A stretch of 64,000 nt of DNA from Flavisolibacter ginsenosidimutans (lineage in GTDB: Bacteria; Bacteroidota; Bacteroidia; Chitinophagales; Chitinophagaceae): positions 1,922,001-1,986,000 of the forward strand of contig NZ_CP042433.1 of NCBI RefSeq assembly GCF_007970805.1, read 5' to 3'. Positions 1 through 64,000 of this stretch are shown here, piece by piece. Both the position numbers and the translations under genes were made by a program. A model generated the notes under the pieces. It did not search any database and was not told the origin of the DNA. It saw nothing but the letters and a program-made list of their open reading frames with translations. Numbering within the stretch: the first letter of the stretch is position 1; the number at the start of each line of letters is the position of its first letter.

Positions 1-643
1 TTTTTTTAAGCTTGGTATCGCTCAAAATGTGTTGCCGTTCGCCTTCGGTTAACCACGGATGCTTATCAGGTGCGGCTTTGTTCACGAGGAGCCAGGGAAG
101 AATCCAGACAAGGCCCAATACTGCGATTAAGATAAACGTTACACGCCAGCCAAAAGCAAGGTACAAAGATGCTATGGCCGGCGCTGCCACAACAGAACCC
201 AAGGAAGCACCCGCGCCAAAAATGCCCTGCGCAATGGCTCTTTCTTTTGCCGGAAACCATTCGGCATTGCTCTTTGTTGCACCGGGCCAGTTGCCCGCTT
301 CGCTGAGGCCAAGCATGGCGCGGAAAATATTAAACGAAACCAAAGAACGTGCAATGGAATGCAAGGCGATGGATATGCTCCAGCCTAATATTGAAACCAC
401 CATTCCTAATCGTGTTCCGATTGCATCCATCATTTTGCCCGTTGCCGTTTGCCCGATGGCGTAAGCGATCATGAAGAAGGTAGTGATTAAGGCTAACGCC
501 GATTTGTTGTCAACATCGGCAATGCCAAACTCTTTGTAGATGTAGGGCCACATGATGTTGATGGCGCTGCGGTCAATGTAGTTGATAACCGTTGCCAACC
601 CAATCAAACCAATGATCCACCAACGAAGGCCTTTTAGTTTCAT
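1..643 (-). CDS. MFS hexuronate-type transporter (partial)
   Basis: The N-terminal 214 residues are visible; the 3' end lies beyond base 1. The start is the ATG at 643, two bases after the upstream lyase's stop codon, so the two genes are almost certainly co-transcribed. The protein opens with a hydrophobic helix followed by NYIDRSAINIMWP, and later has GKMMDAIGTRLG and SEAGNWPGATKSNAEWFP, the pattern of the anion:cation symporter branch of the major facilitator superfamily (ExuT/GudP relatives). It should be an inner-membrane proton symporter importing uronic acids released by the lyases. Hexuronate specificity is inferred from family resemblance and from the alginate-lyase neighbours. Confidence 0.88.
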   Translation of the reverse strand, partial: MKLKGLRWWIIGLIGLATVINYIDRSAINIMWPYIYKEFGIADVDNKSALALITTFFMIAYAIGQTATGKMMDAIGTRLGMVVSILGWSISIALHSIARSLVSFNIFRAMLGLSEAGNWPGATKSNAEWFPAKERAIAQGIFGAGASLGSVVAAPAIASLYLAFGWRVTFILIAVLGLVWILPWLLVNKAAPDKHPWLTEGERQHILSDTKLKK

Positions 644-644
644 G

Positions 645-1658
645 TTAATTGCTTAATGAAATATTTGAAACACCACTTGCGGCTCCCGTTACTGTGTTGT
701 TGCTGTAAACTTTATTGCCGCTCGACGTTCCGTTGCTTCCACTCAGTTGAATGTTAAAGCCATAACCGGCTGCATTGACCGTGCAGTTGTTGTTCTTAAA
801 TGCATTGTTGTTGCCCCAGCCCGAAACCGCCACGTGCACCTGATAACCGTCTTTAAAAATGCTTCCGCCGGGATTGGTGCCGGTATTGTTTTCAATGAGA
901 TAACCGTTGCCTTTCACATCAATCCAACTATCGGCCGAATTTGCTCCGGTAATGCCGGTCGCATCAAAATTGTTTCCACGAATGATGCCTGCCGTTGTGC
1001 CTTCTTTTACGTCAATGCATTCAGCCGCAACGCTTGGACCAAGGGTGTTGGAAAGAATTTTATTTGAATCGCATTTATCCGGATCGCCGTTTGTATAAGT
1101 GCTCCAGTTGTTTTTTGCAGAGCCGATGTAGATACCTTCTCCATAGTCGGGAGTCTTCAACCCGGTTTGCATTATTTCACAATTCTGCACGGTGTTGTTT
1201 GAGCTGAACTTGCGCAGGTGCAAGGCTTCTTCTCCAATGGAAAAAATCTTCAAATCATCAATGACGCTGTGTTGAGAACCGTCCATTATCAAACCCTTCA
1301 AACCATTGGTAATGGTAAAGCCTTTTAGATTCCAATAACTTCCCTGCAAATACAAAACATAACCCGTTTGAATGCTGCCCGCATCCAACACCGCGTTGCG
1401 GCTTCCGCGCAGAACGATGGGTTTTGCAACCGTGCCAGCCGCCGTTGCTTCAATCACAAACCTGCCGGCATAAACGCCCTCGGCCATCACAATGTCGTCA
1501 CCGGGTTTTGCATCCAGCAAAGCGGCTTTTAATTCCGAAGAAGTGGAAACATGAACGGTTCGCTCAACGGTTGTTGTGTTTGTTGTGGGGGTTGTTTCGT
1601 CCGGAATTGTTTTCTTGCCGCAAGCCAGTAGCAGGAGCCACGCTAAAACTTGTATCAC
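645..1658 (-). CDS. Secreted right-handed beta-helix lipoprotein, putative polysaccharide lyase
   Basis: 337 residues. The start is GTG at 1658; no in-frame ATG precedes the signal region. The N-terminus is a short hydrophobic stretch ending LLLLACGKK, a good lipobox, so the protein is probably lipid-anchored. After a T/N-rich linker come repeated short strands with Asn ladders (LKGFTITN, GNNFDATGIT, IENNTG), typical of right-handed parallel beta-helix enzymes of the polysaccharide-lyase and chondroitinase-B type. Between the KdgF gene and the uronate transporter, a role in cleaving alginate or a related uronan is likely. The block around GEGIYIGSAKNNW, IDVKEGTT and SWIDVKGNG recalls secreted beta-helix proteins of uncertain activity, so I do not assign a lyase family. 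Confidence 0.75.
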   Translation of the reverse strand: MIQVLAWLLLLACGKKTIPDETTPTTNTTTVERTVHVSTSSELKAALLDAKPGDDIVMAEGVYAGRFVIEATAAGTVAKPIVLRGSRNAVLDAGSIQTGYVLYLQGSYWNLKGFTITNGLKGLIMDGSQHSVIDDLKIFSIGEEALHLRKFSSNNTVQNCEIMQTGLKTPDYGEGIYIGSAKNNWSTYTNGDPDKCDSNKILSNTLGPSVAAECIDVKEGTTAGIIRGNNFDATGITGANSADSWIDVKGNGYLIENNTGTNPGGSIFKDGYQVHVAVSGWGNNNAFKNNNCTVNAAGYGFNIQLSGSNGTSSGNKVYSNNTVTGAASGVSNISLSN

Positions 1659-1725
1659 GTTGAATGTTTTCAGTGAACAATCGTTCGTTGTTGCAGGTGC
1701 CTAGCCGCGTGAAGCGGCCTGACGC

Positions 1726-2070
1726 CTACTTTAAAAAGTCTTCGCGCATCGGGCTGAAGATGTCAATGAGCACACCGCTTTCCAAACAAACCGCGCCGTG
1801 CAAAACATTCGACGGAACGTAAAAGACATCGCCAGCCTTCAAGATTTGTTTTTCGCCGCCAATTTCTACTTCAAACACACCGCGTTCTACGTGTGAAATT
1901 TGCACGTGTGGGTGTTGATGAACCGTGCCGATGCCGCCTGTTTCAAATTCCACTTTCACCATCATCAGGCTTTTGTCGTAAGCCATAATCTTCCGCTTCA
2001 TTCCTTCGGCCACGGGCTCCCATTCAATATCATTGTCTTTGATGAATGTTTTTGTTGCTGTTATTTCCAT
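1726..2070 (-). CDS. kdgF: KdgF-like cupin, unsaturated uronate linearisation
   Basis: 114 residues, a single cupin domain close to the usual KdgF length. The metal site is visible as H51, H53, Q57 and H91 (HQHPHVQ, then VLHG), and D103 and R109 sit where KdgF has its two further active-site residues. KdgF proteins convert 4,5-unsaturated monouronates, the end products of alginate and pectin lyases, into linear keto-uronates before entry to the KDG pathway. No signal peptide is seen, so it should be cytoplasmic. It lies 18 bp downstream of the PL17 lyase gene and upstream of the beta-helix gene, all on the minus strand, consistent with one operon. Confidence 0.85.
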   Translation of the reverse strand: MEITATKTFIKDNDIEWEPVAEGMKRKIMAYDKSLMMVKVEFETGGIGTVHQHPHVQISHVERGVFEVEIGGEKQILKAGDVFYVPSNVLHGAVCLESGVLIDIFSPMREDFLK

Positions 2071-2088
2071 ATTGCTGTTTAAAATTTT

Positions 2089-4281
2089 TTATTTCAAAGG
2101 ACTGCCGTCGTACAAAACCGTGAACGGACCGGTCCATTTTATCGTTGCGTTTGTTAAGTGCAGAGAATGTTCTTTGTTCGTTGAAAAATCCTCGTTGCAT
2201 TGCGCAATCACCAACACATCTTCCCCAATGCGTATTTCCACCACGGTGTATTGTTCGTCACTTTGTTTTAGTGTGATTTGCTGAACCGATGGATAAGAGG
2301 CCGTTGAGAATTCGCTGACCGGATCAAACTCTCCGTGTACTTCAATAACGTTGACAAAAGTTTCGGCCGCACCGCGTTTGCGAATGATGTACGACGGTTC
2401 GCGTCGCAGGTTAAAATCCGGGTCGTTCGCACCGGTGCGGGTAAAAATGATTTGTGCCGAATCAGTTATCAGCGATGAAATTGTATAATAGGTTTTTTTG
2501 TTCAAAAACGTGAATTGCGCCAGCGTGTCGCGAAGGTTTGCTTCAGCCTCCTTCCACAAATATTGATAACCGTTTTTTGTTCCCAAAGGCTTTTGCATTG
2601 CGGTTGATGCTTTGTAGTTGAACGATGCTTTAATTACCTGCCCGTTGTACTGAAACGGCAAATCGTATTGATGCGGCGCAGTTGATGTTGTGTTGAACAA
2701 ATCAACCACCAGCTTTTTGCCTTCGGGCAATTGAAGCAGGTAAAGTGTGCGGTGAAGTGAAACACCGGGATAGGCGTTTTCCTGTTTTGCGCTAATGGCC
2801 TGAACAGCGGGATTGCCGAACGAAGAAAACAACTTCTCGCCGTGGTAGTTTTCGGCCACTTCTTCTTTTGCATTAAACTGGCTTTTCTCGTCAACAACCA
2901 CTGTATTGTGTGCGATGGTTTGTGCCGCGTAGCCTTTGTTTTCGGGCAGGTAACGGCCGCCCCATTTTTGTTCGATATTTACAAAACGCGCCGACCCGTA
3001 ATCCTGTAAAATCTCGCTGCCTTTGTCAAACAAAGAGATGCCCAACTGGTCAAAATGCCCGTGCGAAAGACCGTGTGAAGCGTACTTGAAAACGAGCGTT
3101 GTAAGATTTGCGTCTTTGTCCACACGCAAAAAACTGATGCCGCCTTCATTACCCTTTGCGCCGTCTGTAAATTCAACGGATTTATACGGATAATAAGGCT
3201 TAATGTTTTTGCTGTTTGTTAAAGCTGCCGCAATGGAAGCGCCACCACGGTTGAGCAACACACGGTCTTGCTTCTTGGCAACGGTAAGCAACCCTTCTTC
3301 TTTGCCATAAACCTCCCAGGCAATGTCAACTGCGGCCACCAATTCGGTTGAGGTGAAATCTTTTTCCTTCAGCGCATCGTTTACCGGGAAAAATCGTCCG
3401 TTGATGTTCGTTTGCTGCAAACCTGCTTCGAGTGCTTTTTTCAAAATGCTGTTGCGGTACTGAAATATTTTTAGTTCGGGTTTTACGTTGTTCAGGGCGT
3501 TTGCAAAAATGTAAAAAGGCAGAATGGCATAACGAATGTAGTAAGGTCCTTCTGTATAATAACCATCGGGCGAAAAGAGCCCGTTAAGCTGCGCCAAAAA
3601 GCCTGCCTTGCCGTCTTTCTCCGTACCGTAAAGCGCCATGTCCACGTAATCTTTGTTGCCGGTGGCGATGCCCACAATGCCCACGCCTGCACAAGCCCAC
3701 ACACCGTGGTTGTGAATGAGATTAAACCAGGACTTTAAATCTTGTGTGAGAAAATTTACTTCGGGTTTAAATGCGCCGTTTTCAATTTTTGTTCTTTCAT
3801 CGGCTGTTAAACTGTTGCGCACCAGGTCGTAAGCCATGCCGGTATAAACAAGCCAGTTGGCATCGTTCAACGCCTGCCAAAAAATTCGTCCCGGCGAACT
3901 GCTTGTTGCCTGCGGATGATTCTTCAATGCAGGATTCAGCTTCGCATATTTCAGCAACAGGTTTTTCACAAGCGTTGCGTAGCGAAAGTCGCTGGTGAGG
4001 TTGTACAGCAAGCCGCTGTTAAACATTAAAGTGTAATTGGCTTTGTGCCGGTCGTGAGTGTAACCGCCGGCGGGATCTTTCGGCACGGGAACGTCAATGT
4101 CTCTTCCGAGCCAGGCATCAACATCGGTCTTTATTTCGGCAAAGGATTTTTGCAGAACGGGATATGCGGCAATGCTTTTTTTCACGCCTTCCAGTTCGGT
4201 CTTTGTGGCAAAGGCAACAGGGTGTTGCGCCTGTAATGGCACGGAAAAAATGAAGGAAAAAACAAAAGCAAGCAAACGCAT
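2089..4281 (-). CDS. PL17 oligoalginate lyase (alginate lyase plus heparinase II/III-like domains)
   Basis: 730 residues from the ATG at 4281; a TTG two codons upstream is less likely. A signal peptide ends near VPLQAQ. The N-terminal half is an alpha/alpha toroid with KDPAGGYTHDRHKANY and the catalytic block IHNHGVWACAG (N191, H192), followed by YYTEGPYYIRYA with Y248 in the position of the catalytic tyrosine of Alg17c. The C-terminal half is a heparinase II/III-like beta-sandwich (HGLSHGHFDQLG, AHNTVVVD). PL17 enzymes act exolytically on alginate oligomers and release unsaturated monouronate, the KdgF substrate. The gene probably leads the operon and faces the lacI-type regulator. Confidence 0.93.
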   Translation of the reverse strand: MRLLAFVFSFIFSVPLQAQHPVAFATKTELEGVKKSIAAYPVLQKSFAEIKTDVDAWLGRDIDVPVPKDPAGGYTHDRHKANYTLMFNSGLLYNLTSDFRYATLVKNLLLKYAKLNPALKNHPQATSSSPGRIFWQALNDANWLVYTGMAYDLVRNSLTADERTKIENGAFKPEVNFLTQDLKSWFNLIHNHGVWACAGVGIVGIATGNKDYVDMALYGTEKDGKAGFLAQLNGLFSPDGYYTEGPYYIRYAILPFYIFANALNNVKPELKIFQYRNSILKKALEAGLQQTNINGRFFPVNDALKEKDFTSTELVAAVDIAWEVYGKEEGLLTVAKKQDRVLLNRGGASIAAALTNSKNIKPYYPYKSVEFTDGAKGNEGGISFLRVDKDANLTTLVFKYASHGLSHGHFDQLGISLFDKGSEILQDYGSARFVNIEQKWGGRYLPENKGYAAQTIAHNTVVVDEKSQFNAKEEVAENYHGEKLFSSFGNPAVQAISAKQENAYPGVSLHRTLYLLQLPEGKKLVVDLFNTTSTAPHQYDLPFQYNGQVIKASFNYKASTAMQKPLGTKNGYQYLWKEAEANLRDTLAQFTFLNKKTYYTISSLITDSAQIIFTRTGANDPDFNLRREPSYIIRKRGAAETFVNVIEVHGEFDPVSEFSTASYPSVQQITLKQSDEQYTVVEIRIGEDVLVIAQCNEDFSTNKEHSLHLTNATIKWTGPFTVLYDGSPLK

Positions 4282-4350
4282 AATCAATTTTTAACCCGGT
4301 GAGTTTCTGAACTAAAAATGATGTTGAAAATTTTAGTTTCCAAAACAATT

Positions 4351-4380
4351 ACCGGCAGCGTTGCCGGTAACGTTGCCGGT
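4351..4380. promoter_or_regulatory. Two overlapping LacI-type operators
   Basis: Two near-perfect 18-bp palindromes with central CG overlap in the divergent spacer. Site 1 (4351-4368) has ACCGGCA and TGCCGGT arms with one mismatched pair. Site 2 (4363-4380) has GCCGG and CCGGT arms around AACGTT. Their centres are 12 bp apart, about one helical turn. A symmetrical site with central CpG is typical of LacI/GalR regulators, and the position between the lyase operon and the regulator gene supports control of both. Confidence 0.7.
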
Positions 4381-4429
4381 GCAATCCCGGAAAACTTTTT
4401 TACTTTTCGTCTTCAATCAACGAAGCTGT

Positions 4430-5467
4430 ATGAACAAACCGGCTACCATCAAAGACATTGCAAAAACGCTCAAAATTTCCACGTCAACCGTCTCGCGGGC
4501 CTTGCGCAACGCCCATGACGTAAATCCCAAAACCCGCAACGCCGTTCTCGCTTTATCGGAAGAATTAAGCTACCAGCCGAGCCGTCTTGCCTTAAGCCTT
4601 CAGCAAAAGCAAACGCACACCATCGGCGTCATTGTTCCCAACCTCGATTACGTAATGGCCACGATGGTACGCGGCATTGACGAAGTGGCGTTGGAAGCAG
4701 GATATACGGTAATGGTTTGTCAAAGCAACGAATCGTTCGGGCGGGAGATGGTGAACACAAGGCGCCTGCTTGACAGCCTGGTGGACGGTTTTATTGTATC
4801 GGTTTCAAGCGAAACAAAAGTGTTTGACCACTTCAAAAAAATACAGCAAAAGAAAATGCCGATGGTGGTGTTTGACCGCGTGAGCAGCGACCTTGTTGCA
4901 CCCAAGGTAAAGCTTGACAACGTGGAAGGCGGTTACTTAGCCACAGAACATTTGATTGAACAGGGTTACAAGAACATTGCAATTCTTGCAGGACCCAAAA
5001 ACCTTGCTATCAGCAACGACCGGCTGGAGGGCTATTTGAAAGCGTTGAAGAAATTCAAGGTAAAGCCCAACGCCGAATTGATTCTTCATTGCAGCTTTAA
5101 TCAACAAGATGCCTACGAGACAACTATCGAATTACTAAAGCGCAAAAAACATCCCGATGCCATCTTTACCATCAGTGACCGAATGGCCATTGGCGCTATG
5201 CTTGCAATAAAAGAAAAAGGTCTGCGCATGCCGGCCGACATTGGTCTTGTTGGCTTTAACAACGAACCGATAACCAGCCTGCTTTCGCCTTCTATTTCCA
5301 GCGTTGATCAGCCGGCGTTTGAACTTGGCAAGACAGCCGCCAAATTGTTCATTGAACAAATGCACCACGAAGAGGATTTGAGCAACATAGAACGGGTGCT
5401 AAAGCCAAAGCTTGCCGTTCGGGAATCATCGCAACGCAGAAAAAATAAATTTTCTTCTGCCGGTTAA
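4430..5467 (+). CDS. LacI-family transcriptional regulator of the alginate locus
   Basis: 345 residues from the ATG at 4430, which gives the standard LacI N-terminus; upstream in-frame codons lie inside the operator region. An N-terminal helix-turn-helix (ATIKDIAKTLKISTSTVSRA, residues 5-24) is followed by a hinge helix around SRLALSLQQK and a periplasmic-binding-protein-like effector domain (IGVIVPNLDY, DAIFTISDRMAIGA, GLVGFNNEPI). It is divergent from the PL17 operon, so it probably represses that operon and itself, with a uronate catabolite as inducer (inferred). The end is close to a convergent hypothetical gene with no obvious terminator hairpin between. Confidence 0.9.
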   Translation: MNKPATIKDIAKTLKISTSTVSRALRNAHDVNPKTRNAVLALSEELSYQPSRLALSLQQKQTHTIGVIVPNLDYVMATMVRGIDEVALEAGYTVMVCQSNESFGREMVNTRRLLDSLVDGFIVSVSSETKVFDHFKKIQQKKMPMVVFDRVSSDLVAPKVKLDNVEGGYLATEHLIEQGYKNIAILAGPKNLAISNDRLEGYLKALKKFKVKPNAELILHCSFNQQDAYETTIELLKRKKHPDAIFTISDRMAIGAMLAIKEKGLRMPADIGLVGFNNEPITSLLSPSISSVDQPAFELGKTAAKLFIEQMHHEEDLSNIERVLKPKLAVRESSQRRKNKFSSAG

Positions 5468-5501
5468 ACGATTTCTCTTGCCGAGAAAATACACGATTCC
5501 A

Positions 5502-5927
5502 TCAACCCAGTTCCAGTTCTTTCTCAGTAAAAGCAAAGAAGAGATTTTGCAAGTGATGAAGATATTTTATGTGCTCAAGCTTTTGCCTTCCGCCGCTGAT
5601 TTGGTCCAGGAACACGCCTTCAGTGGAGAAGGATATGGGAAAAAGGTCGGTGATAAAAATCGGGGCGTTTTTTATTTTGTTTAGCAATTCCGGTGTTAGT
5701 GGCACGGGCTCAAATTCTTCCAAAGGCCCGTAAGGTGTTTCCAACTGCAGCAAGTCATCTTCAAAAGGTTCTACGCGGTGTTCAATTGACGGCGACAGGT
5801 ATCCAATCCTGTCGGCAGAGACAAAAGAAACTTCTACTTCTGTCGGCGGCAGTGTGGTTCCGGGATGGGAGAGTTTTGGGTTCCACAGAATGCGATTTCC
5901 AATCCGTAATTCGTTCGCGTTTATCAT
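5502..5927 (-). CDS. Hypothetical protein of the ANELRIGN family
   Basis: 141 residues from the ATG at 5927. It begins MINANELRIGNRILW and ends with a KYLHHLQNLFFAFTEKELEL block. I recall this head-and-tail combination from small Bacteroidota proteins found both in prophage-like regions and alone on chromosomes; no activity is known to me. There is no signal peptide or membrane segment. It runs convergently with the LacI gene, 34 bp away, and stands alone. No phage genes surround it here. The function is unknown. Confidence 0.7.
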   Translation of the reverse strand: MINANELRIGNRILWNPKLSHPGTTLPPTEVEVSFVSADRIGYLSPSIEHRVEPFEDDLLQLETPYGPLEEFEPVPLTPELLNKIKNAPIFITDLFPISFSTEGVFLDQISGGRQKLEHIKYLHHLQNLFFAFTEKELELG

Positions 5928-6146
5928 GAAACAAAGCTAATCTTCTTACTACAATCGCAACTTACGGATGTTCTGCAAGAAGTGCAATTTGCTAAAGAGA
6001 TAACTGCCGGCATAAGGAAAAGCAACCGCATTATTTTATACATACGATTTTCTTTTCTGTTTTCACCAAAGGACTGACAGTTATGACCGTTGACAGCAAC
6101 CCTTATTAAAAAACGAAAGAGAAGGCAATTCAGAAAGTTGTACCGA

Positions 6147-8276
6147 TTAATTCGCTGCCACTTCCAGCCTTATCGCATCATAACACATTCCGTTCGCAAC
6201 ACCACCGGCAGGCACCGTTAGCACAATTGTATTCTCACCTTGTTTTAAAAGCGATGCGTCGAAATAAAAATCTTTTTCCACCCAGGTTCCTTCAATGCCA
6301 TCGCGGATAGGACTGGCGCCACCGCCGCCGATATCGTTAAAGAGACCGAGATCATTTCCGTTTACTGTAATTCCCAATGAACGGGCGCCGGAACCGGCGA
6401 TGCCGAAACGAAGCGTGGCTTTGCCGGACGTGGGCATACCGGCGGGCATCGTAAATTTAATGGTCCACGGCGTGGCGCGGCCGAAGTCTTTGCCGTCGGC
6501 CCTGAACACAGTGTCGTGCGGAACGTGATAAATGTACCAATCCTTTGCCGGGTTGGATTTGCCTACTGTGAATGTAACATCGTTCGGAAAATACTTGGCG
6601 TAATCAATATATAAGCCCCAATGCCAGTGATCATCGCCTTTAAAAAATTCACTTGCCGAACGGTTGGGCGTTCCTATTTGAAAGATTTGTCTTCCGTAAC
6701 GCACCGGCTTCCATTCGATGGTTTCTAAATCTATTTTCTGACCGGGAGTGATGGTAATTTTTGCTGTGGCATCGTAAGCTCCCATCACTCCATCGGCAAC
6801 CGCATGCAATTGGTAAGTGCCGGGACGAACGTTGTTGAGAATAAAGCTTCCATCGGCAGCGCCGTCCGTCCAAAATTCATAATGCTTGGCATCGTTCTGC
6901 CAGTTGATTGGTTGCGGCGGAAAGGCAAAATTTCGTTGGCCTTGTTGGCGTGGAGGCAGATAGGTACCGCGATTGGCAATTTGTCCATTGGGTAAGCGGT
7001 GTACAGTTGTGTCAATCACTTCTTGTCGTGGCGTTTCCGAACGGTTAAATGCTGTCGAATCCCGCATGGGACGTGGCGTAAAAGGCAGTGGTGCTTCGTC
7101 GGGATAAGAAAGACCGACAAGCAAGTTGGTAAACGTTGGCATCGGTGCCTGCGGATCAACCAACATGAACCTTCCCCTTACAGTTGATCGTTCAGTTGCC
7201 GGCGTATAATCAACGCCCTTTACCCAATCATAAGGCCAACGTGCTTGCTCGGCCTTTGCCTGTTTCAACGCATCGGTCCAAAGTGCGTTGGGATATTTGC
7301 CGGTTGGAACGTAAATGAACATCGGCCCAACCACTTTTGTCCAATGTTCATTCGCAGCAAAATTGAGCACACTTCCGCCGTAATGCGTGCCGCGCCAATA
7401 GTTCAACAGCGTTGGATCGCCTCCGTCGCCGTCATCCAAGTGACCCGTTAATTCGTAATGGTTCGGGCCACTGGAAAGATATTCGAACGAAGGATTGATA
7501 ATGTAGAGACCTACCTTTTCCTTTGTTGACGACCAGCCAAAAGCCGGTATCGTTGATTGCTTGGCCGAATAATCATACTTGTGTTCCGCACGGCCTTTGT
7601 AAACACCGGTTACAAGGCGGCGGGCTTCTTTCATGTTCAAGTCAATTGCCGAATCCCAATCTTTTCCTGTTGGCATCAAGAAATTTCGCTTGTTGTCTAC
7701 CGACAACCAATCAAAGACGGCACCGTTCAATTTAAAACCAAAACGGGACTCTCCCACCGAACCGGCCGGATAGCTGTCTTGATGCGTAAAGATGGCATAC
7801 GTGTAAAGTCCCTTTGCTCCTCTTTCCAATGTGTAGCGGATTTCCAGGTCGGCAATCAATCCACCTTGTTGTCCTGCGGCCGTTGGGTTGGGACCAAGAA
7901 TAGATTTCCCGTCCGAATAACCTTTGATGGAAACTTCGCCGCGTTCACCGTTTACGGTAGCGGGGTCAATGGTGATGGTGGTTACTTCCCGCGGCGCAAG
8001 AGCGGGACTTTGCTCCCAGTAACCTGCGTGATGACCCGAAACATAGCCCATAAGTTCAACTCCCGGCGTAACGGTATTCGTGGTTCTCAGCGAGACAAGG
8101 TCGCCGGTACGTTTGTTTACCTTGAAAGCAATGTACCCGTTTGCCAAGGTGTAGGTCGTCCCGTCTTCCGTAACGGTAACCGGTGCGTTGTCCGTTGTTT
8201 TTTGTGCATCGGCTTTTATGATTGCAACCACAAAGAAAGCAGCGGCAACGGCGTAATTTTTTTTCAACACAGTCAT
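6147..8276 (-). CDS. PL4 rhamnogalacturonan endolyase
   Basis: 709 residues. A signal peptide (AAAFFVVAIIKADAQ) indicates export. The N-terminal part is a beta-sandwich lyase domain, followed by a fibronectin-III-like domain with NNVRPGTYQLHAVADG and a C-terminal CBM-like jelly roll containing FQIGTPNRSASEFF and DHWHWGLYIDYAKYFP. That three-domain order is the hallmark of polysaccharide lyase family 4, which cleaves the rhamnose-galacturonate backbone of pectic rhamnogalacturonan I by beta-elimination. It stands alone, without SusC/SusD genes nearby. Together with the alginate locus it suggests a lifestyle on plant and algal uronans. Confidence 0.88.
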   Translation of the reverse strand: MTVLKKNYAVAAAFFVVAIIKADAQKTTDNAPVTVTEDGTTYTLANGYIAFKVNKRTGDLVSLRTTNTVTPGVELMGYVSGHHAGYWEQSPALAPREVTTITIDPATVNGERGEVSIKGYSDGKSILGPNPTAAGQQGGLIADLEIRYTLERGAKGLYTYAIFTHQDSYPAGSVGESRFGFKLNGAVFDWLSVDNKRNFLMPTGKDWDSAIDLNMKEARRLVTGVYKGRAEHKYDYSAKQSTIPAFGWSSTKEKVGLYIINPSFEYLSSGPNHYELTGHLDDGDGGDPTLLNYWRGTHYGGSVLNFAANEHWTKVVGPMFIYVPTGKYPNALWTDALKQAKAEQARWPYDWVKGVDYTPATERSTVRGRFMLVDPQAPMPTFTNLLVGLSYPDEAPLPFTPRPMRDSTAFNRSETPRQEVIDTTVHRLPNGQIANRGTYLPPRQQGQRNFAFPPQPINWQNDAKHYEFWTDGAADGSFILNNVRPGTYQLHAVADGVMGAYDATAKITITPGQKIDLETIEWKPVRYGRQIFQIGTPNRSASEFFKGDDHWHWGLYIDYAKYFPNDVTFTVGKSNPAKDWYIYHVPHDTVFRADGKDFGRATPWTIKFTMPAGMPTSGKATLRFGIAGSGARSLGITVNGNDLGLFNDIGGGGASPIRDGIEGTWVEKDFYFDASLLKQGENTIVLTVPAGGVANGMCYDAIRLEVAAN

Positions 8277-8618
8277 TGATTTTAAAGAAAGTTGTCAATA
8301 AACGCAAGCGATATTTTCCGTTACGCCGCTGTTTTGGATTTTTTGCCGCACCGGCATCTATCTTCTGGGGAGAAAGATATTTATAAAGCCTTAGGAGCAC
8401 AGGGCAACAAGGTTAAGTTTGGTTAAATAGTCTTGTACCCATGCAAAAGTCAACTGCATAATGCTGATGTCGCAAGCGGAGTTTAGCAACGATGTTTTAA
8501 ACACATCCTTTAACAATTGGGCCGAAATTGTCTTTTGTGTCTTTCAATCCATCTCAAAACAAAGAAGCCTGTAAACAATTGTGCTTACAGGCTTCTTTCG
8601 AATGGAACTCGTTTTCTG
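8277..8618. other. Intergenic region between PL4 gene and tRNA-Ser
   Basis: This 342-bp spacer contains the PL4 upstream region and, at its right end, the terminator hairpin of the tRNA transcript. A 37-codon open frame starts at 8461 on the plus strand, but it runs into that hairpin and has no supporting features, so I do not call it a gene. No clear TAnnTTTG element precedes the PL4 start. Confidence 0.4.
8561..8598 (-). terminator. Hairpin terminator downstream of tRNA-Ser
   Basis: A perfect 14-bp stem (8561-8574 with 8585-8598, AAAGAAGCCTGTAA and its complement) encloses a 10-base loop. On the minus strand it lies 20 bp past the tRNA 3' end and finishes in a T-rich run, so it probably ends the tRNA transcript. 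The stem is symmetrical and could act in both directions. Confidence 0.75.
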
Positions 8619-8707
8619 CGGTGAGGGCGGGATTCGAACCCGCGGTACAGTTTAACCCGTACGGCAGTTTAGCAAACTACTGATTTCAGCCACTCATCCA
8701 CCTCACC
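8619..8707 (-). tRNA. tRNA-Ser(GCU)
   Basis: Read on the minus strand, the 7-bp acceptor stem GGTGAGG pairs with CCTCACC and is followed by a G discriminator, as expected for serine. The anticodon loop reads TTTGCTAA with anticodon GCU, decoding AGC and AGU. A long variable arm (CCGTACGGGTTAAACTGTACC region) marks a class II tRNA, and the T-arm GGTTCGAATCC is canonical. CCA is not encoded. The terminator hairpin lies just downstream. Confidence 0.95.
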
Positions 8708-8835
8708 GTCGTGCTGAAACTTCCTTTTGCAAGGGTTGCAAAAATAGGGAGACGAACGGAAAAAAATAAAAAAAGCAAAAACAAATTATACCGGCAAGAA
8801 CCAACCGGCGAAAACGGGAAACAGCCGGCGGTTTA

Positions 8836-8873
8836 AAAACAAATTCCAACCGTTGCGGCTGGAATTTGTTTTA
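8836..8873. terminator. Terminator downstream of dnaA
   Basis: A 16-base inverted repeat (AAAACAAATTCCAACC with GGCTGGAATTTGTTTT, one mismatch) has a four-base loop. It is 19 bp beyond the dnaA stop codon on the minus strand and reads out into A/T runs on either side. It separates dnaA from tRNA-Ser. Confidence 0.8.
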
Positions 8874-8891
8874 CTTTTTTATGGTTTCGGT

Positions 8892-10325
8892 TTACATGGC
8901 CGCGAGCTGCACTTTTTGTTGCAACTCCATTACACTGTCGCGGAAGGATGTATCGGTATCCATCAAATCTTTTACGGTTTGGCAAGAGTGAATCACTGTA
9001 GTATGATCTCTGCCGCCAAAATGTTCGCCAATGGTTTTGAGTGAATTCTTGGTGAAGGCCTTGGCGAGGTACATGGTGATTTGCCTTGCCTGCACAATTT
9101 CACGTTTGCGGGTCTTTTGCAAAAGTTTATCGTAAGGTACTTCGTAATATTCGCACACCATCTTTTGAATGGTTTCGATGGTGATTTCCTTGCTGGCTGT
9201 TTTTACAAAGTTTCGCAACACTTTTTTTGCTAAGTCTAAATCAATTTCCTTGCGGTTGAGCGAAGATTGTGCCAACAAGGAAATCAATGCGCCTTCCAAC
9301 TCGCGAATGTTGTTGTTGATGTTGTACGCAATGTATTTGACAACTTCTTTTGGCATCTCCAGCCCGTCGTTCTTCATCTTCTGTTCTAATATTTCAATGC
9401 GTGTTTCATAATCCGGCATTGAAATGTCCGCACTTAACCCCCAGCGAAAACGGCTCAACAAACGTTCCTGCACGCCTTCCAAATCTTTTGGCGGCTTGTC
9501 ACTTGTAAGAATTAATTGCTTGCCCGATTGGTGCAAATGATTAAAGATGGCGAACAGCGCATCCTGCGACTTTTCTGCGCGGTTGAAGAACTGCACGTCA
9601 TCTATAATCAACACATCGATCAACTGGTAAAAATGAATGAAGTCGTTGATGGCGTTGTTGCGGCTGTGATCAACAAACTGGTTGATGAATTTTTCAGAAC
9701 TTACGTACAACACAACTCTGTTTGGCGACAAGCGTTTTACCTCGTTACCGATGGCCTGTGCTAAATGGGTTTTCCCCAAACCCACGCCGCCGTAAACAAC
9801 CAGTGGATTAAAGGAATTGGCGCCCGGCTTTTCGGCAACAGTTTTACCAGCCCTTCGTGCCACGCGATTGCAGTCACCTTCAATGTAAGATTCGAAAGTG
9901 TAATTGGGATTGAGTTGCGGATCAATGTGCATCTTTTTCAATCCCGGAATAACAAACGGATTTTTTACCGGTGTGTTTATTACCAGCGGAAAATCCATTT
10001 CGTTGTTCACAAAAGTTTTGTAACTGTGCCCGGCCATGTCAACGGTGACGGGCTTGTTGTAGTTGTTGCCTCCGTCAACCATAATGCGGTATTCGAGGCG
10101 TGCCTCCTTGCCCAACTCACGCTTCAACGTTTTGGCCAAAAGATTTACGTAGTGCTCTTCGAGGTACTCGTAAAAGAATTGGCTTGGCACCTGAATGATT
10201 AAAATGCTTTCTTTTAAAGCAATTGGTTGGATGGGCTCGAACCAGGTTTTAAAATGCTGCCACTCCACAATATCCTTGATGATTGAAAGACACCGGGTCC
10301 AAACTTGTTCAGCGCTCTTGTCCAT
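8892..10325 (-). CDS. dnaA: Chromosomal replication initiator DnaA
   Basis: 477 residues from the ATG at 10325, which gives the canonical opening MDKSAEQVWTRCLSIIKD; a TTG 22 codons upstream is unlikely. Domain I is the N-terminal KH-like fold (WFEPIQPIALKE), then a linker, then the AAA+ domain with Walker A GGVGLGKTH and Walker B IDVLIIDDVQF, and C-terminal domain IV with the DNA-binding signature GRDHTTVIHSCQ. DnaA binds oriC boxes and melts the origin. No dnaN or gyrB neighbour is present, which is common in Bacteroidota. The upstream 330 bp is AT-rich. Confidence 0.97.
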   Translation of the reverse strand: MDKSAEQVWTRCLSIIKDIVEWQHFKTWFEPIQPIALKESILIIQVPSQFFYEYLEEHYVNLLAKTLKRELGKEARLEYRIMVDGGNNYNKPVTVDMAGHSYKTFVNNEMDFPLVINTPVKNPFVIPGLKKMHIDPQLNPNYTFESYIEGDCNRVARRAGKTVAEKPGANSFNPLVVYGGVGLGKTHLAQAIGNEVKRLSPNRVVLYVSSEKFINQFVDHSRNNAINDFIHFYQLIDVLIIDDVQFFNRAEKSQDALFAIFNHLHQSGKQLILTSDKPPKDLEGVQERLLSRFRWGLSADISMPDYETRIEILEQKMKNDGLEMPKEVVKYIAYNINNNIRELEGALISLLAQSSLNRKEIDLDLAKKVLRNFVKTASKEITIETIQKMVCEYYEVPYDKLLQKTRKREIVQARQITMYLAKAFTKNSLKTIGEHFGGRDHTTVIHSCQTVKDLMDTDTSFRDSVMELQQKVQLAAM

Positions 10326-10653
10326 GGATAGTTTAGCAGTTTTTAAATCGTTAGGAATGCGTTCCACAACTTTTTCACAGGATGTGTACAAATAAATTTT
10401 TTTAAGACAGGGGAACGAATATCAGAAAAACGATTTCGAAAAAAAAATTTTTATCTCTCGTAAAATTTACCACTGCGCACAACGCTGCTTAAAAAAAATT
10501 TTCGTTGAAATTGCTTGTGCGTTTGCATTAAAAAAATTAATTTATTGGATTCTTTTTTTTGCGCAGTTACTTATGCTACTGTAAAAATTATACCGCGTTG
10601 CGCAACGAAAGCCGTTCAAGCTTCACACATTCCTTTGCAATATCTTTGCGTGC
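10326..10653. promoter_or_regulatory. dnaA-purQ divergent spacer with possible DnaA boxes
   Basis: This AT-rich spacer has long A/T runs. TTTTTCACA at 10371-10379 fits the DnaA box consensus TTWTNCACA, and TGTGTACAA at 10384-10392 is a box on the other strand with one mismatch. The pair lies 45-67 bp upstream of the dnaA start, fitting autoregulation by DnaA. Whether this is also oriC cannot be judged here, since two weak boxes are few for an origin. Confidence 0.35.
10641..10648 (+). promoter_or_regulatory. -7 element of purQ
   Basis: TATCTTTG matches the Bacteroidota -7 consensus TAnnTTTG exactly and ends five bases before the purQ ATG. Transcription should therefore start at or next to the start codon, giving a leaderless or nearly leaderless mRNA. 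The -33 region is poorly conserved. Confidence 0.55.
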
Positions 10654-11346
10654 ATGAAATTTGGCGTTGTTGTTTTCCCCGGTTCCAATTGCGACAGAGA
10701 CGTGCACGATGCGCTGGTGCACGATTTAAAGCAAGAATGCATCATGCTTTGGCACAAGAACGAAGACCTTTCGCAGTTTACATTAGATGATTGCATCGTT
10801 CTTCCCGGCGGTTTTTCTTACGGCGATTATTTGCGCACCGGCGCCATTGCCCGCTTCTCTCCCATCATGAAAAGTGTCGTTGAATTTGCGAAGCGCGGCG
10901 GCAAGGTTTTGGGCATTTGCAACGGCTTTCAAATTTTGTGTGAAGCCCATCTATTGCCCGGCGCACTGCTGCGCAACGAAGAACAAAAATTTATCTGCCG
11001 CAACATTTTTATAAAAGATGCAGACGGTGATGTTTTAAAAATTCCCATCGCACACGGTGAAGGGCGCTACTATGCAAATGAAGAAACAGTAAACGAACTG
11101 GAAGAGAACGGACGAGTGCTTTTACACTACTGCGATGAAAACGGAAACATTACACCGGAAGCCAACCACAACGGCTCCGTGCGAAACATTGCGGGCATTT
11201 GCAACAAGGAAAGAAATGTGTTTGGAATGATGCCCCATCCGGAGCGTGCCTGCTCTGCAGCGCTTGGCAATACCGATGGCCGCAAACTCTTTAACAAATT
11301 ATTTTTAACGGCTAACATCGCAACCGCATCTACGGTTCATAATTAA
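10654..11346 (+). CDS. purQ: Phosphoribosylformylglycinamidine synthase, glutaminase subunit PurQ
   Basis: 230 residues, a class I glutamine amidotransferase. The oxyanion region ([13 protein letters not shown]), nucleophile elbow LGICNGFQ with C89, and the catalytic pair H195 and E197 in MPHPERA are all present. It supplies ammonia from glutamine to PurL for the fourth step of purine synthesis. Bacteroidota carry either separate small-PurQ systems or a large fused PurL; this is a separate subunit, and no purL or purS is in the window. It is transcribed away from dnaA. Confidence 0.95.
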
Positions 11347-11394
11347 CAGAACCGCAAAATTTTATCCCGCAAATTTGTGGAGCAAAAAATTTGT

Positions 11395-11850
11395 ATGAAA
11401 AGACTGTTTCTTTTTATCACTGTTATCGTTGTTGCAGGTGCGGCATCTGCGCAAATCGCTAATCCGGTTAACTGGACGTTTACGAGCAAAAAGCTTGGCG
11501 AAAATATTTACGAAGTACAAATGACCGCCAACATTCAACAAGGCTGGCACTTGTACTCGCAATCGCAACCGAAAGATGCCATAGCTCAACCCACATCGTT
11601 CGCTTTCAACAAAAACCCGTTGGTAGAAATGGACGGGAAGGTGAAAGAGGCCGGCAAGATGGAAAAATTTTCGGATAAAGAGCTGGGCGTTTCCGCCAAT
11701 CAATACAGCAAGCAGGTAACCTTTGTACAAAAAGTAAAATTGAAAGGCAAGGCCAAATCAAATGTGGGCGGTAATGTTACCTTTCAAACTTGTGACGATA
11801 AGAAATGTCTGCCACCCAAGACCATTAACTTCAGTGTGGCTTTAAATTAA
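11395..11850 (+). CDS. Periplasmic DsbD N-terminal-domain-like protein
   Basis: 151 residues from the ATG at 11395. A signal peptide (LFLFITVIVVAGAASAQ) precedes one beta-rich domain with the paired cysteines of FQTCDDKKCLPP near the C-terminus. That motif is the redox-active cysteine pair of the immunoglobulin-like alpha domain of DsbD. The domain is here a separate secreted protein, five bases upstream of a full-length dsbD, so it probably takes electrons from DsbD and passes them to periplasmic substrates, or replaces the alpha domain function. The dsbD partner has its own N-terminal domain lacking this cysteine motif. Confidence 0.85.
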   Translation: MKRLFLFITVIVVAGAASAQIANPVNWTFTSKKLGENIYEVQMTANIQQGWHLYSQSQPKDAIAQPTSFAFNKNPLVEMDGKVKEAGKMEKFSDKELGVSANQYSKQVTFVQKVKLKGKAKSNVGGNVTFQTCDDKKCLPPKTINFSVALN

Positions 11851-11855
11851 TGTAG

Positions 11856-13856
11856 ATGAGTCGTTTTAACCGCATCCTTTTTCTTTTACTCACGGTATTT
11901 TTTTTTCGGGCTGCACAGGGACAAAATCCTGTGCAGTTTCGTTTTAGCCAGGAGGCCGCAGGCAATGATGTGTTGCTGAAAATAAAAGCCATTGCGCCAA
12001 AAGGAATACAACTTGTATCCGTAAAAAAATTGCCGGACGATGCGCCCATCTACACGCAAATTAAATTTGATTCGTCAGCAAGTTTCGTTGTAAAAGATTC
12101 GTTGCGGGAAAACGGCGCGGCGCACCAGGTAACCGAACCCGATTTCAACAACACGCCGGTTACGTATTTCGCCGATTCGGTTGAATGGCAGCAAAGGCTG
12201 CACTTAAAAAACACCGACAGCGCCACGGTAAAAGGAACGATTGCGTTTTTTACAAAAGCAGCGGGTTCTTTTAATAATTACGAAGAACCTTTTTCTTTTA
12301 AAGTTGGCAAGCCCGCAACTAACAACATTGCGAGTGAGGTTAAGGGTAACGACAACCTGCAAACGCGTTCGCTTGGCTACATTTTTTTTGTTTCGTTTTT
12401 GGGCGGCTTGCTGGCCTTGATTACGCCTTGCGTTTTCTCGATGATTCCGGTAACGGTGGGTTTCTTTACCAAACGAAGCAAAACGAGACAGCAAGGCATT
12501 CGCAACGCGGTTTCTTATTCGTTTTCCATCGTTGTCATTTTTACTTTGCTCGGTTTTTTAATCACCTTGATTTTCGGCCCTGGTGCGTTAAACAAACTCG
12601 CCACCAACTGGATCGCCAATCTGCTTTTCTTTCTGGTTTTTCTTCTTTTTGGCATTTCGTTTTTAGGCGCCTTCGACATTCAATTGCCTTCCTCCTGGCA
12701 AACGGCGGCTGATTCAAAAGCCGGCACCAAAAGTTTTACGGGCATTTTTTTCATGGCGTTAACGTTGGCGCTTGTTTCGTTTTCGTGCACAGGGCCCATT
12801 ATTGGAAACCTTATTGTGTTGGCTTCACAAGGAAGTTATTTCGGTCCGCTTGTAGGCATGTTTGGTTTTTCACTTGCGCTTGCTTTGCCCTTTACCTTGT
12901 TTGCACTTTTTCCAAGCTGGATCGGTGGTTTGGGAAGAGCCGGCGGGTGGCTGAACGCAGTGAAAGTGACCCTTGGTTTTTTAGAATTGGCACTGGCCTT
13001 AAAGTTTCTTTCCAATGCCGATTTAGCGCAAGGTTGGCGTTTGTTGGATCGTGAAGTTTTTCTTTCGTTGTGGATTGTTTTGTTTGCGCTGCTTGGCTTT
13101 TATCTCTTGGGCAAACTTAAACTTCATCACGATGACGAATTGCCGAAAAATGATTTCGGTTTGTCGTATGTCAGCATTCCACGACTGTTCTTCGCCATTG
13201 CTTCTTTTGCATTTATGGTGTACCTGATTCCTGGCCTGTGGGGTGCGCCACTGAAAGGCGTTAGCGCTTTTTTGCCGCCTTACGGAACCCAGGATTATAC
13301 AACAAACAGTAGCGCAACAGTTGTCTCATCAGCGTCGAATGAAGCAACAATAAAACCGGAGAAGTATGTGAAAGAAATGAGTGCTTACGAACCCGAAGTG
13401 GTAAAGAAATTCGGCCTCACAACTTTTTTTGATTACGACGAAGCGCTGGCCGCTGCACGCAAAGAAAAGAAGCCACTGATGCTCGATTTCACAGGAATTA
13501 ATTGCATCAATTGCCGCAAGATGGAAGCACAGGTTTGGAGTCAACCCGAAGTGATAAAACGGCTCAAGGAAAACTTTGTGATCGCTTCGCTTTATACCGA
13601 CGTGCAAAACGTTTTTATTCCCGAAGCCGAAGAATTTGATTCAAAAGAATTGAACACACACGTAAACACATTGGGAGAAAAATTTTCGCACTTGCAGGTG
13701 AGCCGCTATGGTGTGCTGGCGCAGCCCTTCTACATTTTTTTAGACGGACAGGAACAAAAGCTGGCGCCAAACGGTTATCCTTACGACCCTGATGTGCAGA
13801 AATTTGTTCAGCACCTGGACAATGTTGTAGCTGAATACAAACGAAGAAATCCCTGA
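11856..13856 (+). CDS. dsbD: Thiol:disulfide interchange protein DsbD
   Basis: 666 residues. A signal peptide and an N-terminal beta domain without the usual cysteine pair (residues 24 to about 150) are followed by about eight membrane segments carrying the transmembrane cysteines C192 (ITPCVFSMIP) and C311 (FSCTGPIIG), then a C-terminal thioredoxin-like domain with C550 and C553 (GINCINCRK). It transports reducing equivalents from cytoplasmic thioredoxin to the periplasm. The missing alpha-domain cysteines are supplied by the gene immediately upstream, suggesting a split system. Confidence 0.92.
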   Translation: MSRFNRILFLLLTVFFFRAAQGQNPVQFRFSQEAAGNDVLLKIKAIAPKGIQLVSVKKLPDDAPIYTQIKFDSSASFVVKDSLRENGAAHQVTEPDFNNTPVTYFADSVEWQQRLHLKNTDSATVKGTIAFFTKAAGSFNNYEEPFSFKVGKPATNNIASEVKGNDNLQTRSLGYIFFVSFLGGLLALITPCVFSMIPVTVGFFTKRSKTRQQGIRNAVSYSFSIVVIFTLLGFLITLIFGPGALNKLATNWIANLLFFLVFLLFGISFLGAFDIQLPSSWQTAADSKAGTKSFTGIFFMALTLALVSFSCTGPIIGNLIVLASQGSYFGPLVGMFGFSLALALPFTLFALFPSWIGGLGRAGGWLNAVKVTLGFLELALALKFLSNADLAQGWRLLDREVFLSLWIVLFALLGFYLLGKLKLHHDDELPKNDFGLSYVSIPRLFFAIASFAFMVYLIPGLWGAPLKGVSAFLPPYGTQDYTTNSSATVVSSASNEATIKPEKYVKEMSAYEPEVVKKFGLTTFFDYDEALAAARKEKKPLMLDFTGINCINCRKMEAQVWSQPEVIKRLKENFVIASLYTDVQNVFIPEAEEFDSKELNTHVNTLGEKFSHLQVSRYGVLAQPFYIFLDGQEQKLAPNGYPYDPDVQKFVQHLDNVVAEYKRRNP

Positions 13857-13860
13857 ATAA

Positions 13861-13890
13861 AAAAAGGCTGTCAACCGACAGCCTTTCGTT
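13861..13890. terminator. Bidirectional terminator between dsbD and the DUF2795 gene
   Basis: A 10-bp stem (AAAGGCTGTC with GACAGCCTTT) with a four-base loop is flanked by A-run and T-rich sequence. It separates two convergent genes and can serve both. Confidence 0.85.
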
Positions 13891-13905
13891 TTCTATAAAA
13901 TCGGT

Positions 13906-14127
13906 TTAATACTCATCCTCGTTAAACATGAAGTCTTCCTGCGACGGGTAGTCGGGCCAGATGTCTTCGATGCTCTCGTACACCTCGCCTTCGTCCTCCA
14001 ATTCCTGCAAATTCTCAATCACTTCAATGGGTGCGCCGGAACGAATCGAGTAGTCAATCAGCTCATCTTTGGTAGCCGGCCAGGGTGCTTCTTCAAGGTA
14101 GGATGCTAGTTCAAGAGTCCAAAACAT
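13906..14127 (-). CDS. DUF2795 family small protein
   Basis: 73 residues, very acidic. The sequence MFWTLELASYLEEAPWP, then KDELIDYSIRSGAP and the tail WPDYPSQEDFMFNEDEY match a strongly conserved Bacteroidota family placed in DUF2795. There is no signal peptide or membrane segment. The conserved LASYLEEAPWPATKDEL segment resembles a small helical domain; the function is unknown. It is monocistronic and ends at the shared terminator. Confidence 0.88.
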   Translation of the reverse strand: MFWTLELASYLEEAPWPATKDELIDYSIRSGAPIEVIENLQELEDEGEVYESIEDIWPDYPSQEDFMFNEDEY

Positions 14128-14299
14128 TGCGCTGCGATTTATGAGTTAAGTAAAGTGGACGTAAAAATTTTGTTCCAAAAACCGCTCACGGTTTTTAAAT
14201 TTTTCGCAAATGTAGCCTTATTCACCAATTTTCCAAACGAAGTTTATACGAACCAAACCGCCCCGATTTTTTGCGGATATTTGACCTTTTTGAAGCGCT

Positions 14300-14962
14300 A
14301 TGCTGACAGCCAAAAACATTTACAAACGCTACGGAACGGTGGAAGTTTTAAAGGGCGTGGACGTTACTATTAACAAGGGCGAAGTAGTGAGCATCGTCGG
14401 CCCATCAGGCTCGGGAAAGTCCACTTTGCTGCACATTTTGGGCACACTTGACAAGCCCGATTCGGGTGAAGTTTTCCTGCACAATCAAAACATTACGCGG
14501 CTGCACGGAAACGCTCTGGCGGCTTTCCGAAACCAACACATTGGTTTTGTTTTTCAGTTTCATCACCTGCTTCCCGAATTTACCGCCATTGAAAATGTTT
14601 GCATACCGGGCTGGCTCAACGGCAAAGCAAAGTCCGACGTAAAAAGCCGCGCCGTTAAATTGCTGAATGTTTTGGGATTAAGCCACCGCCTCGAAAACAA
14701 ACCGGCTCAACTTTCGGGCGGCGAACAACAACGCGTTGCCGTGGCCCGCGCTTTAATCAACAGTCCCGCCATTGTTTTTGCCGACGAGCCTACGGGCAAC
14801 CTCGATACCGCTAATGCAAAAGAATTGCATCAGTTGTTTTTCGATTTGCGCCAGCAGTTTCAACAAACTTTTTTAATTGTCACTCACAACGAGGAATTGG
14901 CACAACTCAGCGACCGTGTGCTGCAAATGAAGGACGGGAAGTTTCAAACGGCTAACGCATAA
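14300..14962 (+). CDS. lolD: LolD-like ABC transporter ATP-binding protein
   Basis: 220 residues, one ABC domain. Walker A GPSGSGKS (34-41), a Q-loop [10 protein letters not shown], signature LSGGEQQRV (138-146), Walker B IVFADEP (158-164) and switch histidine LIVTHNEE are complete. The sequence [19 protein letters not shown] and the [14 protein letters not shown] block fit LolD of the LolCDE lipoprotein-release system more closely than MacB. No LolC/E permease gene is adjacent, so its partner must be elsewhere, as is usual in this phylum. Weak TAnnTTTG-like sequence lies upstream. Confidence 0.85.
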
Positions 14963-15043
14963 AGGAGTGTTTGAATTGAAGTAACATTCCTTGTTTGTCT
15001 TTATTTTTTACGAACCAGAGGACAGAATATCCATTGAAATTTC

Positions 15044-15276
15044 GTTGCGTCGCACTCTTCAACGCCTTGTCCGCTGCGCGGCTTTGTTTTGCCTCCGTCA
15101 GAAGACACAACTTTGTAGCAAGCAACCGTCATCATTTGGCCCCGTAGGAGCCGTGTCTTCCGTTCGTTTGTTTCTGCCAAGGTTAAGTGCCTGATGGCGC
15201 TGCATAGAATTACCGAACGTACAAGTGTGCGACGCAACCGGCGATGCCATGAAAAACAAAAGCCGGCTACATAAAA
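15044..15276 (+). repeat. GTGCGACGCAAC palindromic element, copy A
   Basis: The left end GTTGCGTCGCAC (15044-15055) is a perfect inverted copy of GTGCGACGCAAC (15227-15238). An internal nested inverted repeat GAAGACAC/GTGTCTTC lies at 15101-15108 and 15152-15159. The right tail (15227-15276) continues through a CCGGC...GCCGG hairpin to CTACATAAAA and agrees at 48 of 50 positions with the copy ending near 62226. This structure suggests a non-autonomous palindromic intergenic element. Confidence 0.75.
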
Positions 15277-15330
15277 TTCTTTGCCGCTTTGTTCTTTCCC
15301 TTCTCTGCATGAAACCCTCGTTGCTTGTTT

Positions 15331-15338
15331 TACATTTG
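15331..15338 (+). promoter_or_regulatory. -7 element of the phosphoesterase/PQQ gene
   Basis: TACATTTG fits TAnnTTTG exactly and ends six bases before the ATG at 15345, implying a very short or absent 5' leader. It lies just outside the repeat element. Confidence 0.5.
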
Positions 15339-15344
15339 TTGACC

Positions 15345-17210
15345 ATGAAACGATTCATTCTCCTTTTTGCGCTGTTGCTTGCTTTAAAAAGTTTCGGGCA
15401 AACAAACCCCTTTCGCTTTGCCTTCATTTCCGACACGCACATCGGTTCGCCAAACGGCGGCGCTGAAGAAGATTTACACCGCACCGTTGCTGATATCAAC
15501 ACAATGAAAGATGTTGCCTTTGTAGTCGTCACCGGCGATATAACTGAACTGGGAAAGAATACAGAACTGGCGTTGGCAAAAAGGATTTTAGACAGCTTGC
15601 TAATTCCATATTACATTATTCCCGGCAACCACGACGCAGGCTGGAGCGAAAGTGGCGGCCTAAGTTTCAACCGAACTTTTGGGGCCGATAAATTTCATTT
15701 CGTTTTCAACGGCATTCATTTTATCGGTTGCGCCTCGGGGCCTTATGTGCGCATGAGCGACGGACATGTACCGCGCAGCGCGGTTAATTGGCTGGACAGC
15801 ACATTGAAAAATATTGACAGCAAAGAGCCGGTTATTTTTTTAAATCATTATCCCCTCGATAACCAGTTAGACAATTGGTACGAGATCATTGACCGCTTAA
15901 AAACAAAGAACACCGTTCTTGCACTTTGTGGTCACGGCCACAACAACCGAACGGTTAAAGCCGAAGACATCCCATCGGTCATGGGACGTTCGAACCTGCG
16001 GGCAAAAGAAGCCGAAGGAGGTTACAACCTGGTGGACGTTCGCAGTGACAGCATTACGTTTACCGAACGCAAACCGTTGAGCAAAACAGAAAAAAAATGG
16101 ACCGCGGTTGCCGTAGCCTTTCATCAATATGATAAAACCAAGGTCTTTTCGCGTCCCGACTTTTCCATCAACAAGCACTATTCAAACGTGAAAGCAAAAT
16201 GGACTTATCAATCCGGTGCAAACGTCATTTCTACGCCGGCCGTTGTTAACGACCTTGTTGTTTTCGGAAATCAAAACGGTTTAATTGAAGCATTGGATTT
16301 AAACACCGGGAAGCCGCGGTGGAAGCTGCAAACACACGGACCAATTTTTTCTTCGCCGGCTGTTTCATCAATAGGTAATTCAGCACAAACTAAAATTGTT
16401 TTGGGCACGGCTGCAGGGGAAATTATTTGCGTAAAGTCCGACGGAAAACCGGTATGGGCTCGCAACACAACCGCTGCGGTTCTTGGTTCGCCGTTGATAG
16501 AAAACGGTGTAGTTTACATTGGCGGCAGCGATTCTACTTTCAAAGCGATTAATCTTATATCAGGCAAAGAACTTTGGGCCTTCAAAGGCTTAACCGGCCC
16601 TGTAGTAAGCAAGCCCGTTGTGCAGAACAACGAAATTATTTTCGGCGCATGGGATCGATATTTATATGCGCTTGATAAAACAAACGGTAGCCTCCTGTGG
16701 AAGTGGAGCAACGGTTCGCCAATCATTAACTATTCACCGGCCGCTTGTATTCCCGTTATAAAAGATGAGATTGTTTACGTAGTCGCACCTGACCGGTTTT
16801 TATCCGCAATTGATTTGGCTACCGGCAAAACCTTGTGGCGAACCAACGAAGCCACGGTGCGGGAAAGCATTGGCCTTTCTGAGGACGGCAAATTTGTTTA
16901 CGGCAAGACAATGCAGGATACCGTTGTGGCTTTCTACACAAATAAAGAACGACCCCAAGTTGCCTGGAAAATGAACGTTGCTTTTGGTTACGAACACGTG
17001 CCTTCGATGCTGGTTGAAAAAGAAGGCAAATTGTTTTTTGGTACGCGTAACGGCGTGGTGTATTGTATCAATCCTTTGACGCAGAAAATTAACTGGGCTT
17101 ATAAAATTGACAACGCCATGGTGAACACAGTAAATGTTATCAACGGCAAAAAACTTATTGCATCCACCATGGACGGCAAGGTGTGTTTGCTGGAGACGAA
17201 CGGTGAATAA
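15345..17210 (+). CDS. Secreted metallophosphoesterase with PQQ-like beta-propeller
   Basis: 621 residues from the ATG at 15345, chosen because it opens a signal peptide (MKRFILLFALLLALKSFGQ). Residues about 22-230 are a calcineurin-like phosphoesterase with D30-x-H32, GD at 64-65, GNHD at 94-97, LNHYPL and GHGHNN. Residues about 290-620 contain repeated blades such as VFGNQNGLIEALDLNTG and IYV-type G-x-x-x-ALD-x-x-TG-W motifs of the PQQ/pyrrolo-quinoline beta-propeller fold. The metal site looks complete. The propeller probably binds a protein or polymer and need not bind PQQ. The substrate is unknown. Confidence 0.85.
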   Translation: MKRFILLFALLLALKSFGQTNPFRFAFISDTHIGSPNGGAEEDLHRTVADINTMKDVAFVVVTGDITELGKNTELALAKRILDSLLIPYYIIPGNHDAGWSESGGLSFNRTFGADKFHFVFNGIHFIGCASGPYVRMSDGHVPRSAVNWLDSTLKNIDSKEPVIFLNHYPLDNQLDNWYEIIDRLKTKNTVLALCGHGHNNRTVKAEDIPSVMGRSNLRAKEAEGGYNLVDVRSDSITFTERKPLSKTEKKWTAVAVAFHQYDKTKVFSRPDFSINKHYSNVKAKWTYQSGANVISTPAVVNDLVVFGNQNGLIEALDLNTGKPRWKLQTHGPIFSSPAVSSIGNSAQTKIVLGTAAGEIICVKSDGKPVWARNTTAAVLGSPLIENGVVYIGGSDSTFKAINLISGKELWAFKGLTGPVVSKPVVQNNEIIFGAWDRYLYALDKTNGSLLWKWSNGSPIINYSPAACIPVIKDEIVYVVAPDRFLSAIDLATGKTLWRTNEATVRESIGLSEDGKFVYGKTMQDTVVAFYTNKERPQVAWKMNVAFGYEHVPSMLVEKEGKLFFGTRNGVVYCINPLTQKINWAYKIDNAMVNTVNVINGKKLIASTMDGKVCLLETNGE

Positions 17211-17212
17211 TA

Positions 17213-17273
17213 AGCAACGGGCAATGAGCAAACAAGACGAACCTTTTTGCTTATTACAAATTGCTCATTGCCG
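17213..17273. repeat. Hairpin-forming degenerate spacer repeat
   Basis: Short related words built on GCAA and TGAGCAA form a perfect 11-bp inverted repeat (GCAATGAGCAA at 17221-17231 with TTGCTCATTGC at 17261-17271), and an ATAAGCAA/TTGCTTAT pair overlaps it. It may terminate one or both of the convergent flanking genes. A related word set continues on the other side of the small lipoprotein gene at about 17488-17556. Confidence 0.55.
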
Positions 17274-17279
17274 ATTGGC

Positions 17280-17447
17280 TCAGCCTCGTCCGCGATTCAC
17301 CAGCCATAGTATAAGAACCACCACAAAAACAACGATAATAATTCCTACCCAAACACCGGCTTTGAAGATGCCGCCCACAACGGCACAGGAAGAGAAGGTG
17401 AACATCAACGCCAATGCGCTTAGCCAAACTGTTGAAAGCTTTTTCAT
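17280..17447 (-). CDS. Small lipoprotein with one membrane segment
   Basis: 55 residues from the ATG at 17447. The N-terminus MKKLSTVWLSALALMF leads to a lipobox-like FTFSSCAVV, followed by a second hydrophobic stretch (VWVGIIIVVFVVVLILWLV) and a basic tail NRGRG. It is likely a lipidated inner-membrane peptide. Longer in-frame forms starting upstream read through the spacer repeat and are rejected. The function is unknown. Confidence 0.65.
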   Translation of the reverse strand: MKKLSTVWLSALALMFTFSSCAVVGGIFKAGVWVGIIIVVFVVVLILWLVNRGRG

Positions 17448-17559
17448 AATCTTTTTTGGATGCTTATGCAAAAGCTTTGCCGCTTGTTTTTCAACGGGCA
17501 ACCGGCAATTAGCAATTTGCAAAAAAAGCTGTTTTTGCCAATTGCGCATTGCTCCTTCA

Positions 17560-18450
17560 TTACTGAACACCTTCGGTTTGTACCGACTTGTCAATTTTGT
17601 TGATTAAGCCTTGCAACACTTTGCCGGGACCGGCCTCGGTGAATTTATCGGCGCCGTCGCTTATCATGGCTTGTATGCATTGGGTCCAGCGCACAGCACC
17701 GGTCAATTGATCAATGAGGTTTTGCTTTATTTCGTCGCGGCCCACAACTCCTTTCGCTACGACGTTTTGGTACACGGGACAAGCCGGTGCGTGAAAGGTT
17801 GTGGCTTCAATGGCTTCCTGCAATTCTTTTTTTGCCGGTTCCATTAACGGTGAATGAAAAGCACCGCCAACGGGCAGAATTAAAGCACGTTTGGCACCGG
17901 CGGCACGCAATTGCTCGCAGGCAATTTCAACGCCCTTGATGCTGCCGCTGATCACAAGTTGGCCGGGGCAATTGTAGTTGGCGGGAACCACTACTTCGCC
18001 GCTTTCTTTTGAAACCTGTGCGCAAATTTCTTCTACTTTTTCATCGGCTAATCCAATGACGGCTGCCATGGTTGAAGGATTCATTTCACATGCTTTTTGC
18101 ATGGCTTGTGCACGAAGGCTTACCAGTTGCAGGCCGCTTTCGAAACTCAACGTACCGTTGGCAACGAGTGCTGAAAACTCGCCGAGGGAATGCCCGGCCA
18201 CCATGTCGGGGCGAGTGGCGCCCACACTTTTGAAGGCAATGATAGAATGCAGAAAAATGGCAGGCTGTGTGATTTTGGTTTGTTTTAAATCTTCTTCGCT
18301 TCCGTTGAACATAACGTCCGAAATGCGAAAGCCCAGAAGTTCGTTTGCCTGTTCAAAAATGCGTTTGGCAAAAGAGTTGGTTTCGTAATAAGTTTTTCCC
18401 ATTCCCGGGAACTGCGCCCCTTGTCCGGGAAATACAAATGCATTCTTCAT
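17560..18450 (-). CDS. fabD: Malonyl-CoA:ACP transacylase FabD
   Basis: 296 residues from the ATG at 18450. The opening FVFPGQGAQFPGMG, nucleophile elbow GHSLGE with S88, R113 in SLRAQAMQ and H199 in GGAFHSPLM are the complete acyltransferase machinery. It loads malonyl groups on acyl carrier protein for fatty-acid elongation. The gene stands apart from other fab genes. A perfect -7 element lies six bases upstream of the start codon. Confidence 0.96.
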   Translation of the reverse strand: MKNAFVFPGQGAQFPGMGKTYYETNSFAKRIFEQANELLGFRISDVMFNGSEEDLKQTKITQPAIFLHSIIAFKSVGATRPDMVAGHSLGEFSALVANGTLSFESGLQLVSLRAQAMQKACEMNPSTMAAVIGLADEKVEEICAQVSKESGEVVVPANYNCPGQLVISGSIKGVEIACEQLRAAGAKRALILPVGGAFHSPLMEPAKKELQEAIEATTFHAPACPVYQNVVAKGVVGRDEIKQNLIDQLTGAVRWTQCIQAMISDGADKFTEAGPGKVLQGLINKIDKSVQTEGVQ

Positions 18451-18456
18451 AAGCGG

Positions 18457-18464
18457 CAAAAATA
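18457..18464 (-). promoter_or_regulatory. -7 element of fabD
   Basis: On the minus strand the sequence is TATTTTTG, an exact TAnnTTTG, six bases before the fabD ATG. This predicts a leaderless or near-leaderless transcript. No good -33 box is seen. Confidence 0.5.
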
Positions 18465-18499
18465 AGCGACAATAGAGAAACTGGTCGAAGTTGATTCTC

Positions 18500-19099
18500 C
18501 TAATCCAAATTGGCCGAGATCAATTTCAGAAACTCGTTGCGGGTAATGTGATTGTTCAGAAACTCGCCGTCAAACGAAGAGGTTGTGGTAACGGAATTTT
18601 GTTTTTGTACGCCGCGTACCATCATGCACAAGTGTTTGGCTTCGATAACAACGGCAACGCCGAGTGGATTCAAGCTCTCTTTAATGGCGCCAAGAATTTG
18701 TGTCGTCAATCGCTCCTGCACTTGCAAGCGCCTTGCGTAAACGTCCACCACTCTTGCAATTTTGCTCAAGCCCGTAATGTAACCGTTTGGAATATAAGCC
18801 ACGTGCGCCTTGCCATAAAACGGATGAAGATGATGCTCGCACATGGAATAAAGCTCAATGTCTTTTACAATCACCATTTCGCTGATGTCTTCTTTAAACC
18901 GCGCCGAGTTTAAGATGGCAACCGCATCCTGCTCATAACCCTGCGTGGCAAACTGAAACGCTTTCGCGGCCCGTTCAGGTGTTTTTAACAAGCCTTCGCG
19001 TTGCGGATCTTCACCGGTTGAAGCAATGATGGTTTTATAGCATTCAGAAAGTTGCTTTGTTACGTTGTCGTCGTACTGTTCTATTTTGCGGTAAGCCAT
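18500..19099 (-). CDS. folE: GTP cyclohydrolase I FolE
   Basis: 199 residues. Zinc ligands C87 and H90 ([10 protein letters not shown]) and C158 ([11 protein letters not shown]) are in place, along with the [15 protein letters not shown] and [10 protein letters not shown] blocks of type IA enzymes. It makes 7,8-dihydroneopterin triphosphate from GTP for folate, queuosine or tetrahydrobiopterin. It follows the pyruvoyl-tetrahydropterin-synthase-like gene with a 27-bp gap, on the same strand, so the two are probably one operon using its product directly. Confidence 0.95.
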
Positions 19100-19103
19100 A
19101 CCA

Positions 19104-19127
19104 ATTTGAGATTTGCGATTTGAGATT
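19104..19127. repeat. Short direct word repeat between folE and PTPS genes
   Basis: TTTGAGATTTGCGATTTGAGATTT consists of two copies of a TTTGAGATTT-like word. It fills the spacer between the pterin genes. Confidence 0.4.
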
Positions 19128-19543
19128 TATTTGGCGGGATATTCCACGTAGTTGCGCGGCGTTTCAAACAAACGAATAAACAGTTCATTTTCTCCGGCAA
19201 TGTGCGGACGAAGCAGGTTATAAATCACTACAGCAATATTCTCGGCCGTAGGATTCAGCGTCTTAAATTCCTCCACATCCACATTTAAGTTTTTATGATC
19301 AAAGCGTTCGAGTACCTGTTCGTTTACGATGTTTGAGAGTTCACCCAAATCCATTACAAAGCCGGTTGCTTCATCTATTTCACCCACTACTTTTATTTCC
19401 AGTTCGTAGTTGTGACCGTGATAGTGCGGCAGGCTGCACTTGCCAAATGTTTGCGTGTTTTGTTCGTCGCTCCAGTCTTTACGGTAAAGGCGGTGAGCGG
19501 CGTTGAAATGTTCGCGGCGAACGACGGCTACTTTTTGCTTCAT
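19127..19543 (-). CDS. 6-pyruvoyl-tetrahydropterin synthase / QueD family protein
   Basis: 138 residues from the ATG at 19543. H17 (FNAAHRL), C36 and the zinc histidines H42 and H44 (GKCSLPHYHGHNY) are present, followed by GEIDEATGFVMDLGEL, DHKNLN and PTAENIA. The CxxxxxHGHNY spacing and DHKNLN block look more like eukaryotic-type PTPS than classical QueD. With folE just downstream, a tetrahydropterin product is plausible, but queuosine precursor synthesis cannot be excluded. Longer in-frame starts upstream lack family similarity. Confidence 0.85.
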   Translation of the reverse strand: MKQKVAVVRREHFNAAHRLYRKDWSDEQNTQTFGKCSLPHYHGHNYELEIKVVGEIDEATGFVMDLGELSNIVNEQVLERFDHKNLNVDVEEFKTLNPTAENIAVVIYNLLRPHIAGENELFIRLFETPRNYVEYPAK

Positions 19544-19611
19544 GCGTTGGTAATAAAAACAAACGACAAAGGTAAAGGTTGCGTTGCCTGCACAAGCCCG
19601 AACTTTGCCGC

Positions 19612-20256
19612 ATGAAAATTTTGCTTTGCGCGGCAACAGAGATGGAGATTGCCGCCACCATTCAGCAACTCTCTTTCGAAGAGAATCGTTCCATTAAAGC
19701 TTTAATAACCGGCATTGGCGCAATGACGACAACCTATGCGTTAACGAAAGCCATCGTCAGTCTTCGTCCCGATGCAATCATTCAGGCGGGTGTTGGCGGA
19801 ACGCTTGACGAAGGACAGGAATTGGGAAACGTCGTTGCGGTGCAAAGCGAAGTTGTTGGCGATTTGGGCGTGCAGGAAAAAAATAATTTTCTTTCTCTCT
19901 TTGATCTACACCTTTTGAGCAACGATACGCTTCCCTGGACGAATAGAAAACTTACCAACGATAACAAGGTTCTCTTTGCTTGTGGCCTGCCGCTGGTTGA
20001 CGGTGTTACGGTAAACGAAATTTCGACAAACAAAGAAAGAATCGAGCATTACCGCACGACCTACAACGCAAAAGTTGAAAGCATGGAAGGCGCAGCACTG
20101 CATTACGTGGGATTGATGGAAAGAATTCCGTTTTTGCAAATTCGTTCCTTGTCTAATTTTATCGGCGAACGCGATAAAACAAAATGGGCCATGCAAAAAG
20201 CAATTGTTAATCTCAACCGCGAACTGCAACGTATCCTTAAAAATTTAACCGCATGA
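19612..20256 (+). CDS. mqnB: Futalosine hydrolase MqnB
   Basis: 214 residues from the ATG at 19612. It belongs to the nucleoside phosphorylase/hydrolase superfamily: MKILLCAATEMEI, LITGIGAM, QAGVGGTLDEG and the purine-site ESMEGAALHYV. In the futalosine menaquinone route it releases hypoxanthine to give dehypoxanthine futalosine. The assignment is strengthened by the four-base overlap (ATGA) with mqnD. GAACTTTG (19600-19607), one mismatch from TAnnTTTG, ends four bases before the ATG with a TTG 18 bases upstream, another probable short-leader promoter. Confidence 0.93.
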   Translation: MKILLCAATEMEIAATIQQLSFEENRSIKALITGIGAMTTTYALTKAIVSLRPDAIIQAGVGGTLDEGQELGNVVAVQSEVVGDLGVQEKNNFLSLFDLHLLSNDTLPWTNRKLTNDNKVLFACGLPLVDGVTVNEISTNKERIEHYRTTYNAKVESMEGAALHYVGLMERIPFLQIRSLSNFIGERDKTKWAMQKAIVNLNRELQRILKNLTA

Positions 20257-21080
20257 AACTTACACTTGGCTTCTCTCCTTGTCCGAACGACACCTTTATT
20301 TTTGATGCGCTTGTCAATAAAAAAATAGACACCGAAGGGCTGGAATTTGAACCCGTTTTAGAAGACGTGCAAACCTTAAACACCTGGGCCACCCAAGGCA
20401 AACTTGATGCAACAAAACTGAGTTTTCCGGCCTTATTCAACAACACAAATAGCTATGCGATATTGAACGCGGGATCGGCCCTTGGCCAAGGCGTTGGTCC
20501 TTTGCTCATTGCCAGAGGAGATGTGGACGTGCGAAACATTGAAACTCTCCGCATTGCAATACCGGGCGAAAACACAACGGCTAATTTTTTGCTTCGCTAT
20601 GCTTTCCCGCAAGCAAATAATAAAGTACCGCTACTTTTTTCTTCCATCGAAGATGCCGTGTGCGAAGGCGAAGTTGATTTGGGCGTCATCATTCACGAAA
20701 ACCGCTTTACGTATCAAAAGAAAGGCTTGCACAAAGTTTGCGATCTCGGCGAAATTTGGGAACAGCGCGAAAGCCTTCCCATTCCGCTGGGTTGCATTGC
20801 TGTAAAAAGAAGTTTGCCGGTTGACGTTCAGAAAAAGATTGACAAATTGATAAAAAAAAGCGTGGCCTTTGCTTTTTCACAAGGTGAACGTCTTTCTCCT
20901 TATGTTGTTGAACACGCACAGGCTATGGAAGAAGACGTAATGCGAAAACACATTGCGTTGTACGTAAACGACTACACGGCTGACTTGGGAGAAAGCGGAA
21001 AAAAAGCAATTCAAAAACTGCACGAAGTTTATTTATCACGCGAAGAAAAAAAAGAAATCAAGCCCTTGTTTGTTGAATGA
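20253..21080 (+). CDS. mqnD: 1,4-dihydroxy-6-naphthoate synthase MqnD
   Basis: 275 residues. The opening LTLGFSPCPNDTFIFDAL, then KLSFPAL and GVIIHENRFTY are distinctive of MqnD, a periplasmic-binding-protein-fold enzyme that converts cyclic dehypoxanthine futalosine to 1,4-dihydroxy-6-naphthoate. Its start overlaps the mqnB stop by four bases, implying translational coupling. mqnA, mqnC and mqnE are not in the window; UbiE/MenG at 51333-52094 would act late in the same pathway. Confidence 0.96.
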   Translation: MKLTLGFSPCPNDTFIFDALVNKKIDTEGLEFEPVLEDVQTLNTWATQGKLDATKLSFPALFNNTNSYAILNAGSALGQGVGPLLIARGDVDVRNIETLRIAIPGENTTANFLLRYAFPQANNKVPLLFSSIEDAVCEGEVDLGVIIHENRFTYQKKGLHKVCDLGEIWEQRESLPIPLGCIAVKRSLPVDVQKKIDKLIKKSVAFAFSQGERLSPYVVEHAQAMEEDVMRKHIALYVNDYTADLGESGKKAIQKLHEVYLSREEKKEIKPLFVE

Positions 21081-21097
21081 ATTTTGCTCCCGGTTGT

Positions 21098-21916
21098 TCA
21101 GGAAAAAATACGTGCGGCAACAGCGTCGAAAATTTTCCTTGTTTTTTCGCAACTGTAAGTTGCCTGCTTGTATCGGTTTACCCAGCGAATGATTTGAATT
21201 GCGTTGGTGAGAAAAACTTCGCCGGCGCGAAGAAGATCTTCTTCACTTACCTCATCGTGGTGCAAACGGTAACCAAGCTTTTTTATTTCTTCCATCACCA
21301 CGCGCCGCATCACTCCGTTCACACAGCCTTGATGAAGCGCCGGCGTATAAACCGTATCGTTCTTGATCAAAAAAATATTTGCCCTGGACGAATCACAAAG
21401 AAAGTTGGCTGCGTTCAACACCAGCGCATCGTCAACTCCTTTTTCCGCGGCAAATTTTTGTGCTAAAACGTAAGGCAGATAGCTAGCAGATTTGACATTG
21501 GCAAACGCATCCATGCTTTTGCGGGCATACGGATAAAGACAAACGCTTTGGCCTTCCCCGGTCCACTGATTGATTTTTGAATCCAGCGGGACGGCTTCAA
21601 TGCTGTAACCACTTTTGTTTTTTTCATCGCGATAAACAGCCAGCCTTGCCCTTGCGCTGTCGATACAATTGTTTTCTGCGCACAGCGCAAGAATATTTTG
21701 CACCAGCGTTGTCTGTGTAAAATGTTCCGAAGCTTCAATCTGCAAAAGTTTTAAGCTAATGAAGAGCCGTTCAAAATGCAATGATTCCAACAACAGCTTG
21801 CCATCAAAAACCTTCATTGTCTCGAACAATCCATCGCCCCATTTAAAACTGCGGTTTTGCACGGTGAGCAAGGGCGCCTCTGCGGGATAAAACTCGCCGT
21901 TCAAGCAAACTTTCAT
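21098..21916 (-). CDS. Class IV aminotransferase (PabC/IlvE-like)
   Basis: 272 residues, fold type IV PLP enzyme. MKVCLNGEFYPAEAPLLT and RSFKWGDGLFETMKV form the N-terminal lobe. K142 in FANVKSASYLPYVLA is the probable PLP lysine, and DALVLNAANFLCDSSRANIF plus VFLTNAIQIIRWV complete the site. The size and the DGLFET motif suit aminodeoxychorismate lyase (PabC) as well as branched-chain aminotransferase; the weak neighbourhood (menaquinone genes, no folate synthase) does not decide. It converges on mqnD with an 18-bp gap. Confidence 0.85.
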   Translation of the reverse strand: MKVCLNGEFYPAEAPLLTVQNRSFKWGDGLFETMKVFDGKLLLESLHFERLFISLKLLQIEASEHFTQTTLVQNILALCAENNCIDSARARLAVYRDEKNKSGYSIEAVPLDSKINQWTGEGQSVCLYPYARKSMDAFANVKSASYLPYVLAQKFAAEKGVDDALVLNAANFLCDSSRANIFLIKNDTVYTPALHQGCVNGVMRRVVMEEIKKLGYRLHHDEVSEEDLLRAGEVFLTNAIQIIRWVNRYKQATYSCEKTRKIFDAVAARIFS

Positions 21917-21935
21917 CTTTCAAAAATCAACTAAA

Positions 21936-21962
21936 AAAGCCAATCGTAAAGATTGGCTTCAA
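21936..21962. terminator. Hairpin terminator between aminotransferase and response regulator
   Basis: A stem of AAGCCAATC with GATTGGCTT around a five-base loop is flanked on the left by an A run. Read on the minus strand it ends in a T run and lies just past the stop codon of the response regulator gene. Confidence 0.75.
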
Positions 21963-21980
21963 GAATGTGTTTGAACAAAA

Positions 21981-22652
21981 TCAGGCTTGCTCTACAATGC
22001 CAGCCTTTACGGCGTACATAATCAGGCCCGCTAATGATTTTGCGCCGGTTTTGGTTTTGAGCTTGTCGCGAATGGCTTCTACGGTACGCGGACTAAGGTC
22101 AACCGCCGCGGCAATTTCACGGGTACTTTTTTCTTCGCACATCAGTTTTAAAATCGTCACTTCTTTGTCGTTCAGTGCTACTTCGGGAACTTCCTGTTCT
22201 ACCGGACGCTTCATGCGCAAACCGTTAAGCAGGGCTTTATTGGTAAGATCGTTAAAGTAAAATTCTTGTTCGTAACAGGTTTTAATGGCTTGGTAAATCA
22301 TCTCCGAATCCGAGTCCTTGGTCAGATAGGAATTGGCGCCAATCTCCATCATGCGGGTAATGACCGAATGGTCGTTGTGCATGGAAAGCATGATGACTTT
22401 GACGTCGGGGTGAAGCCGTTTTATTTCAGGAAGTGTTGTTAAACCATCCATGATGGGCATTTGAATATCGAGCAGGACTACATCGGGCTGAATGTGCTTG
22501 AGCAGGTTCAGTAGTTGCATTCCGTTTTCGGCTTCGGCAACCATTTGAACGTCTTTGCGACTTGAGAGAGAAGTTTTAACACCGGCCCTGAAAAGAGCAT
22601 GATCGTCGGCAATGGCAACTCTGATAACGTGTGGTGTGTCGTTATTTTTCAT
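21981..22652 (-). CDS. NarL/FixJ-type response regulator (first of three)
   Basis: 223 residues. The receiver domain has the acidic pair (ADDH) and phosphoacceptor D62 (VVLLDIQMP), then a LuxR-type helix-turn-helix: LNDKEVTILKLMCEEKSTREIAAAVDLSPRTVEAIRDKL is the expected shape, with the EIA and PRTVE elements. It should bind DNA when phosphorylated by a HisKA_3 kinase. No kinase lies on its strand; the nearest is at 25726-26571. The sequence resembles the regulators at 23707-24366 and 26605-27255, so the three are paralogues. Confidence 0.92.
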   Translation of the reverse strand: MKNNDTPHVIRVAIADDHALFRAGVKTSLSSRKDVQMVAEAENGMQLLNLLKHIQPDVVLLDIQMPIMDGLTTLPEIKRLHPDVKVIMLSMHNDHSVITRMMEIGANSYLTKDSDSEMIYQAIKTCYEQEFYFNDLTNKALLNGLRMKRPVEQEVPEVALNDKEVTILKLMCEEKSTREIAAAVDLSPRTVEAIRDKLKTKTGAKSLAGLIMYAVKAGIVEQA

Positions 22653-22876
22653 AAGATGGTATAATTGGTAGTTGTACGCTTTTACAGCGCTGCAAGTTGC
22701 TAAAAACTTTCCGAATTAGAAATAGTATTTGTACCAATTTTTGACTGTAAGATTTACGGGTGCGCCAGTTTCTCTTTTCTTTAGCACATTGCATCTGCAA
22801 GGCGCAGTACAACCAAAAACATACGAAAGCATTTTTCCTGCGGATTTTAAAAAAGGAAGAAAATTTTGCAACCAGC

Positions 22877-23635
22877 CTAAACGGCAGCGTCTGCTTTAGC
22901 GGCAACAATGTAAATTTTGTTATCGCCCATTTTAAATGGCCGCTTGCGTGGCGTGGCATACATGGCTTTTGTAACAAGACCGGCTTCGTTGAACATGGCT
23001 TCCATCTCGGCCAACGTAAAAATATAGTCCACGCCGTGAATCACTTCTACGCGACCGTCGGCTGAAACTAAGGTATGCTCCGACTCGATCCGGCTGGGAT
23101 GAAACTGAAATTTGTAATCAAGGAGATATTTGTAACCGTCCAGCGCAATCCACTCTTTTTCGCGGAAGTGCTTGATGGCAATTTCAGCAATCATCCATGA
23201 ATTGATAATCAAAATGCCGTCGCTCTGTAAATGAGCCGATAACTTTTTCAACAAAGCAAGAGCATCGTTCCGGTTGAAAAAAGCAAAGCTGTTGCCCATG
23301 CACAAAACGGCTTTGTAATTCTTTTGCAGGGGAACGGCCAGCGCACCTTCGGCTATTGCTTCAATCGCTAAAGCTTCCGTTGCGGCAGCATTTTCGATTT
23401 CTTTAACATAGCCTGCAGAATTGTCTACGGCCGTAACCGTATAACCACGACGAGCCAGTTCCAATGCGTGACGACCGTAGCCGCACATAATGTCCAAAAC
23501 CGCGTCGCCTTTTTTTAGCTGTGCAATGTCTTCAACAAAATCGCATTCGATTTCGGAAAGGCCGGGCGGAATGAGCTTGCGCCAGACTTCTTTGTAAGCG
23601 CCGTTAAAAAAAGTATCGTTGATGTTGGAAGACAT
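22877..23635 (-). CDS. Class I SAM-dependent methyltransferase
   Basis: 252 residues from the ATG at 23635. Motif I VLDIMCGYGRHALEL (46-60) and an acidic end to strand 2 (VTAVDNSAGY) mark a Rossmann-like SAM site; KAVLCMGNSFAFF is the post-motif strand. The substrate cannot be read from sequence. It lies between two response regulator genes on the same strand, separated from the upstream one by a long hairpin. The C-terminal FTLAEMEAMFNEAGL segment is typical of small-molecule methyltransferases. Confidence 0.82.
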   Translation of the reverse strand: MSSNINDTFFNGAYKEVWRKLIPPGLSEIECDFVEDIAQLKKGDAVLDIMCGYGRHALELARRGYTVTAVDNSAGYVKEIENAAATEALAIEAIAEGALAVPLQKNYKAVLCMGNSFAFFNRNDALALLKKLSAHLQSDGILIINSWMIAEIAIKHFREKEWIALDGYKYLLDYKFQFHPSRIESEHTLVSADGRVEVIHGVDYIFTLAEMEAMFNEAGLVTKAMYATPRKRPFKMGDNKIYIVAAKADAAV

Positions 23636-23653
23636 GTTTAATAGGCAATGAAC

Positions 23654-23696
23654 AATACGCAACAGGCAATGTTTTGCTAATTGCCTGTTGCGTATT
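23654..23696. repeat. Perfect 17-bp hairpin spacer repeat
   Basis: AATACGCAACAGGCAAT (23654-23670) pairs perfectly with 23680-23696 around a nine-base loop. The flanks repeat the same words (AGGCAATGAACAATACGC, GTATTGCGTATT). It sits between the stop of the second response regulator and the methyltransferase start, so it may terminate or attenuate. Confidence 0.65.
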
Positions 23697-23706
23697 GCGT
23701 ATTAGT

Positions 23707-24366
23707 TCACTCCAGTATGCGGTTGCGCATGGCATACATTACAAGGCCGGCAATGGTTTTGGCGCCCACCTTCTGCTTCATGTTCTGGCGAATGGTTTCA
23801 ATTGTGCGGGGGCTGAGGTAAACGTCTTTTGAAATTTCATCGGTGGTTTTGTCCTCAGCAATGCACTTTAAAATGCGCAATTCTTTTTCGGAAAATTTTA
23901 CCGGAATGTTTTGGTAGGTGCGGCCATTTTTTTTACCGGTTTGGAGTTTCAAGAGAACGGCCTTGTTCACCAAGTCGTTGAAATAAAAGTCATCGCTCAT
24001 GCAGGTAACGATAGCCTGGTAAATTTCGTCGGGGTCGGAGGTTTTGGTAAGATAGGCATTGGCACCCATCTCCATCAACTTGGTAATCATCTCCTGGTCA
24101 TCATACATGGTAAGTACGATAATCTTAACGCCTTCAAATTCTTTGCGGATAAGGCCAATAGCATTGATGCCATCCAATTCAGGCATGCGCAGGTCCATCA
24201 GAAGCACGTCGGGCTGCTTCATCTTTATTTTGTGCATGAGGTCCTTGCCGTCCTCCGCTTCCCATAAAAATTTCAGGTGATCGCGGCTGCTTAACGCCAT
24301 TTTAATGCCGTCGCGAAAGATTTTGTGATCGTCGGCAATGGCCACTTTTATGAGTTGGGCATTCAT
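23707..24366 (-). CDS. NarL/FixJ-type response regulator (second of three)
   Basis: 219 residues. The receiver carries ADDH and phosphoacceptor D58 (VLLMDLRMP), and the output domain has a LuxR helix-turn-helix (FSEKELRILKCIAEDK, DEISKDVYLSPRTIETIR). It is divergent from the signalling block at 24898-27255 across a 530-bp spacer, so it could regulate, or share, that promoter region. A TTG-N20-TTATTTTG promoter-like sequence lies upstream. No cognate kinase is adjacent on its strand. Confidence 0.92.
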   Translation of the reverse strand: MNAQLIKVAIADDHKIFRDGIKMALSSRDHLKFLWEAEDGKDLMHKIKMKQPDVLLMDLRMPELDGINAIGLIRKEFEGVKIIVLTMYDDQEMITKLMEMGANAYLTKTSDPDEIYQAIVTCMSDDFYFNDLVNKAVLLKLQTGKKNGRTYQNIPVKFSEKELRILKCIAEDKTTDEISKDVYLSPRTIETIRQNMKQKVGAKTIAGLVMYAMRNRILE

Positions 24367-24403
24367 CTGGAAATTGGCTTTATTTTTCTTTAACAGGTCG
24401 GGG

Positions 24404-24434
24404 CAAAATAAGCCCCTTTTTTTTTGCGAAACAA
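24404..24434 (-). promoter_or_regulatory. Putative promoter of the second response regulator
   Basis: On the minus strand, TTG (24432-24434) is followed after 20 bases by TTATTTTG (24404-24411), one mismatch from TAnnTTTG. A small GGGGC...GCCCC inverted repeat spans the -7 element and might be a regulator site. Confidence 0.45.
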
Positions 24435-24845
24435 TAAATCCGTAGATTATTTTAAGCGCTTCAACGAAAAACTGCCCAAAGATTTTCGCTTTTGCAATTC
24501 GTAATTATACGATGGCCTTTGAACCCCGAAAATTTAAAAAAGAAGTATGCAGAAAAAAATTGTTTTGAAGGCAAGTGTTAACCCCTATCTTCGTGATCTG
24601 ACAAAAAACAAAACCGCTCTTTTCCGTTTGGTTTAAACTCCTGCAAACGGTCGTAATTTCTTCCAAGGTGGCCTATTTTTTTCGTTTTTATGCAACCGCT
24701 ACCCACTAAAAGCACCTCGTAAAATTACGATTGAACACACGAAATTTTACCCTATTTTGGCCCGTAAGCACCGCAGTATGTTTTACGAAACACTTGTAAA
24801 CACTGCATTATGTAAATATTTTGCGATGCCGCTGCTTTTACCCGT
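24435..24845. other. Long AT-rich spacer upstream of the peptide/kinase block
   Basis: About 410 bp without a supported gene. It contains a CCGTTTG...CAAACGG hairpin (24623-24650) and a GTAAAATT/AATTTTAC inverted repeat (24719-24750). Two tiny open frames (18 codons at 24512 and 29 codons at 24547, plus strand) lack any support. The length is unusual for this compact region and fits a regulated divergent promoter area. Confidence 0.4.
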
Positions 24846-24877
24846 GTTGGAAAAAAAATTTACCCTCCTCATATTTG
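24846..24877 (+). promoter_or_regulatory. Putative promoter of the peptide/7-TM/kinase block
   Basis: GTTG (24846-24849) is followed after 20 bases by CATATTTG (24870-24877), one mismatch from TAnnTTTG. Predicted transcription would begin about 10-15 bases before the ATG of the candidate peptide gene at 24898. Confidence 0.5.
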
Positions 24878-24897
24878 TTGCATAAAAACTTACTGAT

Positions 24898-24975
24898 ATG
24901 GTACAAACTAAGAAAGTATTCCGTGCATTTCCTCCAGACGGTGATTTAATCGCTGAACTGTTTGGTCAGGACTAA
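24898..24975 (+). CDS. Candidate 25-residue peptide gene
   Basis: ATG at 24898, TAA ending at 24975. The peptide has a basic start (TKKVFR), a central RAFPPDGDLIAELFG and an acidic end QD. It lies 21 bases after a promoter-like element and 45 bases before a 7-TM protein, a sensor kinase and a response regulator on the same strand. No signal peptide or double-glycine leader is visible. It could be a signalling peptide, a leader peptide or a chance frame. I do not recognise it from any family. Evidence is position, promoter and plausible composition only. Confidence 0.4.
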   Translation: MVQTKKVFRAFPPDGDLIAELFGQD

Positions 24976-25020
24976 GAGAATTATTTATCTCATTTGTTTT
25001 TCTAAGAAGGTTTTCTATTT

Positions 25021-25716
25021 TTGGCAAAAACCAATATCATAGAAAACCTTTTTTCATACTTGGCAATCTACTCTGCCTTTCTTCCCATCTTGTTTTTTGT
25101 TTTAAACTGGAAAAAATGCCGGGAATTAAGACCGCTATGGGTCATCGTTCTTTATGCTTTTTTCGTTGACTTTTTGATTAGCTACGCCGTTGATTTCGTT
25201 CCGCACAAACCTCTGAAAATATCCTTGTATGCATGCTTTACTTTTTTCGAATACTTAGCATTTGCATATTTCATATTTCTTCAAGTTAAACGAAAGGCAT
25301 TCAAAAAATTTATGCTCTTTGCCAGTGCGGTTTTTCTCGTCTTTATTATCAGTTATTACCTTACCGTAAAGTTTAGAAACATTGATTCTATACCCATTGG
25401 CTTTGAAACCATTCTCATACTGATTTTTTCCTTTTATTATTTGTACGAGGAAATGAACGATTCTTCTACGCTGTTTATTTACAGCAAGTACACGTTTTGG
25501 GTGATAATCGGCATCGTGCTTTACCTGGCCGGCAGCTTTTTTATTTACATCTTCGCGGGAAGTTTTTTAACCAAAACAGAAATCAGAGAGTATTGGTTCA
25601 TCACCAATATTTTTACCATAATTAAGAACATCTTTTTCTGCATCGGCATCCTTATTCATACCAAACCATCAAAAAACAAGCTCAATTACCATCTTGATTT
25701 AAGCAGCTTAAACTAA
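25021..25716 (+). CDS. Seven-TM membrane protein, unknown function
   Basis: 231 residues. The start is TTG at 25021: a stop codon lies in frame at 25003 and no earlier ATG exists; AAGAAGG (25004-25010) is a fair ribosome-binding site ten bases upstream. About seven hydrophobic helices cover nearly the whole chain (YLAIYSAFLPILFFVL, VIVLYAFFVDFLISYA, IISYYLTVKF, IGFETILILIFSFYYLY, FWVIIGIVLYLAG and others). No catalytic motif is seen. It is followed after nine bases by a sensor kinase gene, so it may be a sensory or ligand-binding partner of that kinase. Confidence 0.8.
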   Translation: MAKTNIIENLFSYLAIYSAFLPILFFVLNWKKCRELRPLWVIVLYAFFVDFLISYAVDFVPHKPLKISLYACFTFFEYLAFAYFIFLQVKRKAFKKFMLFASAVFLVFIISYYLTVKFRNIDSIPIGFETILILIFSFYYLYEEMNDSSTLFIYSKYTFWVIIGIVLYLAGSFFIYIFAGSFLTKTEIREYWFITNIFTIIKNIFFCIGILIHTKPSKNKLNYHLDLSSLN

Positions 25717-25725
25717 CCATCCCCC

Positions 25726-26571
25726 ATGTACCTCTTGCAAACAACGCCGTCCAGCAACATTTCGCTCGTGCTTTTCATTGGTACACTGGGCATGCTGGTG
25801 CTCACCATTGGCTTGATCCTGTTCATTATTTTTCATCAGCGCAAGGTGATCCGCTTTCAACTGCGCCTGCAGGAAATGGAAAAACGCCAGCAAAAGATTT
25901 TGCTCAATGCTTCTATTCGGCTGCAGGAAGAAGAACGCCAGCGCCTTGCCGCCGACCTGCACGATGATGCCGGTCCGCTTCTGGCCACTGCCCGTCTGTA
26001 CCTGAACGAAAACCTGGTGAACATGGACAAGGCCACGCAATTGCAATCCATATTTCAGGCCCGCCAGATTTTAGACGACACCATTCAACTGGTGCGCAAC
26101 ATCAGCCATAGCCTTATGCCGCCTACGCTGAAAAACTTCGGCCTTGAATCGGCTGTGAACGATACCTTCCAAAAAATCAGCGGTGCGGGCAGCATTAATG
26201 CCAGCAGCCGTTTTCACGATTACAAGGATCGCCTGAAACTGGAGAAAGAACTGATCATCTTTCGCATTGTGCAGGAGTTGCTGAACAACATTCTAAAACA
26301 CAGTCACGCCAGTTTTATCCATCTTACCCAAAATTTTCAGGCCGATACGTGCTTCATTCGTATTCACCACGATGGGAAAGGCCTCATACAAAGCGACTTT
26401 GAAAAACTGAACAAAAGCAAAAACGGCTTGGGCCTGAAAAACATTGCCAGCCGCCTGCGGGTAATGCACGGCAAGATTCATTTCGAGAAAGACGCCTCAC
26501 AGACTTACTACAAAGTAACCATCGAAGTGCCCAGGGAAGACGTACCCGAAGATTCGCTCTACAATGCTTAA
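25726..26571 (+). CDS. HisKA_3 sensor histidine kinase
   Basis: 281 residues. One N-terminal membrane helix (about 13-36) without a periplasmic domain, then a coiled coil, then the HisKA_3 dimerisation domain EEERQRLAADLHDDAG with phosphorylated H79, and a HATPase_c domain with an N box ELLNNILKHSHA and a G box GLGLKNIASRL. This is the NarX/DesK-like class. Lacking its own sensor domain, it probably receives input from the 7-TM protein encoded upstream. It is followed by its cognate-type response regulator 33 bp downstream. Confidence 0.92.
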   Translation: MYLLQTTPSSNISLVLFIGTLGMLVLTIGLILFIIFHQRKVIRFQLRLQEMEKRQQKILLNASIRLQEEERQRLAADLHDDAGPLLATARLYLNENLVNMDKATQLQSIFQARQILDDTIQLVRNISHSLMPPTLKNFGLESAVNDTFQKISGAGSINASSRFHDYKDRLKLEKELIIFRIVQELLNNILKHSHASFIHLTQNFQADTCFIRIHHDGKGLIQSDFEKLNKSKNGLGLKNIASRLRVMHGKIHFEKDASQTYYKVTIEVPREDVPEDSLYNA

Positions 26572-26604
26572 TTCCCTAACTTTAACACGTAGAAACAATT
26601 TCCT

Positions 26605-27255
26605 ATGGATGTGATTAAAGTGGCCATTGCCGATGACCATAAAATCTTTCGAAAAGGCGTGATTCTTTCTCTCAGGCCTTACAGCAACATCAAGTTTGTG
26701 CAGGAAGCGGAGAACGGCGAAGAACTCCTGGCCGGCTTGGCGGAATCCGCGCCGGACGTGATTTTGATGGACCTGCGCATGCCGCTAAAAGACGGAATTG
26801 AAACCACGAAAATTGTCAGCAAGCAGTATCCGAATATTTACGTGCTGGTGTTGAGCATGAACGACGACGAACGTTTTGTAAGTCACCTGATGGAGAACGG
26901 CGCCAACGGTTACCTGTTGAAAAATGCCGAGCCGCAGGAAATTCGGCGCGCCATTATGGACGTATGCGAAAAAGGCTATTACCTCAATAATTTCGTCAAT
27001 CGAATTTTGATTAAAAAGGCGCATACCAAACAAAAAGCACTGCCCTCGCTAAACAACGAAATTAGCATTAGCGACAAAGAAAAAGACGTACTTCAATACA
27101 TCTGCATGGAGTTTACGGCGCAGGAAATTGCGCAGAAAATGAACATCAGTCCGCGTACGGTAGAAGCCATCAAAGACCGCCTGATGGAACGTTTTGGCAG
27201 TAAGAACACTGCGGGACTTGTATTTTTTGCCGTGAAGAATAATCTGGTGGATTAG
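26605..27255 (+). CDS. NarL/FixJ-type response regulator (third of three)
   Basis: 216 residues. ADDH and D56 (VILMDLRMP) form the receiver site; the output domain has ISDKEKDVLQYICMEFTAQ and NISPRTVEAIKDRL. It is the last gene of the peptide/7-TM/kinase block and is the likely partner of that kinase. Its similarity to the two regulators on the opposite strand suggests that one kinase might address several regulators. A strong terminator lies 66 bp downstream. Confidence 0.93.
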   Translation: MDVIKVAIADDHKIFRKGVILSLRPYSNIKFVQEAENGEELLAGLAESAPDVILMDLRMPLKDGIETTKIVSKQYPNIYVLVLSMNDDERFVSHLMENGANGYLLKNAEPQEIRRAIMDVCEKGYYLNNFVNRILIKKAHTKQKALPSLNNEISISDKEKDVLQYICMEFTAQEIAQKMNISPRTVEAIKDRLMERFGSKNTAGLVFFAVKNNLVD

Positions 27256-27321
27256 CGACCGTCCTAAATCCCTCCCAGGGAGGGACTTTCCAAGCACAGT
27301 CCTCGCTTTTGTACGCTATTG

Positions 27322-27356
27322 AAAAAGCGCAATCATAAAAGATGATTGCGCTTTTT
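27322..27356. terminator. Terminator between response regulator and scoB
   Basis: AAAAAGCGCAATCAT (27322-27336) pairs with ATGATTGCGCTTTTT (27342-27356), giving a perfect 15-bp stem and a five-base loop. The genes converge here, so it can serve both strands. A related GCGCAATCAA stem occurs at 29138-29167. Confidence 0.88.
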
Positions 27357-27393
27357 CTTCTTTTGTACCAAGCGGTATTGCTACTATTTAGCA

Positions 27394-27408
27394 CCGGTTG
27401 CGTCGCAC
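27394..27408 (-). repeat. GTGCGACGCAAC repeat core, copy C
   Basis: CCGGTTGCGTCGCAC is the inverse-strand form of the element core and is followed by TTCAAGGTTCAGAAC, matching the GTTCTGAAC before the core in copy B. Only one end of the element is present. Its outer tail forms a TGCTA...TAGCA hairpin in place of the CCGGC hairpin of copies A and B. Confidence 0.6.
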
Positions 27409-27454
27409 ACTTCAAGGTTCAGAACAAGACTGAACAAACGCAACTTCGAAGGTC

Positions 27455-28114
27455 CTACAACCTCATCTCCGGAACGGTGTCCGGCACAACCAGTTTGCCC
27501 GCTGTTTTGGTTTTTACTTCTTCCACACTCACACCCGGCGCGGTTTCTATCAGTTTAAAACCGCCCTCGGGCAAAACATCAAGAACCGCCAGTTCGGTTA
27601 CAATCTTTTTAACGCAGCCCACGCCGGTAAGCGGCAAGGTGCATTGCGGCAGCAACTTGCTTTCGCCTTTCGGATTGGTGTGCATCATGGCTACAATAAT
27701 ATTCTTTGCAGAAGCTACGAGATCCATCGCGCCGCCCATTCCCTTCACCATTTTACCGGGAATTTTCCAGTTGGCAATGTCGCCACGCTCCGAAACTTCC
27801 ATCGCACCCAAAACCGTAAGGTCAATCTTGCCGGCTCGAATCATGCCAAAACTTTCTGCGGAATCAAAAAAAGCGCCGCCTGCAAGTATCGTTACGGTTT
27901 CTTTTCCTGCGTTAATCAGATCTGCGTCCAATTCGCTTTCGGTTGGATAAGGCCCCATCCCCAACATGCCGTTTTCCGATTGCAACAAAACCTCTATTCC
28001 TTCAGGAATGTGGTTGGCTACCAAGGTTGGAATGCCAATGCCAAGATTTACGTACATGCCATCTTTCAATTCCTTTGCAATTCGCTTTGCAATGCCGTAT
28101 TTGTCAAGTGCCAT
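27455..28114 (-). CDS. scoB: 3-oxoacid CoA-transferase subunit B
   Basis: 219 residues from the ATG at 28114. [31 protein letters not shown] with the catalytic glutamate E47, and the [22 protein letters not shown] block identify subunit B of succinyl-CoA:3-ketoacid (or related) CoA transferase. The AB heterodimer moves CoA between succinyl-CoA and acetoacetate. It lies downstream of scoA across an 83-bp repeat-rich spacer. The exact acyl specificity is not resolved by sequence alone. Confidence 0.93.
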
Positions 28115-28197
28115 AGTTTGTTGATTAGTTGAGTAGTTGAGTAGTTGAAAGTTGATTGGTTGGCCCCTACAAAGCAACCAGTCAACCCATCAACTGA
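28115..28197. repeat. Hairpin-forming degenerate repeat in the scoA-scoB spacer
   Basis: Words such as GTTGATTAGTTGAGTAGTTGA repeat, then GTTGATTGGTTG (28151-28162) pairs with CAACCAGTCAAC (28175-28186) at 11 of 12 positions. The structure lies between two genes that should be stoichiometrically coupled, so it may tune relative expression or stabilise mRNA. Confidence 0.6.
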
Positions 28198-28899
28198 TCA
28201 ACCGTTCTGCATCCTCACCGTTTTTCGTTCAATGCGCTTCTCGTAGTCTTTTCCTTCAAAGATGCGGTGCACGTAAACGCTGGCAACGTGTATTTGGTCA
28301 GGGTCCAATTCGCCAGGTTCCACCAGGTGTTCTACTTCGGCGATGGTTATGTTGCCGGCTTTGGCCATGGCCATCGAAAAATTGCGGGTGGTTTTGCGAA
28401 ACTGAAGGTTGCCGTACTTGTCGCCTTTCCAGGCTTTCACCAAAGCAAAGTCGGCGTGCAATGCGTATTCCATTAAGTATTTCTTTCCGTCGAATTCCCG
28501 CACTTCTTTGCCCTCTCCTACTTCGGTACCGTAACCCGCCGGCGTGTAAAAAGCCGGAATGCCCATCGCCGCCATTTGAATGCGTGTAGCCAATGTACCC
28601 TGCGGAATGAGGTCAACTTCCAATTCGCCGTGCAGCAGTTGCCGTTCAAATTCGGCGTTCTCGCCCACGTAAGAACTCATCATCTTCCTGATTTGCTTCG
28701 CCTTGAGCAACAGGCCTAAACCAAAATCATCCACGCCGGCATTGTTGGAGATGCAAGTAAGGTTTTTGATTCCTTTTTGTTGAAGCGCCGCAATCAAATT
28801 TTCGGGGATGCCGCAGAGGCCAAAGCCGCCGAGCATGAGGGTAGCGCCGTCTCCAATGTCTTGAACCGCATCGCGTGCCGAAGAAAAAACTTTGTTCAT
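28198..28899 (-). CDS. scoA: 3-oxoacid CoA-transferase subunit A
   Basis: 233 residues from the ATG at 28899. [20 protein letters not shown] is the glycine-rich start of subunit A, followed by [39 protein letters not shown] and [14 protein letters not shown], all family signatures. It pairs with scoB. Upstream in-frame codons run into the intergenic repeat at 29070-29093 and are not part of the gene. Confidence 0.93.
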
Positions 28900-29069
28900 A
28901 AGAATCGTTTGTTGTGCACCGCGGCTGCGAGAGAAGGATTCGCCATGATGCAAGCAAACCGTGTGCAAGGCAATATTAGCGATTCGTGCAAAATTATAGT
29001 TCGCCATTTTTCCGAAATGTTTCGCACGAGGCAAAAGAGAAAAGGAGTTGTCTTGCTCAGTAGCGATAA

Positions 29070-29093
29070 GAACGTACAAGTGTGCGACGCAAC
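29070..29093 (+). repeat. GTGCGACGCAAC repeat core, copy D
   Basis: This 24-base core is identical to 15215-15238 of copy A, beginning GAACGTACAAG and ending in GTGCGACGCAAC. The downstream CCGGC tail is missing. It lies in a spacer and does not overlap a supported gene. Confidence 0.7.
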
Positions 29094-29137
29094 AGAAGTC
29101 CCATAGAAATTCTTTCGCTGACATCAATAAAAAGAAG

Positions 29138-29167
29138 AAAGCGCAATCAAAAGTTTGATTGCGCTTT
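29138..29167. terminator. Terminator downstream of the DUF2807 gene
   Basis: AAAGCGCAATCAA pairs with TTGATTGCGCTTT around a short loop and ends in T run on the plus strand and A/T-rich sequence on the minus strand. It lies about 60 bp past the DUF2807 stop codon. Confidence 0.75.
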
Positions 29168-29224
29168 TTATGTATGGTTGAAAGCGAAGGGTTGTGTGCA
29201 AATTTTTAGAGAGGCAAGCGAGAC

Positions 29225-29941
29225 CTAGGACCTTGATTTTACCGAGCTTGCGCCCGAGGCTTTTGCTTCCTTTACGTTGGGTTGTCCTTTGTAATGAATG
29301 TCGCTGGCGCCGGCCGCTCTTGCCGACAATTCTTTGTTGGCCGTTACTTCGATGTCGCTGCCGCCGCTGGCTTCAAGGTTACAGATTTCCGTTATGAGGT
29401 CGTAGCCGTTAAAATCGCTGCCGCCGTGTGCTTCCACCGAAAGCGTGTTGGCCTTGCCCGCAATGTGCACGTCGCTACCGCCGCTTTGGTCAACGCGTAA
29501 ATTTTCTACTTCAACTTTTCCTTTGAAATCAGAGCCGCCGGAAAGGTGCAGCTTTAATTCGTTCGACTTGATGACGCCGTCGGGCAAGACATCGGAGCCG
29601 CCTGAAGCCGAAAGATTGTTGAGGGTTTTGTACGAAACGTAAGCTTTTAATTTACGGTCGCTGTTCCAGGTGATGTTAACGCCAGATTTGGAATCGAACC
29701 AGATTTTCAAGACGCCGTTTTCAATTTCGGTTTTAATGCGGTCGCGCAATTCGGGTTTGGAAGCGCTGACGGCTATGGCTTCGTCGCCGTAAGAAAGGTA
29801 AAGGTCAATGCCGCCACTTACCGAAACGCCGCTGAACGAACCGATTTTCCGCGCTTCTACATTGGGATCGTTGATAACTTTTTGTGCGAAGGTTAAGGCA
29901 GTGAGGCAAAGCAATATTGCGGCAAGAAACAGTTTTTTCAT
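29225..29941 (-). CDS. DUF2807 secreted adhesin-like (GIN-domain) protein
   Basis: 238 residues with a signal peptide (LAAILLCLTALTFAQ). The body is a right-handed beta-roll with spaced SGGSD or GGSD motifs (LSASGGSDVLPDG, LHLSGGSDFKG, DQSGGSDVHIAG, AHGGSDFNG, EASGGSDIEV) about every 20-25 residues, typical of the putative auto-transporter adhesin head-GIN family DUF2807. It is probably surface-exposed or periplasmic. The role is unknown. The gene is monocistronic. Confidence 0.88.
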   Translation of the reverse strand: MKKLFLAAILLCLTALTFAQKVINDPNVEARKIGSFSGVSVSGGIDLYLSYGDEAIAVSASKPELRDRIKTEIENGVLKIWFDSKSGVNITWNSDRKLKAYVSYKTLNNLSASGGSDVLPDGVIKSNELKLHLSGGSDFKGKVEVENLRVDQSGGSDVHIAGKANTLSVEAHGGSDFNGYDLITEICNLEASGGSDIEVTANKELSARAAGASDIHYKGQPNVKEAKASGASSVKSRS

Positions 29942-29985
29942 GTCCGGTTTTTGAAGTAGTACGATGCGCTTCGGAAAAAGTTACA

Positions 29986-30015
29986 CTGCGCAAAAAAATT
30001 CTTCGCCTATTTTTG
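29986..30015 (+). promoter_or_regulatory. Promoter of the TPP-riboswitch/TonB receptor transcript
   Basis: CTG (29986-29988) is followed after 19 bases by TATTTTTG (30008-30015), an exact TAnnTTTG. The predicted start near 30022 places the riboswitch at the very beginning of the transcript. Confidence 0.65.
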
Positions 30016-30034
30016 CGGCGACAACAATTTTTCA

Positions 30035-30120
30035 GTGTTACCGGGGTGCTTTCCGCTTATACGGAAGGCTGAGATCAAACCCGCAAAACCTGATCAGGGT
30101 AATGCCTGCGCAGGGAGCAA
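30035..30120 (+). promoter_or_regulatory. TPP riboswitch (THI element)
   Basis: The conserved blocks are all present in order: CCGGGGTGC, GGCTGAGATC, ACCCGC, ACCTGATCAGGGTAATGCC and GCGCAGGGA. These form the pyrimidine- and pyrophosphate-sensing arms of the TPP aptamer. An optional variable stem (TTCCGCTTATACGGAA) sits between the first two blocks. About 120 bases of expression platform precede the TonB receptor ATG, including direct words TCAAGGTTTAAGGTTCGAAG that can pair with CAAACTTTGAACATCGAAC nearer the start codon. High TPP should shut off the receptor. Confidence 0.95.
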
Positions 30121-30241
30121 ACCAAGTTCAAGGTTTAAGGTTCGAAGTCCAGGGTTAAGCAGCCTACAACTTCAAACAGCAAACTTTGAACATCGAACTC
30201 TCCTTCTCAGCTTATCCTTTCATTTTTAAACCGTTTTCAAA

Positions 30242-32389
30242 ATGAAAAGGATTCTTTTTTTCACGGCCTCTTTTTTCTCGCTTTCCGTTCACGCACAGCA
30301 AACCGACAGCAGCGAACTGCTTCTGCCCGTTGAAGTAAAAGCCGTTCGTGCCAGTGCCACGGCGCCTTTTGCAAAAACCAATATTGGCAAAGCCGAAATC
30401 CAAAAGCAAAACCTTGGGCAAGACTTGCCGTTCTTGCTCAATCAAACGCCCTCGGTGATTGTGAACTCGGATGCGGGCAACGGCATTGGCTACACCGGCA
30501 TTCGCATTCGCGGTACGGACGCCACACGCATTAACGTCACCATCAACGGCATCCCGTTCAATGATCCCGAAAGCAGCGGCGCCTATTTTGTTGACTTGCC
30601 GGATTTGCTTTCTTCCGTTAACAGCATACAAATACAGCGCGGCGTCGGCACTTCCACAAACGGCGCCGGTGCCTTCGGGGGAACGATTAATCTTAGCACG
30701 AACGAGGTAAACAAACAAGCTTATTTTGAAAGCAACAACAGTTACGGTTCATTTCAATCATGGAAGAATACCATCAAAGCAGGAACGGGCTTGCTCGGCA
30801 ATCATTTTACCGCCGATTTGCGGTTATCGGAAATCAAAAGCAACGGCTATATAGAAAGGGCAAAGACGAACCTGCAATCGTATTATTTTTCGACGGCTTA
30901 CCTGTCGGATAAAACCTCGTTGCGCTTTACTACTTTTTCCGGCAAAGAAAAAACCTACCAGGCCTGGTACGGCGTTAGTCAGGATGATTTAAAAAATCAC
31001 CGCCGCGTAAACTATGCGGGCACCGAAAAACCCGGCGAGCCCTACGAAAACGAAACCGACAATTACAAACAAACGCATTATCAGCTTTTCTTCACACAAC
31101 AACTCGCAAAAAATCTTCAGTTCAATACCGGCTTGTTTTACATTAAAGGCAAAGGCTATTACGAAGAATACAGACCGGCGCAAAACTATTCAGACTATGG
31201 CTTAACAAACCCCGTTGTGGGTGGTGTTGCCGTAACGCAAACAGATTTGGTTCGCCAGCTTTGGTTGGACAATGATTTTTACGGCGATGTTTTTTCGTTT
31301 CAATACAAAAAAGCCGGTACAGAACTTACCCTCGGCGGTGCAGCTACAAACTACCTGGGCAATCATTTTGGAAAAGTGATTTGGGCAGAACAAGGCCTGT
31401 CGGAACCAAACAAAACTTATTACCAACACGACGCTATTAAAAACGATTGGAACGTTTACACCAAATGGCAACAAGCTTTAAACAAAAACCTGCAGTTCTT
31501 TGCGGATGTGCAATGGCGCGGCGTGGCGCACGACATCAATGGTTTTGAGGCCAATCCAACATTGGTTGTAAACCAGAAGTATAATTTCTTCAACCCGAAA
31601 ATGGGCCTTACTTACCAAGCGAACAACTGGACGGCTTTTGCTTCTTACAGCGTGGCGGCCAAAGAACCCAACCGCGACGACTTTGAGGCTTCGCCAACCG
31701 AACAGCCAAAGCCGGAACGTTTGCACGATTGGGAATTGGGCGTGCAACGCAAAGAAAAAACCTACAACCTCGGCGCAACGCTTTATTACATGAAGTATAA
31801 GGATCAACTGGTGCTCACCGGAAAGATTAACGACGTAGGTTCTTACACAAGAACAAACATTGACGACAGCTACCGGATGGGTGTTGAATTGGAAGGCGCG
31901 GTTCGTCCCACCGCCTGGTTCAGTGCATCGGCCAATCTTTCGCTGAGCCGCAACAAGGTGAAAAATTTCAATGAGTTTATTGACGATTACGACAACGGCG
32001 GACAGAAAGAGAACCAATACAAAGAGTCAGATATTTCTTTTTCACCTTCGGTAATTGGCGCGGCCACGCTTACGTTTATTCCCGTGCAAAAACTGAATGT
32101 TGATTTGCTGAGCAAATACGTCGGCCAACAATACATGGACAACACAGGCAACGCAGCCCGTAAGCTGAACGCTTTTTACACGCAGGATGTTCGGGCACGT
32201 TATTCGTTTGGGAAAGCCTGGCTGAAGAACGTGGATTTGATTTTACAGGTAAACAACGTATTCAACAAAGAGTACGAGCCGAGCGGTTACACGTACAGCT
32301 ATTTTTCGAGCAACAAACTCACAACGGAGAATTATTATTTCCCGATGGCCGGAACGAATTGGATGGTGGGACTGAACATTCGTTTGTAA
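30242..32389 (+). CDS. TPP-regulated TonB-dependent outer-membrane receptor
   Basis: 715 residues. A signal peptide (FFTASFFSLSVHAQQ) leads to a plug domain (IQKQNLGQDLPFLLNQTPSV, GIRIRGTDATRINVTINGIP) and a 22-strand barrel ending in FPMAGTNWMVGLNIRL with the usual aromatic terminus. The plug motif GRGVGTSTNGAGAFGGTIN is typical. The TPP riboswitch upstream makes thiamine, or a thiamine precursor or phosphate, the likely ligand; this matches the thiamine-regulated outer-membrane receptor type predicted in Bacteroidota. The receptor stands alone in this window: no thi or pnu genes follow. Confidence 0.93.
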   Translation: MKRILFFTASFFSLSVHAQQTDSSELLLPVEVKAVRASATAPFAKTNIGKAEIQKQNLGQDLPFLLNQTPSVIVNSDAGNGIGYTGIRIRGTDATRINVTINGIPFNDPESSGAYFVDLPDLLSSVNSIQIQRGVGTSTNGAGAFGGTINLSTNEVNKQAYFESNNSYGSFQSWKNTIKAGTGLLGNHFTADLRLSEIKSNGYIERAKTNLQSYYFSTAYLSDKTSLRFTTFSGKEKTYQAWYGVSQDDLKNHRRVNYAGTEKPGEPYENETDNYKQTHYQLFFTQQLAKNLQFNTGLFYIKGKGYYEEYRPAQNYSDYGLTNPVVGGVAVTQTDLVRQLWLDNDFYGDVFSFQYKKAGTELTLGGAATNYLGNHFGKVIWAEQGLSEPNKTYYQHDAIKNDWNVYTKWQQALNKNLQFFADVQWRGVAHDINGFEANPTLVVNQKYNFFNPKMGLTYQANNWTAFASYSVAAKEPNRDDFEASPTEQPKPERLHDWELGVQRKEKTYNLGATLYYMKYKDQLVLTGKINDVGSYTRTNIDDSYRMGVELEGAVRPTAWFSASANLSLSRNKVKNFNEFIDDYDNGGQKENQYKESDISFSPSVIGAATLTFIPVQKLNVDLLSKYVGQQYMDNTGNAARKLNAFYTQDVRARYSFGKAWLKNVDLILQVNNVFNKEYEPSGYTYSYFSSNKLTTENYYFPMAGTNWMVGLNIRL

Positions 32390-32400
32390 TCACACTTACA

Positions 32401-32430
32401 AAAAAAGAGACGCTTGTACAAGCGTCTCTT
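32401..32430. terminator. Bidirectional terminator after the TonB receptor gene
   Basis: AAAAAAGAGACGCTT pairs perfectly with AAGCGTCTCTTTTTT around GTAC, giving a strong stem flanked by A and T runs. It serves the receptor on the plus strand and the peroxiredoxin-like gene on the minus strand. Confidence 0.9.
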
Positions 32431-32450
32431 TTTTTATTGTAACAACCAAC

Positions 32451-33035
32451 TCATTTAATGTTCTTCAAAATCTCCGCTACAGAAACCCGCTTCTTGTAAT
32501 TCTCATCGAAGAAACGGTAGGTAACCGAGCCTTCTTTGTTAACAATGTAAACAGCCGGCACGGGCAATACCGCTTCTTTCTGATTGTTGTTTTTCAGCAG
32601 GTCAATGCCCGCCATTTTGTAGCGGCTTACGGTGCGGTCATCTACTTTAAACGCGACCTGGTATTCCGAAGCCAGTTTGCCATCCTGGTCGGATAAAAGC
32701 GAAAACGTAGCGCCGGTGCGGCCAATGGTGGAATCAATTCCCGTTGTTGTTTCCGGCGTGATGGCCACAAGCGTTGCGCCTTTGTCTTTTATAAGTTGAA
32801 GAGAGTCCTGAAAATTTTTCAGCTCGCGATTGCAGAACGGACACCAATAGCCGCGGTAAAACATAACAACGACCGGTCCTTTTTTGCGCAAATCTTTCAG
32901 GCTGACAAATTCATCGTTCTGATCTTTTAACCGGAAATCAGGTGCTTTGGAATTAATGAACAAGCCTTCGGGTTTGTCTTGCGCAAACGCGGCAACGGCG
33001 ACAAACAAACAAAGAAGCGAAAGGAGTTTTTTCAT
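32451..33035 (-). CDS. Secreted peroxiredoxin-like AhpC/TSA protein
   Basis: 194 residues with a signal peptide (SLLCLFVAVAAFAQ). A thioredoxin fold contains VVVMFYRGYWCPFCNREL with C65 and C68, a CPFC motif seen in the peroxiredoxin-like family, and later LVAITPETTTG and VPAVYIVNKEGSV. It probably reduces peroxides or protein disulfides in the periplasm. A good TTG-N19-TACTTTTG promoter lies just upstream. It converges on the TonB receptor gene. Confidence 0.87.
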   Translation of the reverse strand: MKKLLSLLCLFVAVAAFAQDKPEGLFINSKAPDFRLKDQNDEFVSLKDLRKKGPVVVMFYRGYWCPFCNRELKNFQDSLQLIKDKGATLVAITPETTTGIDSTIGRTGATFSLLSDQDGKLASEYQVAFKVDDRTVSRYKMAGIDLLKNNNQKEAVLPVPAVYIVNKEGSVTYRFFDENYKKRVSVAEILKNIK

Positions 33036-33051
33036 AACGGAAGTTGTTCAC

Positions 33052-33082
33052 CAAAAGTAAAAGCGATTACTTCTGCCGCAAC
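33052..33082 (-). promoter_or_regulatory. Promoter of the peroxiredoxin-like gene
   Basis: On the minus strand GTTG (33079-33082) is followed after exactly 19 bases by TACTTTTG (33052-33059), an exact match to TAnnTTTG. The start codon is 16 bases beyond. This is one of the best promoter matches in the window. Confidence 0.65.
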
Positions 33083-33104
33083 AGTATGTGAAGAGATTAA
33101 CAGT

Positions 33105-34265
33105 TTATTGAACGGCGGACGAGCCGTCTTCGATCACGGCCACGTAAGCCGTTAAATCCAGGCCCATCGCTTCTTTGTACTTGCCTTGCAGATTGTTTAC
33201 CAAACCGTCAATGGCTTCTTCTTTTACGATGTTGATGGTGCAGCCGCCGAAGCCACCGCCCATCATGCGGGCACCCAAAACATCGGGGTTGTTCCGAACA
33301 GCTTCCACCAAAAAATCAAGTTCCTTGCAGCTTACTTCATATTCTTTACTCAAGCCATCGTGCGAACCGTACATTTTTTTGCCAAGGGTTTTAAGGTCGC
33401 CACGCTGCAAAGCTTCGCAGGCCGTAAGCAGCCGTTCGTTTTCCTGCACTACAAATTTGCAGCGGCGGTAAACGGTTTCGTTCTTTGGCTTCACGTATTT
33501 GTCCAACATCTCCATCGTTACGTTGCGCAGGCTTTCGGCTTCAATGCCCGCCTCGTTAACAAGCTTAACGCCTTCGGCACACTCAGCGCGGCGGGTGTTG
33601 TATTCCGACGAAGCCAGCGAATGTTTTACGTTGGTGTTTAAAAGAAGAATCTTGTAGCCTTTCATCTCCAGCGGAACGTATTCAAACGCCAGGCTTTCGC
33701 AATCGAGTTTAATGGCGTGCCCTTTCTTTCCCATTACAGATGCAAAAGGGTCCATGATGCCCACCATTACACCGGCAAAGGTGTGCTCGGTCTTTTGCCC
33801 GATTTCGGCAATCTCCTTTCGCTCAATGCCAAGGTTAAAAACTTCGTTCAGGGCAAAGGCCACGGCGCATTCAACGGCAGCAGAAGACGAAAGTCCCGCG
33901 CCGACGGGTACGTCGCCGTCAAGGTTTAAGTTGAAGCCTTTGATCTTGTAGCCCCTCTTGTTCAATTGGTCCACCACGCCCAGAATGTAATTAGGCCAAT
34001 GTTTATCGGTAGGCGCTACGGTGGCTACTTCAGCCTTGTGCCCTTCGCTAAACTCTTCTGAATATAAAAAAATCTGTTCATCCTCACGCGGGGAAATGCC
34101 AACGTAGATGGCTTTGTCCACCGCCGCTGGCAGTACAAAACCGTGATTGTAATCGGTGTGTTCGCCGATGATGTTTACCCGTCCCGGCGACCGGAAGATG
34201 CGGGGTTTTGTGCCGAAGCGCTGTTCAAATTTTTGACCGAGCGATTGAATTAACGCATTGTTCAT
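33105..34265 (-). CDS. galK: Galactokinase
   Basis: 386 residues, a GHMP kinase. The substrate signature GRVNIIGEHTDYNHGFVLP, ATP loop GAGLSSSAAVECAVA and C-terminal GARMMGGGFGGC are complete. It phosphorylates alpha-D-galactose to galactose-1-phosphate in the Leloir pathway. No galT or galE is nearby here. Galactose may come from pectic side chains, which fits the PL4 lyase elsewhere in the window. The gene is monocistronic and divergent from the glycosidase gene across about 215 bp. Confidence 0.96.
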   Translation of the reverse strand: MNNALIQSLGQKFEQRFGTKPRIFRSPGRVNIIGEHTDYNHGFVLPAAVDKAIYVGISPREDEQIFLYSEEFSEGHKAEVATVAPTDKHWPNYILGVVDQLNKRGYKIKGFNLNLDGDVPVGAGLSSSAAVECAVAFALNEVFNLGIERKEIAEIGQKTEHTFAGVMVGIMDPFASVMGKKGHAIKLDCESLAFEYVPLEMKGYKILLLNTNVKHSLASSEYNTRRAECAEGVKLVNEAGIEAESLRNVTMEMLDKYVKPKNETVYRRCKFVVQENERLLTACEALQRGDLKTLGKKMYGSHDGLSKEYEVSCKELDFLVEAVRNNPDVLGARMMGGGFGGCTINIVKEEAIDGLVNNLQGKYKEAMGLDLTAYVAVIEDGSSAVQ

Positions 34266-34395
34266 ACAGTAGATTTTGCCGGTGATGTTTGTGTTTTAAA
34301 GCAAGGCATAAAGGGGGATAAAAATAAGCCTTCCCTGTTCAACTCTGCTTTTTGTGGCTTCGCCGATAAATATGTTCCAAAACACGAATAAAGGG

Positions 34396-34426
34396 TTTGA
34401 TTTTTTTACGATTGCTCTTATTTTGG
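34396..34426 (+). promoter_or_regulatory. Promoter of the glycosidase gene
   Basis: TTTG (34396-34399) is followed after 19 bases by TATTTTGG (34419-34426), one mismatch from TAnnTTTG. A TTGAGC...GCTCAA inverted repeat lies just downstream (about 34436-34456), a possible operator. Confidence 0.6.
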
Positions 34427-34479
34427 TTCGTCATTGAGCGCCAAAATAATTGCTCAATTCATTACCTTAAAAAAACTAT

Positions 34480-35604
34480 ATGACCGCCACCAACGTTACC
34501 GTTCCCTTCTTAGAACAAGACCCCGAATTGGCCCACCGATGGAGCGCCGAAAAAGCCGAAGCCTGGATGAAAGAAGCCGGATGGCTTGTGGGATGCAACT
34601 ACGTTCCCGGCAACGCCATCAACCAGCTTGAAATGTGGCAGAAGAGCAGCTTCTCTCCTGCCCTCATTGACCGGGAACTCGGCTGGGCTGCCTCGCTTGG
34701 GTTTAACACCGTTCGTGTGTTCTTGCATCATCTTTTGTGGGAAGAAAACGCTCACGGTTTCCTGCAACGCATCGACGAATACCTTGCCATTGCGCACAAG
34801 CACGGCATTCGCACCATGTTTGTTTTGTTTGACGCCGTTTGGAACCCGTTTCCAAAGCTGGGCAAACAACCACAGCCCAAACACAACGTGCACAATTCCG
34901 GTTGGGTGCAATGTCCGGGCTACGACGTGCTGAACAACCCGGCGAACTACGACAGCTTGCACAGCTACGTGCACGGCATTGTTTCGCATTTTAAGGCCGA
35001 CGAAAGAGTGCTGATATGGGATTTGTACAACGAACCCGATAACATGAACCTGGCTTCGTACAAAGACGACGACTACATTGTGCACAAAGCAGAACTTTCG
35101 ATGGCTTTGCTGAGAAAAGCCATCAATTGGGTTCGGGCCATTAATCCTTCGCAACCCATTACAATGGCGCCTTGGCAAAACGACTGGAGCTGCGACACCA
35201 AGATCACAGCGCTTGACAATTACATGTTCTCGCATTCCGACATCGTGAGCTTCCATTGCTACGAGAACAAAAGCGGAATGGAGGCCCGCATTCAGGACGT
35301 AAAGCGTTACGGCCGCCCCATGCTTTGCACTGAGTACATGGCAAGACCCTTTGGCAACACTTTTCAGGAAATTCTGCCGCTGTTTAAAAAGTACGGCATC
35401 GGTGCGTACAACTGGGGATTGGTTGCGGGTAAAACGCAAACGCATTGTCCCTGGGATTCATGGCAAGTGAAATACGAAAGCGAACCGGAACTTTGGTTTC
35501 ACGACATCTTTCGCGAGAACGGTGAGCCTTACATTTTAGAAGAAGTGGAGTATTTGCGCACCCTGCTAAACGTGGAAAAAGAATCGCTTCAGGAAGTGGC
35601 CTAA
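34480..35604 (+). CDS. Cytosolic clan-A glycoside hydrolase (cellulase-like)
   Basis: 374 residues, no signal peptide. A TIM barrel with LGFNTVRVFLHHLLW, the acid/base glutamate in IWDLYNEPDN and the nucleophile glutamate in MLCTEYMARP, spaced as in clan GH-A families such as GH5. IGAYNWGLVAGKTQT and SWQVKYESEPELWFHD complete the C-terminal part. Similar proteins are often labelled 1,4-beta-xylanase. Lacking a secretion signal, it probably acts on imported oligosaccharides. Exact substrate is unresolved. The galK neighbour suggests mixed plant-sugar use. Confidence 0.82.
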   Translation: MTATNVTVPFLEQDPELAHRWSAEKAEAWMKEAGWLVGCNYVPGNAINQLEMWQKSSFSPALIDRELGWAASLGFNTVRVFLHHLLWEENAHGFLQRIDEYLAIAHKHGIRTMFVLFDAVWNPFPKLGKQPQPKHNVHNSGWVQCPGYDVLNNPANYDSLHSYVHGIVSHFKADERVLIWDLYNEPDNMNLASYKDDDYIVHKAELSMALLRKAINWVRAINPSQPITMAPWQNDWSCDTKITALDNYMFSHSDIVSFHCYENKSGMEARIQDVKRYGRPMLCTEYMARPFGNTFQEILPLFKKYGIGAYNWGLVAGKTQTHCPWDSWQVKYESEPELWFHDIFRENGEPYILEEVEYLRTLLNVEKESLQEVA

Positions 35605-35627
35605 CATAATTCTTGATACTGACAATC

Positions 35628-35656
35628 AACCGCCTTAAACAAGGCGGTTTTATTTT
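35628..35656 (+). terminator. Terminator after the glycosidase gene
   Basis: AACCGCCTT pairs with AAGGCGGTT around a four-base loop, followed by TTATTTTT. It lies 24 bp beyond the stop codon. Confidence 0.85.
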
Positions 35657-35727
35657 TCGGCACCGGGCCGGTCATTTGCAAGGGGAATGCTTATCTTTCG
35701 ATAACAAGCCAAAACCTCTTCGCAGTC

Positions 35728-37479
35728 ATGCGTAAAATTGTTTTGTCATTCTCCGTTGCTTTCGTCCTGCTCCTTGCGGTGATTGTATTAAACCGCGTTA
35801 CTTATAACAATACCAAAGGTTACACGCTTCGGACCGACCATTCAAACCGGATAATTAAACTTTACGACAGGATCGGAAACCAGTTGCGCAGCGCCGAAAT
35901 TTTTTCTCCATCCTATGAACAGTCGGCTGCCGGCGGCCTGTACGCCGTTTACAAAGCCGATGCCGACAGCATGGTAAACACGCTTTTTCGTCTGCAAAAG
36001 GAAGTCATTGACCGGAAAGAACAAATAACCATTGTTGATTCGATGCTGTTTTTGACCAAGCGGCACATTGACGTGCTGCGGAAAAAAAACATTCTTGAAC
36101 TGATAAACACCCGGGAAGACTGGCGCTTTGGCGAACTGCTACAAATTCAACAACTCATTGACAGAGGATCGAAGTTGGAAGAGGCTTTGCTCGTTCAGCG
36201 AAGAGCCGGCCTTGACCGCTCAAATCGCCAGAACAACCTGCTGACGGTTTCACTTGCCGTTTTTGCGCTGTCTATCATCATTGCCACGTTTTTCAGCCAG
36301 TTTTATTTGAGCAAGAAAAGCAAATGGCTCGAAGGATTTTTGGAGTCGGTTTTGAACACGTCGCAAAACGGTCTTCTTCATTGCCGCGCCGTTCGGAAGA
36401 AAAAAGAGATCGTGGATTTCAAGCTCGTTTATGCAAATAAAGCCAGCAGCGATTTGTTGGATGCTGATCCCAAAACATTTGTGGGCAAACGCTGGAGCGA
36501 AATACCCGCCTTTAAAGACGCGTCGCTTTTTACGGCTTGTGCAAACGTCATTGCCACGCAACAGGAAGCCGAACTGGAGCATATTCAAAAACTGGCGAAC
36601 GCAGAAAAGTCCTTTGCCTTGTCGGTAGCAAAACTAAAAGACGGCGTAACAATTTCGTTTTACGAAAACACCGACATAAAAAAAACGGCGCAGGAACTAA
36701 AGAAAAACATCACGGCGCTTGAGCAAACCAACCGCGAGTTAGAAGAATACGCCTACGCCGCCAGCCACGATTTGCAAGAGCCGCTGCGCAAAATCAAAAC
36801 CTTTGGCATTTTTTTGAAAGAATCGCAATACCAACGGCTTGACGACAAAGGCCAACAACAACTGGACAAAATTATACAGGCCACCGAGCGAATGACGATG
36901 CTGATTAAAGACCTGCTTTCGTTTTCGGGATTGAAAACAAAAAACGAAGAATTTGAACTGACCGATTTAAACGAGATTTTGAACAACGTACTGCAAGACC
37001 TGGAAGTTATGATCGAACAAAAACACGCCATCGTCACCCACGAAAGGTTGCCGGAAACCTACGCCATTCCCGTGCAAATCAACCAGCTTTTTTACAACCT
37101 CGTGAACAATTCGCTTAAATTTTCTAAGGCCGATTTGCCCCTGCATTTAGACGTGAGTTGCAAACCGGTTCAAAGCAAGGACATCGCCGACGTGGTGGGT
37201 TTGAACCCCGGCGAAACGTACTACGAAATTATTTTCAGCGACAACGGCATCGGCTTTAACCAGCATTACGCAAGACAAATTTTTGAACTGTTCAAGCGCC
37301 TGCACGACAAGGGCCGTTACGCCGGCTCGGGCATTGGGCTATCGCTGTGTAAAAAGGTAGTTACAAATCACAATGGCATTATCGTAGCCAACGGTAAAGA
37401 AGGTGTCGGCGCACAGTTTTACATTTACCTTCCGCAATCACCGTCGTTCAAAACCCCCTCTGCGCAAGAAGACGAATGA
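35728..37479 (+). CDS. Membrane sensor histidine kinase, phytochrome-type transmitter
   Basis: 583 residues. An N-terminal helix (residues 5-21) and a second near 175-200 enclose a helical extracytoplasmic CHASE3-like domain, followed by a PAS-like region (SVLNTSQNGLLHCRAV), a coiled coil and a HisKA domain (YAYAASHDLQEPLRKIKTFG, H347). The HATPase domain has NQLFYNLVNNSLKFS, IIFSDNGIGFN and GSGIGLSLCKKVV. The ASHDLQEPLR motif is typical of the bacteriophytochrome-like kinase class. No response regulator is adjacent. Its 3' end overlaps convergent miaA by 32 bp. Confidence 0.9.
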   Translation: MRKIVLSFSVAFVLLLAVIVLNRVTYNNTKGYTLRTDHSNRIIKLYDRIGNQLRSAEIFSPSYEQSAAGGLYAVYKADADSMVNTLFRLQKEVIDRKEQITIVDSMLFLTKRHIDVLRKKNILELINTREDWRFGELLQIQQLIDRGSKLEEALLVQRRAGLDRSNRQNNLLTVSLAVFALSIIIATFFSQFYLSKKSKWLEGFLESVLNTSQNGLLHCRAVRKKKEIVDFKLVYANKASSDLLDADPKTFVGKRWSEIPAFKDASLFTACANVIATQQEAELEHIQKLANAEKSFALSVAKLKDGVTISFYENTDIKKTAQELKKNITALEQTNRELEEYAYAASHDLQEPLRKIKTFGIFLKESQYQRLDDKGQQQLDKIIQATERMTMLIKDLLSFSGLKTKNEEFELTDLNEILNNVLQDLEVMIEQKHAIVTHERLPETYAIPVQINQLFYNLVNNSLKFSKADLPLHLDVSCKPVQSKDIADVVGLNPGETYYEIIFSDNGIGFNQHYARQIFELFKRLHDKGRYAGSGIGLSLCKKVVTNHNGIIVANGKEGVGAQFYIYLPQSPSFKTPSAQEDE

Positions 37480-38425
37480 CGTCTTCTGCAAGCGGAGCAC
37501 ACCACGAATATTTTTTGTCTTTCCGGAACCAGGTTAATTGCCGCTTGGCATACTGCCGCGTGTTTTGTTTAATGGCTTCGACGGCTTCATTCAAAGAGAC
37601 TTCATTTTTTAGATGGGCAAACAATTCTTTATAGCCCACGGTCTGCAAAGCGTTCAGGTATTGATACGGCTGAAGCGATTTTACTTCCTCCAGCAAACCT
37701 TCGTTCATCATTTTGTCAACGCGTGTGTTGATGTTGCGGTGAAGCGTTTCTTTCGGCAACTCCAATGCAATTTTAATCACGTTGAAATCGCGGTGCTTCT
37801 TCTCTCCTTTTTGAAAAGAAAAAATGGATTGGCCTGCCGCTTTCGCTACTTCCAAAGCCCGCATCATTCGTTGCGGATTTTGCGTTTCGCCTTTTTGCCA
37901 AAACAGCGGGTCTTGTATTTTGATTTCTTCCCGCAACCATTCAATGCCCTTTTCCCTATAAGCCGAAACAATTTCTTTGTGAACGGTTTCGGGCACATGT
38001 GGAATTGGGTCCATGCCCTCGGCAAAAGCTTTTATGTACAAGCCCGTGCCGCCAACCATTACAACTGTATCGTGTTGTTGAAAGAGTTCAGCCGCTTTTT
38101 GCAGCGCATATTCCTCAAAGGTTGCGGCCGTCACTTTTTGCTGAATGGAATGCGAAGCGATGAAGTGATGCGGAACGGCTTTTAGTTCTTCTTCCGACGG
38201 GCGGGCAACACCAACGTTCAATTCTTTGTAACACTGCCGGCTGTCCGCCGAAATAATTTCCGTAGCCAAATGTTTTGCTATTTCAATGGCAACCGAAGTC
38301 TTCCCGGCGGCTGTTGGCCCGGCAATAATGATAACGGTTTTTTGAGCGTGTTGCACGGTTGCAAAATAAGGTTTCTGTGAAATGAAATCTTTTGTTTTCG
38401 GGTGAATCGCCTTTTCTCTTTGCAT
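37448..38425 (-). CDS. miaA: tRNA dimethylallyltransferase MiaA
   Basis: 325 residues. The P-loop IIAGPTAAGKTS (34-45), ISADSRQCYKELNVGVARP, VGGTGLYIKAF and RQYAKRQLTWFRKD are the family signatures. It adds dimethylallyl to A37 of tRNAs reading UNN codons. The N-terminus is about 25 residues longer than usual, but the only ATG before the P-loop is at 38425; a non-ATG start nearer the P-loop is possible. The 3' end overlaps the kinase gene on the opposite strand. Confidence 0.96.
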   Translation of the reverse strand: MQREKAIHPKTKDFISQKPYFATVQHAQKTVIIIAGPTAAGKTSVAIEIAKHLATEIISADSRQCYKELNVGVARPSEEELKAVPHHFIASHSIQQKVTAATFEEYALQKAAELFQQHDTVVMVGGTGLYIKAFAEGMDPIPHVPETVHKEIVSAYREKGIEWLREEIKIQDPLFWQKGETQNPQRMMRALEVAKAAGQSIFSFQKGEKKHRDFNVIKIALELPKETLHRNINTRVDKMMNEGLLEEVKSLQPYQYLNALQTVGYKELFAHLKNEVSLNEAVEAIKQNTRQYAKRQLTWFRKDKKYSWCAPLAEDVIRLLAQRGF

Positions 38426-38620
38426 CCATTACAAAGCGTGTGAAAAAATTCACCAATGCCGTTCAGCAAACAAACGGTTTTCTGCCCTCGACTTATCGCA
38501 AAAGCACTTTGTTTTGCGATAAGTTTCACAAAGAATAAATTACTTTAGGAGAAACTGCGGCAGCGTCTATTTGTCAGCAAAAAAATAAACGAGGAAAGTA
38601 AATTATCAATCACAACTGCT

Positions 38621-40165
38621 ATGATGAAAAAGAGAGTGTACATCAAATGGCTGGTTTTGTTTTTTGCGCTGCAGAATGTTTTTATTACGACTTATTCCCA
38701 GACCATATCCTACAGCCGGCAAGCCGGCAAATTGCCCGCGTACGACAAAATGCAACTGGTTGCGAACGTGGCCGGAAACCATCACCTGTTGTTCCTGAAA
38801 AAAGATGAACCAATCAGGGCTTTTATTTTTGACCGCGAACTTCAGTTCACCGGTGAAATAGAACTGCCGGTGAAATGGTCGGACAGTTTCGACGTTCGGC
38901 TTATCCCTCTCAATGACGTTTACTACCTGCATTTGTATGGAAAAGGAAAAGCAAGACCGGAGTTGTGGAAGGTTACGGCACAGGGCGATGCCACGTCCTT
39001 AACCTCAAGGTTTCAGCAATTCATTGACACCGCTTTCAAACAGAATACAACCGTTGTGCAATTGGTGAACAGGAACGAGCAATTGGTTGTTATTGCAAAC
39101 ACGTATTACGAAGAACAAAGAGTGCTGGCAACGACCGTCACCAGCGTTGACGAGAATTTTAAAACTCTTTCGTCGCGTACCTTTTCGTATCCGTTTGAGC
39201 GGGGCGCCAATTTGTTGAGTCAACTTACGCTCATTGGCGAAGATTTGTTCATTTTAAAACCCACGAGACATACGCAGAATTATTCACTGGACCTGATAAG
39301 AGCCGAGACGGCAACGGGCAAAATGTTTCGAAAGACCTTTACCAGCACCGATAACTTTACGCCGGGTTCCGCGTTTCGCTTTCTTGCCAAAGACTCCAGT
39401 CTTCTTCTCCAATCCAGTCTTGGATCAAAAATATTTATCAGCAAGCTAAGCCTCTCGCTAAAAGAAATGATGCCGCCTCGTTTAATTGAATCGAGGTTTA
39501 GCAGCAAGATTCCCGGCCATTTTATATTTCTGGGCGGAGACGTGGAGCAATGGCTCGCCATGAGTCTCGCGGTGTCGCGTTCCCGCTCACAATCAGGCAA
39601 TACATACATGCTTGCGCCTGAAAACTTCAGGCCCAGGAATGGCTACGACAATGCCGGACGCATGATGAATTATCAGGCTGATGACATATCAGCGTACAGA
39701 AACACATTAACAGGTTATGGCTCTTACGCACGTCCTTATTATTACGAATCAGACTTCTCAAACTTACCGTCAAGAAACAGAATACGTTCGGTTGTTGCGG
39801 ACAAGGATCCGTTGCCGGTTCGCTTTTTAGCAATGGACAAAGATTTTAAGCCGGCAGGCGACAGCATTTTCGACAATAAAAAAGGGGCGGCTGTTCTAAA
39901 CGCATCGCAGTTTGCTTGCTTTACGGTAAACGGCAAAAACTGCCTCATTTTAAGACAGGAACTTCCGCATTCAAAAAAAGGCCTTTTGCTGGTTTATGTA
40001 AATGATAAAAACCAAATCATTGCATCCGACATTACCGTTTTCGAAAACTTTGACTATCTCCTGCAAAATGCGCAAACGCCCGGCAAAGACACGTTGTTAA
40101 TGCCTTTTGTGCAGAAGTCGGAAGTAGGACTGGTAAAACTCCGGTTTAAAAACCTGGAAAAATAA
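38621..40165 (+). CDS. Secreted protein of unknown function
   Basis: 514 residues, opening with two methionines (38621 or 38624) and a signal peptide (WLVLFFALQNVFITTYSQ). The mature chain is beta-rich with propeller-like short strands (QLVVIANTYYEEQRVLATTV, LTLIGEDLFIL, CLILRQELPHSKKGLLLVYV), and it has a stretch rich in N, Y, R and S around 330-385. I recognise no domain. It may be an extracytoplasmic beta-propeller. No obvious operon partner; flanking spacers are about 190 bp on each side. Confidence 0.7.
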   Translation: MMKKRVYIKWLVLFFALQNVFITTYSQTISYSRQAGKLPAYDKMQLVANVAGNHHLLFLKKDEPIRAFIFDRELQFTGEIELPVKWSDSFDVRLIPLNDVYYLHLYGKGKARPELWKVTAQGDATSLTSRFQQFIDTAFKQNTTVVQLVNRNEQLVVIANTYYEEQRVLATTVTSVDENFKTLSSRTFSYPFERGANLLSQLTLIGEDLFILKPTRHTQNYSLDLIRAETATGKMFRKTFTSTDNFTPGSAFRFLAKDSSLLLQSSLGSKIFISKLSLSLKEMMPPRLIESRFSSKIPGHFIFLGGDVEQWLAMSLAVSRSRSQSGNTYMLAPENFRPRNGYDNAGRMMNYQADDISAYRNTLTGYGSYARPYYYESDFSNLPSRNRIRSVVADKDPLPVRFLAMDKDFKPAGDSIFDNKKGAAVLNASQFACFTVNGKNCLILRQELPHSKKGLLLVYVNDKNQIIASDITVFENFDYLLQNAQTPGKDTLLMPFVQKSEVGLVKLRFKNLEK

Positions 40166-40356
40166 ATCCCGGCCTTCAAACAGTATTGAGTTGATGCGGC
40201 GGGCACTTTGCCGATACCGTTCTGCGATCATTCGTAGCGAGCACCAAAGAACTTGGGCCTATTGCAGCAGGCCGGATAAATAATTTTGCAAAACTTTAAT
40301 CGCCGCAGTGACGGCAATCATAGATCGGTGCTTTGCACTAAAGTAAATTTATACCG

Positions 40357-40722
40357 ATGAAGAGCGCTGCCACCATATTTCTCCTTGTACTTCTGGCGTC
40401 AATACAAACGCCGATCGGGCAGCTTTTTAAACTTCCCTTGCTCATTGAACATTTTATACAGCACCGGAATCAGGATGGGGTTTCGCTTTTTGGTTTTTTG
40501 GAAGACCATTATGCAACAAACCATAACGACGCAGATTCGCGAGAAGACGAAGAGTTGCCATTTAAGAATGTCAAATTCCACAGTATTGGTTACGCAATTT
40601 TGACGTTGCCCGTCCATGCCGGTGTACCCGCATCTTTCCCAGGCGACAAGAAGATTGTTTTTCCAAACACAAATATGCCACACCAACATTTAGCCAGTAT
40701 TTTTCACCCGCCAAGAGTGTAG
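40357..40722 (+). CDS. Small exported His-rich protein of an envelope/metal-linked family
   Basis: 121 residues. A hydrophobic start (ATIFLLVLLASIQTPIGQ) leads to KLPLLIEHFIQHRNQDG and FLEDHYATNHNDADSREDEELPFK, then a His/Pro-containing end (HQHLASIFHPPRV). I recall this type from Bacteroidota clusters carrying heavy-metal efflux or copper genes, but none is here. The His/Asp/Glu-rich segments could bind metal (inferred). It opens a run of three small envelope genes spaced 62 and 20 bp. Confidence 0.65.
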   Translation: MKSAATIFLLVLLASIQTPIGQLFKLPLLIEHFIQHRNQDGVSLFGFLEDHYATNHNDADSREDEELPFKNVKFHSIGYAILTLPVHAGVPASFPGDKKIVFPNTNMPHQHLASIFHPPRV

Positions 40723-40784
40723 CCGTTATACTTATTCTTTCTAAGGAGACTATTTCCAATCTTATCAATTCAAAAACTTATTTT

Positions 40785-41300
40785 ATGAACAGTGTTCAAG
40801 TGCACTTGGCGTTAACCCATGTGCCGGTTATTTTATCGTTCGTTGGTTTAATAATGCTTGTCATAGCATTCTTTATTAAAAATTCCACGCTTACAAAAAC
40901 GTCATACATTCTGCTACTGGTTGCCGGTGTTGCTGCAATGCCCGTTTTCTTTACCGGAGAAGGCACTGAAGAAGCCATTGAAAATCTGCCCGGCGTATCA
41001 GAATCTGTGATAGAAAGGCATGAAGAAGTTGCAAAGCTGGCCATGATTGCAATTGCCGCCGCAGGTCTGGTGGCTTTAGCAGCGTTGCTTTCAGCCAGGT
41101 GGCAAACAACAGCCCGTGTGTTTAAGGTTGTCGTATTACTATTGGCGGTCACTTCCGGCGGATTGATGGCACAAACAGCACATTTAGGCGGACAGATACG
41201 GCACACAGAAATCAGAAACGGTATTGCCCTGCAGAACGGTAATGAAAACGCTGGTGGGAATGGAGGTAACGGCAGTCAACAGGAAAAGGACAATGATTAA
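40785..41300 (+). CDS. Four-TM membrane protein, DUF2231-like
   Basis: 171 residues. Four hydrophobic segments (PVILSFVGLIMLVIAFFI, YILLLVAGVAAMPVFF, LAMIAIAAAGLVALAAL, VVVLLLAVTSGGLMAQT) and a hydrophilic, N/G/Q-rich tail (GNENAGGNGGNGSQQ). The conserved start HLALTHVPVI, the GEGTEE loop and the AHLGGQIRHTE end resemble DUF2231-type membrane proteins; the histidines in the membrane could bind a cofactor. It lies between two small exported proteins in one probable operon. Confidence 0.7.
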   Translation: MNSVQVHLALTHVPVILSFVGLIMLVIAFFIKNSTLTKTSYILLLVAGVAAMPVFFTGEGTEEAIENLPGVSESVIERHEEVAKLAMIAIAAAGLVALAALLSARWQTTARVFKVVVLLLAVTSGGLMAQTAHLGGQIRHTEIRNGIALQNGNENAGGNGGNGSQQEKDND

Positions 41301-41320
41301 TCATTCAAAACTTTATCCAA

Positions 41321-41755
41321 ATGAAACAGTTATTAATCATACTGGCACTGGCCGTTGCATCCTGCACCAGCCAACAACCTGCGGAACAACAGGAAAGCAA
41401 AACCGTAAATAACAAGGAGAAGGCCATTGCAGCAATACCGCTTAACAATGGAACGAAATGGAAAGCTGACGAGGCTACAAAGAAAAACATTGCAGCAATG
41501 GTGCAGATAGTAAATGACAGCACTTATCAGAATGCGGGCAAAAGAAAGGAACTTTCTACTTCAATTCAAGACCAAATTGATAGACTGGTAAAACAGTGCA
41601 GCATGAAAGGTGCAGAACATGATGCCTTGCATGTGTGGCTTGAGAAAGTTTTGAAGGATGTAAAGGAATTAAAAGAAGAAGAAACCGATGAATACGACGA
41701 AGCCTATGCAGCATTGAAAAAAGATGTAGAGAGTTTTTATGACTTTTTCGAGTAG
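41321..41755 (+). CDS. Small lipoprotein
   Basis: 144 residues. Lipobox ALAVASCTS with C15. The mature part is charged and helical (KRKELSTSIQDQIDRLV, CSMKGAEHDALHVWLEKVL, DEYDEAYAALKKDVESFYDFF), with an IPLNNGTKWKADEATKKNI block that I have seen in exported Bacteroidota proteins near metal-resistance genes. No enzyme motif. It is the last gene of the three-gene run and is followed by a terminator. Confidence 0.7.
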   Translation: MKQLLIILALAVASCTSQQPAEQQESKTVNNKEKAIAAIPLNNGTKWKADEATKKNIAAMVQIVNDSTYQNAGKRKELSTSIQDQIDRLVKQCSMKGAEHDALHVWLEKVLKDVKELKEEETDEYDEAYAALKKDVESFYDFFE

Positions 41756-41761
41756 CAGATG

Positions 41762-41791
41762 GAACTCCTGCTGCGGCAGGAGTTCTCTTTT
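41762..41791 (+). terminator. Terminator after the three-gene envelope run
   Basis: GAACTCCTGC pairs with GCAGGAGTTC around a four-base loop, followed by TCTTTT. It lies seven bases past the lipoprotein stop codon. Confidence 0.88.
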
Positions 41792-41868
41792 AGCCTCTTG
41801 TAGCGACACAAACAAAAGAAAGGCGACCGTTAGTGTCAACCGTCACAAAACAAACACCTCAAAATCAC

Positions 41869-42342
41869 ATGAAGAATACGCATGAAATTGCCAGGCGTTT
41901 TCGGGAAGTAATTCTTAACGGCACATGGGTTGCCAACACCAATTACAAGCACCAGTTGACGGGCCTAAGCTGGGAACTGGCTACAGCCAAATCTGAATCC
42001 TTGAACACGATTGCCCTTCTTGTTCAACACATCCATTATTACATTAACGGAATAAAGAACGTTTTTACAGGCGGCAACCTCGAAATAAGAGACCAATACA
42101 GTTTTGATTTTGCGCCGGTTCGGTCACAAAGAGAATGGGAAGATTTTTTGACCGGCTTCTTCAACGATGCCGAAGAACTTACTTCCTTGATTGAACAAAT
42201 GCCCGAAGAAAAATTAAACGCTGTTTTTGTTGACGAAAAGTACGGCACCTATCAGCGAAACATAGACGGTATGATTGAACACAGTTACTACCATTTAGGG
42301 CAAATCGTCTTGCTCAAAAAAATCTTAGCAAACCGCCGTTAA
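41869..42342 (+). CDS. DinB-like four-helix-bundle protein
   Basis: 157 residues from the ATG at 41869 (a GTG 12 codons upstream is possible). Conserved histidines occur in LVQHIHYYINGI and MIEHSYYHLGQIVLLK, as in DinB/DUF1572 proteins, which coordinate a divalent metal in a four-helix bundle. FDFAPVRSQREWEDFLTGFF and LIEQMPEEKLN fit the fold. These proteins are often annotated as damage-inducible or thiol transferases such as bacillithiol transferase; specificity is unknown. bshA at the window end shows that the organism makes bacillithiol. Confidence 0.8.
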   Translation: MKNTHEIARRFREVILNGTWVANTNYKHQLTGLSWELATAKSESLNTIALLVQHIHYYINGIKNVFTGGNLEIRDQYSFDFAPVRSQREWEDFLTGFFNDAEELTSLIEQMPEEKLNAVFVDEKYGTYQRNIDGMIEHSYYHLGQIVLLKKILANRR

Positions 42343-42441
42343 CTGGCTTGCAACGACGGGTTGCATTTTCTTTGTTGGCCTTCTTAACTTCCCATTTTCT
42401 CCAACAATAATTATCTTTCTGATTGCAAAGAACAACCCGCA

Positions 42442-43278
42442 ATGGAACAATCGCTTGTTACCCTTTTACTCGTTGCCGCTACGGTTTTTATTTCGTACAA
42501 AGGCTTTAAGAATCCGCGTTTGATGGAGCGTTATTGTTTTGATGTGGACAAGGTTCTTGCTCAAAAAGAATACCTCCGCGTTATCAGTTCCGGCTTCCTG
42601 CACACTGGTTGGCTGCACCTCGTCTTTAACATGATCGTGCTACTCGGTTTCGGTACGATGCTTGAACCGATGATTGGCGGAATTAAAGTTTTGCTCATTT
42701 ATTTTTTGAGCATGATTGGCGGCGAACTGCTTGCCCTGCTTGTCCATAAATCCCACAGCGATTATACATCAGTGGGTGCGTCCGGCGCGGTAAATGGTAT
42801 TGTGTACGCAACCATCGCCCTTTTTCCCAACATGCCCTTTGGCTTTTTCTTTTTGCCGCTCTCGCTTCCGGCTTGGGTTTTTGGTTTGGGCTATGTGCTC
42901 TTTAGCATCTACGGCATCAAAGCAAGGTGGGGCAACGCGGCGCACACCTCGCATCTTGGCGGCGCAATCGTGGGTTTGTTGATTGCCGTTGCACTTTATC
43001 CCGAAACTGCCGCAAGCAATTACTTGCCAATACTGCTGATTGCCTTACCGACAATCGCCTTTATTGTTTTTGTTCTTTACAAACCCGAAAGCCTCCTCCT
43101 TGATTCGTTTTCAAAAAAGCAAAAGCATTATTCAATTGACCAGGAATACAATTACCGCAAGGCACAAGAGCGGGCCGGTATTGACAGCATTCTTGAAAAA
43201 ATTCACCGCAAGGGCCTGAAGAGTTTAACCAAAAGAGAAAAAGAAGCGCTGGAAGAATATTCAAGGGCAAACAAATGA
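42442..43278 (+). CDS. Rhomboid family intramembrane serine protease
   Basis: 278 residues with six or more membrane helices. Catalytic Ser114 in GASGAVNG and His171 in HTSHLGGAIVG form the dyad; HTGWLHLVFNM with N63 supplies the oxyanion region. After the membrane part there is a cytoplasmic, charged C-terminal extension (FSKKQKHYSIDQEYNYRKAQ, KGLKSLTKREKEALEEYSR) that ends in a helical motif similar to those in other Bacteroidota rhomboids. Substrates are unknown. It is followed by a repeat hairpin and the chaperone pair. Confidence 0.93.
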   Translation: MEQSLVTLLLVAATVFISYKGFKNPRLMERYCFDVDKVLAQKEYLRVISSGFLHTGWLHLVFNMIVLLGFGTMLEPMIGGIKVLLIYFLSMIGGELLALLVHKSHSDYTSVGASGAVNGIVYATIALFPNMPFGFFFLPLSLPAWVFGLGYVLFSIYGIKARWGNAAHTSHLGGAIVGLLIAVALYPETAASNYLPILLIALPTIAFIVFVLYKPESLLLDSFSKKQKHYSIDQEYNYRKAQERAGIDSILEKIHRKGLKSLTKREKEALEEYSRANK

Positions 43279-43291
43279 GAACGAAGGACGA

Positions 43292-43344
43292 AAGTCGGAG
43301 GTCAGAGGTTAGACATCAGACATCAGATATCCGACATCCGACTT
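43292..43344. repeat. Hairpin-forming degenerate spacer repeat
   Basis: AAGTCGGA (43292-43299) pairs with TCCGACTT (43337-43344). Between them CATCAGACATCAGATATCCGACATC is a string of related 7-8-base words. It lies between the rhomboid gene and the chaperone operon. Confidence 0.55.
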
Positions 43345-43358
43345 CCCTCATCTCTGGT

Positions 43359-43366
43359 TAATTTTG
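43359..43366 (+). promoter_or_regulatory. -7 element of the cbpA-like operon
   Basis: TAATTTTG is an exact TAnnTTTG and ends five bases before the ATG at 43372, predicting a near-leaderless mRNA. No clear -33 element is seen. Confidence 0.5.
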
Positions 43367-43371
43367 AACTT

Positions 43372-44262
43372 ATGGACTTTGTTGATTATTACAAAATACT
43401 GGGCATAGGAAAAAACGCATCTGACGAAGAAATCAAAAAAGCTTACCGCAAGCTGGCGCGAAAGTATCACCCTGACGTAAACCCGAACGACAAAGAAGCA
43501 CACAAAAAATTCCAGGAGATTAACGAGGCCAACGAAGTGCTGAGCGACCCCGAAAAGCGCAAGAAATACGATCAGTACGGAAAGGATTGGAAGCACGCCG
43601 AACAGTTTGAACAGGCCCGTCAAAGCCAGCGGCAACAGTATCATTACAGCGACGGTGGCGAAGGTTTTTCGGGCCCGTTTGACGGAGGCGATTTCTCCGA
43701 TTTTTTTACGTCCATGTTTGGCGGCGGCGGAAGCCGTGCAAGGCAAAGCTTTAAAGGCCAGGATTACCAGGCTGAATTGCACCTAAGCCTTCGCGACGCG
43801 TCCACAACCCACCAGCAAACACTGACGGTGAACGGCAAAAATGTTCGCATTACCATCCCGGCCGGTGTGGAGAACGAGCAAAAAATAAAGCTCAAAGGTT
43901 ACGGCGCACCGGGTGTAAACGGCGGTCCTTCCGGCGATTTGTACATCACCTTTATCATTGCCTCAGACGCACAGTTTCGCCGCGACGGCGCCGACTTGCA
44001 CTCCACGCAGGAAATTGATTTGTACACCGCAATTTTAGGAGGCGAAACGACGATAGAGACGTTGAACGGAAAGATAAAACTAAAGGTGGCCGCAGGCACA
44101 CAGAACGGAACCAAGGTCCGGGTAAAAGGCAAAGGCTTCCCGGTGTACAAAAAAGAAGGCGAACACGGCGATTTGTTTGTGACTTACCAGGTTCATTTGC
44201 CTACCCATCTTTCGGAGAAAGAAAAAGAACTCTTCACCCAATTGGCCCAACTGAAAAAATAA
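43372..44262 (+). CDS. cbpA: DnaJ/CbpA-type co-chaperone
   Basis: 296 residues. J domain with the HPD tripeptide ([21 protein letters not shown]), then a G/F-rich linker ([26 protein letters not shown]) and the C-terminal substrate-binding beta domains ([33 protein letters not shown]). It lacks the zinc-finger region of class A DnaJ and so belongs to class B, like CbpA. It stimulates DnaK. The next gene, four bases downstream, encodes its modulator CbpM. Confidence 0.94.
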
Positions 44263-44266
44263 AACC

Positions 44267-44560
44267 ATGTCACGCGAAGAACTAATATCCGCTAACGATT
44301 TCTGCACGCATCACCGCATCGAAATTTCTTTTTTGCAGTCATTGCAGAATTACGGCCTTGTGGAAATGACAACCGTTGAGCACAACGTTTTCCTGCATCC
44401 CGAACAACTGAGCGAGGTAGAAAAATTCATCCGGCTGCATTATGATTTGCACGTGAACATGGAGGGCCTCGACGTCATTCGTCACATGCTGGAACGAATG
44501 GAGAGTTTGCAAAAAGAAGCGAGCAGCCTTCGCAACCGTTTGCGATTTTACGAGGAATAA
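44267..44560 (+). CDS. cbpM: Chaperone modulator CbpM
   Basis: 97 residues. It starts MSREELISANDFCTHHRIE and ends with a MEGLDVIRHMLERMESLQKE helix, the MerR-like alpha-helical form of CbpM that binds the CbpA J domain and keeps it from DnaK. The gene follows cbpA after four bases, so translation is probably coupled. No DNA-binding role is indicated. Confidence 0.9.
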   Translation: MSREELISANDFCTHHRIEISFLQSLQNYGLVEMTTVEHNVFLHPEQLSEVEKFIRLHYDLHVNMEGLDVIRHMLERMESLQKEASSLRNRLRFYEE

Positions 44561-44562
44561 AA

Positions 44563-44686
44563 GTTTGGAGTTGGGGGCTGGGGTTTCGTGCCGTGCGAAA
44601 AGTCATTCCTTTTTCTTTCACGTTAACAAGGGACTGCGCTTGTAAAGTTTTTTCGGTTATCACGCTCAACTCCAAACCCCAAACCG
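44563..44686. repeat. Inverted-repeat spacer between cbpM and DUF5686 genes
   Basis: GTTTGGAGTTG (44563-44573) pairs perfectly with CAACTCCAAAC (44667-44677), with GGGG and CCCC words continuing the match beyond it. The loop is over 90 bases, so it is better seen as a spacer repeat than as a classical terminator. Confidence 0.55.
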
Positions 44687-44765
44687 AAACATCTTCTGTT
44701 AAAACATCTTCAATTCTCCTTTTGCTGCTTTTACCCGCACCGCAAATCGAAGAAATTTGCGGCCA

Positions 44766-47216
44766 ATGTTTACAGGCCCGCGAAAAATATCTTTTCTCTT
44801 TTTAGTGTTCTTGTTTTTTACAACGTGTGTGCAGGCGCAGGTCGTGAGAGTTTACGGCAAAATCACCAACAACAAGTTTGAAGCGCTGCCCAACGCCAGT
44901 GTGCATTTGAAAACATCATCGGTTGGCACCTTGTCAAAAGATGACGGCAGCTACGAACTCTTCGTCAACAAAGGTACCTACGAAATTGTGGTAAGCATGG
45001 TGGGTTACAAAACCCGCATCCTGCCGATGGTGGTGAACGACGAAACTTTACAGAACATCATTTTGCAAGACGACGAAGAAAAGAACACCTTGTCGGAAGT
45101 GGTCATCAAAATAAAGATGAAAGACCGCGCCGACGAGATTATGAAAAAACTCGTTGAGCACAAAGACAGCGTAAACATTGGACTGAAAGGTTACTCTTAC
45201 AAAGCCTACATCAAAGCCACCTTGCAGGATTCTGTTTTGGTGAACAAAGACAGCGCAACGAAACCCGAACCGACGGTAAAAACACTTTCGGAAATTCTCT
45301 TGAAAGTTGACAAAGACGAAGCGGGACATATCAAAGAAGAAAGGCTTGGCGTAAAACGAAGCGGTGAAGACAAAAAGCTTTTTTATCAATCCACCACCGA
45401 CGGCGATTTTAATTTTTACAACAACCTTATTTCGGTGCCGTCTATTTCATCCACGCCTTTTGTTTCGCCGGTAAGCAATACGGGGCTTCTCTCCTATAAG
45501 TTTAAAACATTGCACATTGAACGGCACGGCCGCGAAAAATTGTACACTCTTTCCGTTACGCCGAAAGCATTGACAAACGCAACGCTGGAAGGCGAAATAA
45601 CCGTGTCGGACAGCACGTGGACGATTTTGTATTGCCGCTTTCGCTTTCCGCAATACCATTTGCAGGAATACAATTTTTTTGAGGTCGAGCAACAGCACGA
45701 CTTCGTTCAGGGCAAAGCCTGGTTGTTGAACCAGCAAAAGTTTACCTACTATGCCGACGGTAGAAAAAACCGCATCACAGGACAAACAGTTGTCAATTAT
45801 TCCGACTACGAATTGAACAAAACATTTCCGCGCCGCTATTTCACCAACGAGGTTAGCGTGACGGCCGAAGACGCTTATCACCGCGACTCGACCTTTTGGC
45901 GCACGGCGCGAAAGAAAACGCTTTCGGAAAAAGAAGCCGAATTTATTCGCTACCGCGACAGCCTTTTTGCCGTTACGCAAACAGAAGCTTACCGCGATTC
46001 CATTGCCCGCGAAATCAACCGCATTACCTGGAAGAAGATCGGCTTCTTTGGTCAAACCATTTACAACCGGCAAAAGGAAAGAAGCTGGTACCTGCCACCG
46101 ATTATTTCCTTGTATTCGCCTTTTGCTTTTGGCGGCGGACGGATAAACGCAAACGTTGGCTACGGAAAGTTTTATCCAAACCGCAAGAACCTTTTTATCA
46201 ACACGAGTTTGAGTTACGGCTTGCGCAACAAAGACGTAAACGGCTCGCTTGATTTAACACGGATGTACAATCCGTTTAACCGCGGCTACTACAAGCTCAC
46301 GGCCAAGCGGGAGTTCCAGTTTATTTACGAAGGCGATGCGTACATCAACATGATCAAGCGCAGCAATATTTATTTGAACAACGAATTGGGCGTGGGTCAC
46401 GGACTGGAAATCTTCAACGGTTTTTTTGTACACAACGAGCTTGGCATTGCGCTGCGCCGCTCGGTGGCAAATTATAAAACTGGCAGTTTAGTGGACAGTT
46501 TGTTGGGCAATGTGCTCAACAACAATCAACCCGTTCCGTTTGAACCGTACAACGCTTTGTACGGAAAACTCAGGTTAGAATACACACCTTTTCAGAAGTA
46601 TCGCCGCGAGCCTTTGGAAAAAATTATTTTGGGCAGCAAATGGCCCACAGTTTACGTAGAATGGCGCAAAGGCATCAAAAATATTTTGGCTTCGGACGTG
46701 GATTTTGATTATGTAGAATTTGGCCTGCAACAAACGCTCAACCTTGGTTTACTTGGCCAATCGAAATACAAACTAAGCACCGGCAGCTTTTTAAACACGA
46801 ACGATTTGCGCTTGATTGATTACAAGTTTGAGCGCCGCGGCGATCCGTTTTTATTCATGAACCCACAAACCGCGTTTCAGGCTTTGGATTCTACGTTTCC
46901 CGTTTTCAAGCGCTTTTACGAAGGCCATTACCTGCACGAGTTCAACGGCTTTTTATTGAACAAAATTCCACTGCTGAAAAAACTAAAATTGCGGGAGATT
47001 GCCGGCGCCGGCTTCCTGTTTACACAAGAACGAAACCTGCGCTACGGCGAAGTCTTCGCCGGTGTGGAAAGAGCGTTTCAATCGCCCTTTAATCCATTGG
47101 ATAAATTCAAGTTGGGCATTTATGTTGTTGGCTCTGCGGCCAATCAGTTTCGCAATCCCGTTCAATTTAAAATTGGCTTTACCACCTGGGACAAGCGGCG
47201 GGGAAAATGGTTTTAA
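44766..47216 (+). CDS. DUF5686 outer-membrane protein with carboxypeptidase-regulatory-like domain
   Basis: 816 residues from the ATG at 44766; a TTG three codons upstream is less likely. A signal peptide (FLFLVFLFFTTCVQAQ) precedes a CarboxypepD_reg-like domain (VRVYGKITNNKFEALPNASV, VSMVGYKTR) and a long DUF5686 region predicted as outer-membrane barrel, with paired-strand repeats and YNPFNRGYYKLTAKREF. It ends FKIGFTTWDKRRGKWF, with the aromatic C-terminus of a barrel. Such proteins are widespread in Bacteroidota with unknown substrate. A gene for a small disordered protein follows. Confidence 0.88.
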   Translation: MFTGPRKISFLFLVFLFFTTCVQAQVVRVYGKITNNKFEALPNASVHLKTSSVGTLSKDDGSYELFVNKGTYEIVVSMVGYKTRILPMVVNDETLQNIILQDDEEKNTLSEVVIKIKMKDRADEIMKKLVEHKDSVNIGLKGYSYKAYIKATLQDSVLVNKDSATKPEPTVKTLSEILLKVDKDEAGHIKEERLGVKRSGEDKKLFYQSTTDGDFNFYNNLISVPSISSTPFVSPVSNTGLLSYKFKTLHIERHGREKLYTLSVTPKALTNATLEGEITVSDSTWTILYCRFRFPQYHLQEYNFFEVEQQHDFVQGKAWLLNQQKFTYYADGRKNRITGQTVVNYSDYELNKTFPRRYFTNEVSVTAEDAYHRDSTFWRTARKKTLSEKEAEFIRYRDSLFAVTQTEAYRDSIAREINRITWKKIGFFGQTIYNRQKERSWYLPPIISLYSPFAFGGGRINANVGYGKFYPNRKNLFINTSLSYGLRNKDVNGSLDLTRMYNPFNRGYYKLTAKREFQFIYEGDAYINMIKRSNIYLNNELGVGHGLEIFNGFFVHNELGIALRRSVANYKTGSLVDSLLGNVLNNNQPVPFEPYNALYGKLRLEYTPFQKYRREPLEKIILGSKWPTVYVEWRKGIKNILASDVDFDYVEFGLQQTLNLGLLGQSKYKLSTGSFLNTNDLRLIDYKFERRGDPFLFMNPQTAFQALDSTFPVFKRFYEGHYLHEFNGFLLNKIPLLKKLKLREIAGAGFLFTQERNLRYGEVFAGVERAFQSPFNPLDKFKLGIYVVGSAANQFRNPVQFKIGFTTWDKRRGKWF

Positions 47217-47309
47217 TCCTTTCGCTGTTTTAAATAATTTGACGAAGATCCTGTGCACAATTTTTGCAAGCCATACAAGAAACATCCTTTATCATTAAAT
47301 TCTATTGTT

Positions 47310-47564
47310 ATGGACGACAAAAAACGCAACCAGCAGTCGCAATCAGGAAATGAAGGACAGAGCAGCGATCCGGCAAACCAGGAACAACAAAACGCAAGCA
47401 ACGAGCAAGATCAAAATCCACAGGACGGCGCCAGTTGGAACAATTACCGCACAAGAGAAATGAGCGGCGGACAGGAAGGTGATGAAAACTTTTACAGGAA
47501 TCGTGAAAGGGGTAATTACGAAGAAGGCCAGCGTTCGGACGAGGGCGGCGGTTCTTTGTTTTGA
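47310..47564 (+). CDS. Small disordered hydrophilic protein
   Basis: 84 residues from the ATG at 47310. It contains almost no hydrophobic residues: MDDKKRNQQSQSGNEGQ, then N/Q/E/D-rich text and DENFYRNRERGNYEEGQRSD, ending GGGSLF. It is probably intrinsically disordered. No family is recognised. It sits alone between the DUF5686 and beta-CASP genes and could be a stress- or desiccation-related protein, but nothing in the sequence proves it. Confidence 0.6.
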   Translation: MDDKKRNQQSQSGNEGQSSDPANQEQQNASNEQDQNPQDGASWNNYRTREMSGGQEGDENFYRNRERGNYEEGQRSDEGGGSLF

Positions 47565-47712
47565 TAAGCTGCATAAAGTTTTTTAGACCCGGACAAAATT
47601 GTTTGGGTCTTTTTATTTGATACGCTTTGTAGAAAGTCCTTCTCATTTCTTTTTCAACGAGCCTTGTGCGCACAAAACTTTCTTCGGGTACGATATTCGT
47701 TCTACTCTCTTC

Positions 47713-49173
47713 ATGAAAATTTCCTTTCACGGCGCAGCCCGAACCGTAACGGGTTCGAAGCACATTGTTACGCTGAACAGCGGCAAAAAAATTTTGCTTG
47801 ATTGCGGGATGTTTCAAGGCATGGGTGCAGAAACCGATGAGTTGAACAACGGCTTTGGTTTTGATCCGAAGGAAATTAGTCTTTTGCTTCTCTCCCATGC
47901 ACACATTGATCACACGGGACTGATTCCAAAACTGGTGAAAGAAGGCTTTAACGGCCGCATTGTCTGCACCGAAGCTACCAGGGACCTGACGGAAATTTTA
48001 CTGTACGACAGTGCTGAAATACAGACTTACGAAACCGAAAACATCAACAAAAAAAGAGAAAAGGCCGGCCAACAACCGTACGAACCGCTTTATACAAGCG
48101 AAGACGTTGCGCATTGCCTTGCTCAATTTGAAACGGTGCCTTACGACGGTTGGATAAGCCTCGATCCGGAACTTGACGCATTGTTCACGGCTACGGGTCA
48201 TCTTATTGGCAGCGCGGCAATTACGCTTCGAATTAAAGAAGGGCGCAAGCGCACCAAAATATTATTCAGCGGCGATGTGGGCCGCTATCGTTCGGTACTC
48301 TTACAACCACCCACTGAACCGCCGCAAGCCGATTACATTATTCTTGAAAGCACCTACGGTGACAAGCGCCACGACGTTCGGTTTAACCTGGTAAAAGCTT
48401 TGCGACAATGGGTTGAAAAAGTTTGCGTGGAAAGAGGCGGACAACTCATTATCCCGGCCTTTAGCGTGGGCCGTACGCAGGAAGTGCTTTATGGCCTGAA
48501 CCAACTAAGTCTTGAAAAACGTCTGCCTGATTTGCCGGTTTTTGTGGACAGTCCTTTAAGCCAAAAAGCTACGGAAACAATCAAAAAATACACAACCCAA
48601 TTCAACGAACGATTGCAGAATGTGCTGAGCATTGATGACGATCCATTTGACTTCCCGGGATTGAAATACGTGGAAAACGTGGAGGATAGTCGCCGTCTTG
48701 TGGAATACAAAGAACCTTGTGTGATTGTATCGGCGAGCGGCACTGCAGACGCAGGCCGTGTGCGGCATCACATCAACAGCGCTTTGCACAACCCGAACAA
48801 TGCAATCTTGCTGGTGGGTTACTGCGGCGCTAAATCATTAGGCGGACAACTTTTATCCGGTGCAAAAGAGGTGGAGATTTTTAACGATCTCTGCAAGGTT
48901 ACCGCTGAAATCGGACAAGTGAATGGCATGAGTGCCCACGGCGATACCGATGACTTGGGTCAGTTTATGTCTAATCAGGCCCCCGAAAAAGTAAAAGGTA
49001 TTTTTTTGGTTCACGGCGAACAAGCAGTGCAAAAAGCCTTTGCCGACCGGCTTTCGTTAAAGGGTTTTAACCGCATTGAATGCCCTGCGCCGCACCAGGA
49101 ATACACGCTTCCGCTGCCGCGGAAACGCAAGCGCATTCCATTGCAATCGTCGGTACAAACGGCCGCGGCTTAA
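47713..49173 (+). CDS. MBL-fold beta-CASP RNA-metabolising nuclease
   Basis: 486 residues from the ATG at 47713. Motif HxHxDH appears as SHAHIDHTGL (H62, H64, D66, H67), with GHLIGSAAI and FSGDVGRYRS forming further metal sites, then the beta-CASP domain (LIIPAFSVGRTQEVLYGL, PVFVDSPLS) and the C-terminal MSAHGDTDDL. This is the YSH1/CPSF73-like metallo-hydrolase group of RNases. It probably processes or degrades RNA in the cytoplasm. An earlier in-frame start at 47599 would add a hydrophobic, non-conserved N-terminus and is rejected. Confidence 0.9.
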   Translation: MKISFHGAARTVTGSKHIVTLNSGKKILLDCGMFQGMGAETDELNNGFGFDPKEISLLLLSHAHIDHTGLIPKLVKEGFNGRIVCTEATRDLTEILLYDSAEIQTYETENINKKREKAGQQPYEPLYTSEDVAHCLAQFETVPYDGWISLDPELDALFTATGHLIGSAAITLRIKEGRKRTKILFSGDVGRYRSVLLQPPTEPPQADYIILESTYGDKRHDVRFNLVKALRQWVEKVCVERGGQLIIPAFSVGRTQEVLYGLNQLSLEKRLPDLPVFVDSPLSQKATETIKKYTTQFNERLQNVLSIDDDPFDFPGLKYVENVEDSRRLVEYKEPCVIVSASGTADAGRVRHHINSALHNPNNAILLVGYCGAKSLGGQLLSGAKEVEIFNDLCKVTAEIGQVNGMSAHGDTDDLGQFMSNQAPEKVKGIFLVHGEQAVQKAFADRLSLKGFNRIECPAPHQEYTLPLPRKRKRIPLQSSVQTAAA

Positions 49174-49215
49174 AGAGATGGCATTAATTTTTCTCGAAGA
49201 ATAAAAAACAAAATC

Positions 49216-49533
49216 ATGGACGTAATCATTCAATCCCTTGGCTTTAAACACAGCGCAAACCTGGAAGCATACATCAACGAAAAATTAGGAAAGCTAACTC
49301 CATCCGACAACATCATCCGGGCAAACGTTACGCTTTTTCAAGGCCCCGACAGAGCAACGCCAAACGACTATTGCGAAATAAGGCTTGAAGTTCCCGGCCC
49401 CGACCTGTTTGTAAAAGAACAAAGCGAACAATTTGAGCAGGCCGTTGACGAGTGCATCAACAAATTGCAAGGCATCCTGCGTAAGCAAAAAGAGAAAATG
49501 GTTGACAGCCACCGCAGGGCGGGAGCGCAGTGA
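49216..49533 (+). CDS. HPF/RaiA-type ribosome hibernation factor
   Basis: 105 residues. The start MDVIIQSLGFKHSANLEAYI, the EKLGKLTPSDNIIRANVTLF stretch and the EQSEQFEQAVDECINKLQGI helix match the short ribosome-associated inhibitor family, which binds the 30S decoding centre in stationary phase. It lacks the long C-terminal dimerisation domain of long HPF. A small hairpin with a T run overlaps the stop codon and may act as terminator. Confidence 0.88.
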   Translation: MDVIIQSLGFKHSANLEAYINEKLGKLTPSDNIIRANVTLFQGPDRATPNDYCEIRLEVPGPDLFVKEQSEQFEQAVDECINKLQGILRKQKEKMVDSHRRAGAQ

Positions 49534-49534
49534 A

Positions 49535-49660
49535 CAAAATTTTTTGTTCACCTGTTCACTTGTTTACCGGTTCACCCGTTGTCGTGAACAGTTAAAACGC
49601 TCTTGCGCGAAAGAAAAAACAAGTGAACAAGTGAACCCGAGAACAAGCGAACAAACAAAT
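49535..49660. repeat. GTTCAC-word inverted repeat spacer
   Basis: GTTCACTTGTTT (49554-49565) pairs perfectly with AAACAAGTGAAC (49617-49628). Many GTTCAC and GTGAAC words repeat across the spacer, and a TGAACAAA...TTTGTTCA hairpin overlaps the hpf stop. The next gene starts at 49662. Confidence 0.6.
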
Positions 49661-49661
49661 C

Positions 49662-50591
49662 ATGGAAATTCAGGATTGCATCATTGTAGGCGGTGGCCCC
49701 GCGGGCTTAAACGCAGCCGTAGTGCTGGGCCGCTGCCGCCGAAAGGTATTGTTGTTTGATACGGCCACCTACCGCAACCGTTACTCGCACGGCATGCACA
49801 ATTACCTCACAAGAGACGACATTCTTCCGCCGGATTTCATAGACATTTCGCGAAAAGAAATAAAAAAATACGGCGTAAAAACAATTCACCGGAAAGTGGT
49901 AAATGCCCGCAAGAACAGCGACGGCAATTTTGTGGCAAAAGATGAAAAGGGTGAATTGCATTACGCAAAAAAAATGTTGATAGCAACGGGACTTTGGGAC
50001 AATTTGCCCACGATTCCGGGCTTCAGAGAATTGTACGGCAAAGCCGTTTTTCACTGTCCTTATTGTGACGCTTGGGAAGTGCGTGACAAAGCGCTGGGCG
50101 TTTATGCACGCAACAAAAACGGCTTCGAATTGGCGTTAGCTTTAAAAGGCTGGAGCGACAACGTAACGTATTATGCCGACGGAAAAAACAAGCTTAAACC
50201 TTCTGAAGTAGAAACGCTTTGTCTCAATAACATTCCTATCGTTTCCTATCCCGTTGAACGCCTTAAGGCCGACGGTGAAAAATTAAAAGCGATTGTTTTT
50301 GAAAACGGCGAAAGCCGCAAGTGTGATGCCTTGTTTTTTGTAAACGGCTTTGAACAACAATGCAATCTTGCCGAAACCTTTGGCTGCAACATGACGAAGA
50401 AAGGCGTGGTGCTGACCAACCGTTACCAGCAGACAAACATCGAAGGTTTGTACGTGGCCGGCGATGCGGCAAAGGACATGCACTTTGTGGTGGTGGCCGC
50501 CGCCGAAGGCGCCAAAGCCGGTGTGCTTATCAACAAAGAATTGCAGAAAGAATTAACGCTGTTTCCAGAAAAAGAAAAACAACTTGCCTGA
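49662..50591 (+). CDS. Thioredoxin-reductase-like FAD/NAD(P)H oxidoreductase
   Basis: 309 residues. The dinucleotide site IIVGGGPAGLNAAVVLG opens the chain, and the redox CxxC (C132-P-Y-C135 in FHCPYCDAWE) sits where TrxB has its cysteines. GLYVAGDAAKDMHFVVVAAAEG closes the FAD domain. Enzymes of this type are often annotated as thioredoxin reductase or as bacillithiol-disulfide reductase-like; bshA at the window end makes the latter possible. The NAD(P) domain GVYARNKNGFELALAL lacks the usual GxGxxA, suggesting a non-standard electron donor. Confidence 0.85.
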   Translation: MEIQDCIIVGGGPAGLNAAVVLGRCRRKVLLFDTATYRNRYSHGMHNYLTRDDILPPDFIDISRKEIKKYGVKTIHRKVVNARKNSDGNFVAKDEKGELHYAKKMLIATGLWDNLPTIPGFRELYGKAVFHCPYCDAWEVRDKALGVYARNKNGFELALALKGWSDNVTYYADGKNKLKPSEVETLCLNNIPIVSYPVERLKADGEKLKAIVFENGESRKCDALFFVNGFEQQCNLAETFGCNMTKKGVVLTNRYQQTNIEGLYVAGDAAKDMHFVVVAAAEGAKAGVLINKELQKELTLFPEKEKQLA

Positions 50592-50646
50592 GTAAAAATG
50601 TGTTCGCAATGCGCTCAACAATATCTCAATAACCCAATATCTTTTT

Positions 50647-51381
50647 CTATCCTTCCAAATGAATCGTAAACACAATCATGCGGCTGCGCATGTCGCCCAA
50701 AACTCTCGAATAATTTAAATTATCGTTGCGAATGTGAAGATTATTTAAGCCGTTGCTGATTTTTATTTCGGGCGCCATGATGAAACTGGGGTAATAAAGT
50801 TTGAAACCAACACCCGCTTCAATGCCGTAATCGTAGCGGCCGATTTTGATCATGTCGTCGGCTTTGCGGGCCTGTGCGTTAGAAGCAAGGTCCACGTCAA
50901 TTTTGCCGCCGCCCATCATGTACACCCGCATGTTTCCAATGCGGTCTGACATAAAACGAAGCTGAAACGGAAAGGATGTGATCACCGATTCAACCTTCTT
51001 TTGTACGGTGTACAAATTGTCGAAGACATCGGGGTAACGCAGGGTGTATTCAATATTCCGTTCGGTAAAAATTAATTGCGGGTTAAAGCGAAGCTCAAAG
51101 CGATTGTTCAAGCGTGCTGTAGCTGACAAACCCAAATTAAAACCCGCCGACCAGGAAGGTTCAGCCGTAAGAATGCTGTCTTGCTGCAAATAAGCCGGGT
51201 GAAGTTCGCTGTGAAAAGAAGCGCGGTTAAGTCCAAGCGAGATGCCGAAGTAATAAGGCTTCAGGTCATGCTCCTCCATGTTTAACTGCCGCTGTGCAAA
51301 ACCAAGAACCGAAACGCACAAAAAAAGAAAGGTCAGTACGCATTTGGGGCCACTGGTTTTCTTGCACTGTAGATACAACAT
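50647..51381 (-). CDS. porT: PorT-like outer-membrane beta-barrel protein (type IX secretion)
   Basis: 244 residues. A signal peptide (CVLTFLFLCVSVLGFAQ) leads to a small barrel with KPYYFGISLGLNRASF, FELRFNPQLIFTERNIEY and a terminal SRVLGDMRSRMIVFTIHLE, matching PorT of the type IX secretion system. Overlap with ubiE by 49 bp is a common arrangement in this phylum. No other T9SS genes are in the window. If the system is complete elsewhere, secreted proteins with C-terminal sorting domains should exist. Confidence 0.87.
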   Translation of the reverse strand: MLYLQCKKTSGPKCVLTFLFLCVSVLGFAQRQLNMEEHDLKPYYFGISLGLNRASFHSELHPAYLQQDSILTAEPSWSAGFNLGLSATARLNNRFELRFNPQLIFTERNIEYTLRYPDVFDNLYTVQKKVESVITSFPFQLRFMSDRIGNMRVYMMGGGKIDVDLASNAQARKADDMIKIGRYDYGIEAGVGFKLYYPSFIMAPEIKISNGLNNLHIRNDNLNYSRVLGDMRSRMIVFTIHLEG

Positions 51382-52094
51382 ATTCCTAAGCTAAGCGATT
51401 GATAATAGGTATTGGAATAACCCGTTTTGTTTAAAATCGAAACAAAGTGCCGGCGGTCGGGGAAAGCTTTGGCCGATTCATTCAAATACTGATATGCTTT
51501 CTTATTTTGATTGAACCATTTGGCTAACTGCGGTGCCACTACGCCCATGTAAAAATTGTACAAACCCTTTACACCCGGAATGCGCGGCTTACTAAACTCC
51601 ACAACCACCAACTGCGCTCCGGGCTTCATCACCCGCAATATCTCCTGCAAGCCTTTTTCGAGGTGTTCAAAATTGCGCACCCCGAACGCGACCATTACGC
51701 CATCAAACGTATCGGGAGGAAAGTTTATTGTTTCGCCGTCGCCGCCACTAAGGACAATCTTTGTTCCAAGATTTTCTTTTTCAATTTTTTTGCGGCCTAT
51801 TTTCAACATGCCTTCCGATATGTCAATGCCGGTGATTTTTGCCGGCGACAAAATTTTTGCGGCCATGATGGCCATGTCGGCAGTACCGGTGGCCACGTCC
51901 AACAGATGTATGGGTTTGTCTTTTTTAAAAAAGCGAATGGCTTTTCTGCGCCAGATCCGGTCAATGCCCACACTTAAAAAGCGGTTCATGAAATCGTAGC
52001 GCGGCGCAATGCGGTCGAACATTTCGCTGACCTGTTCCTTCTTGGAACCTTCGCCGGTAAAAGGTTTTATGTCGTCGTGCGGCAATTTGCTCAT
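51333..52094 (-). CDS. ubiE: Demethylmenaquinone methyltransferase UbiE/MenG
   Basis: 253 residues. SAM motif I LLDVATGTADMAI, DISEGMLKIGRKKI, PDTFDGVMVAFGVRNF and RVMKPGAQLVVVEFS are diagnostic of the UbiE/MenG family. It performs the last methylation giving menaquinone. The gene complements mqnB and mqnD at 19612-21080. Its 3' end overlaps the start of porT by 49 bp on the same strand, so the two are translationally linked and probably co-transcribed. Confidence 0.95.
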   Translation of the reverse strand: MSKLPHDDIKPFTGEGSKKEQVSEMFDRIAPRYDFMNRFLSVGIDRIWRRKAIRFFKKDKPIHLLDVATGTADMAIMAAKILSPAKITGIDISEGMLKIGRKKIEKENLGTKIVLSGGDGETINFPPDTFDGVMVAFGVRNFEHLEKGLQEILRVMKPGAQLVVVEFSKPRIPGVKGLYNFYMGVVAPQLAKWFNQNKKAYQYLNESAKAFPDRRHFVSILNKTGYSNTYYQSLSLGICCIYSARKPVAPNAY

Positions 52095-52156
52095 GGACGC
52101 GAAGATATTGTCTGAACCAAGATTTGGGTGGATTGAATGGATTTATTGGAAATGAA

Positions 52157-52184
52157 AAGAGTCGTTCCTTATTGAACGACTCTT
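52157..52184. terminator. Terminator after the Wzi/RemB-like gene
   Basis: AAGAGTCGTTC pairs with GAACGACTCTT around a six-base loop. On the minus strand it lies beyond the stop codon of the gene at 52242-53930 and is followed by TTCATTT. Confidence 0.78.
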
Positions 52185-52241
52185 GTGTTATAAGACTGTT
52201 TCTATTTCCTGTTACTCCTCAAAATTCATCCAAATCATGGT

Positions 52242-53930
52242 TCAGAATTCAAAGTTCCGCCGGTGCATATTCCAGCGAACGCCAAAATAAAAGACCGTTG
52301 TGCTTTGTGCGGGAGTTGTGTAATAAGCGTCCTGCGTGCGCCGGACGGCGTTGAGCTCAACAAAAAAATTGGGCTTCAATTCGTACGATACAAGCAGCGA
52401 CGCATATTTCACGTTGGTTGAAACCGGCGAGCCGATGCTGTAACCGTATTCCGAAACCGGTCGCAACGTAGCCGGCTGAAAAATATTGGAACCGTAATTG
52501 GCTGCGCTGGTGTCTTTGCCCTGTTTGTAATAAATGGCTTTGGCTTCCAACATTAGTCGCGGTATGGGCTGGTAGCGGGCCAGCCCGATGAATTCGTTAA
52601 AGCTGGCGCCGTATGGGTGGGCAAGCGGTTGGTTGTTGTGCGTCCAGTTGGCAATTGAATCGGTGTGCGAATAGGTAAAGGGTCGCACACGATTCCATTC
52701 GCCCTGCAAATCAAGATTAGAAACACCGAAGGCGTCAATGTATTTGCCCCCCAATTGATAGCCGAATTTGTTTCCCCACCAATTGTTCTTCAGTTCGTGC
52801 ACACGCAGTTCGTCCAGCAACAGTTGACCGTACAACTGCACGTGCTTTGCAAGATTGGCTTTTGCATCGAGGCCTGCAAGCGAATTATCCAAACTGCCGC
52901 TTTGCTGTTCAATGGAACGGTAAAAAATAACCGGGTTCAGGTAACCAAATTCAAAATGATTGGGCCGGCCAAAAACGATGGCTTCAAACAAGCCCACGTT
53001 CAACCATTTGGCAACGGCCATGTCGAGGTGATGAACCGCCGCGTATTTTTTATCCAAATAAATATCAGCCCGTTTGCGGTTGGCGTTTACCAGCTCCATG
53101 AAAATGTTCTGGTAATTGAATTTCCAGATGCGTGTGTTGAGTTTTAAGAACAAAGCGCTGTTTGAAAAATCACTGAGGAACAAACTGCGGTAACCGTTGC
53201 CGATGAAATTTTTATCATAGCCAAAAACAATGTCAATGTATTTGGCGGCTTTGAAAGAAATATAGCCCCGTGCATCAAAATAATCGTAACCCGTTCCTTT
53301 AAAATCTTTGTAAAAACCTTCGCCGGGTACAGCGTGGCGCTCGGTTACCCAGTTTTGCACGTAAGTCGGATCACGTTCCTGGTTATCGGTAATGTAAGCG
53401 GCAAAGCCAATTTTGTTGGCAATGGTGCCGCGCAGCGTAACGCCTCTTGTGTTCAAAAAAATCTTTTCACTGCTGGCTGATTCCTTGCCCAAATAATATT
53501 GAAAAACCGGGTTGACGATGAGGTGAAAATCTTTTTGATTCACTTCAAAAAAATTTGCCGGCGTTTTGTAGAAACTCTTCCAGAAGAGCCTTTTGCTCTT
53601 CAGCGAATCGCGGTTATCCGCGTATTCAATGTTGCTTGCCTGCGCGGTATAAAGATTAAAGGCATCCACTTTCGAGAGCGGCATAGACGACGCAACTCTT
53701 TGCAAAGCCGGAATAAATTCTTGCCGGCTGTAAGGTTTTGTTTTGGAAAAATTCAGCACCGAATCGGTCTGCGCTTTTATCTCCATTCGCTCCAGCAAAA
53801 CATTCTCTTTAGCGCCTTGCGGCAGATAGGTTGTTTGCGCAAAACCGGCTACGGGAACAAAAAGGAAAAGAAGCCAGGAAATTTTAAAAAGCCCTTCCAC
53901 AGGTTTGGAGCGTCTTTGTTTATATTGCAT
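52242..53930 (-). CDS. Wzi/RemB-like outer-membrane beta-barrel protein
   Basis: 562 residues. A signal peptide ends near VAGFAQTT. The rest is a beta-barrel with ITDNQERDPTYVQNWVTERH, DYFDARGYISFKAAKYIDIVFG, NFIGNGYRSLFLSDFS and HFEFGYLNPVIFYRS, typical of capsule-assembly Wzi-related proteins that in gliding Bacteroidota are called RemB. It ends VFYFGVRWNMHRRNFEF, an aromatic barrel terminus. It may attach surface polysaccharide or participate in surface adhesion. A perfect -7 element TAAATTTG lies 14 bases upstream of the ATG. Confidence 0.8.
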   Translation of the reverse strand: MQYKQRRSKPVEGLFKISWLLFLFVPVAGFAQTTYLPQGAKENVLLERMEIKAQTDSVLNFSKTKPYSRQEFIPALQRVASSMPLSKVDAFNLYTAQASNIEYADNRDSLKSKRLFWKSFYKTPANFFEVNQKDFHLIVNPVFQYYLGKESASSEKIFLNTRGVTLRGTIANKIGFAAYITDNQERDPTYVQNWVTERHAVPGEGFYKDFKGTGYDYFDARGYISFKAAKYIDIVFGYDKNFIGNGYRSLFLSDFSNSALFLKLNTRIWKFNYQNIFMELVNANRKRADIYLDKKYAAVHHLDMAVAKWLNVGLFEAIVFGRPNHFEFGYLNPVIFYRSIEQQSGSLDNSLAGLDAKANLAKHVQLYGQLLLDELRVHELKNNWWGNKFGYQLGGKYIDAFGVSNLDLQGEWNRVRPFTYSHTDSIANWTHNNQPLAHPYGASFNEFIGLARYQPIPRLMLEAKAIYYKQGKDTSAANYGSNIFQPATLRPVSEYGYSIGSPVSTNVKYASLLVSYELKPNFFVELNAVRRTQDAYYTTPAQSTTVFYFGVRWNMHRRNFEF

Positions 53931-53944
53931 AAATGCTTTCGGTT

Positions 53945-53952
53945 CAAATTTA
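53945..53952 (-). promoter_or_regulatory. -7 element of the Wzi/RemB-like gene
   Basis: Minus-strand TAAATTTG fits TAnnTTTG exactly, 14 bases before the start codon at 53930 and also only four bases from the divergent pyrC ATG at 53957. The 26-bp gap between the two start codons means the promoter of each gene lies inside the other's coding region or start. Confidence 0.5.
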
Positions 53953-53956
53953 GAAG

Positions 53957-55297
53957 ATGCAAAACTACCTCATTAAAAACATTCAAGTCGTCAACGAAAA
54001 TAAGATAGAAGCCGCCGATGTGTGGATTGCCGATGAACGCATCAAAAAAATTGCACCACGCATCACACTTAATACGCATTGCACCGAAATAAACGGAGAA
54101 GGAAAATATTTGCTGCCCGGCGCGATTGATGACCAGGTACATTTTCGCGATCCGGGACTGACGCAAAAAGCCACAATTTATACCGAAGCAAGAGCAGCCG
54201 TTGCCGGTGGAGTCACATCGTTTATGGAAATGCCCAATACCGTGCCTCCGGCGCTCAGGCAGGATTTGCTTGAAGAAAAATACGGTATCGCGTCGCAAAG
54301 TTCCGTTGCCAATTATTCTTTTTTCATGGGTACGTCCAACAACAACGCCGATGAGGTTTTGCGAACAAACGAAAAGAAGAAAGACATCTGCGGCGTTAAA
54401 ATTTTCATGGGCGCTTCCACGGGAAATTTGTTGGTTGACAATTACCTCACCATTGATAAAATCTTTCGCGAAAGCGAAGTGCTGATTGCCACGCATTGCG
54501 AAGAAGAAAGCATCATTAAGGACAATTATCACCGTTTAAAAGCAGAAAAAGGCGACCTCTCTCCTTCCGACCATCCGCTCGTTCGCAACGAAGAAGCCTG
54601 CTTTGAATCTTCGTTCAAAGCCGTGCAGTTGGCGAAGAAACACAATACGCGGCTGCACATCCTTCACATCAGTACCGAAAAAGAATTACAGCTTTTTACC
54701 AACCTTTTTCCACTGAAAGAAAAACGCATTACGGCGGAAGTTTGCGTTCATCACCTTCATTTTACCAGCAACGATTACGCAACGTTTGGTTACAAAATAA
54801 AATGCAATCCGGCCATTAAAGCACCGTACAATAAAGAAGCCTTATGGGCTGCTTTGCTTGATGACCGGCTTGATGTTATTGCCACCGACCATGCACCCCA
54901 TTTACTCAGCGAAAAAGAGCCACCCTATGAACACGCACACGCCGGTTTGCCGCTGGTTCAGCATCCTTTGTTGTTGATGCTGTATTACCACAAACAGGGA
55001 AAAATATCGCTGCAAAAAATTGTGCAGAAGATGAGCCACGCCGTTGCAGACTGTTTTCAAATTGCCGAACGCGGCTATATCCGCGAAGGGTATTTTGCCG
55101 ATTTGGTGATGGTGGATTTGAACGAATCAACCACCGTTTCGAAGGAAGAACTTTTTTACAAATGCGGCTGGAGCCCGCTCGAAGGCTTCACATTTCCGGC
55201 AAGTATTACACACACTTTCGTCAACGGAAACTTGGTTTATGAAAACGGAGCGGTAAATGACTCTTATAAAGGTGCCCGGCTGGTATTCGATCGATAA
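53957..55297 (+). CDS. pyrC: Dihydroorotase
   Basis: 446 residues, an amidohydrolase-fold DHOase of the type-I/allantoinase-like group. The metal region LLPGAIDDQVHFRDPG has Q60 where most amidohydrolases have the first His of HxH; H62 and R64 are kept. The carboxylated lysine block GVKIFMGASTGN, ATHCEEE, LHILHIST and ATDHAPHLLSEKE are intact. I recall the same DDQVHFR form from other Bacteroidota DHOases, so it appears to be a lineage trait. It makes dihydroorotate from carbamoyl aspartate in pyrimidine synthesis. Confidence 0.93.
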   Translation: MQNYLIKNIQVVNENKIEAADVWIADERIKKIAPRITLNTHCTEINGEGKYLLPGAIDDQVHFRDPGLTQKATIYTEARAAVAGGVTSFMEMPNTVPPALRQDLLEEKYGIASQSSVANYSFFMGTSNNNADEVLRTNEKKKDICGVKIFMGASTGNLLVDNYLTIDKIFRESEVLIATHCEEESIIKDNYHRLKAEKGDLSPSDHPLVRNEEACFESSFKAVQLAKKHNTRLHILHISTEKELQLFTNLFPLKEKRITAEVCVHHLHFTSNDYATFGYKIKCNPAIKAPYNKEALWAALLDDRLDVIATDHAPHLLSEKEPPYEHAHAGLPLVQHPLLLMLYYHKQGKISLQKIVQKMSHAVADCFQIAERGYIREGYFADLVMVDLNESTTVSKEELFYKCGWSPLEGFTFPASITHTFVNGNLVYENGAVNDSYKGARLVFDR

Positions 55298-55330
55298 TCC
55301 CGACAATCCTTAATCAAATCCCGATAATCT

Positions 55331-56647
55331 GTGGTCATAGATAGAATTAGTTTTAACGACATTTCCATTTTTCACAGCGATGAAGAAGCGTCCATTTTTC
55401 ACAAGCTGAACTTTACCAAAACCGTTGGCGGCAAGGAATGGCTGCGCCGATTTTTTACCGAGCCGCACAGCGATCTCAAACGCATTCTGGGCACGCAAAC
55501 CATCATTAAAATTTTGCTGGAACATTTGGACGACTGGCCCACGGAAATCACCAACGGCACGGTGATCATGATGGACAAATTTTTGGATTACAACCTCGAC
55601 CCCATTCCGCAAAATCCCAATACTTTCAACAGCTTTAGCTATAAAATTTTGCACAGCGCCGATTATTCGATGGTGAAATATTCGGTAAAGCATTTCGGCG
55701 ATTTTTTGCGCGGCATGCAAAAGCTGGTTCATCTTTTCGACGGCTCCGAACTTTCTTCAAACCTTCAGTTTTACGTTGACCGCATCAAAAAGATTCTGGA
55801 AGAAAAGCCGTTGAAAGATTTGGCTTTGTCCCACGCAAAAGATGAGCTAACCGTTCAGCAAAACCTTTACTACGGCTATTATTACCGCGTACAATTCAAA
55901 ACGGACTTGAATGAATTGATGGAAATTTTTAGCCGCCTGGAAGCCTGGTATTCGATGGCCAAAGCGGTAAAGGCTTACGACCTTCACTTTCCCGATTTTA
56001 TTGAACAGGAAGAGCCTTATTTTAAAACCGAAGGGTTATATCACGTGCTGCTGCAACAACCCACTCCGTATGACCTTGCGTTGCAGCCCAATGAAAATTT
56101 TCTCTTTCTCACCGGCGCAAACATGGCCGGGAAAAGTACCTTGATTAAAGCCGTGGGCTCAGCGGTTTTTTTGGCGCACATCGGCATGGGCGTACCGGCA
56201 AAGAACATGAAACTTTCGCTGTTCGATGGCTTGCTTTCCAACATCAACGTTACCGACAACATTGCCAAAGGCGAGAGCTATTTTTTTAACGAAGTGCAGC
56301 GCATCAAGAACACCGTTTACAAAATCAATGACGGCAAAAAATGGCTGGTGCTGATTGACGAATTGTTCAAAGGCACCAACGTGCAGGACGCCATGAAATG
56401 TTCGCTCACGGTAATTAAAGGATTGATGAAAATTAAAAACTCGTTGTTCATTCTCTCCACGCATTTATACGAGATCGGCGATGAATTGAAGCAATACCCG
56501 AACATCTCGTTTAAATATTTTGAAACCACCGTGAACGATGACCAGTTGGCATTTAGTTATCAACTAAAAGAAGGCATCAGTAATGACCGAATTGGTTATG
56601 TGATTTTGCGAAGGGAAAAGGTGGTGGAGATGCTGGAGAAACTATGA
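55331..56647 (+). CDS. MutS-domain protein without mismatch-binding domain
   Basis: 438 residues, starting with GTG at 55331; no ATG lies nearby. N-terminal helical core (FHSDEEASIFHKLNFTK, VGGKEWLRRFFTEPHSDLKR) and a C-terminal MutS-type ATPase: Walker A LTGANMAGKSTLIK, NITDN-like loop NINVTDNIAKGESYFFNEV, Walker B LVLIDELFKGTN and ILSTHLYE. The mismatch-binding N-domain and the Smr domain are absent. Similar stand-alone proteins are common in Bacteroidota next to other housekeeping genes. Their function is unknown. Confidence 0.87.
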   Translation: MVIDRISFNDISIFHSDEEASIFHKLNFTKTVGGKEWLRRFFTEPHSDLKRILGTQTIIKILLEHLDDWPTEITNGTVIMMDKFLDYNLDPIPQNPNTFNSFSYKILHSADYSMVKYSVKHFGDFLRGMQKLVHLFDGSELSSNLQFYVDRIKKILEEKPLKDLALSHAKDELTVQQNLYYGYYYRVQFKTDLNELMEIFSRLEAWYSMAKAVKAYDLHFPDFIEQEEPYFKTEGLYHVLLQQPTPYDLALQPNENFLFLTGANMAGKSTLIKAVGSAVFLAHIGMGVPAKNMKLSLFDGLLSNINVTDNIAKGESYFFNEVQRIKNTVYKINDGKKWLVLIDELFKGTNVQDAMKCSLTVIKGLMKIKNSLFILSTHLYEIGDELKQYPNISFKYFETTVNDDQLAFSYQLKEGISNDRIGYVILRREKVVEMLEKL

Positions 56648-56700
56648 CACGAATTATAACGGATTACACGAATTAAATCGCTTAAATTTTGAGCTTGCCT

Positions 56701-58272
56701 ATGCGCACAGGGATGCTTTTTTTATTTATCCTCCTAACATCGCTTGCAAAGGCGCAAGACATAGATGTATTGTACTACAGTTTTGGAATAACTCTAAGTG
56801 ACGACAAAGACGCAATTGTAGGAATGACTGCAATAAACTTTGTTCATCGAACGAATGAAAAGACAATCAAATTTGATCTTACGGCTCAAAACAAAGAAGG
56901 CAAGGGCATGAAAGTTCTTGTTGCGTCTTTAGCGACGGGATCAATTTTAAAAACAGCACAAGATGAACAACATTTATTTATCACGTTGCCATATGCAAAA
57001 AAAGGTGATACCCAAACAATCGCGATTTCCTATTTCGGTATTCCCGACGACGGTTTGATTATTTCTAAAAATAAATATGGCGACCGAACATTTTTCGCAG
57101 ACAATTGGCCAAACCGTGCGCACCATTGGCTACCGTGTATTGACCTACCTGAAGACAAGGCATCCTTTTCTTTCAATGTTATAGCTCCACCACATTATCA
57201 AGTTGTATCAAACGGAAGAAAAACGGGAGAACATCTATTGGCGAAAAATATGAAGGCTACGGACTGGGAAGAAGACATTCCTTCACCCACAAAAGTCATG
57301 GTCATCGGTGTCGCCAGGTTTGCCACGAAGGTTTATGATGACAGTCCCAAAGATATTCCAGTTTCCGCATGGGTTTATCCGCAGGACAGCACAAAAGGTT
57401 TTTACGATTACGCGGTGGCAACGGACATACTGCAATTCTTTTCGGATTACATTGGTCCTTATCCGTATAACAAACTGGCGAACGTACAGAGCAAAACCAT
57501 CTTCGGCGGCATGGAAAACGCAAGCTGCATTTTTTACGCCGAGAGCACCGTTACCGGCGACAGAAGTTCCGAAGACATTCTTGCCCACGAAATAGCGCAC
57601 CAATGGTTTGGCGACATGGCCACAGAAAAATCTTTTGCGCATTTGTGGTTAAGCGAAGGCTTCGCCACCTACTTCACCGATATTTATTTTGAGCACAAAT
57701 ACGGCCGAGACGCTTTTCTTAAACGGATAAAAAAAGAACGCAGCGAAGTCCTTGCTTTCGCAAAAGCATCCGCGCATCCGGTGGTTGATACAACGTCTGA
57801 TTTGATGTCCCTGCTCAACGCCAACAGCTATCAAAAAGGCGCTTGGGTTTTGCACATGCTGCGCAATGAAGTTGGCGATTCAACGTTTCACGAAATCATT
57901 CGGGCTTATTACAATGCTTACAAAGGCGGCAACGCAGAAACAAGGGATTTTGAAGCGGTAGCGGAAAAGGTTTCTGGAAAAGACATGAAATGGTTTTTCG
58001 ATCAGTGGTTGTACACGCAAGGCGTACCGCAACTGGACTTTAGTGTTCGTAAGACTAAGGACAAATCTTATCTGGTGGTTACGCAAAAGCAACCAATCCA
58101 ATTCCACTTGTCTTTAAATCTCACATTTTCGGCCGCAACTTTAGAAACAAAAACCATCCACCTGCAAAATAAAGTGACCGAGATTTTACTGCCTGACAAC
58201 ACGAGCCGCATCCTACTTGATGCCGATGCTCATCTTTTGTATGAAGGCAAATCGGCCGTGCAGTTAAACTGA
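56701..58272 (+). CDS. M1-family aminopeptidase
   Basis: 523 residues from the ATG at 56701. A signal peptide (MLFLFILLTSLAKAQ) is followed by the N-terminal beta domain, GGMEN exopeptidase motif and zinc site H296-E297-x-x-H300 with E319 (HEIAHQWFGDMATEK, WLSEGFATYF). It lacks the large C-terminal helical domain of E. coli PepN, so it is a short, secreted M1 form. It removes N-terminal residues from peptides in the periplasm or outside the cell. Confidence 0.9.
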   Translation: MRTGMLFLFILLTSLAKAQDIDVLYYSFGITLSDDKDAIVGMTAINFVHRTNEKTIKFDLTAQNKEGKGMKVLVASLATGSILKTAQDEQHLFITLPYAKKGDTQTIAISYFGIPDDGLIISKNKYGDRTFFADNWPNRAHHWLPCIDLPEDKASFSFNVIAPPHYQVVSNGRKTGEHLLAKNMKATDWEEDIPSPTKVMVIGVARFATKVYDDSPKDIPVSAWVYPQDSTKGFYDYAVATDILQFFSDYIGPYPYNKLANVQSKTIFGGMENASCIFYAESTVTGDRSSEDILAHEIAHQWFGDMATEKSFAHLWLSEGFATYFTDIYFEHKYGRDAFLKRIKKERSEVLAFAKASAHPVVDTTSDLMSLLNANSYQKGAWVLHMLRNEVGDSTFHEIIRAYYNAYKGGNAETRDFEAVAEKVSGKDMKWFFDQWLYTQGVPQLDFSVRKTKDKSYLVVTQKQPIQFHLSLNLTFSAATLETKTIHLQNKVTEILLPDNTSRILLDADAHLLYEGKSAVQLN

Positions 58273-58551
58273 GTTCAAAAGACACCATAAAAAGGGTGTT
58301 TTACCCGTACTAACAATGGTTTCGCAACCGTAGATTTACTCCGTTATTTAAACCGCGATTAACACATGAAAACCTTGCGTTAGGAGTTCCACCAAATCGG
58401 CACATTCGCACAGTTGATTTTCAGATAATAAAAATTTAAAAGATGTTGTATTTTGCAGTGTCTCACTCGTCTCTGTAATAGCCAAAACTTTGCTCCTGTT
58501 CCCCAACGAACTACGCAAATGCATTTATTTTTTTATACCAAAACCAGTTTT
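58273..58551. other. Spacer between M1 peptidase and DUF5723 genes
   Basis: 279 bp. A weak ACACC/GGTGT hairpin followed by TTTTA (58281-58303) may terminate the M1 gene. I see no other supported feature. Confidence 0.4.
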
Positions 58552-60015
58552 ATGAGAATTCTTTTCCTATTACTCTCCTTCTGCTTGACAATCGCTGCCG
58601 GCGCTCAGGATTTTTCCGGCTACCGCACCGGAAATTATACCGGCGTAAACGGCGTGTTTTACAACCCTGCCAACATCGCCGACAGCCGCTACCGCTGGGA
58701 TTTTAACCTGTTTAGTGTAAGTACTGCCATTGGCAACAACAAAGCCTTGTTTAAGCTAAAGGACATTGGCAACACGCTTGACGGCGACAGCATTAAAAAC
58801 AAAATTTTTGCCGAAGGTTCAGGTCCTTCCAGTGGTTTGGCATCAGTGGTTTTGCAAGGCCCTTCCGTCATGTTCAACCTCAATAAAAAATCGGCGATGG
58901 CGGTAACTACAAGGGCAAGAGTGATGGCGAACATCGTGGACATTGACAGCAAACTTGCCCGACAGATTATAGACGACAACGCAGGCAATATTGGTTTTCC
59001 ATACACGGTTTCATCGGCCACAAACATGGCGGTAAATGCAAACGCCTGGACGGAATTTGGCCTAAGCTATGCAAGAGAAATTCTGGACAAGGGAAAGCAT
59101 TATTTCAAAGGCGGCGTCTCGCTTAAATATCTTGCGGGAGCGGCCAACGCTTCTGTCAACATCGGCAGCCTTAACGGCACCATCAACTACGACGCGGTAA
59201 AGAACGAAAGCTATCTCACAAACGCCTCGGGCCGCATGGGTTTAAATTTCGGTGGCATAAACATTTCGGATTTTGAAGCGAATGATTTGCTTTCGTTCAA
59301 GAGCACAGGCTTTGGCGCCGACATTGGCTTCGTGTACGAGTTCCGCCCCGACACGGCAAGCCTTCGGAACGAATGGGGCGAGATGCGTCGCGACCTGAAC
59401 AAATACAAGCTCCGGGTTGGCGTAGCCTTGTTGGACGTTGGTGGCATTAGTTACACAAGAGATTTGAGCCGCAGCGGAGCTTACAACGTTCACATCGGCA
59501 GCACCCAACGTTTTTATCTGTCGTCGCTGGCAGATGCCAGCCTTGACCACTTTAAAGACACGCTGAACAAGTACCCGCAATATTTTACCGAAGACAAAAC
59601 GGCAACCGCTTCTAGCTACCGCATTTCGCTGCCAACGACTTTGCAGTTGGACGTTGACTACCGCGTGAACAACGGTTTTTATGTTAACGGTGCTGCGCAA
59701 TTTGGCTTGACCAATACCAGCAAAAACATTGGCAACGGCCAGTATTATTCTTCTTTTACACTGACGCCTCGTTTTGAAACCGGCGGCTTTGGCGTGTACC
59801 TGCCGCTCGGCAGCAATGCGCTTACCGGTTTTACCGGCGGCCTGGCAATAAGATTCGGAAATATTATCCTTGGTTCGGGGAGCATTTTATCAGCGCTTGG
59901 CGGTTCAAAACAAGCTGACTTTTTTATCGGTGCACACTTTGGCTCAAAGCAAAAGAACAAGGCGCCAAAGAAGAACGTGAGCAATGATTCGAATTCATCG
60001 TCTGTTAATCAGTAA
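58552..60015 (+). CDS. DUF5723 outer-membrane protein
   Basis: 487 residues from the ATG at 58552. A signal peptide (MRILFLLLSFCLTIAAGAQ) precedes a barrel protein opening FSGYRTGNYTGVNGVFYNPA and containing repeated amphipathic strands, KLRVGVALLDVGGISYTRD and GFGVYLPLGSNALTGFTGGL. This is the pattern of DUF5723, related to the OmpA/ PorV-like barrel group. The C-terminal tail after FIGAHFGSKQKN is disordered (KNVSNDSNSSSVNQ). The upstream 280-bp spacer has no supported gene. Function unknown. Confidence 0.83.
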   Translation: MRILFLLLSFCLTIAAGAQDFSGYRTGNYTGVNGVFYNPANIADSRYRWDFNLFSVSTAIGNNKALFKLKDIGNTLDGDSIKNKIFAEGSGPSSGLASVVLQGPSVMFNLNKKSAMAVTTRARVMANIVDIDSKLARQIIDDNAGNIGFPYTVSSATNMAVNANAWTEFGLSYAREILDKGKHYFKGGVSLKYLAGAANASVNIGSLNGTINYDAVKNESYLTNASGRMGLNFGGINISDFEANDLLSFKSTGFGADIGFVYEFRPDTASLRNEWGEMRRDLNKYKLRVGVALLDVGGISYTRDLSRSGAYNVHIGSTQRFYLSSLADASLDHFKDTLNKYPQYFTEDKTATASSYRISLPTTLQLDVDYRVNNGFYVNGAAQFGLTNTSKNIGNGQYYSSFTLTPRFETGGFGVYLPLGSNALTGFTGGLAIRFGNIILGSGSILSALGGSKQADFFIGAHFGSKQKNKAPKKNVSNDSNSSSVNQ

Positions 60016-60166
60016 ATCCGTATGAGAACATCACGAATGGTTCCGGCACAAATAGCGACGTTCTTGGTGTTTCCATTACTGACGGCAAGCGTGCGGCAAG
60101 AGCCGTTAACTCGCAACCGCATCCTGAACTTTCACATACAGTAAGCCTGTTCATCTACCAAAACAA

Positions 60167-60191
60167 AAGCCGCTGAAAATTTCAGCGGCTT
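60167..60191. terminator. Bidirectional terminator before pdhC
   Basis: AAGCCGCTGAA pairs with TTCAGCGGCTT around a three-base loop and is followed by A/T-rich sequence. It serves the DUF5723 and pdhC genes, which converge. Confidence 0.82.
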
Positions 60192-60218
60192 AATTTATTC
60201 ACAATAACGACACCGTAG

Positions 60219-61886
60219 TTAAACGAGCATCGTCACCGGGTTCTCCAGAAACTTTTTAAACGTTTGCAGAAAGCCTGCTCCCACGGCACCGTCAACACTG
60301 CGGTGGTCACAACTTAGGGTTACCTTCATCACGTTACGTACCGCAAATCCATCTCCCTTTTTGTACACTTCTTCTTTGATTCTTCCCACGGCCATAATCG
60401 CACTATCGGGCGGGTTGATGATGGCCGTAAACTCGTCAATGTCCATCATGCCCAAATTGGAAATGGTGAAGGTGTTACCGGTGAATTCGTTCGGCTGAAG
60501 TTTTTTATTTCTGGCTTTGCCCGCAAGCTCTTTTGTTTCCGCGGCAATCTGGCTTAATGTTTTTTGATCGGCAAAGCGAATCACCGGCACAATCAAACCG
60601 TCTTCCACGGCTACGGCCACGCCGATATTTATATGTTGGTAAGTGCGAATGAAATCACCCATCCACGAACTGTTAACGGCAGGATGCTTGCGCAGGGCCA
60701 TAGCGCAAGCTTTCACCACCATATCGTTGAAAGAAATCTTCACGCTGCTCACTTCGTTCATTTGCGTACGTGCCGTCATCGCGTTGTCCATCACAATCTC
60801 CATCGTGAGATAGAAATGCGGCGCACTGAATTTGCTTTCGCCCAAACGTTTCGCAATCACTTTGCGCATTTGCGAAACATTGGTATCGGCATAACCTTCC
60901 TGACCGGAGACCGGTTGACTGGTTGATTGGGTGATTGGTTGAACAGTTGCCGATTGCTGATTGCTGATCGCTGAAGGCTTGAAGTTGTCAACGTCGGCTT
61001 TTACAATGCGACCGTTGTCGCCGCTGCCTTGCACCTTGGAAATATCAATGCCTTTTTCGGCTGCCATTTTTTTGGCCAATGGCGAAGCCTTGATGCGGCC
61101 ATCTGTAGTGCCGTTGACGGTTGTTTGTTGTTCGTTGGCCGTTTGTGCGGCGGGTTGGTTGCTCGTTGGAGTTGCCGCTTCTGTAGGCTGTTGAGTGTTG
61201 ACCGTTGACTGTGCACCGCCTTTTGCCGCTGCTACAATCGCCTTCACATCTACTTTGCCTTCTTCGCCAATGATGCAGAGCAAATCGTTCACGGCAATCT
61301 TCTCGCCTTGCTGCGCACCCTGGTACAAAAGCTTTCCGTTCTTGTAGCTTTCCAGTTCCATTGTGGCTTTATCGGTTTCAATGTCGGCCAACACATCACC
61401 CTTTTTCACATCGTCGCCTACTTTTTTGTGCCATCCCGCAATCACGCCTTCGGTCATTGTATCGCTCAATCTTGGCATCAGCACAACTTCCTCCATTTTC
61501 GAAATATCAACGGAGGGTGAAGAAGGTTGAGTTTGGGTTTGAGCTTGAGCTTGTGGCTGAGGGCTTGCGGCTTGTTGCGATTGACCGCTTTGCGGTTGCG
61601 GTTGCGCAGCGGGTTTGCCGCCGCCAATTAAACCAGAAACGTCCTCGCCGGGTGCGCCTACAATGGCCAACAAATCGTCCACTTGAATTTTAGAACCCTT
61701 GTCGCCGCCGATGTGCAGCAATGTGCCGTCCTTGTAGCTTTCCAGTTCCATTGTGGCTTTATCGGTTTCTATTTCGGCAAGCAGGTCGCCTTTTTTTACG
61801 GAGTCTCCAATCTTTTTGTGCCAGGCGGCAATCACGCCTTCGGTCATCGTATCGCTGAGGCGGGGCATCAGTATCACTTCGGCCAT
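60219..61886 (-). CDS. pdhC: Pyruvate dehydrogenase E2, two lipoyl domains
   Basis: 555 residues from the ATG at 61886; a longer in-frame frame upstream comes from the repeat. Two lipoyl domains with lipoyl lysines K43 and K173 (both ETDKATMELES), Q/P/A/T-rich linkers, an E3-binding domain (IKASPLAKKMAAEKGIDISKV) and a catalytic domain ending DHRSVDGAVGAGFL. It transfers acetyl from E1 to CoA. The two lipoyl-domain DNA sequences share a 38-base identical run. The linker at 60901-60977 uses the same word repeats as local spacers. Confidence 0.95.
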   Translation of the reverse strand: MAEVILMPRLSDTMTEGVIAAWHKKIGDSVKKGDLLAEIETDKATMELESYKDGTLLHIGGDKGSKIQVDDLLAIVGAPGEDVSGLIGGGKPAAQPQPQSGQSQQAASPQPQAQAQTQTQPSSPSVDISKMEEVVLMPRLSDTMTEGVIAGWHKKVGDDVKKGDVLADIETDKATMELESYKNGKLLYQGAQQGEKIAVNDLLCIIGEEGKVDVKAIVAAAKGGAQSTVNTQQPTEAATPTSNQPAAQTANEQQTTVNGTTDGRIKASPLAKKMAAEKGIDISKVQGSGDNGRIVKADVDNFKPSAISNQQSATVQPITQSTSQPVSGQEGYADTNVSQMRKVIAKRLGESKFSAPHFYLTMEIVMDNAMTARTQMNEVSSVKISFNDMVVKACAMALRKHPAVNSSWMGDFIRTYQHINIGVAVAVEDGLIVPVIRFADQKTLSQIAAETKELAGKARNKKLQPNEFTGNTFTISNLGMMDIDEFTAIINPPDSAIMAVGRIKEEVYKKGDGFAVRNVMKVTLSCDHRSVDGAVGAGFLQTFKKFLENPVTMLV

Positions 61887-62062
61887 TGTGTGTTCTTTAA
61901 TTTGAGTGCCGAAATTAAAGGAAAACAGGCAAATTCGGTTTGTGGTTTGTCGTGGGTGGTTTGTGGTTGGCGTGTTGTGCGCAGTTGCTTTCTCTTCTCG
62001 ATTGCTCCCCGGCTCTGTACGAAATATTTTTATGAGCCAAGGCTTCACGTATCCATTGAGCC

Positions 62063-62226
62063 CCGGTTGCGTCGCACTCGTGTGCGCCTTGTTCGCTACG
62101 CGGCGCCTCACCTTTCTTTCCCCTCTCGATGTGAAGGCCGGATGAGGTTTGTCCAACAGCGTTCTGAACGCACACGAGTGCGACGCAACCGGCGATGCCA
62201 TGAATTACAAAAGCCGGCTACATAAA
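62063..62226 (+). repeat. GTGCGACGCAAC palindromic element, copy B
   Basis: CCGGTTGCGTCGCACTCGTGTGCG-type left arm (62063-62086) is an exact inverted copy of the right arm 62169-62192, 24 bp. The interior has the palindromic words CGCCTTGTTCGCTACGCGGCGC. The tail 62181-62226 matches copy A, with CCGGC/GCCGG hairpin and CTACATAAAA end. It lies between pdhC and the M28 gene. Confidence 0.8.
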
Positions 62227-62261
62227 AAAACGCAAGCACCTTTTGATGCCTGCGTTTTTAA
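62224..62261 (-). terminator. Terminator downstream of the M28 peptidase gene
   Basis: AAAACGCAAGCA pairs imperfectly with TGCCTGCGTTTT around a short loop, with flanking A and T runs. On the minus strand it lies about 20 bp beyond the peptidase stop codon and abuts the end of repeat copy B. Confidence 0.75.
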
Positions 62262-62278
62262 AAGAAGTTGAACAGAAA

Positions 62279-63643
62279 TTAAAAACCGTACTTGTCAACA
62301 AGGTAAATGAGTGCGGCCATGTTTACGACGCTCAGTTCCAATTCACGCTTGTTCACGGCTTCAAACACATCGTTGCGGGCATGGTGGTAATCGAAGTAAC
62401 GTTGCGAGTCGGGTGAAAGTCCTGCCGTTGGCGTTCCCTGCGTGCGGTTCAAGGGGCCAATATCAGAGCCACCACCGCCACGCGACATTTCGCTGGCGCC
62501 GTACCGCGTCAACAAAGGTTGCCAGGAAAGAAGTTTTTGAAACTGCGCATCGCTGCCGGTTAAACCAAAGCCACGCGGCGTAAAACCGCCTTCGTCGCTT
62601 TCCAAAGAGAAGATGTGCTTCTCTCCTTTCGCCTGCGCTTCTTCGGCGTATTTGGTGCCGCCGCGCAAACCGTTTTCTTCGTTGGCAAAAAGCACAAAGC
62701 GAAGGGTGCGTTTGGGTTTGTAGCCAAGGGCTTTAAAGGCCCGTAAAACTTCAATGGTTTGCACCACGCCGGCGCCGTCGTCGTGTGCGCCTTCGGCCGG
62801 GTCCCAACTATCAAGGTGTCCGCCAACGGTGATGTATTCGGCCGGAAATTCCGAGCCTTTTAATTCACCAATCACGTTATGGCCGACGGTATCGGGAAAA
62901 AATTTTCCGTGCGTAGAAAGTGTAACAGAAATGCTTCCTTTTTTCAATGCATCGCTTAACCAATTGGCATCCTGCAAGCCAACGGCTACGGCCGGAATTT
63001 TTGCGTAAGCAGTATCGTAACGCAAAGAACCCGTGTGCGGAATATTGTCGGTGCTTTCCGACATGCTTCTTACAATCACCGCTTGCGCTCCGTACTTTGC
63101 GGCACGGCTTGCACCCGCTCCACGGTATTGCACGGCATCGCCGTAAGCTTCAAAGGTTTTGATGAAAGTTTGATTGAACGGATAATTGTAAAAAACAATC
63201 TTGTCTTTCACATCGTTCCTTCTTGTTTCCAGCTCGTCAAAGTTTTTTACTTCAATCACTTTCGCGGTAACCGGTTTACTTGAGCCAAGCGAATTGCCCA
63301 AGGCCAGCACGTCCAATGATTTTTTGTTTCCATTGCCGCTTTGTGTCGTGGCTTCGTCCTTGCCACCGCGCACCCAATGCGGCACCATGCACGCCTGTAA
63401 ATATGCGTTGTCCGCACCGGCTTCTTTCATTGTTTTCAGTCCCCAGGCTTCGGCCTTGTACATACCCGCGGAACCCGACAAGCGTTGACCGATTTGCTTG
63501 GTCAAATGGCGCAGATTTTCATAAGCCTGGCCTTTCGTAAGAATAAAATCCGAAAGGTTTTTGATGAAGAGAGAATCGTCTTTTTGTGCAAAGGCGCTTG
63601 CGACAATAGCAAGGCACGAAAGAAGAAAAACAATTTTTTTCAT
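62279..63643 (-). CDS. M28-family zinc aminopeptidase
   Basis: 454 residues from the ATG at 63643. A signal peptide (VFLLSCLAIVASAFAQ) leads to a PA-like inserted domain and then the di-zinc catalytic domain: VGGHLDSWDPAEGAHDDGAGV, FVLFANEENGLRGGTKYAEE, LESDEGGFTP and the final HHARNDVFEAVNKRELE. The spacing of H, D, E, D and H ligands fits the M28 aminopeptidase/ carboxypeptidase Q group. It probably trims peptides in the periplasm. It is transcribed away from bshA. Confidence 0.92.
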   Translation of the reverse strand: MKKIVFLLSCLAIVASAFAQKDDSLFIKNLSDFILTKGQAYENLRHLTKQIGQRLSGSAGMYKAEAWGLKTMKEAGADNAYLQACMVPHWVRGGKDEATTQSGNGNKKSLDVLALGNSLGSSKPVTAKVIEVKNFDELETRRNDVKDKIVFYNYPFNQTFIKTFEAYGDAVQYRGAGASRAAKYGAQAVIVRSMSESTDNIPHTGSLRYDTAYAKIPAVAVGLQDANWLSDALKKGSISVTLSTHGKFFPDTVGHNVIGELKGSEFPAEYITVGGHLDSWDPAEGAHDDGAGVVQTIEVLRAFKALGYKPKRTLRFVLFANEENGLRGGTKYAEEAQAKGEKHIFSLESDEGGFTPRGFGLTGSDAQFQKLLSWQPLLTRYGASEMSRGGGGSDIGPLNRTQGTPTAGLSPDSQRYFDYHHARNDVFEAVNKRELELSVVNMAALIYLVDKYGF

Positions 63644-63784
63644 AGCCTGCAATGTTAGGTAAAGTTGCGCAGCCGCAATACAGCAATTTGCTATGCTTTC
63701 ATCTTGTTTCGTTTCGGCTAACAGTGATGAGCGGCGGCTACTGCAATCAACCAAATCCCTACCTTAGTTGTTGAATCTATCATT

Positions 63785-64000
63785 ATGCGAATTGGAATTG
63801 TTTGTTATCCCACTTTTGGCGGCAGCGGTGTACTGGCAACGGAGTTGGGAAAGGCATTGGCACAACAGGGCCATCACGTTCATTTTATCACGTATCAACA
63901 ACCCGTAAGGCTGAACGGTTTTATTCCCAATATTTTTTATCACGAAGTACAAGTTCCCACGTATCCTTTGTTTGATTATCCGCCTTATGAAACCGCGTTG
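63785..64000 (+). CDS. bshA: N-acetyl-alpha-D-glucosaminyl L-malate synthase BshA (partial)
   Basis: 72 residues visible, cut by the window end. MRIGIVCYPTFGGSGVLATE and ALAQQGHHVHFITYQQPVR are the highly conserved GT4 N-terminus of BshA, and YPLFDYPPYETAL continues the family pattern. BshA joins UDP-GlcNAc and L-malate in the first step of bacillithiol synthesis. bshB and bshC are not seen here. It supports the presence of bacillithiol-dependent enzymes such as the DinB-like protein and the TrxB-like flavoprotein. Confidence 0.92.
   Translation, partial: MRIGIVCYPTFGGSGVLATELGKALAQQGHHVHFITYQQPVRLNGFIPNIFYHEVQVPTYPLFDYPPYETAL

Follow-up and report, generated by a model that had tools for sequence, protein, structure and literature searches.

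Does the 25-codon reading frame that precedes a membrane protein gene, a histidine kinase gene, and a response regulator gene in Flavisolibacter ginsenosidimutans encode the ligand of a signalling module, and if so, on which protein would this ligand act? The locus lies in a stretch of 64,000 nucleotides, hereafter the window, of a 5.08 Mb genome assembled as one contig. The original prediction, made from the sequence of the window, placed the peptide, seven-helix (7-TM), kinase, and regulator genes on a single strand with gaps of 45, 9, and 33 bp, and its coordinates, strand, and gaps are all correct (Table 1). Operator-like sites, a hairpin, an alternative partner protein of ~125 aa, and the outlier status of the window peptide, all described below, were absent from it. 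It should be noted that the peptide gene is very short and is easily missed by annotation.

Table 1. Features of the module locus, with positions counted from the first nucleotide of the window
Feature	Positions	Strand	Remarks
Orphan NarL-type response regulator gene	23707-24366	-	divergent; second candidate binder of GTA-N4-TAC sites
Operator-like site (GTA-N4-TAC)	24719-24728	+	GTAAAATTAC; 179 bp 5' of the peptide ATG
Peptide gene	24898-24975	+	25 aa, MVQTKKVFRAFPPDGDLIAELFGQD
Terminator-like hairpin	25004-25053	+	T run at the 3' end; between the peptide and 7-TM genes
7-TM gene	25021-25716	+	TTG start; seven-helix membrane protein; GPCR-like helix arrangement (suggestive only)
Histidine kinase gene	25726-26571	+	HisKA_3 and HATPase_c; single N-terminal membrane helix
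Response regulator gene	26605-27255	+	NarL/LuxR-type; candidate GTA-N4-TAC binder

The weakest element of the prediction was the peptide itself, and conservation of its frame in related species had been proposed as a check. The frame is kept in Chitinophagaceae 5' of the 7-TM orthologues, ahead of which it is mostly syntenic. Most close relatives of the 7-TM gene are preceded by ORFs such as MVPTKTYRAMPPNFPPDDIFGWWDN, MKTKTLRSIPPPSGDTIGLDWWEVA, and MTKKVFRAVPPIEWPTTPSWWEF, and scanning genomes selected by name yielded 56 loci, many with shorter peptides (e.g., MKRAWEVDVNILWEE and MKKIVKRAWETDTITVWEE). Among 79 related loci, 49 have a short peptide ORF, 19 have a ~125-aa protein in its place, and 6 have no upstream sequence (L012, L046, L052, L065, L072, and L082); the other 5 are the distant paralogues L023, L025, L026, and L147 and locus L075, whose 7-TM frame is broken in the record and where a frame resembling the peptide can be made out by eye. 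The short ORFs encode 15–29 aa, occupy the same place 5' of the 7-TM gene, and mostly combine a basic start with an end bearing Trp and an acidic residue. With a peptide pattern set after inspection of the data, a matching ORF was found in 45 of the 58 unique loci for which 200 bp or more of upstream sequence was available, against 3.2 expected from shuffled sequence; two of the matches (L066 and L084) are incidental, being long-protein loci, and the window peptide fails the pattern because it has no Trp. Fourteen core loci fetched later added five short and nine long forms.

The ends of the peptides are more constant than their variable middle. Trp is found within the last six residues in 46 of the 47 distinct peptides, an acidic residue within the last three in 45, Lys at position 2 in 36, and WW in 17; the mean charge is +2.7 over the first 10 residues and −2.2 over the last 8. 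A Pfam scan of the peptide gave no match, no signal sequence was recognised by eye in the peptides, and GG, which marks the leader in double-glycine bacteriocin and inducer systems, is absent from the window peptide and present anywhere in only 4 of the 47. The dN/dS-type check also proposed in the original prediction gave a mixed result: differences are more frequent at the third codon position (60, 60, and 76 at positions 1, 2, and 3 in seven ungapped equal-length pairs, nearest by 7-TM protein), but the excess is modest and disappears when the window is compared with L003 (17, 17, and 18) or L009 (13, 18, and 14). Locus L077 was left out of this count, as its truncated 7-TM frame would otherwise make it the nearest neighbour of many loci. 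A wider test on 224 pairs gave a mean pS of 0.70 and a mean pN of 0.31, values that are biased by the choice of pairs on peptide identity.

Within this family, the window peptide is an outlier and the sole exception to the Trp rule. Its first half follows the family (MVxTKKxFRAxPP), its end is ELFGQD, and the C-terminal Trp motif is missing. The window DNA TTTGGTCAGGA resembles, by eye and in another frame, the TTTGGTGGGA of the relatives, and it is therefore possible that the end of the window peptide is frameshifted or newly evolved.

The ~125-aa proteins that replace the peptide (120–135 aa) have a conserved body up to a GIVADR-like motif, followed by a variable and often low-complexity tail, e.g., ...TTTTTTTYDWWS, ...PPPTTTTSWW, or ...DDAVEWSWY. 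Trp occurs in the tail of 18 of the 19, L066 being the exception; no evident signal sequence is present in this Chitinophagaceae form, and its AlphaFold2 model is poor (pLDDT 51.7). In a tree of the 7-TM proteins, all 19 rows with the long form lie within one clade of 21 (support 99/99), and none of the 48 rows with the short form does. The clade also contains one distant paralogue and L012, a locus where, by eye, the contig breaks off within a long-type tail. The tree omits L077, L075, L052, L065, L082, and L072, its bootstrap is not fully settled, and some of its branches are long. Since the long and short forms track the split in the 7-TM tree, the sequences indicate joint evolution of the peptide and the 7-TM protein, and a single origin of the short form is probable. 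Peptide and 7-TM protein are strongly tied to each other, and the peptide could be a reduced version of the ~125-aa partner that matches its Trp-bearing tail.

More distant modules of the 7-TM, kinase, and regulator genes are likewise preceded by a partner ORF, in 22 of 23 examined by eye; upstream of the remaining one, L145, the sequence is too short for scoring. In 18 of these 22 partner proteins, two Cys residues flank a Pro near the C-terminus (by eye), as in FDFSYPCPTTC, YDFTQPCPSMC, and LDFAAPCPQNC, and the four without such a tail are L026/L089, L108, L148, and L149. The partner proteins scanned matched nothing in Pfam or NCBIfam above threshold, one of the scans covering Pfam only. The genome of the window itself has two further modules of like build, with proteins of 220 and 77 aa before the 7-TM gene. 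Lipoprotein-like starts in part of the wider family, recognised by eye in 6 of 14 distant partner proteins inspected, suggest action at the outer face of the membrane, whereas the Chitinophagaceae forms, which have no evident signal sequence, argue against such a location.

Relatives of the 7-TM protein were found in 22 of 58 genomes searched, the host included; these comprise 15 of the 17 other genomes of the genus, the two misses being only 78% and 84% complete. The named relatives belong to Chitinophagaceae, several Flavisolibacter among them, and to uncultured Bacteroidota. The core form (E ≤ 1e-25) is present in 35 of 98 sampled Chitinophagaceae genomes, and relatives of any kind (E ≤ 1e-5) in 6 of 99 genomes sampled from the class, a count that includes the host genome and one other member of the family. 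Neighbouring genes are shared by 41–42 of 56 loci; by eye, a clustered CoA-transferase subunit is near 41 and a coaBC-like gene near 38 of them. The locus looks chromosomal and vertically inherited. Inspection by eye of the 14 conserved ORF clusters listed revealed no recognisable exporter or protease.

The region upstream of the peptide gene carries a recurrent inverted motif. Within 350 bp 5' of the peptide ATG, 44 short loci contain 86 GTA-N4-TAC sites, at least one per locus, compared with 3.7 ± 1.7 in shuffled sequences; spacers of 0–3 and 5–11 are near background, and only N4 is enriched. The sites fall at preferred positions, often ~22–23 or 45 bp apart (e.g., −227, −204, −182, and −159). 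In 19 of 19 loci with the ~125-aa gene, sites are found at similar distances from the ATG, mostly near −204/−159, and this match supports both the equivalence of the long and short genes and the assignment of the peptide start. In the window, this upstream region contains a single exact site. The predicted "own promoter-like element" of the peptide gene is better regarded as upstream DNA that bears GTA-N4-TAC sites.

On a genomic scale, the double-operator pattern was located at 7 places, distributed over 5 of the 11 genomes searched. A reversed control pattern is commoner (17 places), so only the positions of the matches are informative: five of the seven lie in module promoters (in G006, G013, and G019, and two overlapping in G020), and the other two lie elsewhere, both in G004. 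The genome of the window has no match. A stricter single-site pattern gave three matches in nine genomes, all in module promoters, and one match for its control. Neither the double-site search in 11 genomes nor the strict single-site search in 9 found target genes outside the module. The regulator of the module is of the NarL type (Response_reg and GerE domains in Pfam) and would be the natural binder of the sites; we infer rather than assert this because the divergent orphan regulator adjoins the locus and could bind the sites instead. In 37 of the 48 loci whose sequence extends far enough, a relative of this orphan (E ≤ 1e-20) is encoded on the minus strand no more than 2.5 kb upstream. In the same region, a DnaA-box-like site at −258 to −274 from the ATG recurs in 20 of 49 short loci. 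A replication origin was considered and rejected, there being one or two boxes with no cluster and no sign change of GC skew at this place in the window.

Downstream of the peptide gene, a long hairpin was present in all 44 short loci tested, and in 42 of them a simple pattern for a 3'-terminal T run matched. Its 3' arm doubles as coding sequence for the first part of the 7-TM protein (IENL), and the apparent 7-TM start codon, assigned from the frames as TTG, ATT, or ATG, lies within its upper part. Most stem positions hardly vary; one is GC in 23 loci, CG in 9, TG in 8, and TA in 4, and is broken in none of the 44. Halves taken from the same locus pair with −21.2 kcal/mol, compared with −17.1 kcal/mol for halves swapped between loci. 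The window hairpin has an energy of −18.9 kcal/mol (z −6.56) and was not listed by a simple terminator scan that requires a loop of 3–8. The distance from the peptide ORF to the hairpin has a median of 30 nt, and fold predictions for 49 transcripts retain the hairpin in every case. In these 49 loci, upstream segments that could act as an antiterminator by pairing with the 5' arm of the hairpin are not in excess. The hairpin looks like an intrinsic terminator that would set the ratio of ligand to receptor.

The seven helices of the original prediction are reproduced by AlphaFold2 as seven long helices (pLDDT 89.8), and the protein indeed belongs to no assigned family, as neither Pfam nor NCBIfam gave a match above threshold. 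The window protein has no Pfam match even at E ≤ 1, and at this cutoff 22 members of the family gave only scattered weak matches to unrelated families, with no AgrB or rhodopsin model among them. A PDB profile search returned only sub-threshold or unrelated matches, archaerhodopsins appearing at E 0.6 or worse, and a Foldseek search with the model had no significant match (best E 0.12). The protein may belong to a structural family missing from fold lists. The model superimposes on a designed GPCR-like fold (VIA Z 14.9, rmsd 3.5, 202 residues), a level that helical bundles reach by chance, and on LYCHOS (VIA Z 14.6, rmsd 4.4, 210 residues), where unrelated bundles score likewise; the GPCR-like arrangement is suggestive only. 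Positively charged loops fit an orientation with the N-terminus outside and the C-terminus inside. No invariant or nearly invariant column of the alignment contains Cys or His, which disfavours an AgrB-like peptidase. With regard to microbial rhodopsins, which have a retinal Lys in helix 7, K202 is nearly invariant, with Arg in L013. The kinase has HisKA_3 and HATPase_c domains (Pfam) and, as predicted, no sensor domain: a single hydrophobic segment is present in 62 of 65 orthologous kinases, and the other 3 contain two.

The sequences show how the module is built and that this build is conserved, from the peptide family and its coupling to the 7-TM clade to the operator-like sites, the hairpin, and the domains of kinase and regulator. 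Taken together, these data are consistent with a model in which the peptide is the dedicated ligand of the module, acts on the 7-TM protein in or on the same cell, and is part of a complete autoregulated loop, and we regard this model as somewhat more probable than its failure. The short peptide would be translated as a real gene product and act on the adjoining 7-TM protein as its dedicated ligand, either activating or inhibiting it. The latter, oriented N-out and C-in, would bind the one-helix kinase and relay its state to it, and the kinase would phosphorylate the NarL-type regulator. The regulator would then bind the GTA-N4-TAC sites, often about two helical turns apart, 5' of the peptide gene, so that the loop would control its own ligand, with a feedback whose sign is presumed along with the role of the peptide. 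The hairpin, if active as an intrinsic terminator, would keep the peptide in excess over receptor, kinase, and regulator. Of the predicted peptide-sensing system with the 7-TM protein as receptor, the tie between peptide and 7-TM protein stands firmly, but the receptor role is a deduction from the sequences, and so is sensing between cells. Several observations count against the model: the window peptide does not have the Trp motif of the other 46 peptides, no signal sequence, exporter, or protease was recognised by eye, the excess of third-position differences is modest, the divergent orphan regulator could be the binder of the sites, the GPCR-like match is near the chance level of helical bundles, and the double-operator pattern is no commoner genome-wide than its reversed control.

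The same gene order could also serve communication between cells, the peptide being a pheromone that is released, accumulates with cell density, and is sensed outside by the 7-TM protein, as in quorum sensing but in Bacteroidota. The surplus of ligand that the terminator-like hairpin would provide, the operator-like sites ahead of the ligand gene, the variable middle and more constant ends of the peptides, and the outside N-terminus of the 7-TM protein would all suit such a role, as would the lipoprotein-like starts of the distant partners, whose tails would therefore be outside the cytoplasm. We nevertheless consider a pheromone unlikely, given that the peptides have no recognisable signal sequence, that GG is rare among them and missing in the window, that, by eye, the 14 conserved clusters listed offer no recognisable exporter or protease, and that the ~125-aa form likewise has no evident signal sequence.

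An explanation without any ligand would make the short ORF a leader peptide whose translation alone controls read-through of the hairpin, either by attenuation at Trp codons or by ribosome arrest at the PP motif. The short spacing between ORF and hairpin and the frequent WW pairs point in this direction, but the constant retention of the hairpin in the predicted folds, with no excess pairing to its 5' arm, the lack of a Trp codon in the window peptide, and the presence in the sister clade of a ~125-aa protein behind the same upstream sites make it very improbable. The basic start and Trp-bearing end of the peptide would also befit a small antimicrobial or bacteriocin, with the 7-TM protein as immunity or export factor and the kinase and regulator controlling production, and three-component regulation is common for bacteriocins. 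Shared neighbours fit vertical inheritance instead, no maturation or export genes were recognised by eye, and in the sister clade the ~125-aa protein holds the same position; we give a bacteriocin hardly any credence.

If the peptide is indeed the ligand of the 7-TM protein, the module would offer a genetically tractable peptide/receptor pair in Bacteroidota, in which every member of the family comes with a predicted ligand sequence of its own, making specificity and cross-talk testable with synthetic peptides. It would also illustrate in nature how a ligand can be reduced from a protein to its bare tail, and would provide a seven-helix receptor in bacteria whose ligand is encoded by a gene. 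A broader generalisation, which we put forward as doubtful, is that these loci form an undescribed class of Bacteroidota modules with a GPCR-like 7-TM receptor separate from the kinase and an encoded ligand, the latter being a Cys-Pro-tailed lipoprotein or small protein in the distant modules, a ~125-aa protein whose tail bears Trp in part of Chitinophagaceae, and, in the sister branch, a free autoinducing quorum-sensing pheromone of 15–29 aa. In the portions of the open-access literature that our search returned, neither a description of this module nor such a peptide signalling system in Bacteroidota was found.

Among the known systems closest in build are LiaFSR and VraTSR, three-component systems of Firmicutes. 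They likewise combine an accessory membrane protein, a near-sensorless HisKA_3 kinase, and a NarL-type regulator in one autoregulated operon, and the minimal-sensor HisKA_3 kinase with a NarL-type regulator is found here as well. In the Bacteroidota module, however, the accessory protein is a seven-helix protein of no known family, with the window member giving no Pfam match (E ≤ 1) to LiaF or VraT, and a gene for the peptide or the ~125-aa protein lies ahead of it. AgrBDCA and ComQXPA, the latter the subject of a published census (PMC4008528), resemble the module in having four adjacent same-strand genes for a peptide, a polytopic membrane protein, a kinase, and a regulator. The present module differs from them in that its membrane protein has no Pfam match to an AgrB-type enzyme, its regulator is of the NarL type, it belongs to a Gram-negative family, and its multi-helix part is separate from the kinase; the polytopic sensor fused to the kinase in those systems is absent from the 65 kinases compared here. 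Seven-helix kinases of the LytS type, such as BtsS, also feed a histidine kinase from a seven-helix receptor part (PMC10653868), but there the helices lie within the kinase and the regulator is of the LytTR type, whereas here receptor and kinase are encoded by separate genes and accompanied by a peptide partner.

The palindrome GTA-N4-TAC, which forms the operator-like site before the peptide gene, occurs 12 times across the window against 4.4 expected, including copies next to two orphan regulator genes. The operator-like site and the stretch immediately before the peptide gene are flanked by a perfect inverted repeat.

Features of the window and of further modules in the same genome
Feature	Position	Strand	Remark
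Additional GTA-N4-TAC sites	22668-22677, 22725-22734, 24501-24510		immediately upstream of the two orphan genes
Orphan NarL-type regulator gene	21981-22652	(-)	GTA-N4-TAC upstream
Orphan NarL-type regulator gene	23707-24366	(-)	GTA-N4-TAC upstream
Perfect 13-bp inverted repeat	24684-24696 (GTTTTTATGCAAC), 24877-24889 (GTTGCATAAAAAC)		arms 180 bp apart
Partner-7TM-kinase-regulator modules	L089:3273-6093, L090:5230-7600		

Of the 49 loci with a short peptide ORF before the 7-TM gene, 20 have a DnaA-box-like site; these are loci outside Flavisolibacter (for example, L073, L080, and L128). Counted from the ATG of the peptide gene, the site falls near −258 to −274, upstream of the operator-like sites and at an almost constant spacing from them; several of the loci carry an inverted pair, such as TTATCCACAGCTGTTGATAA. 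The window lacks this DnaA-box-like site.

The apparent start codon of the 7-TM gene, which is TTG, ATT, or ATG and differs among the window (25021) and the orthologous loci L003-L017, sits within the upper part of the conserved terminator-like hairpin.

The partner proteins encoded before the 7-TM genes of the L089 and L090 modules have 220 aa and 77 aa, respectively, the latter ending C-terminally in GCPVPPCTVEDTE. In another genome (G019), two tandem 7-TM genes of the family (L114 and L118) are preceded by a single partner protein with the tail CPVYC.
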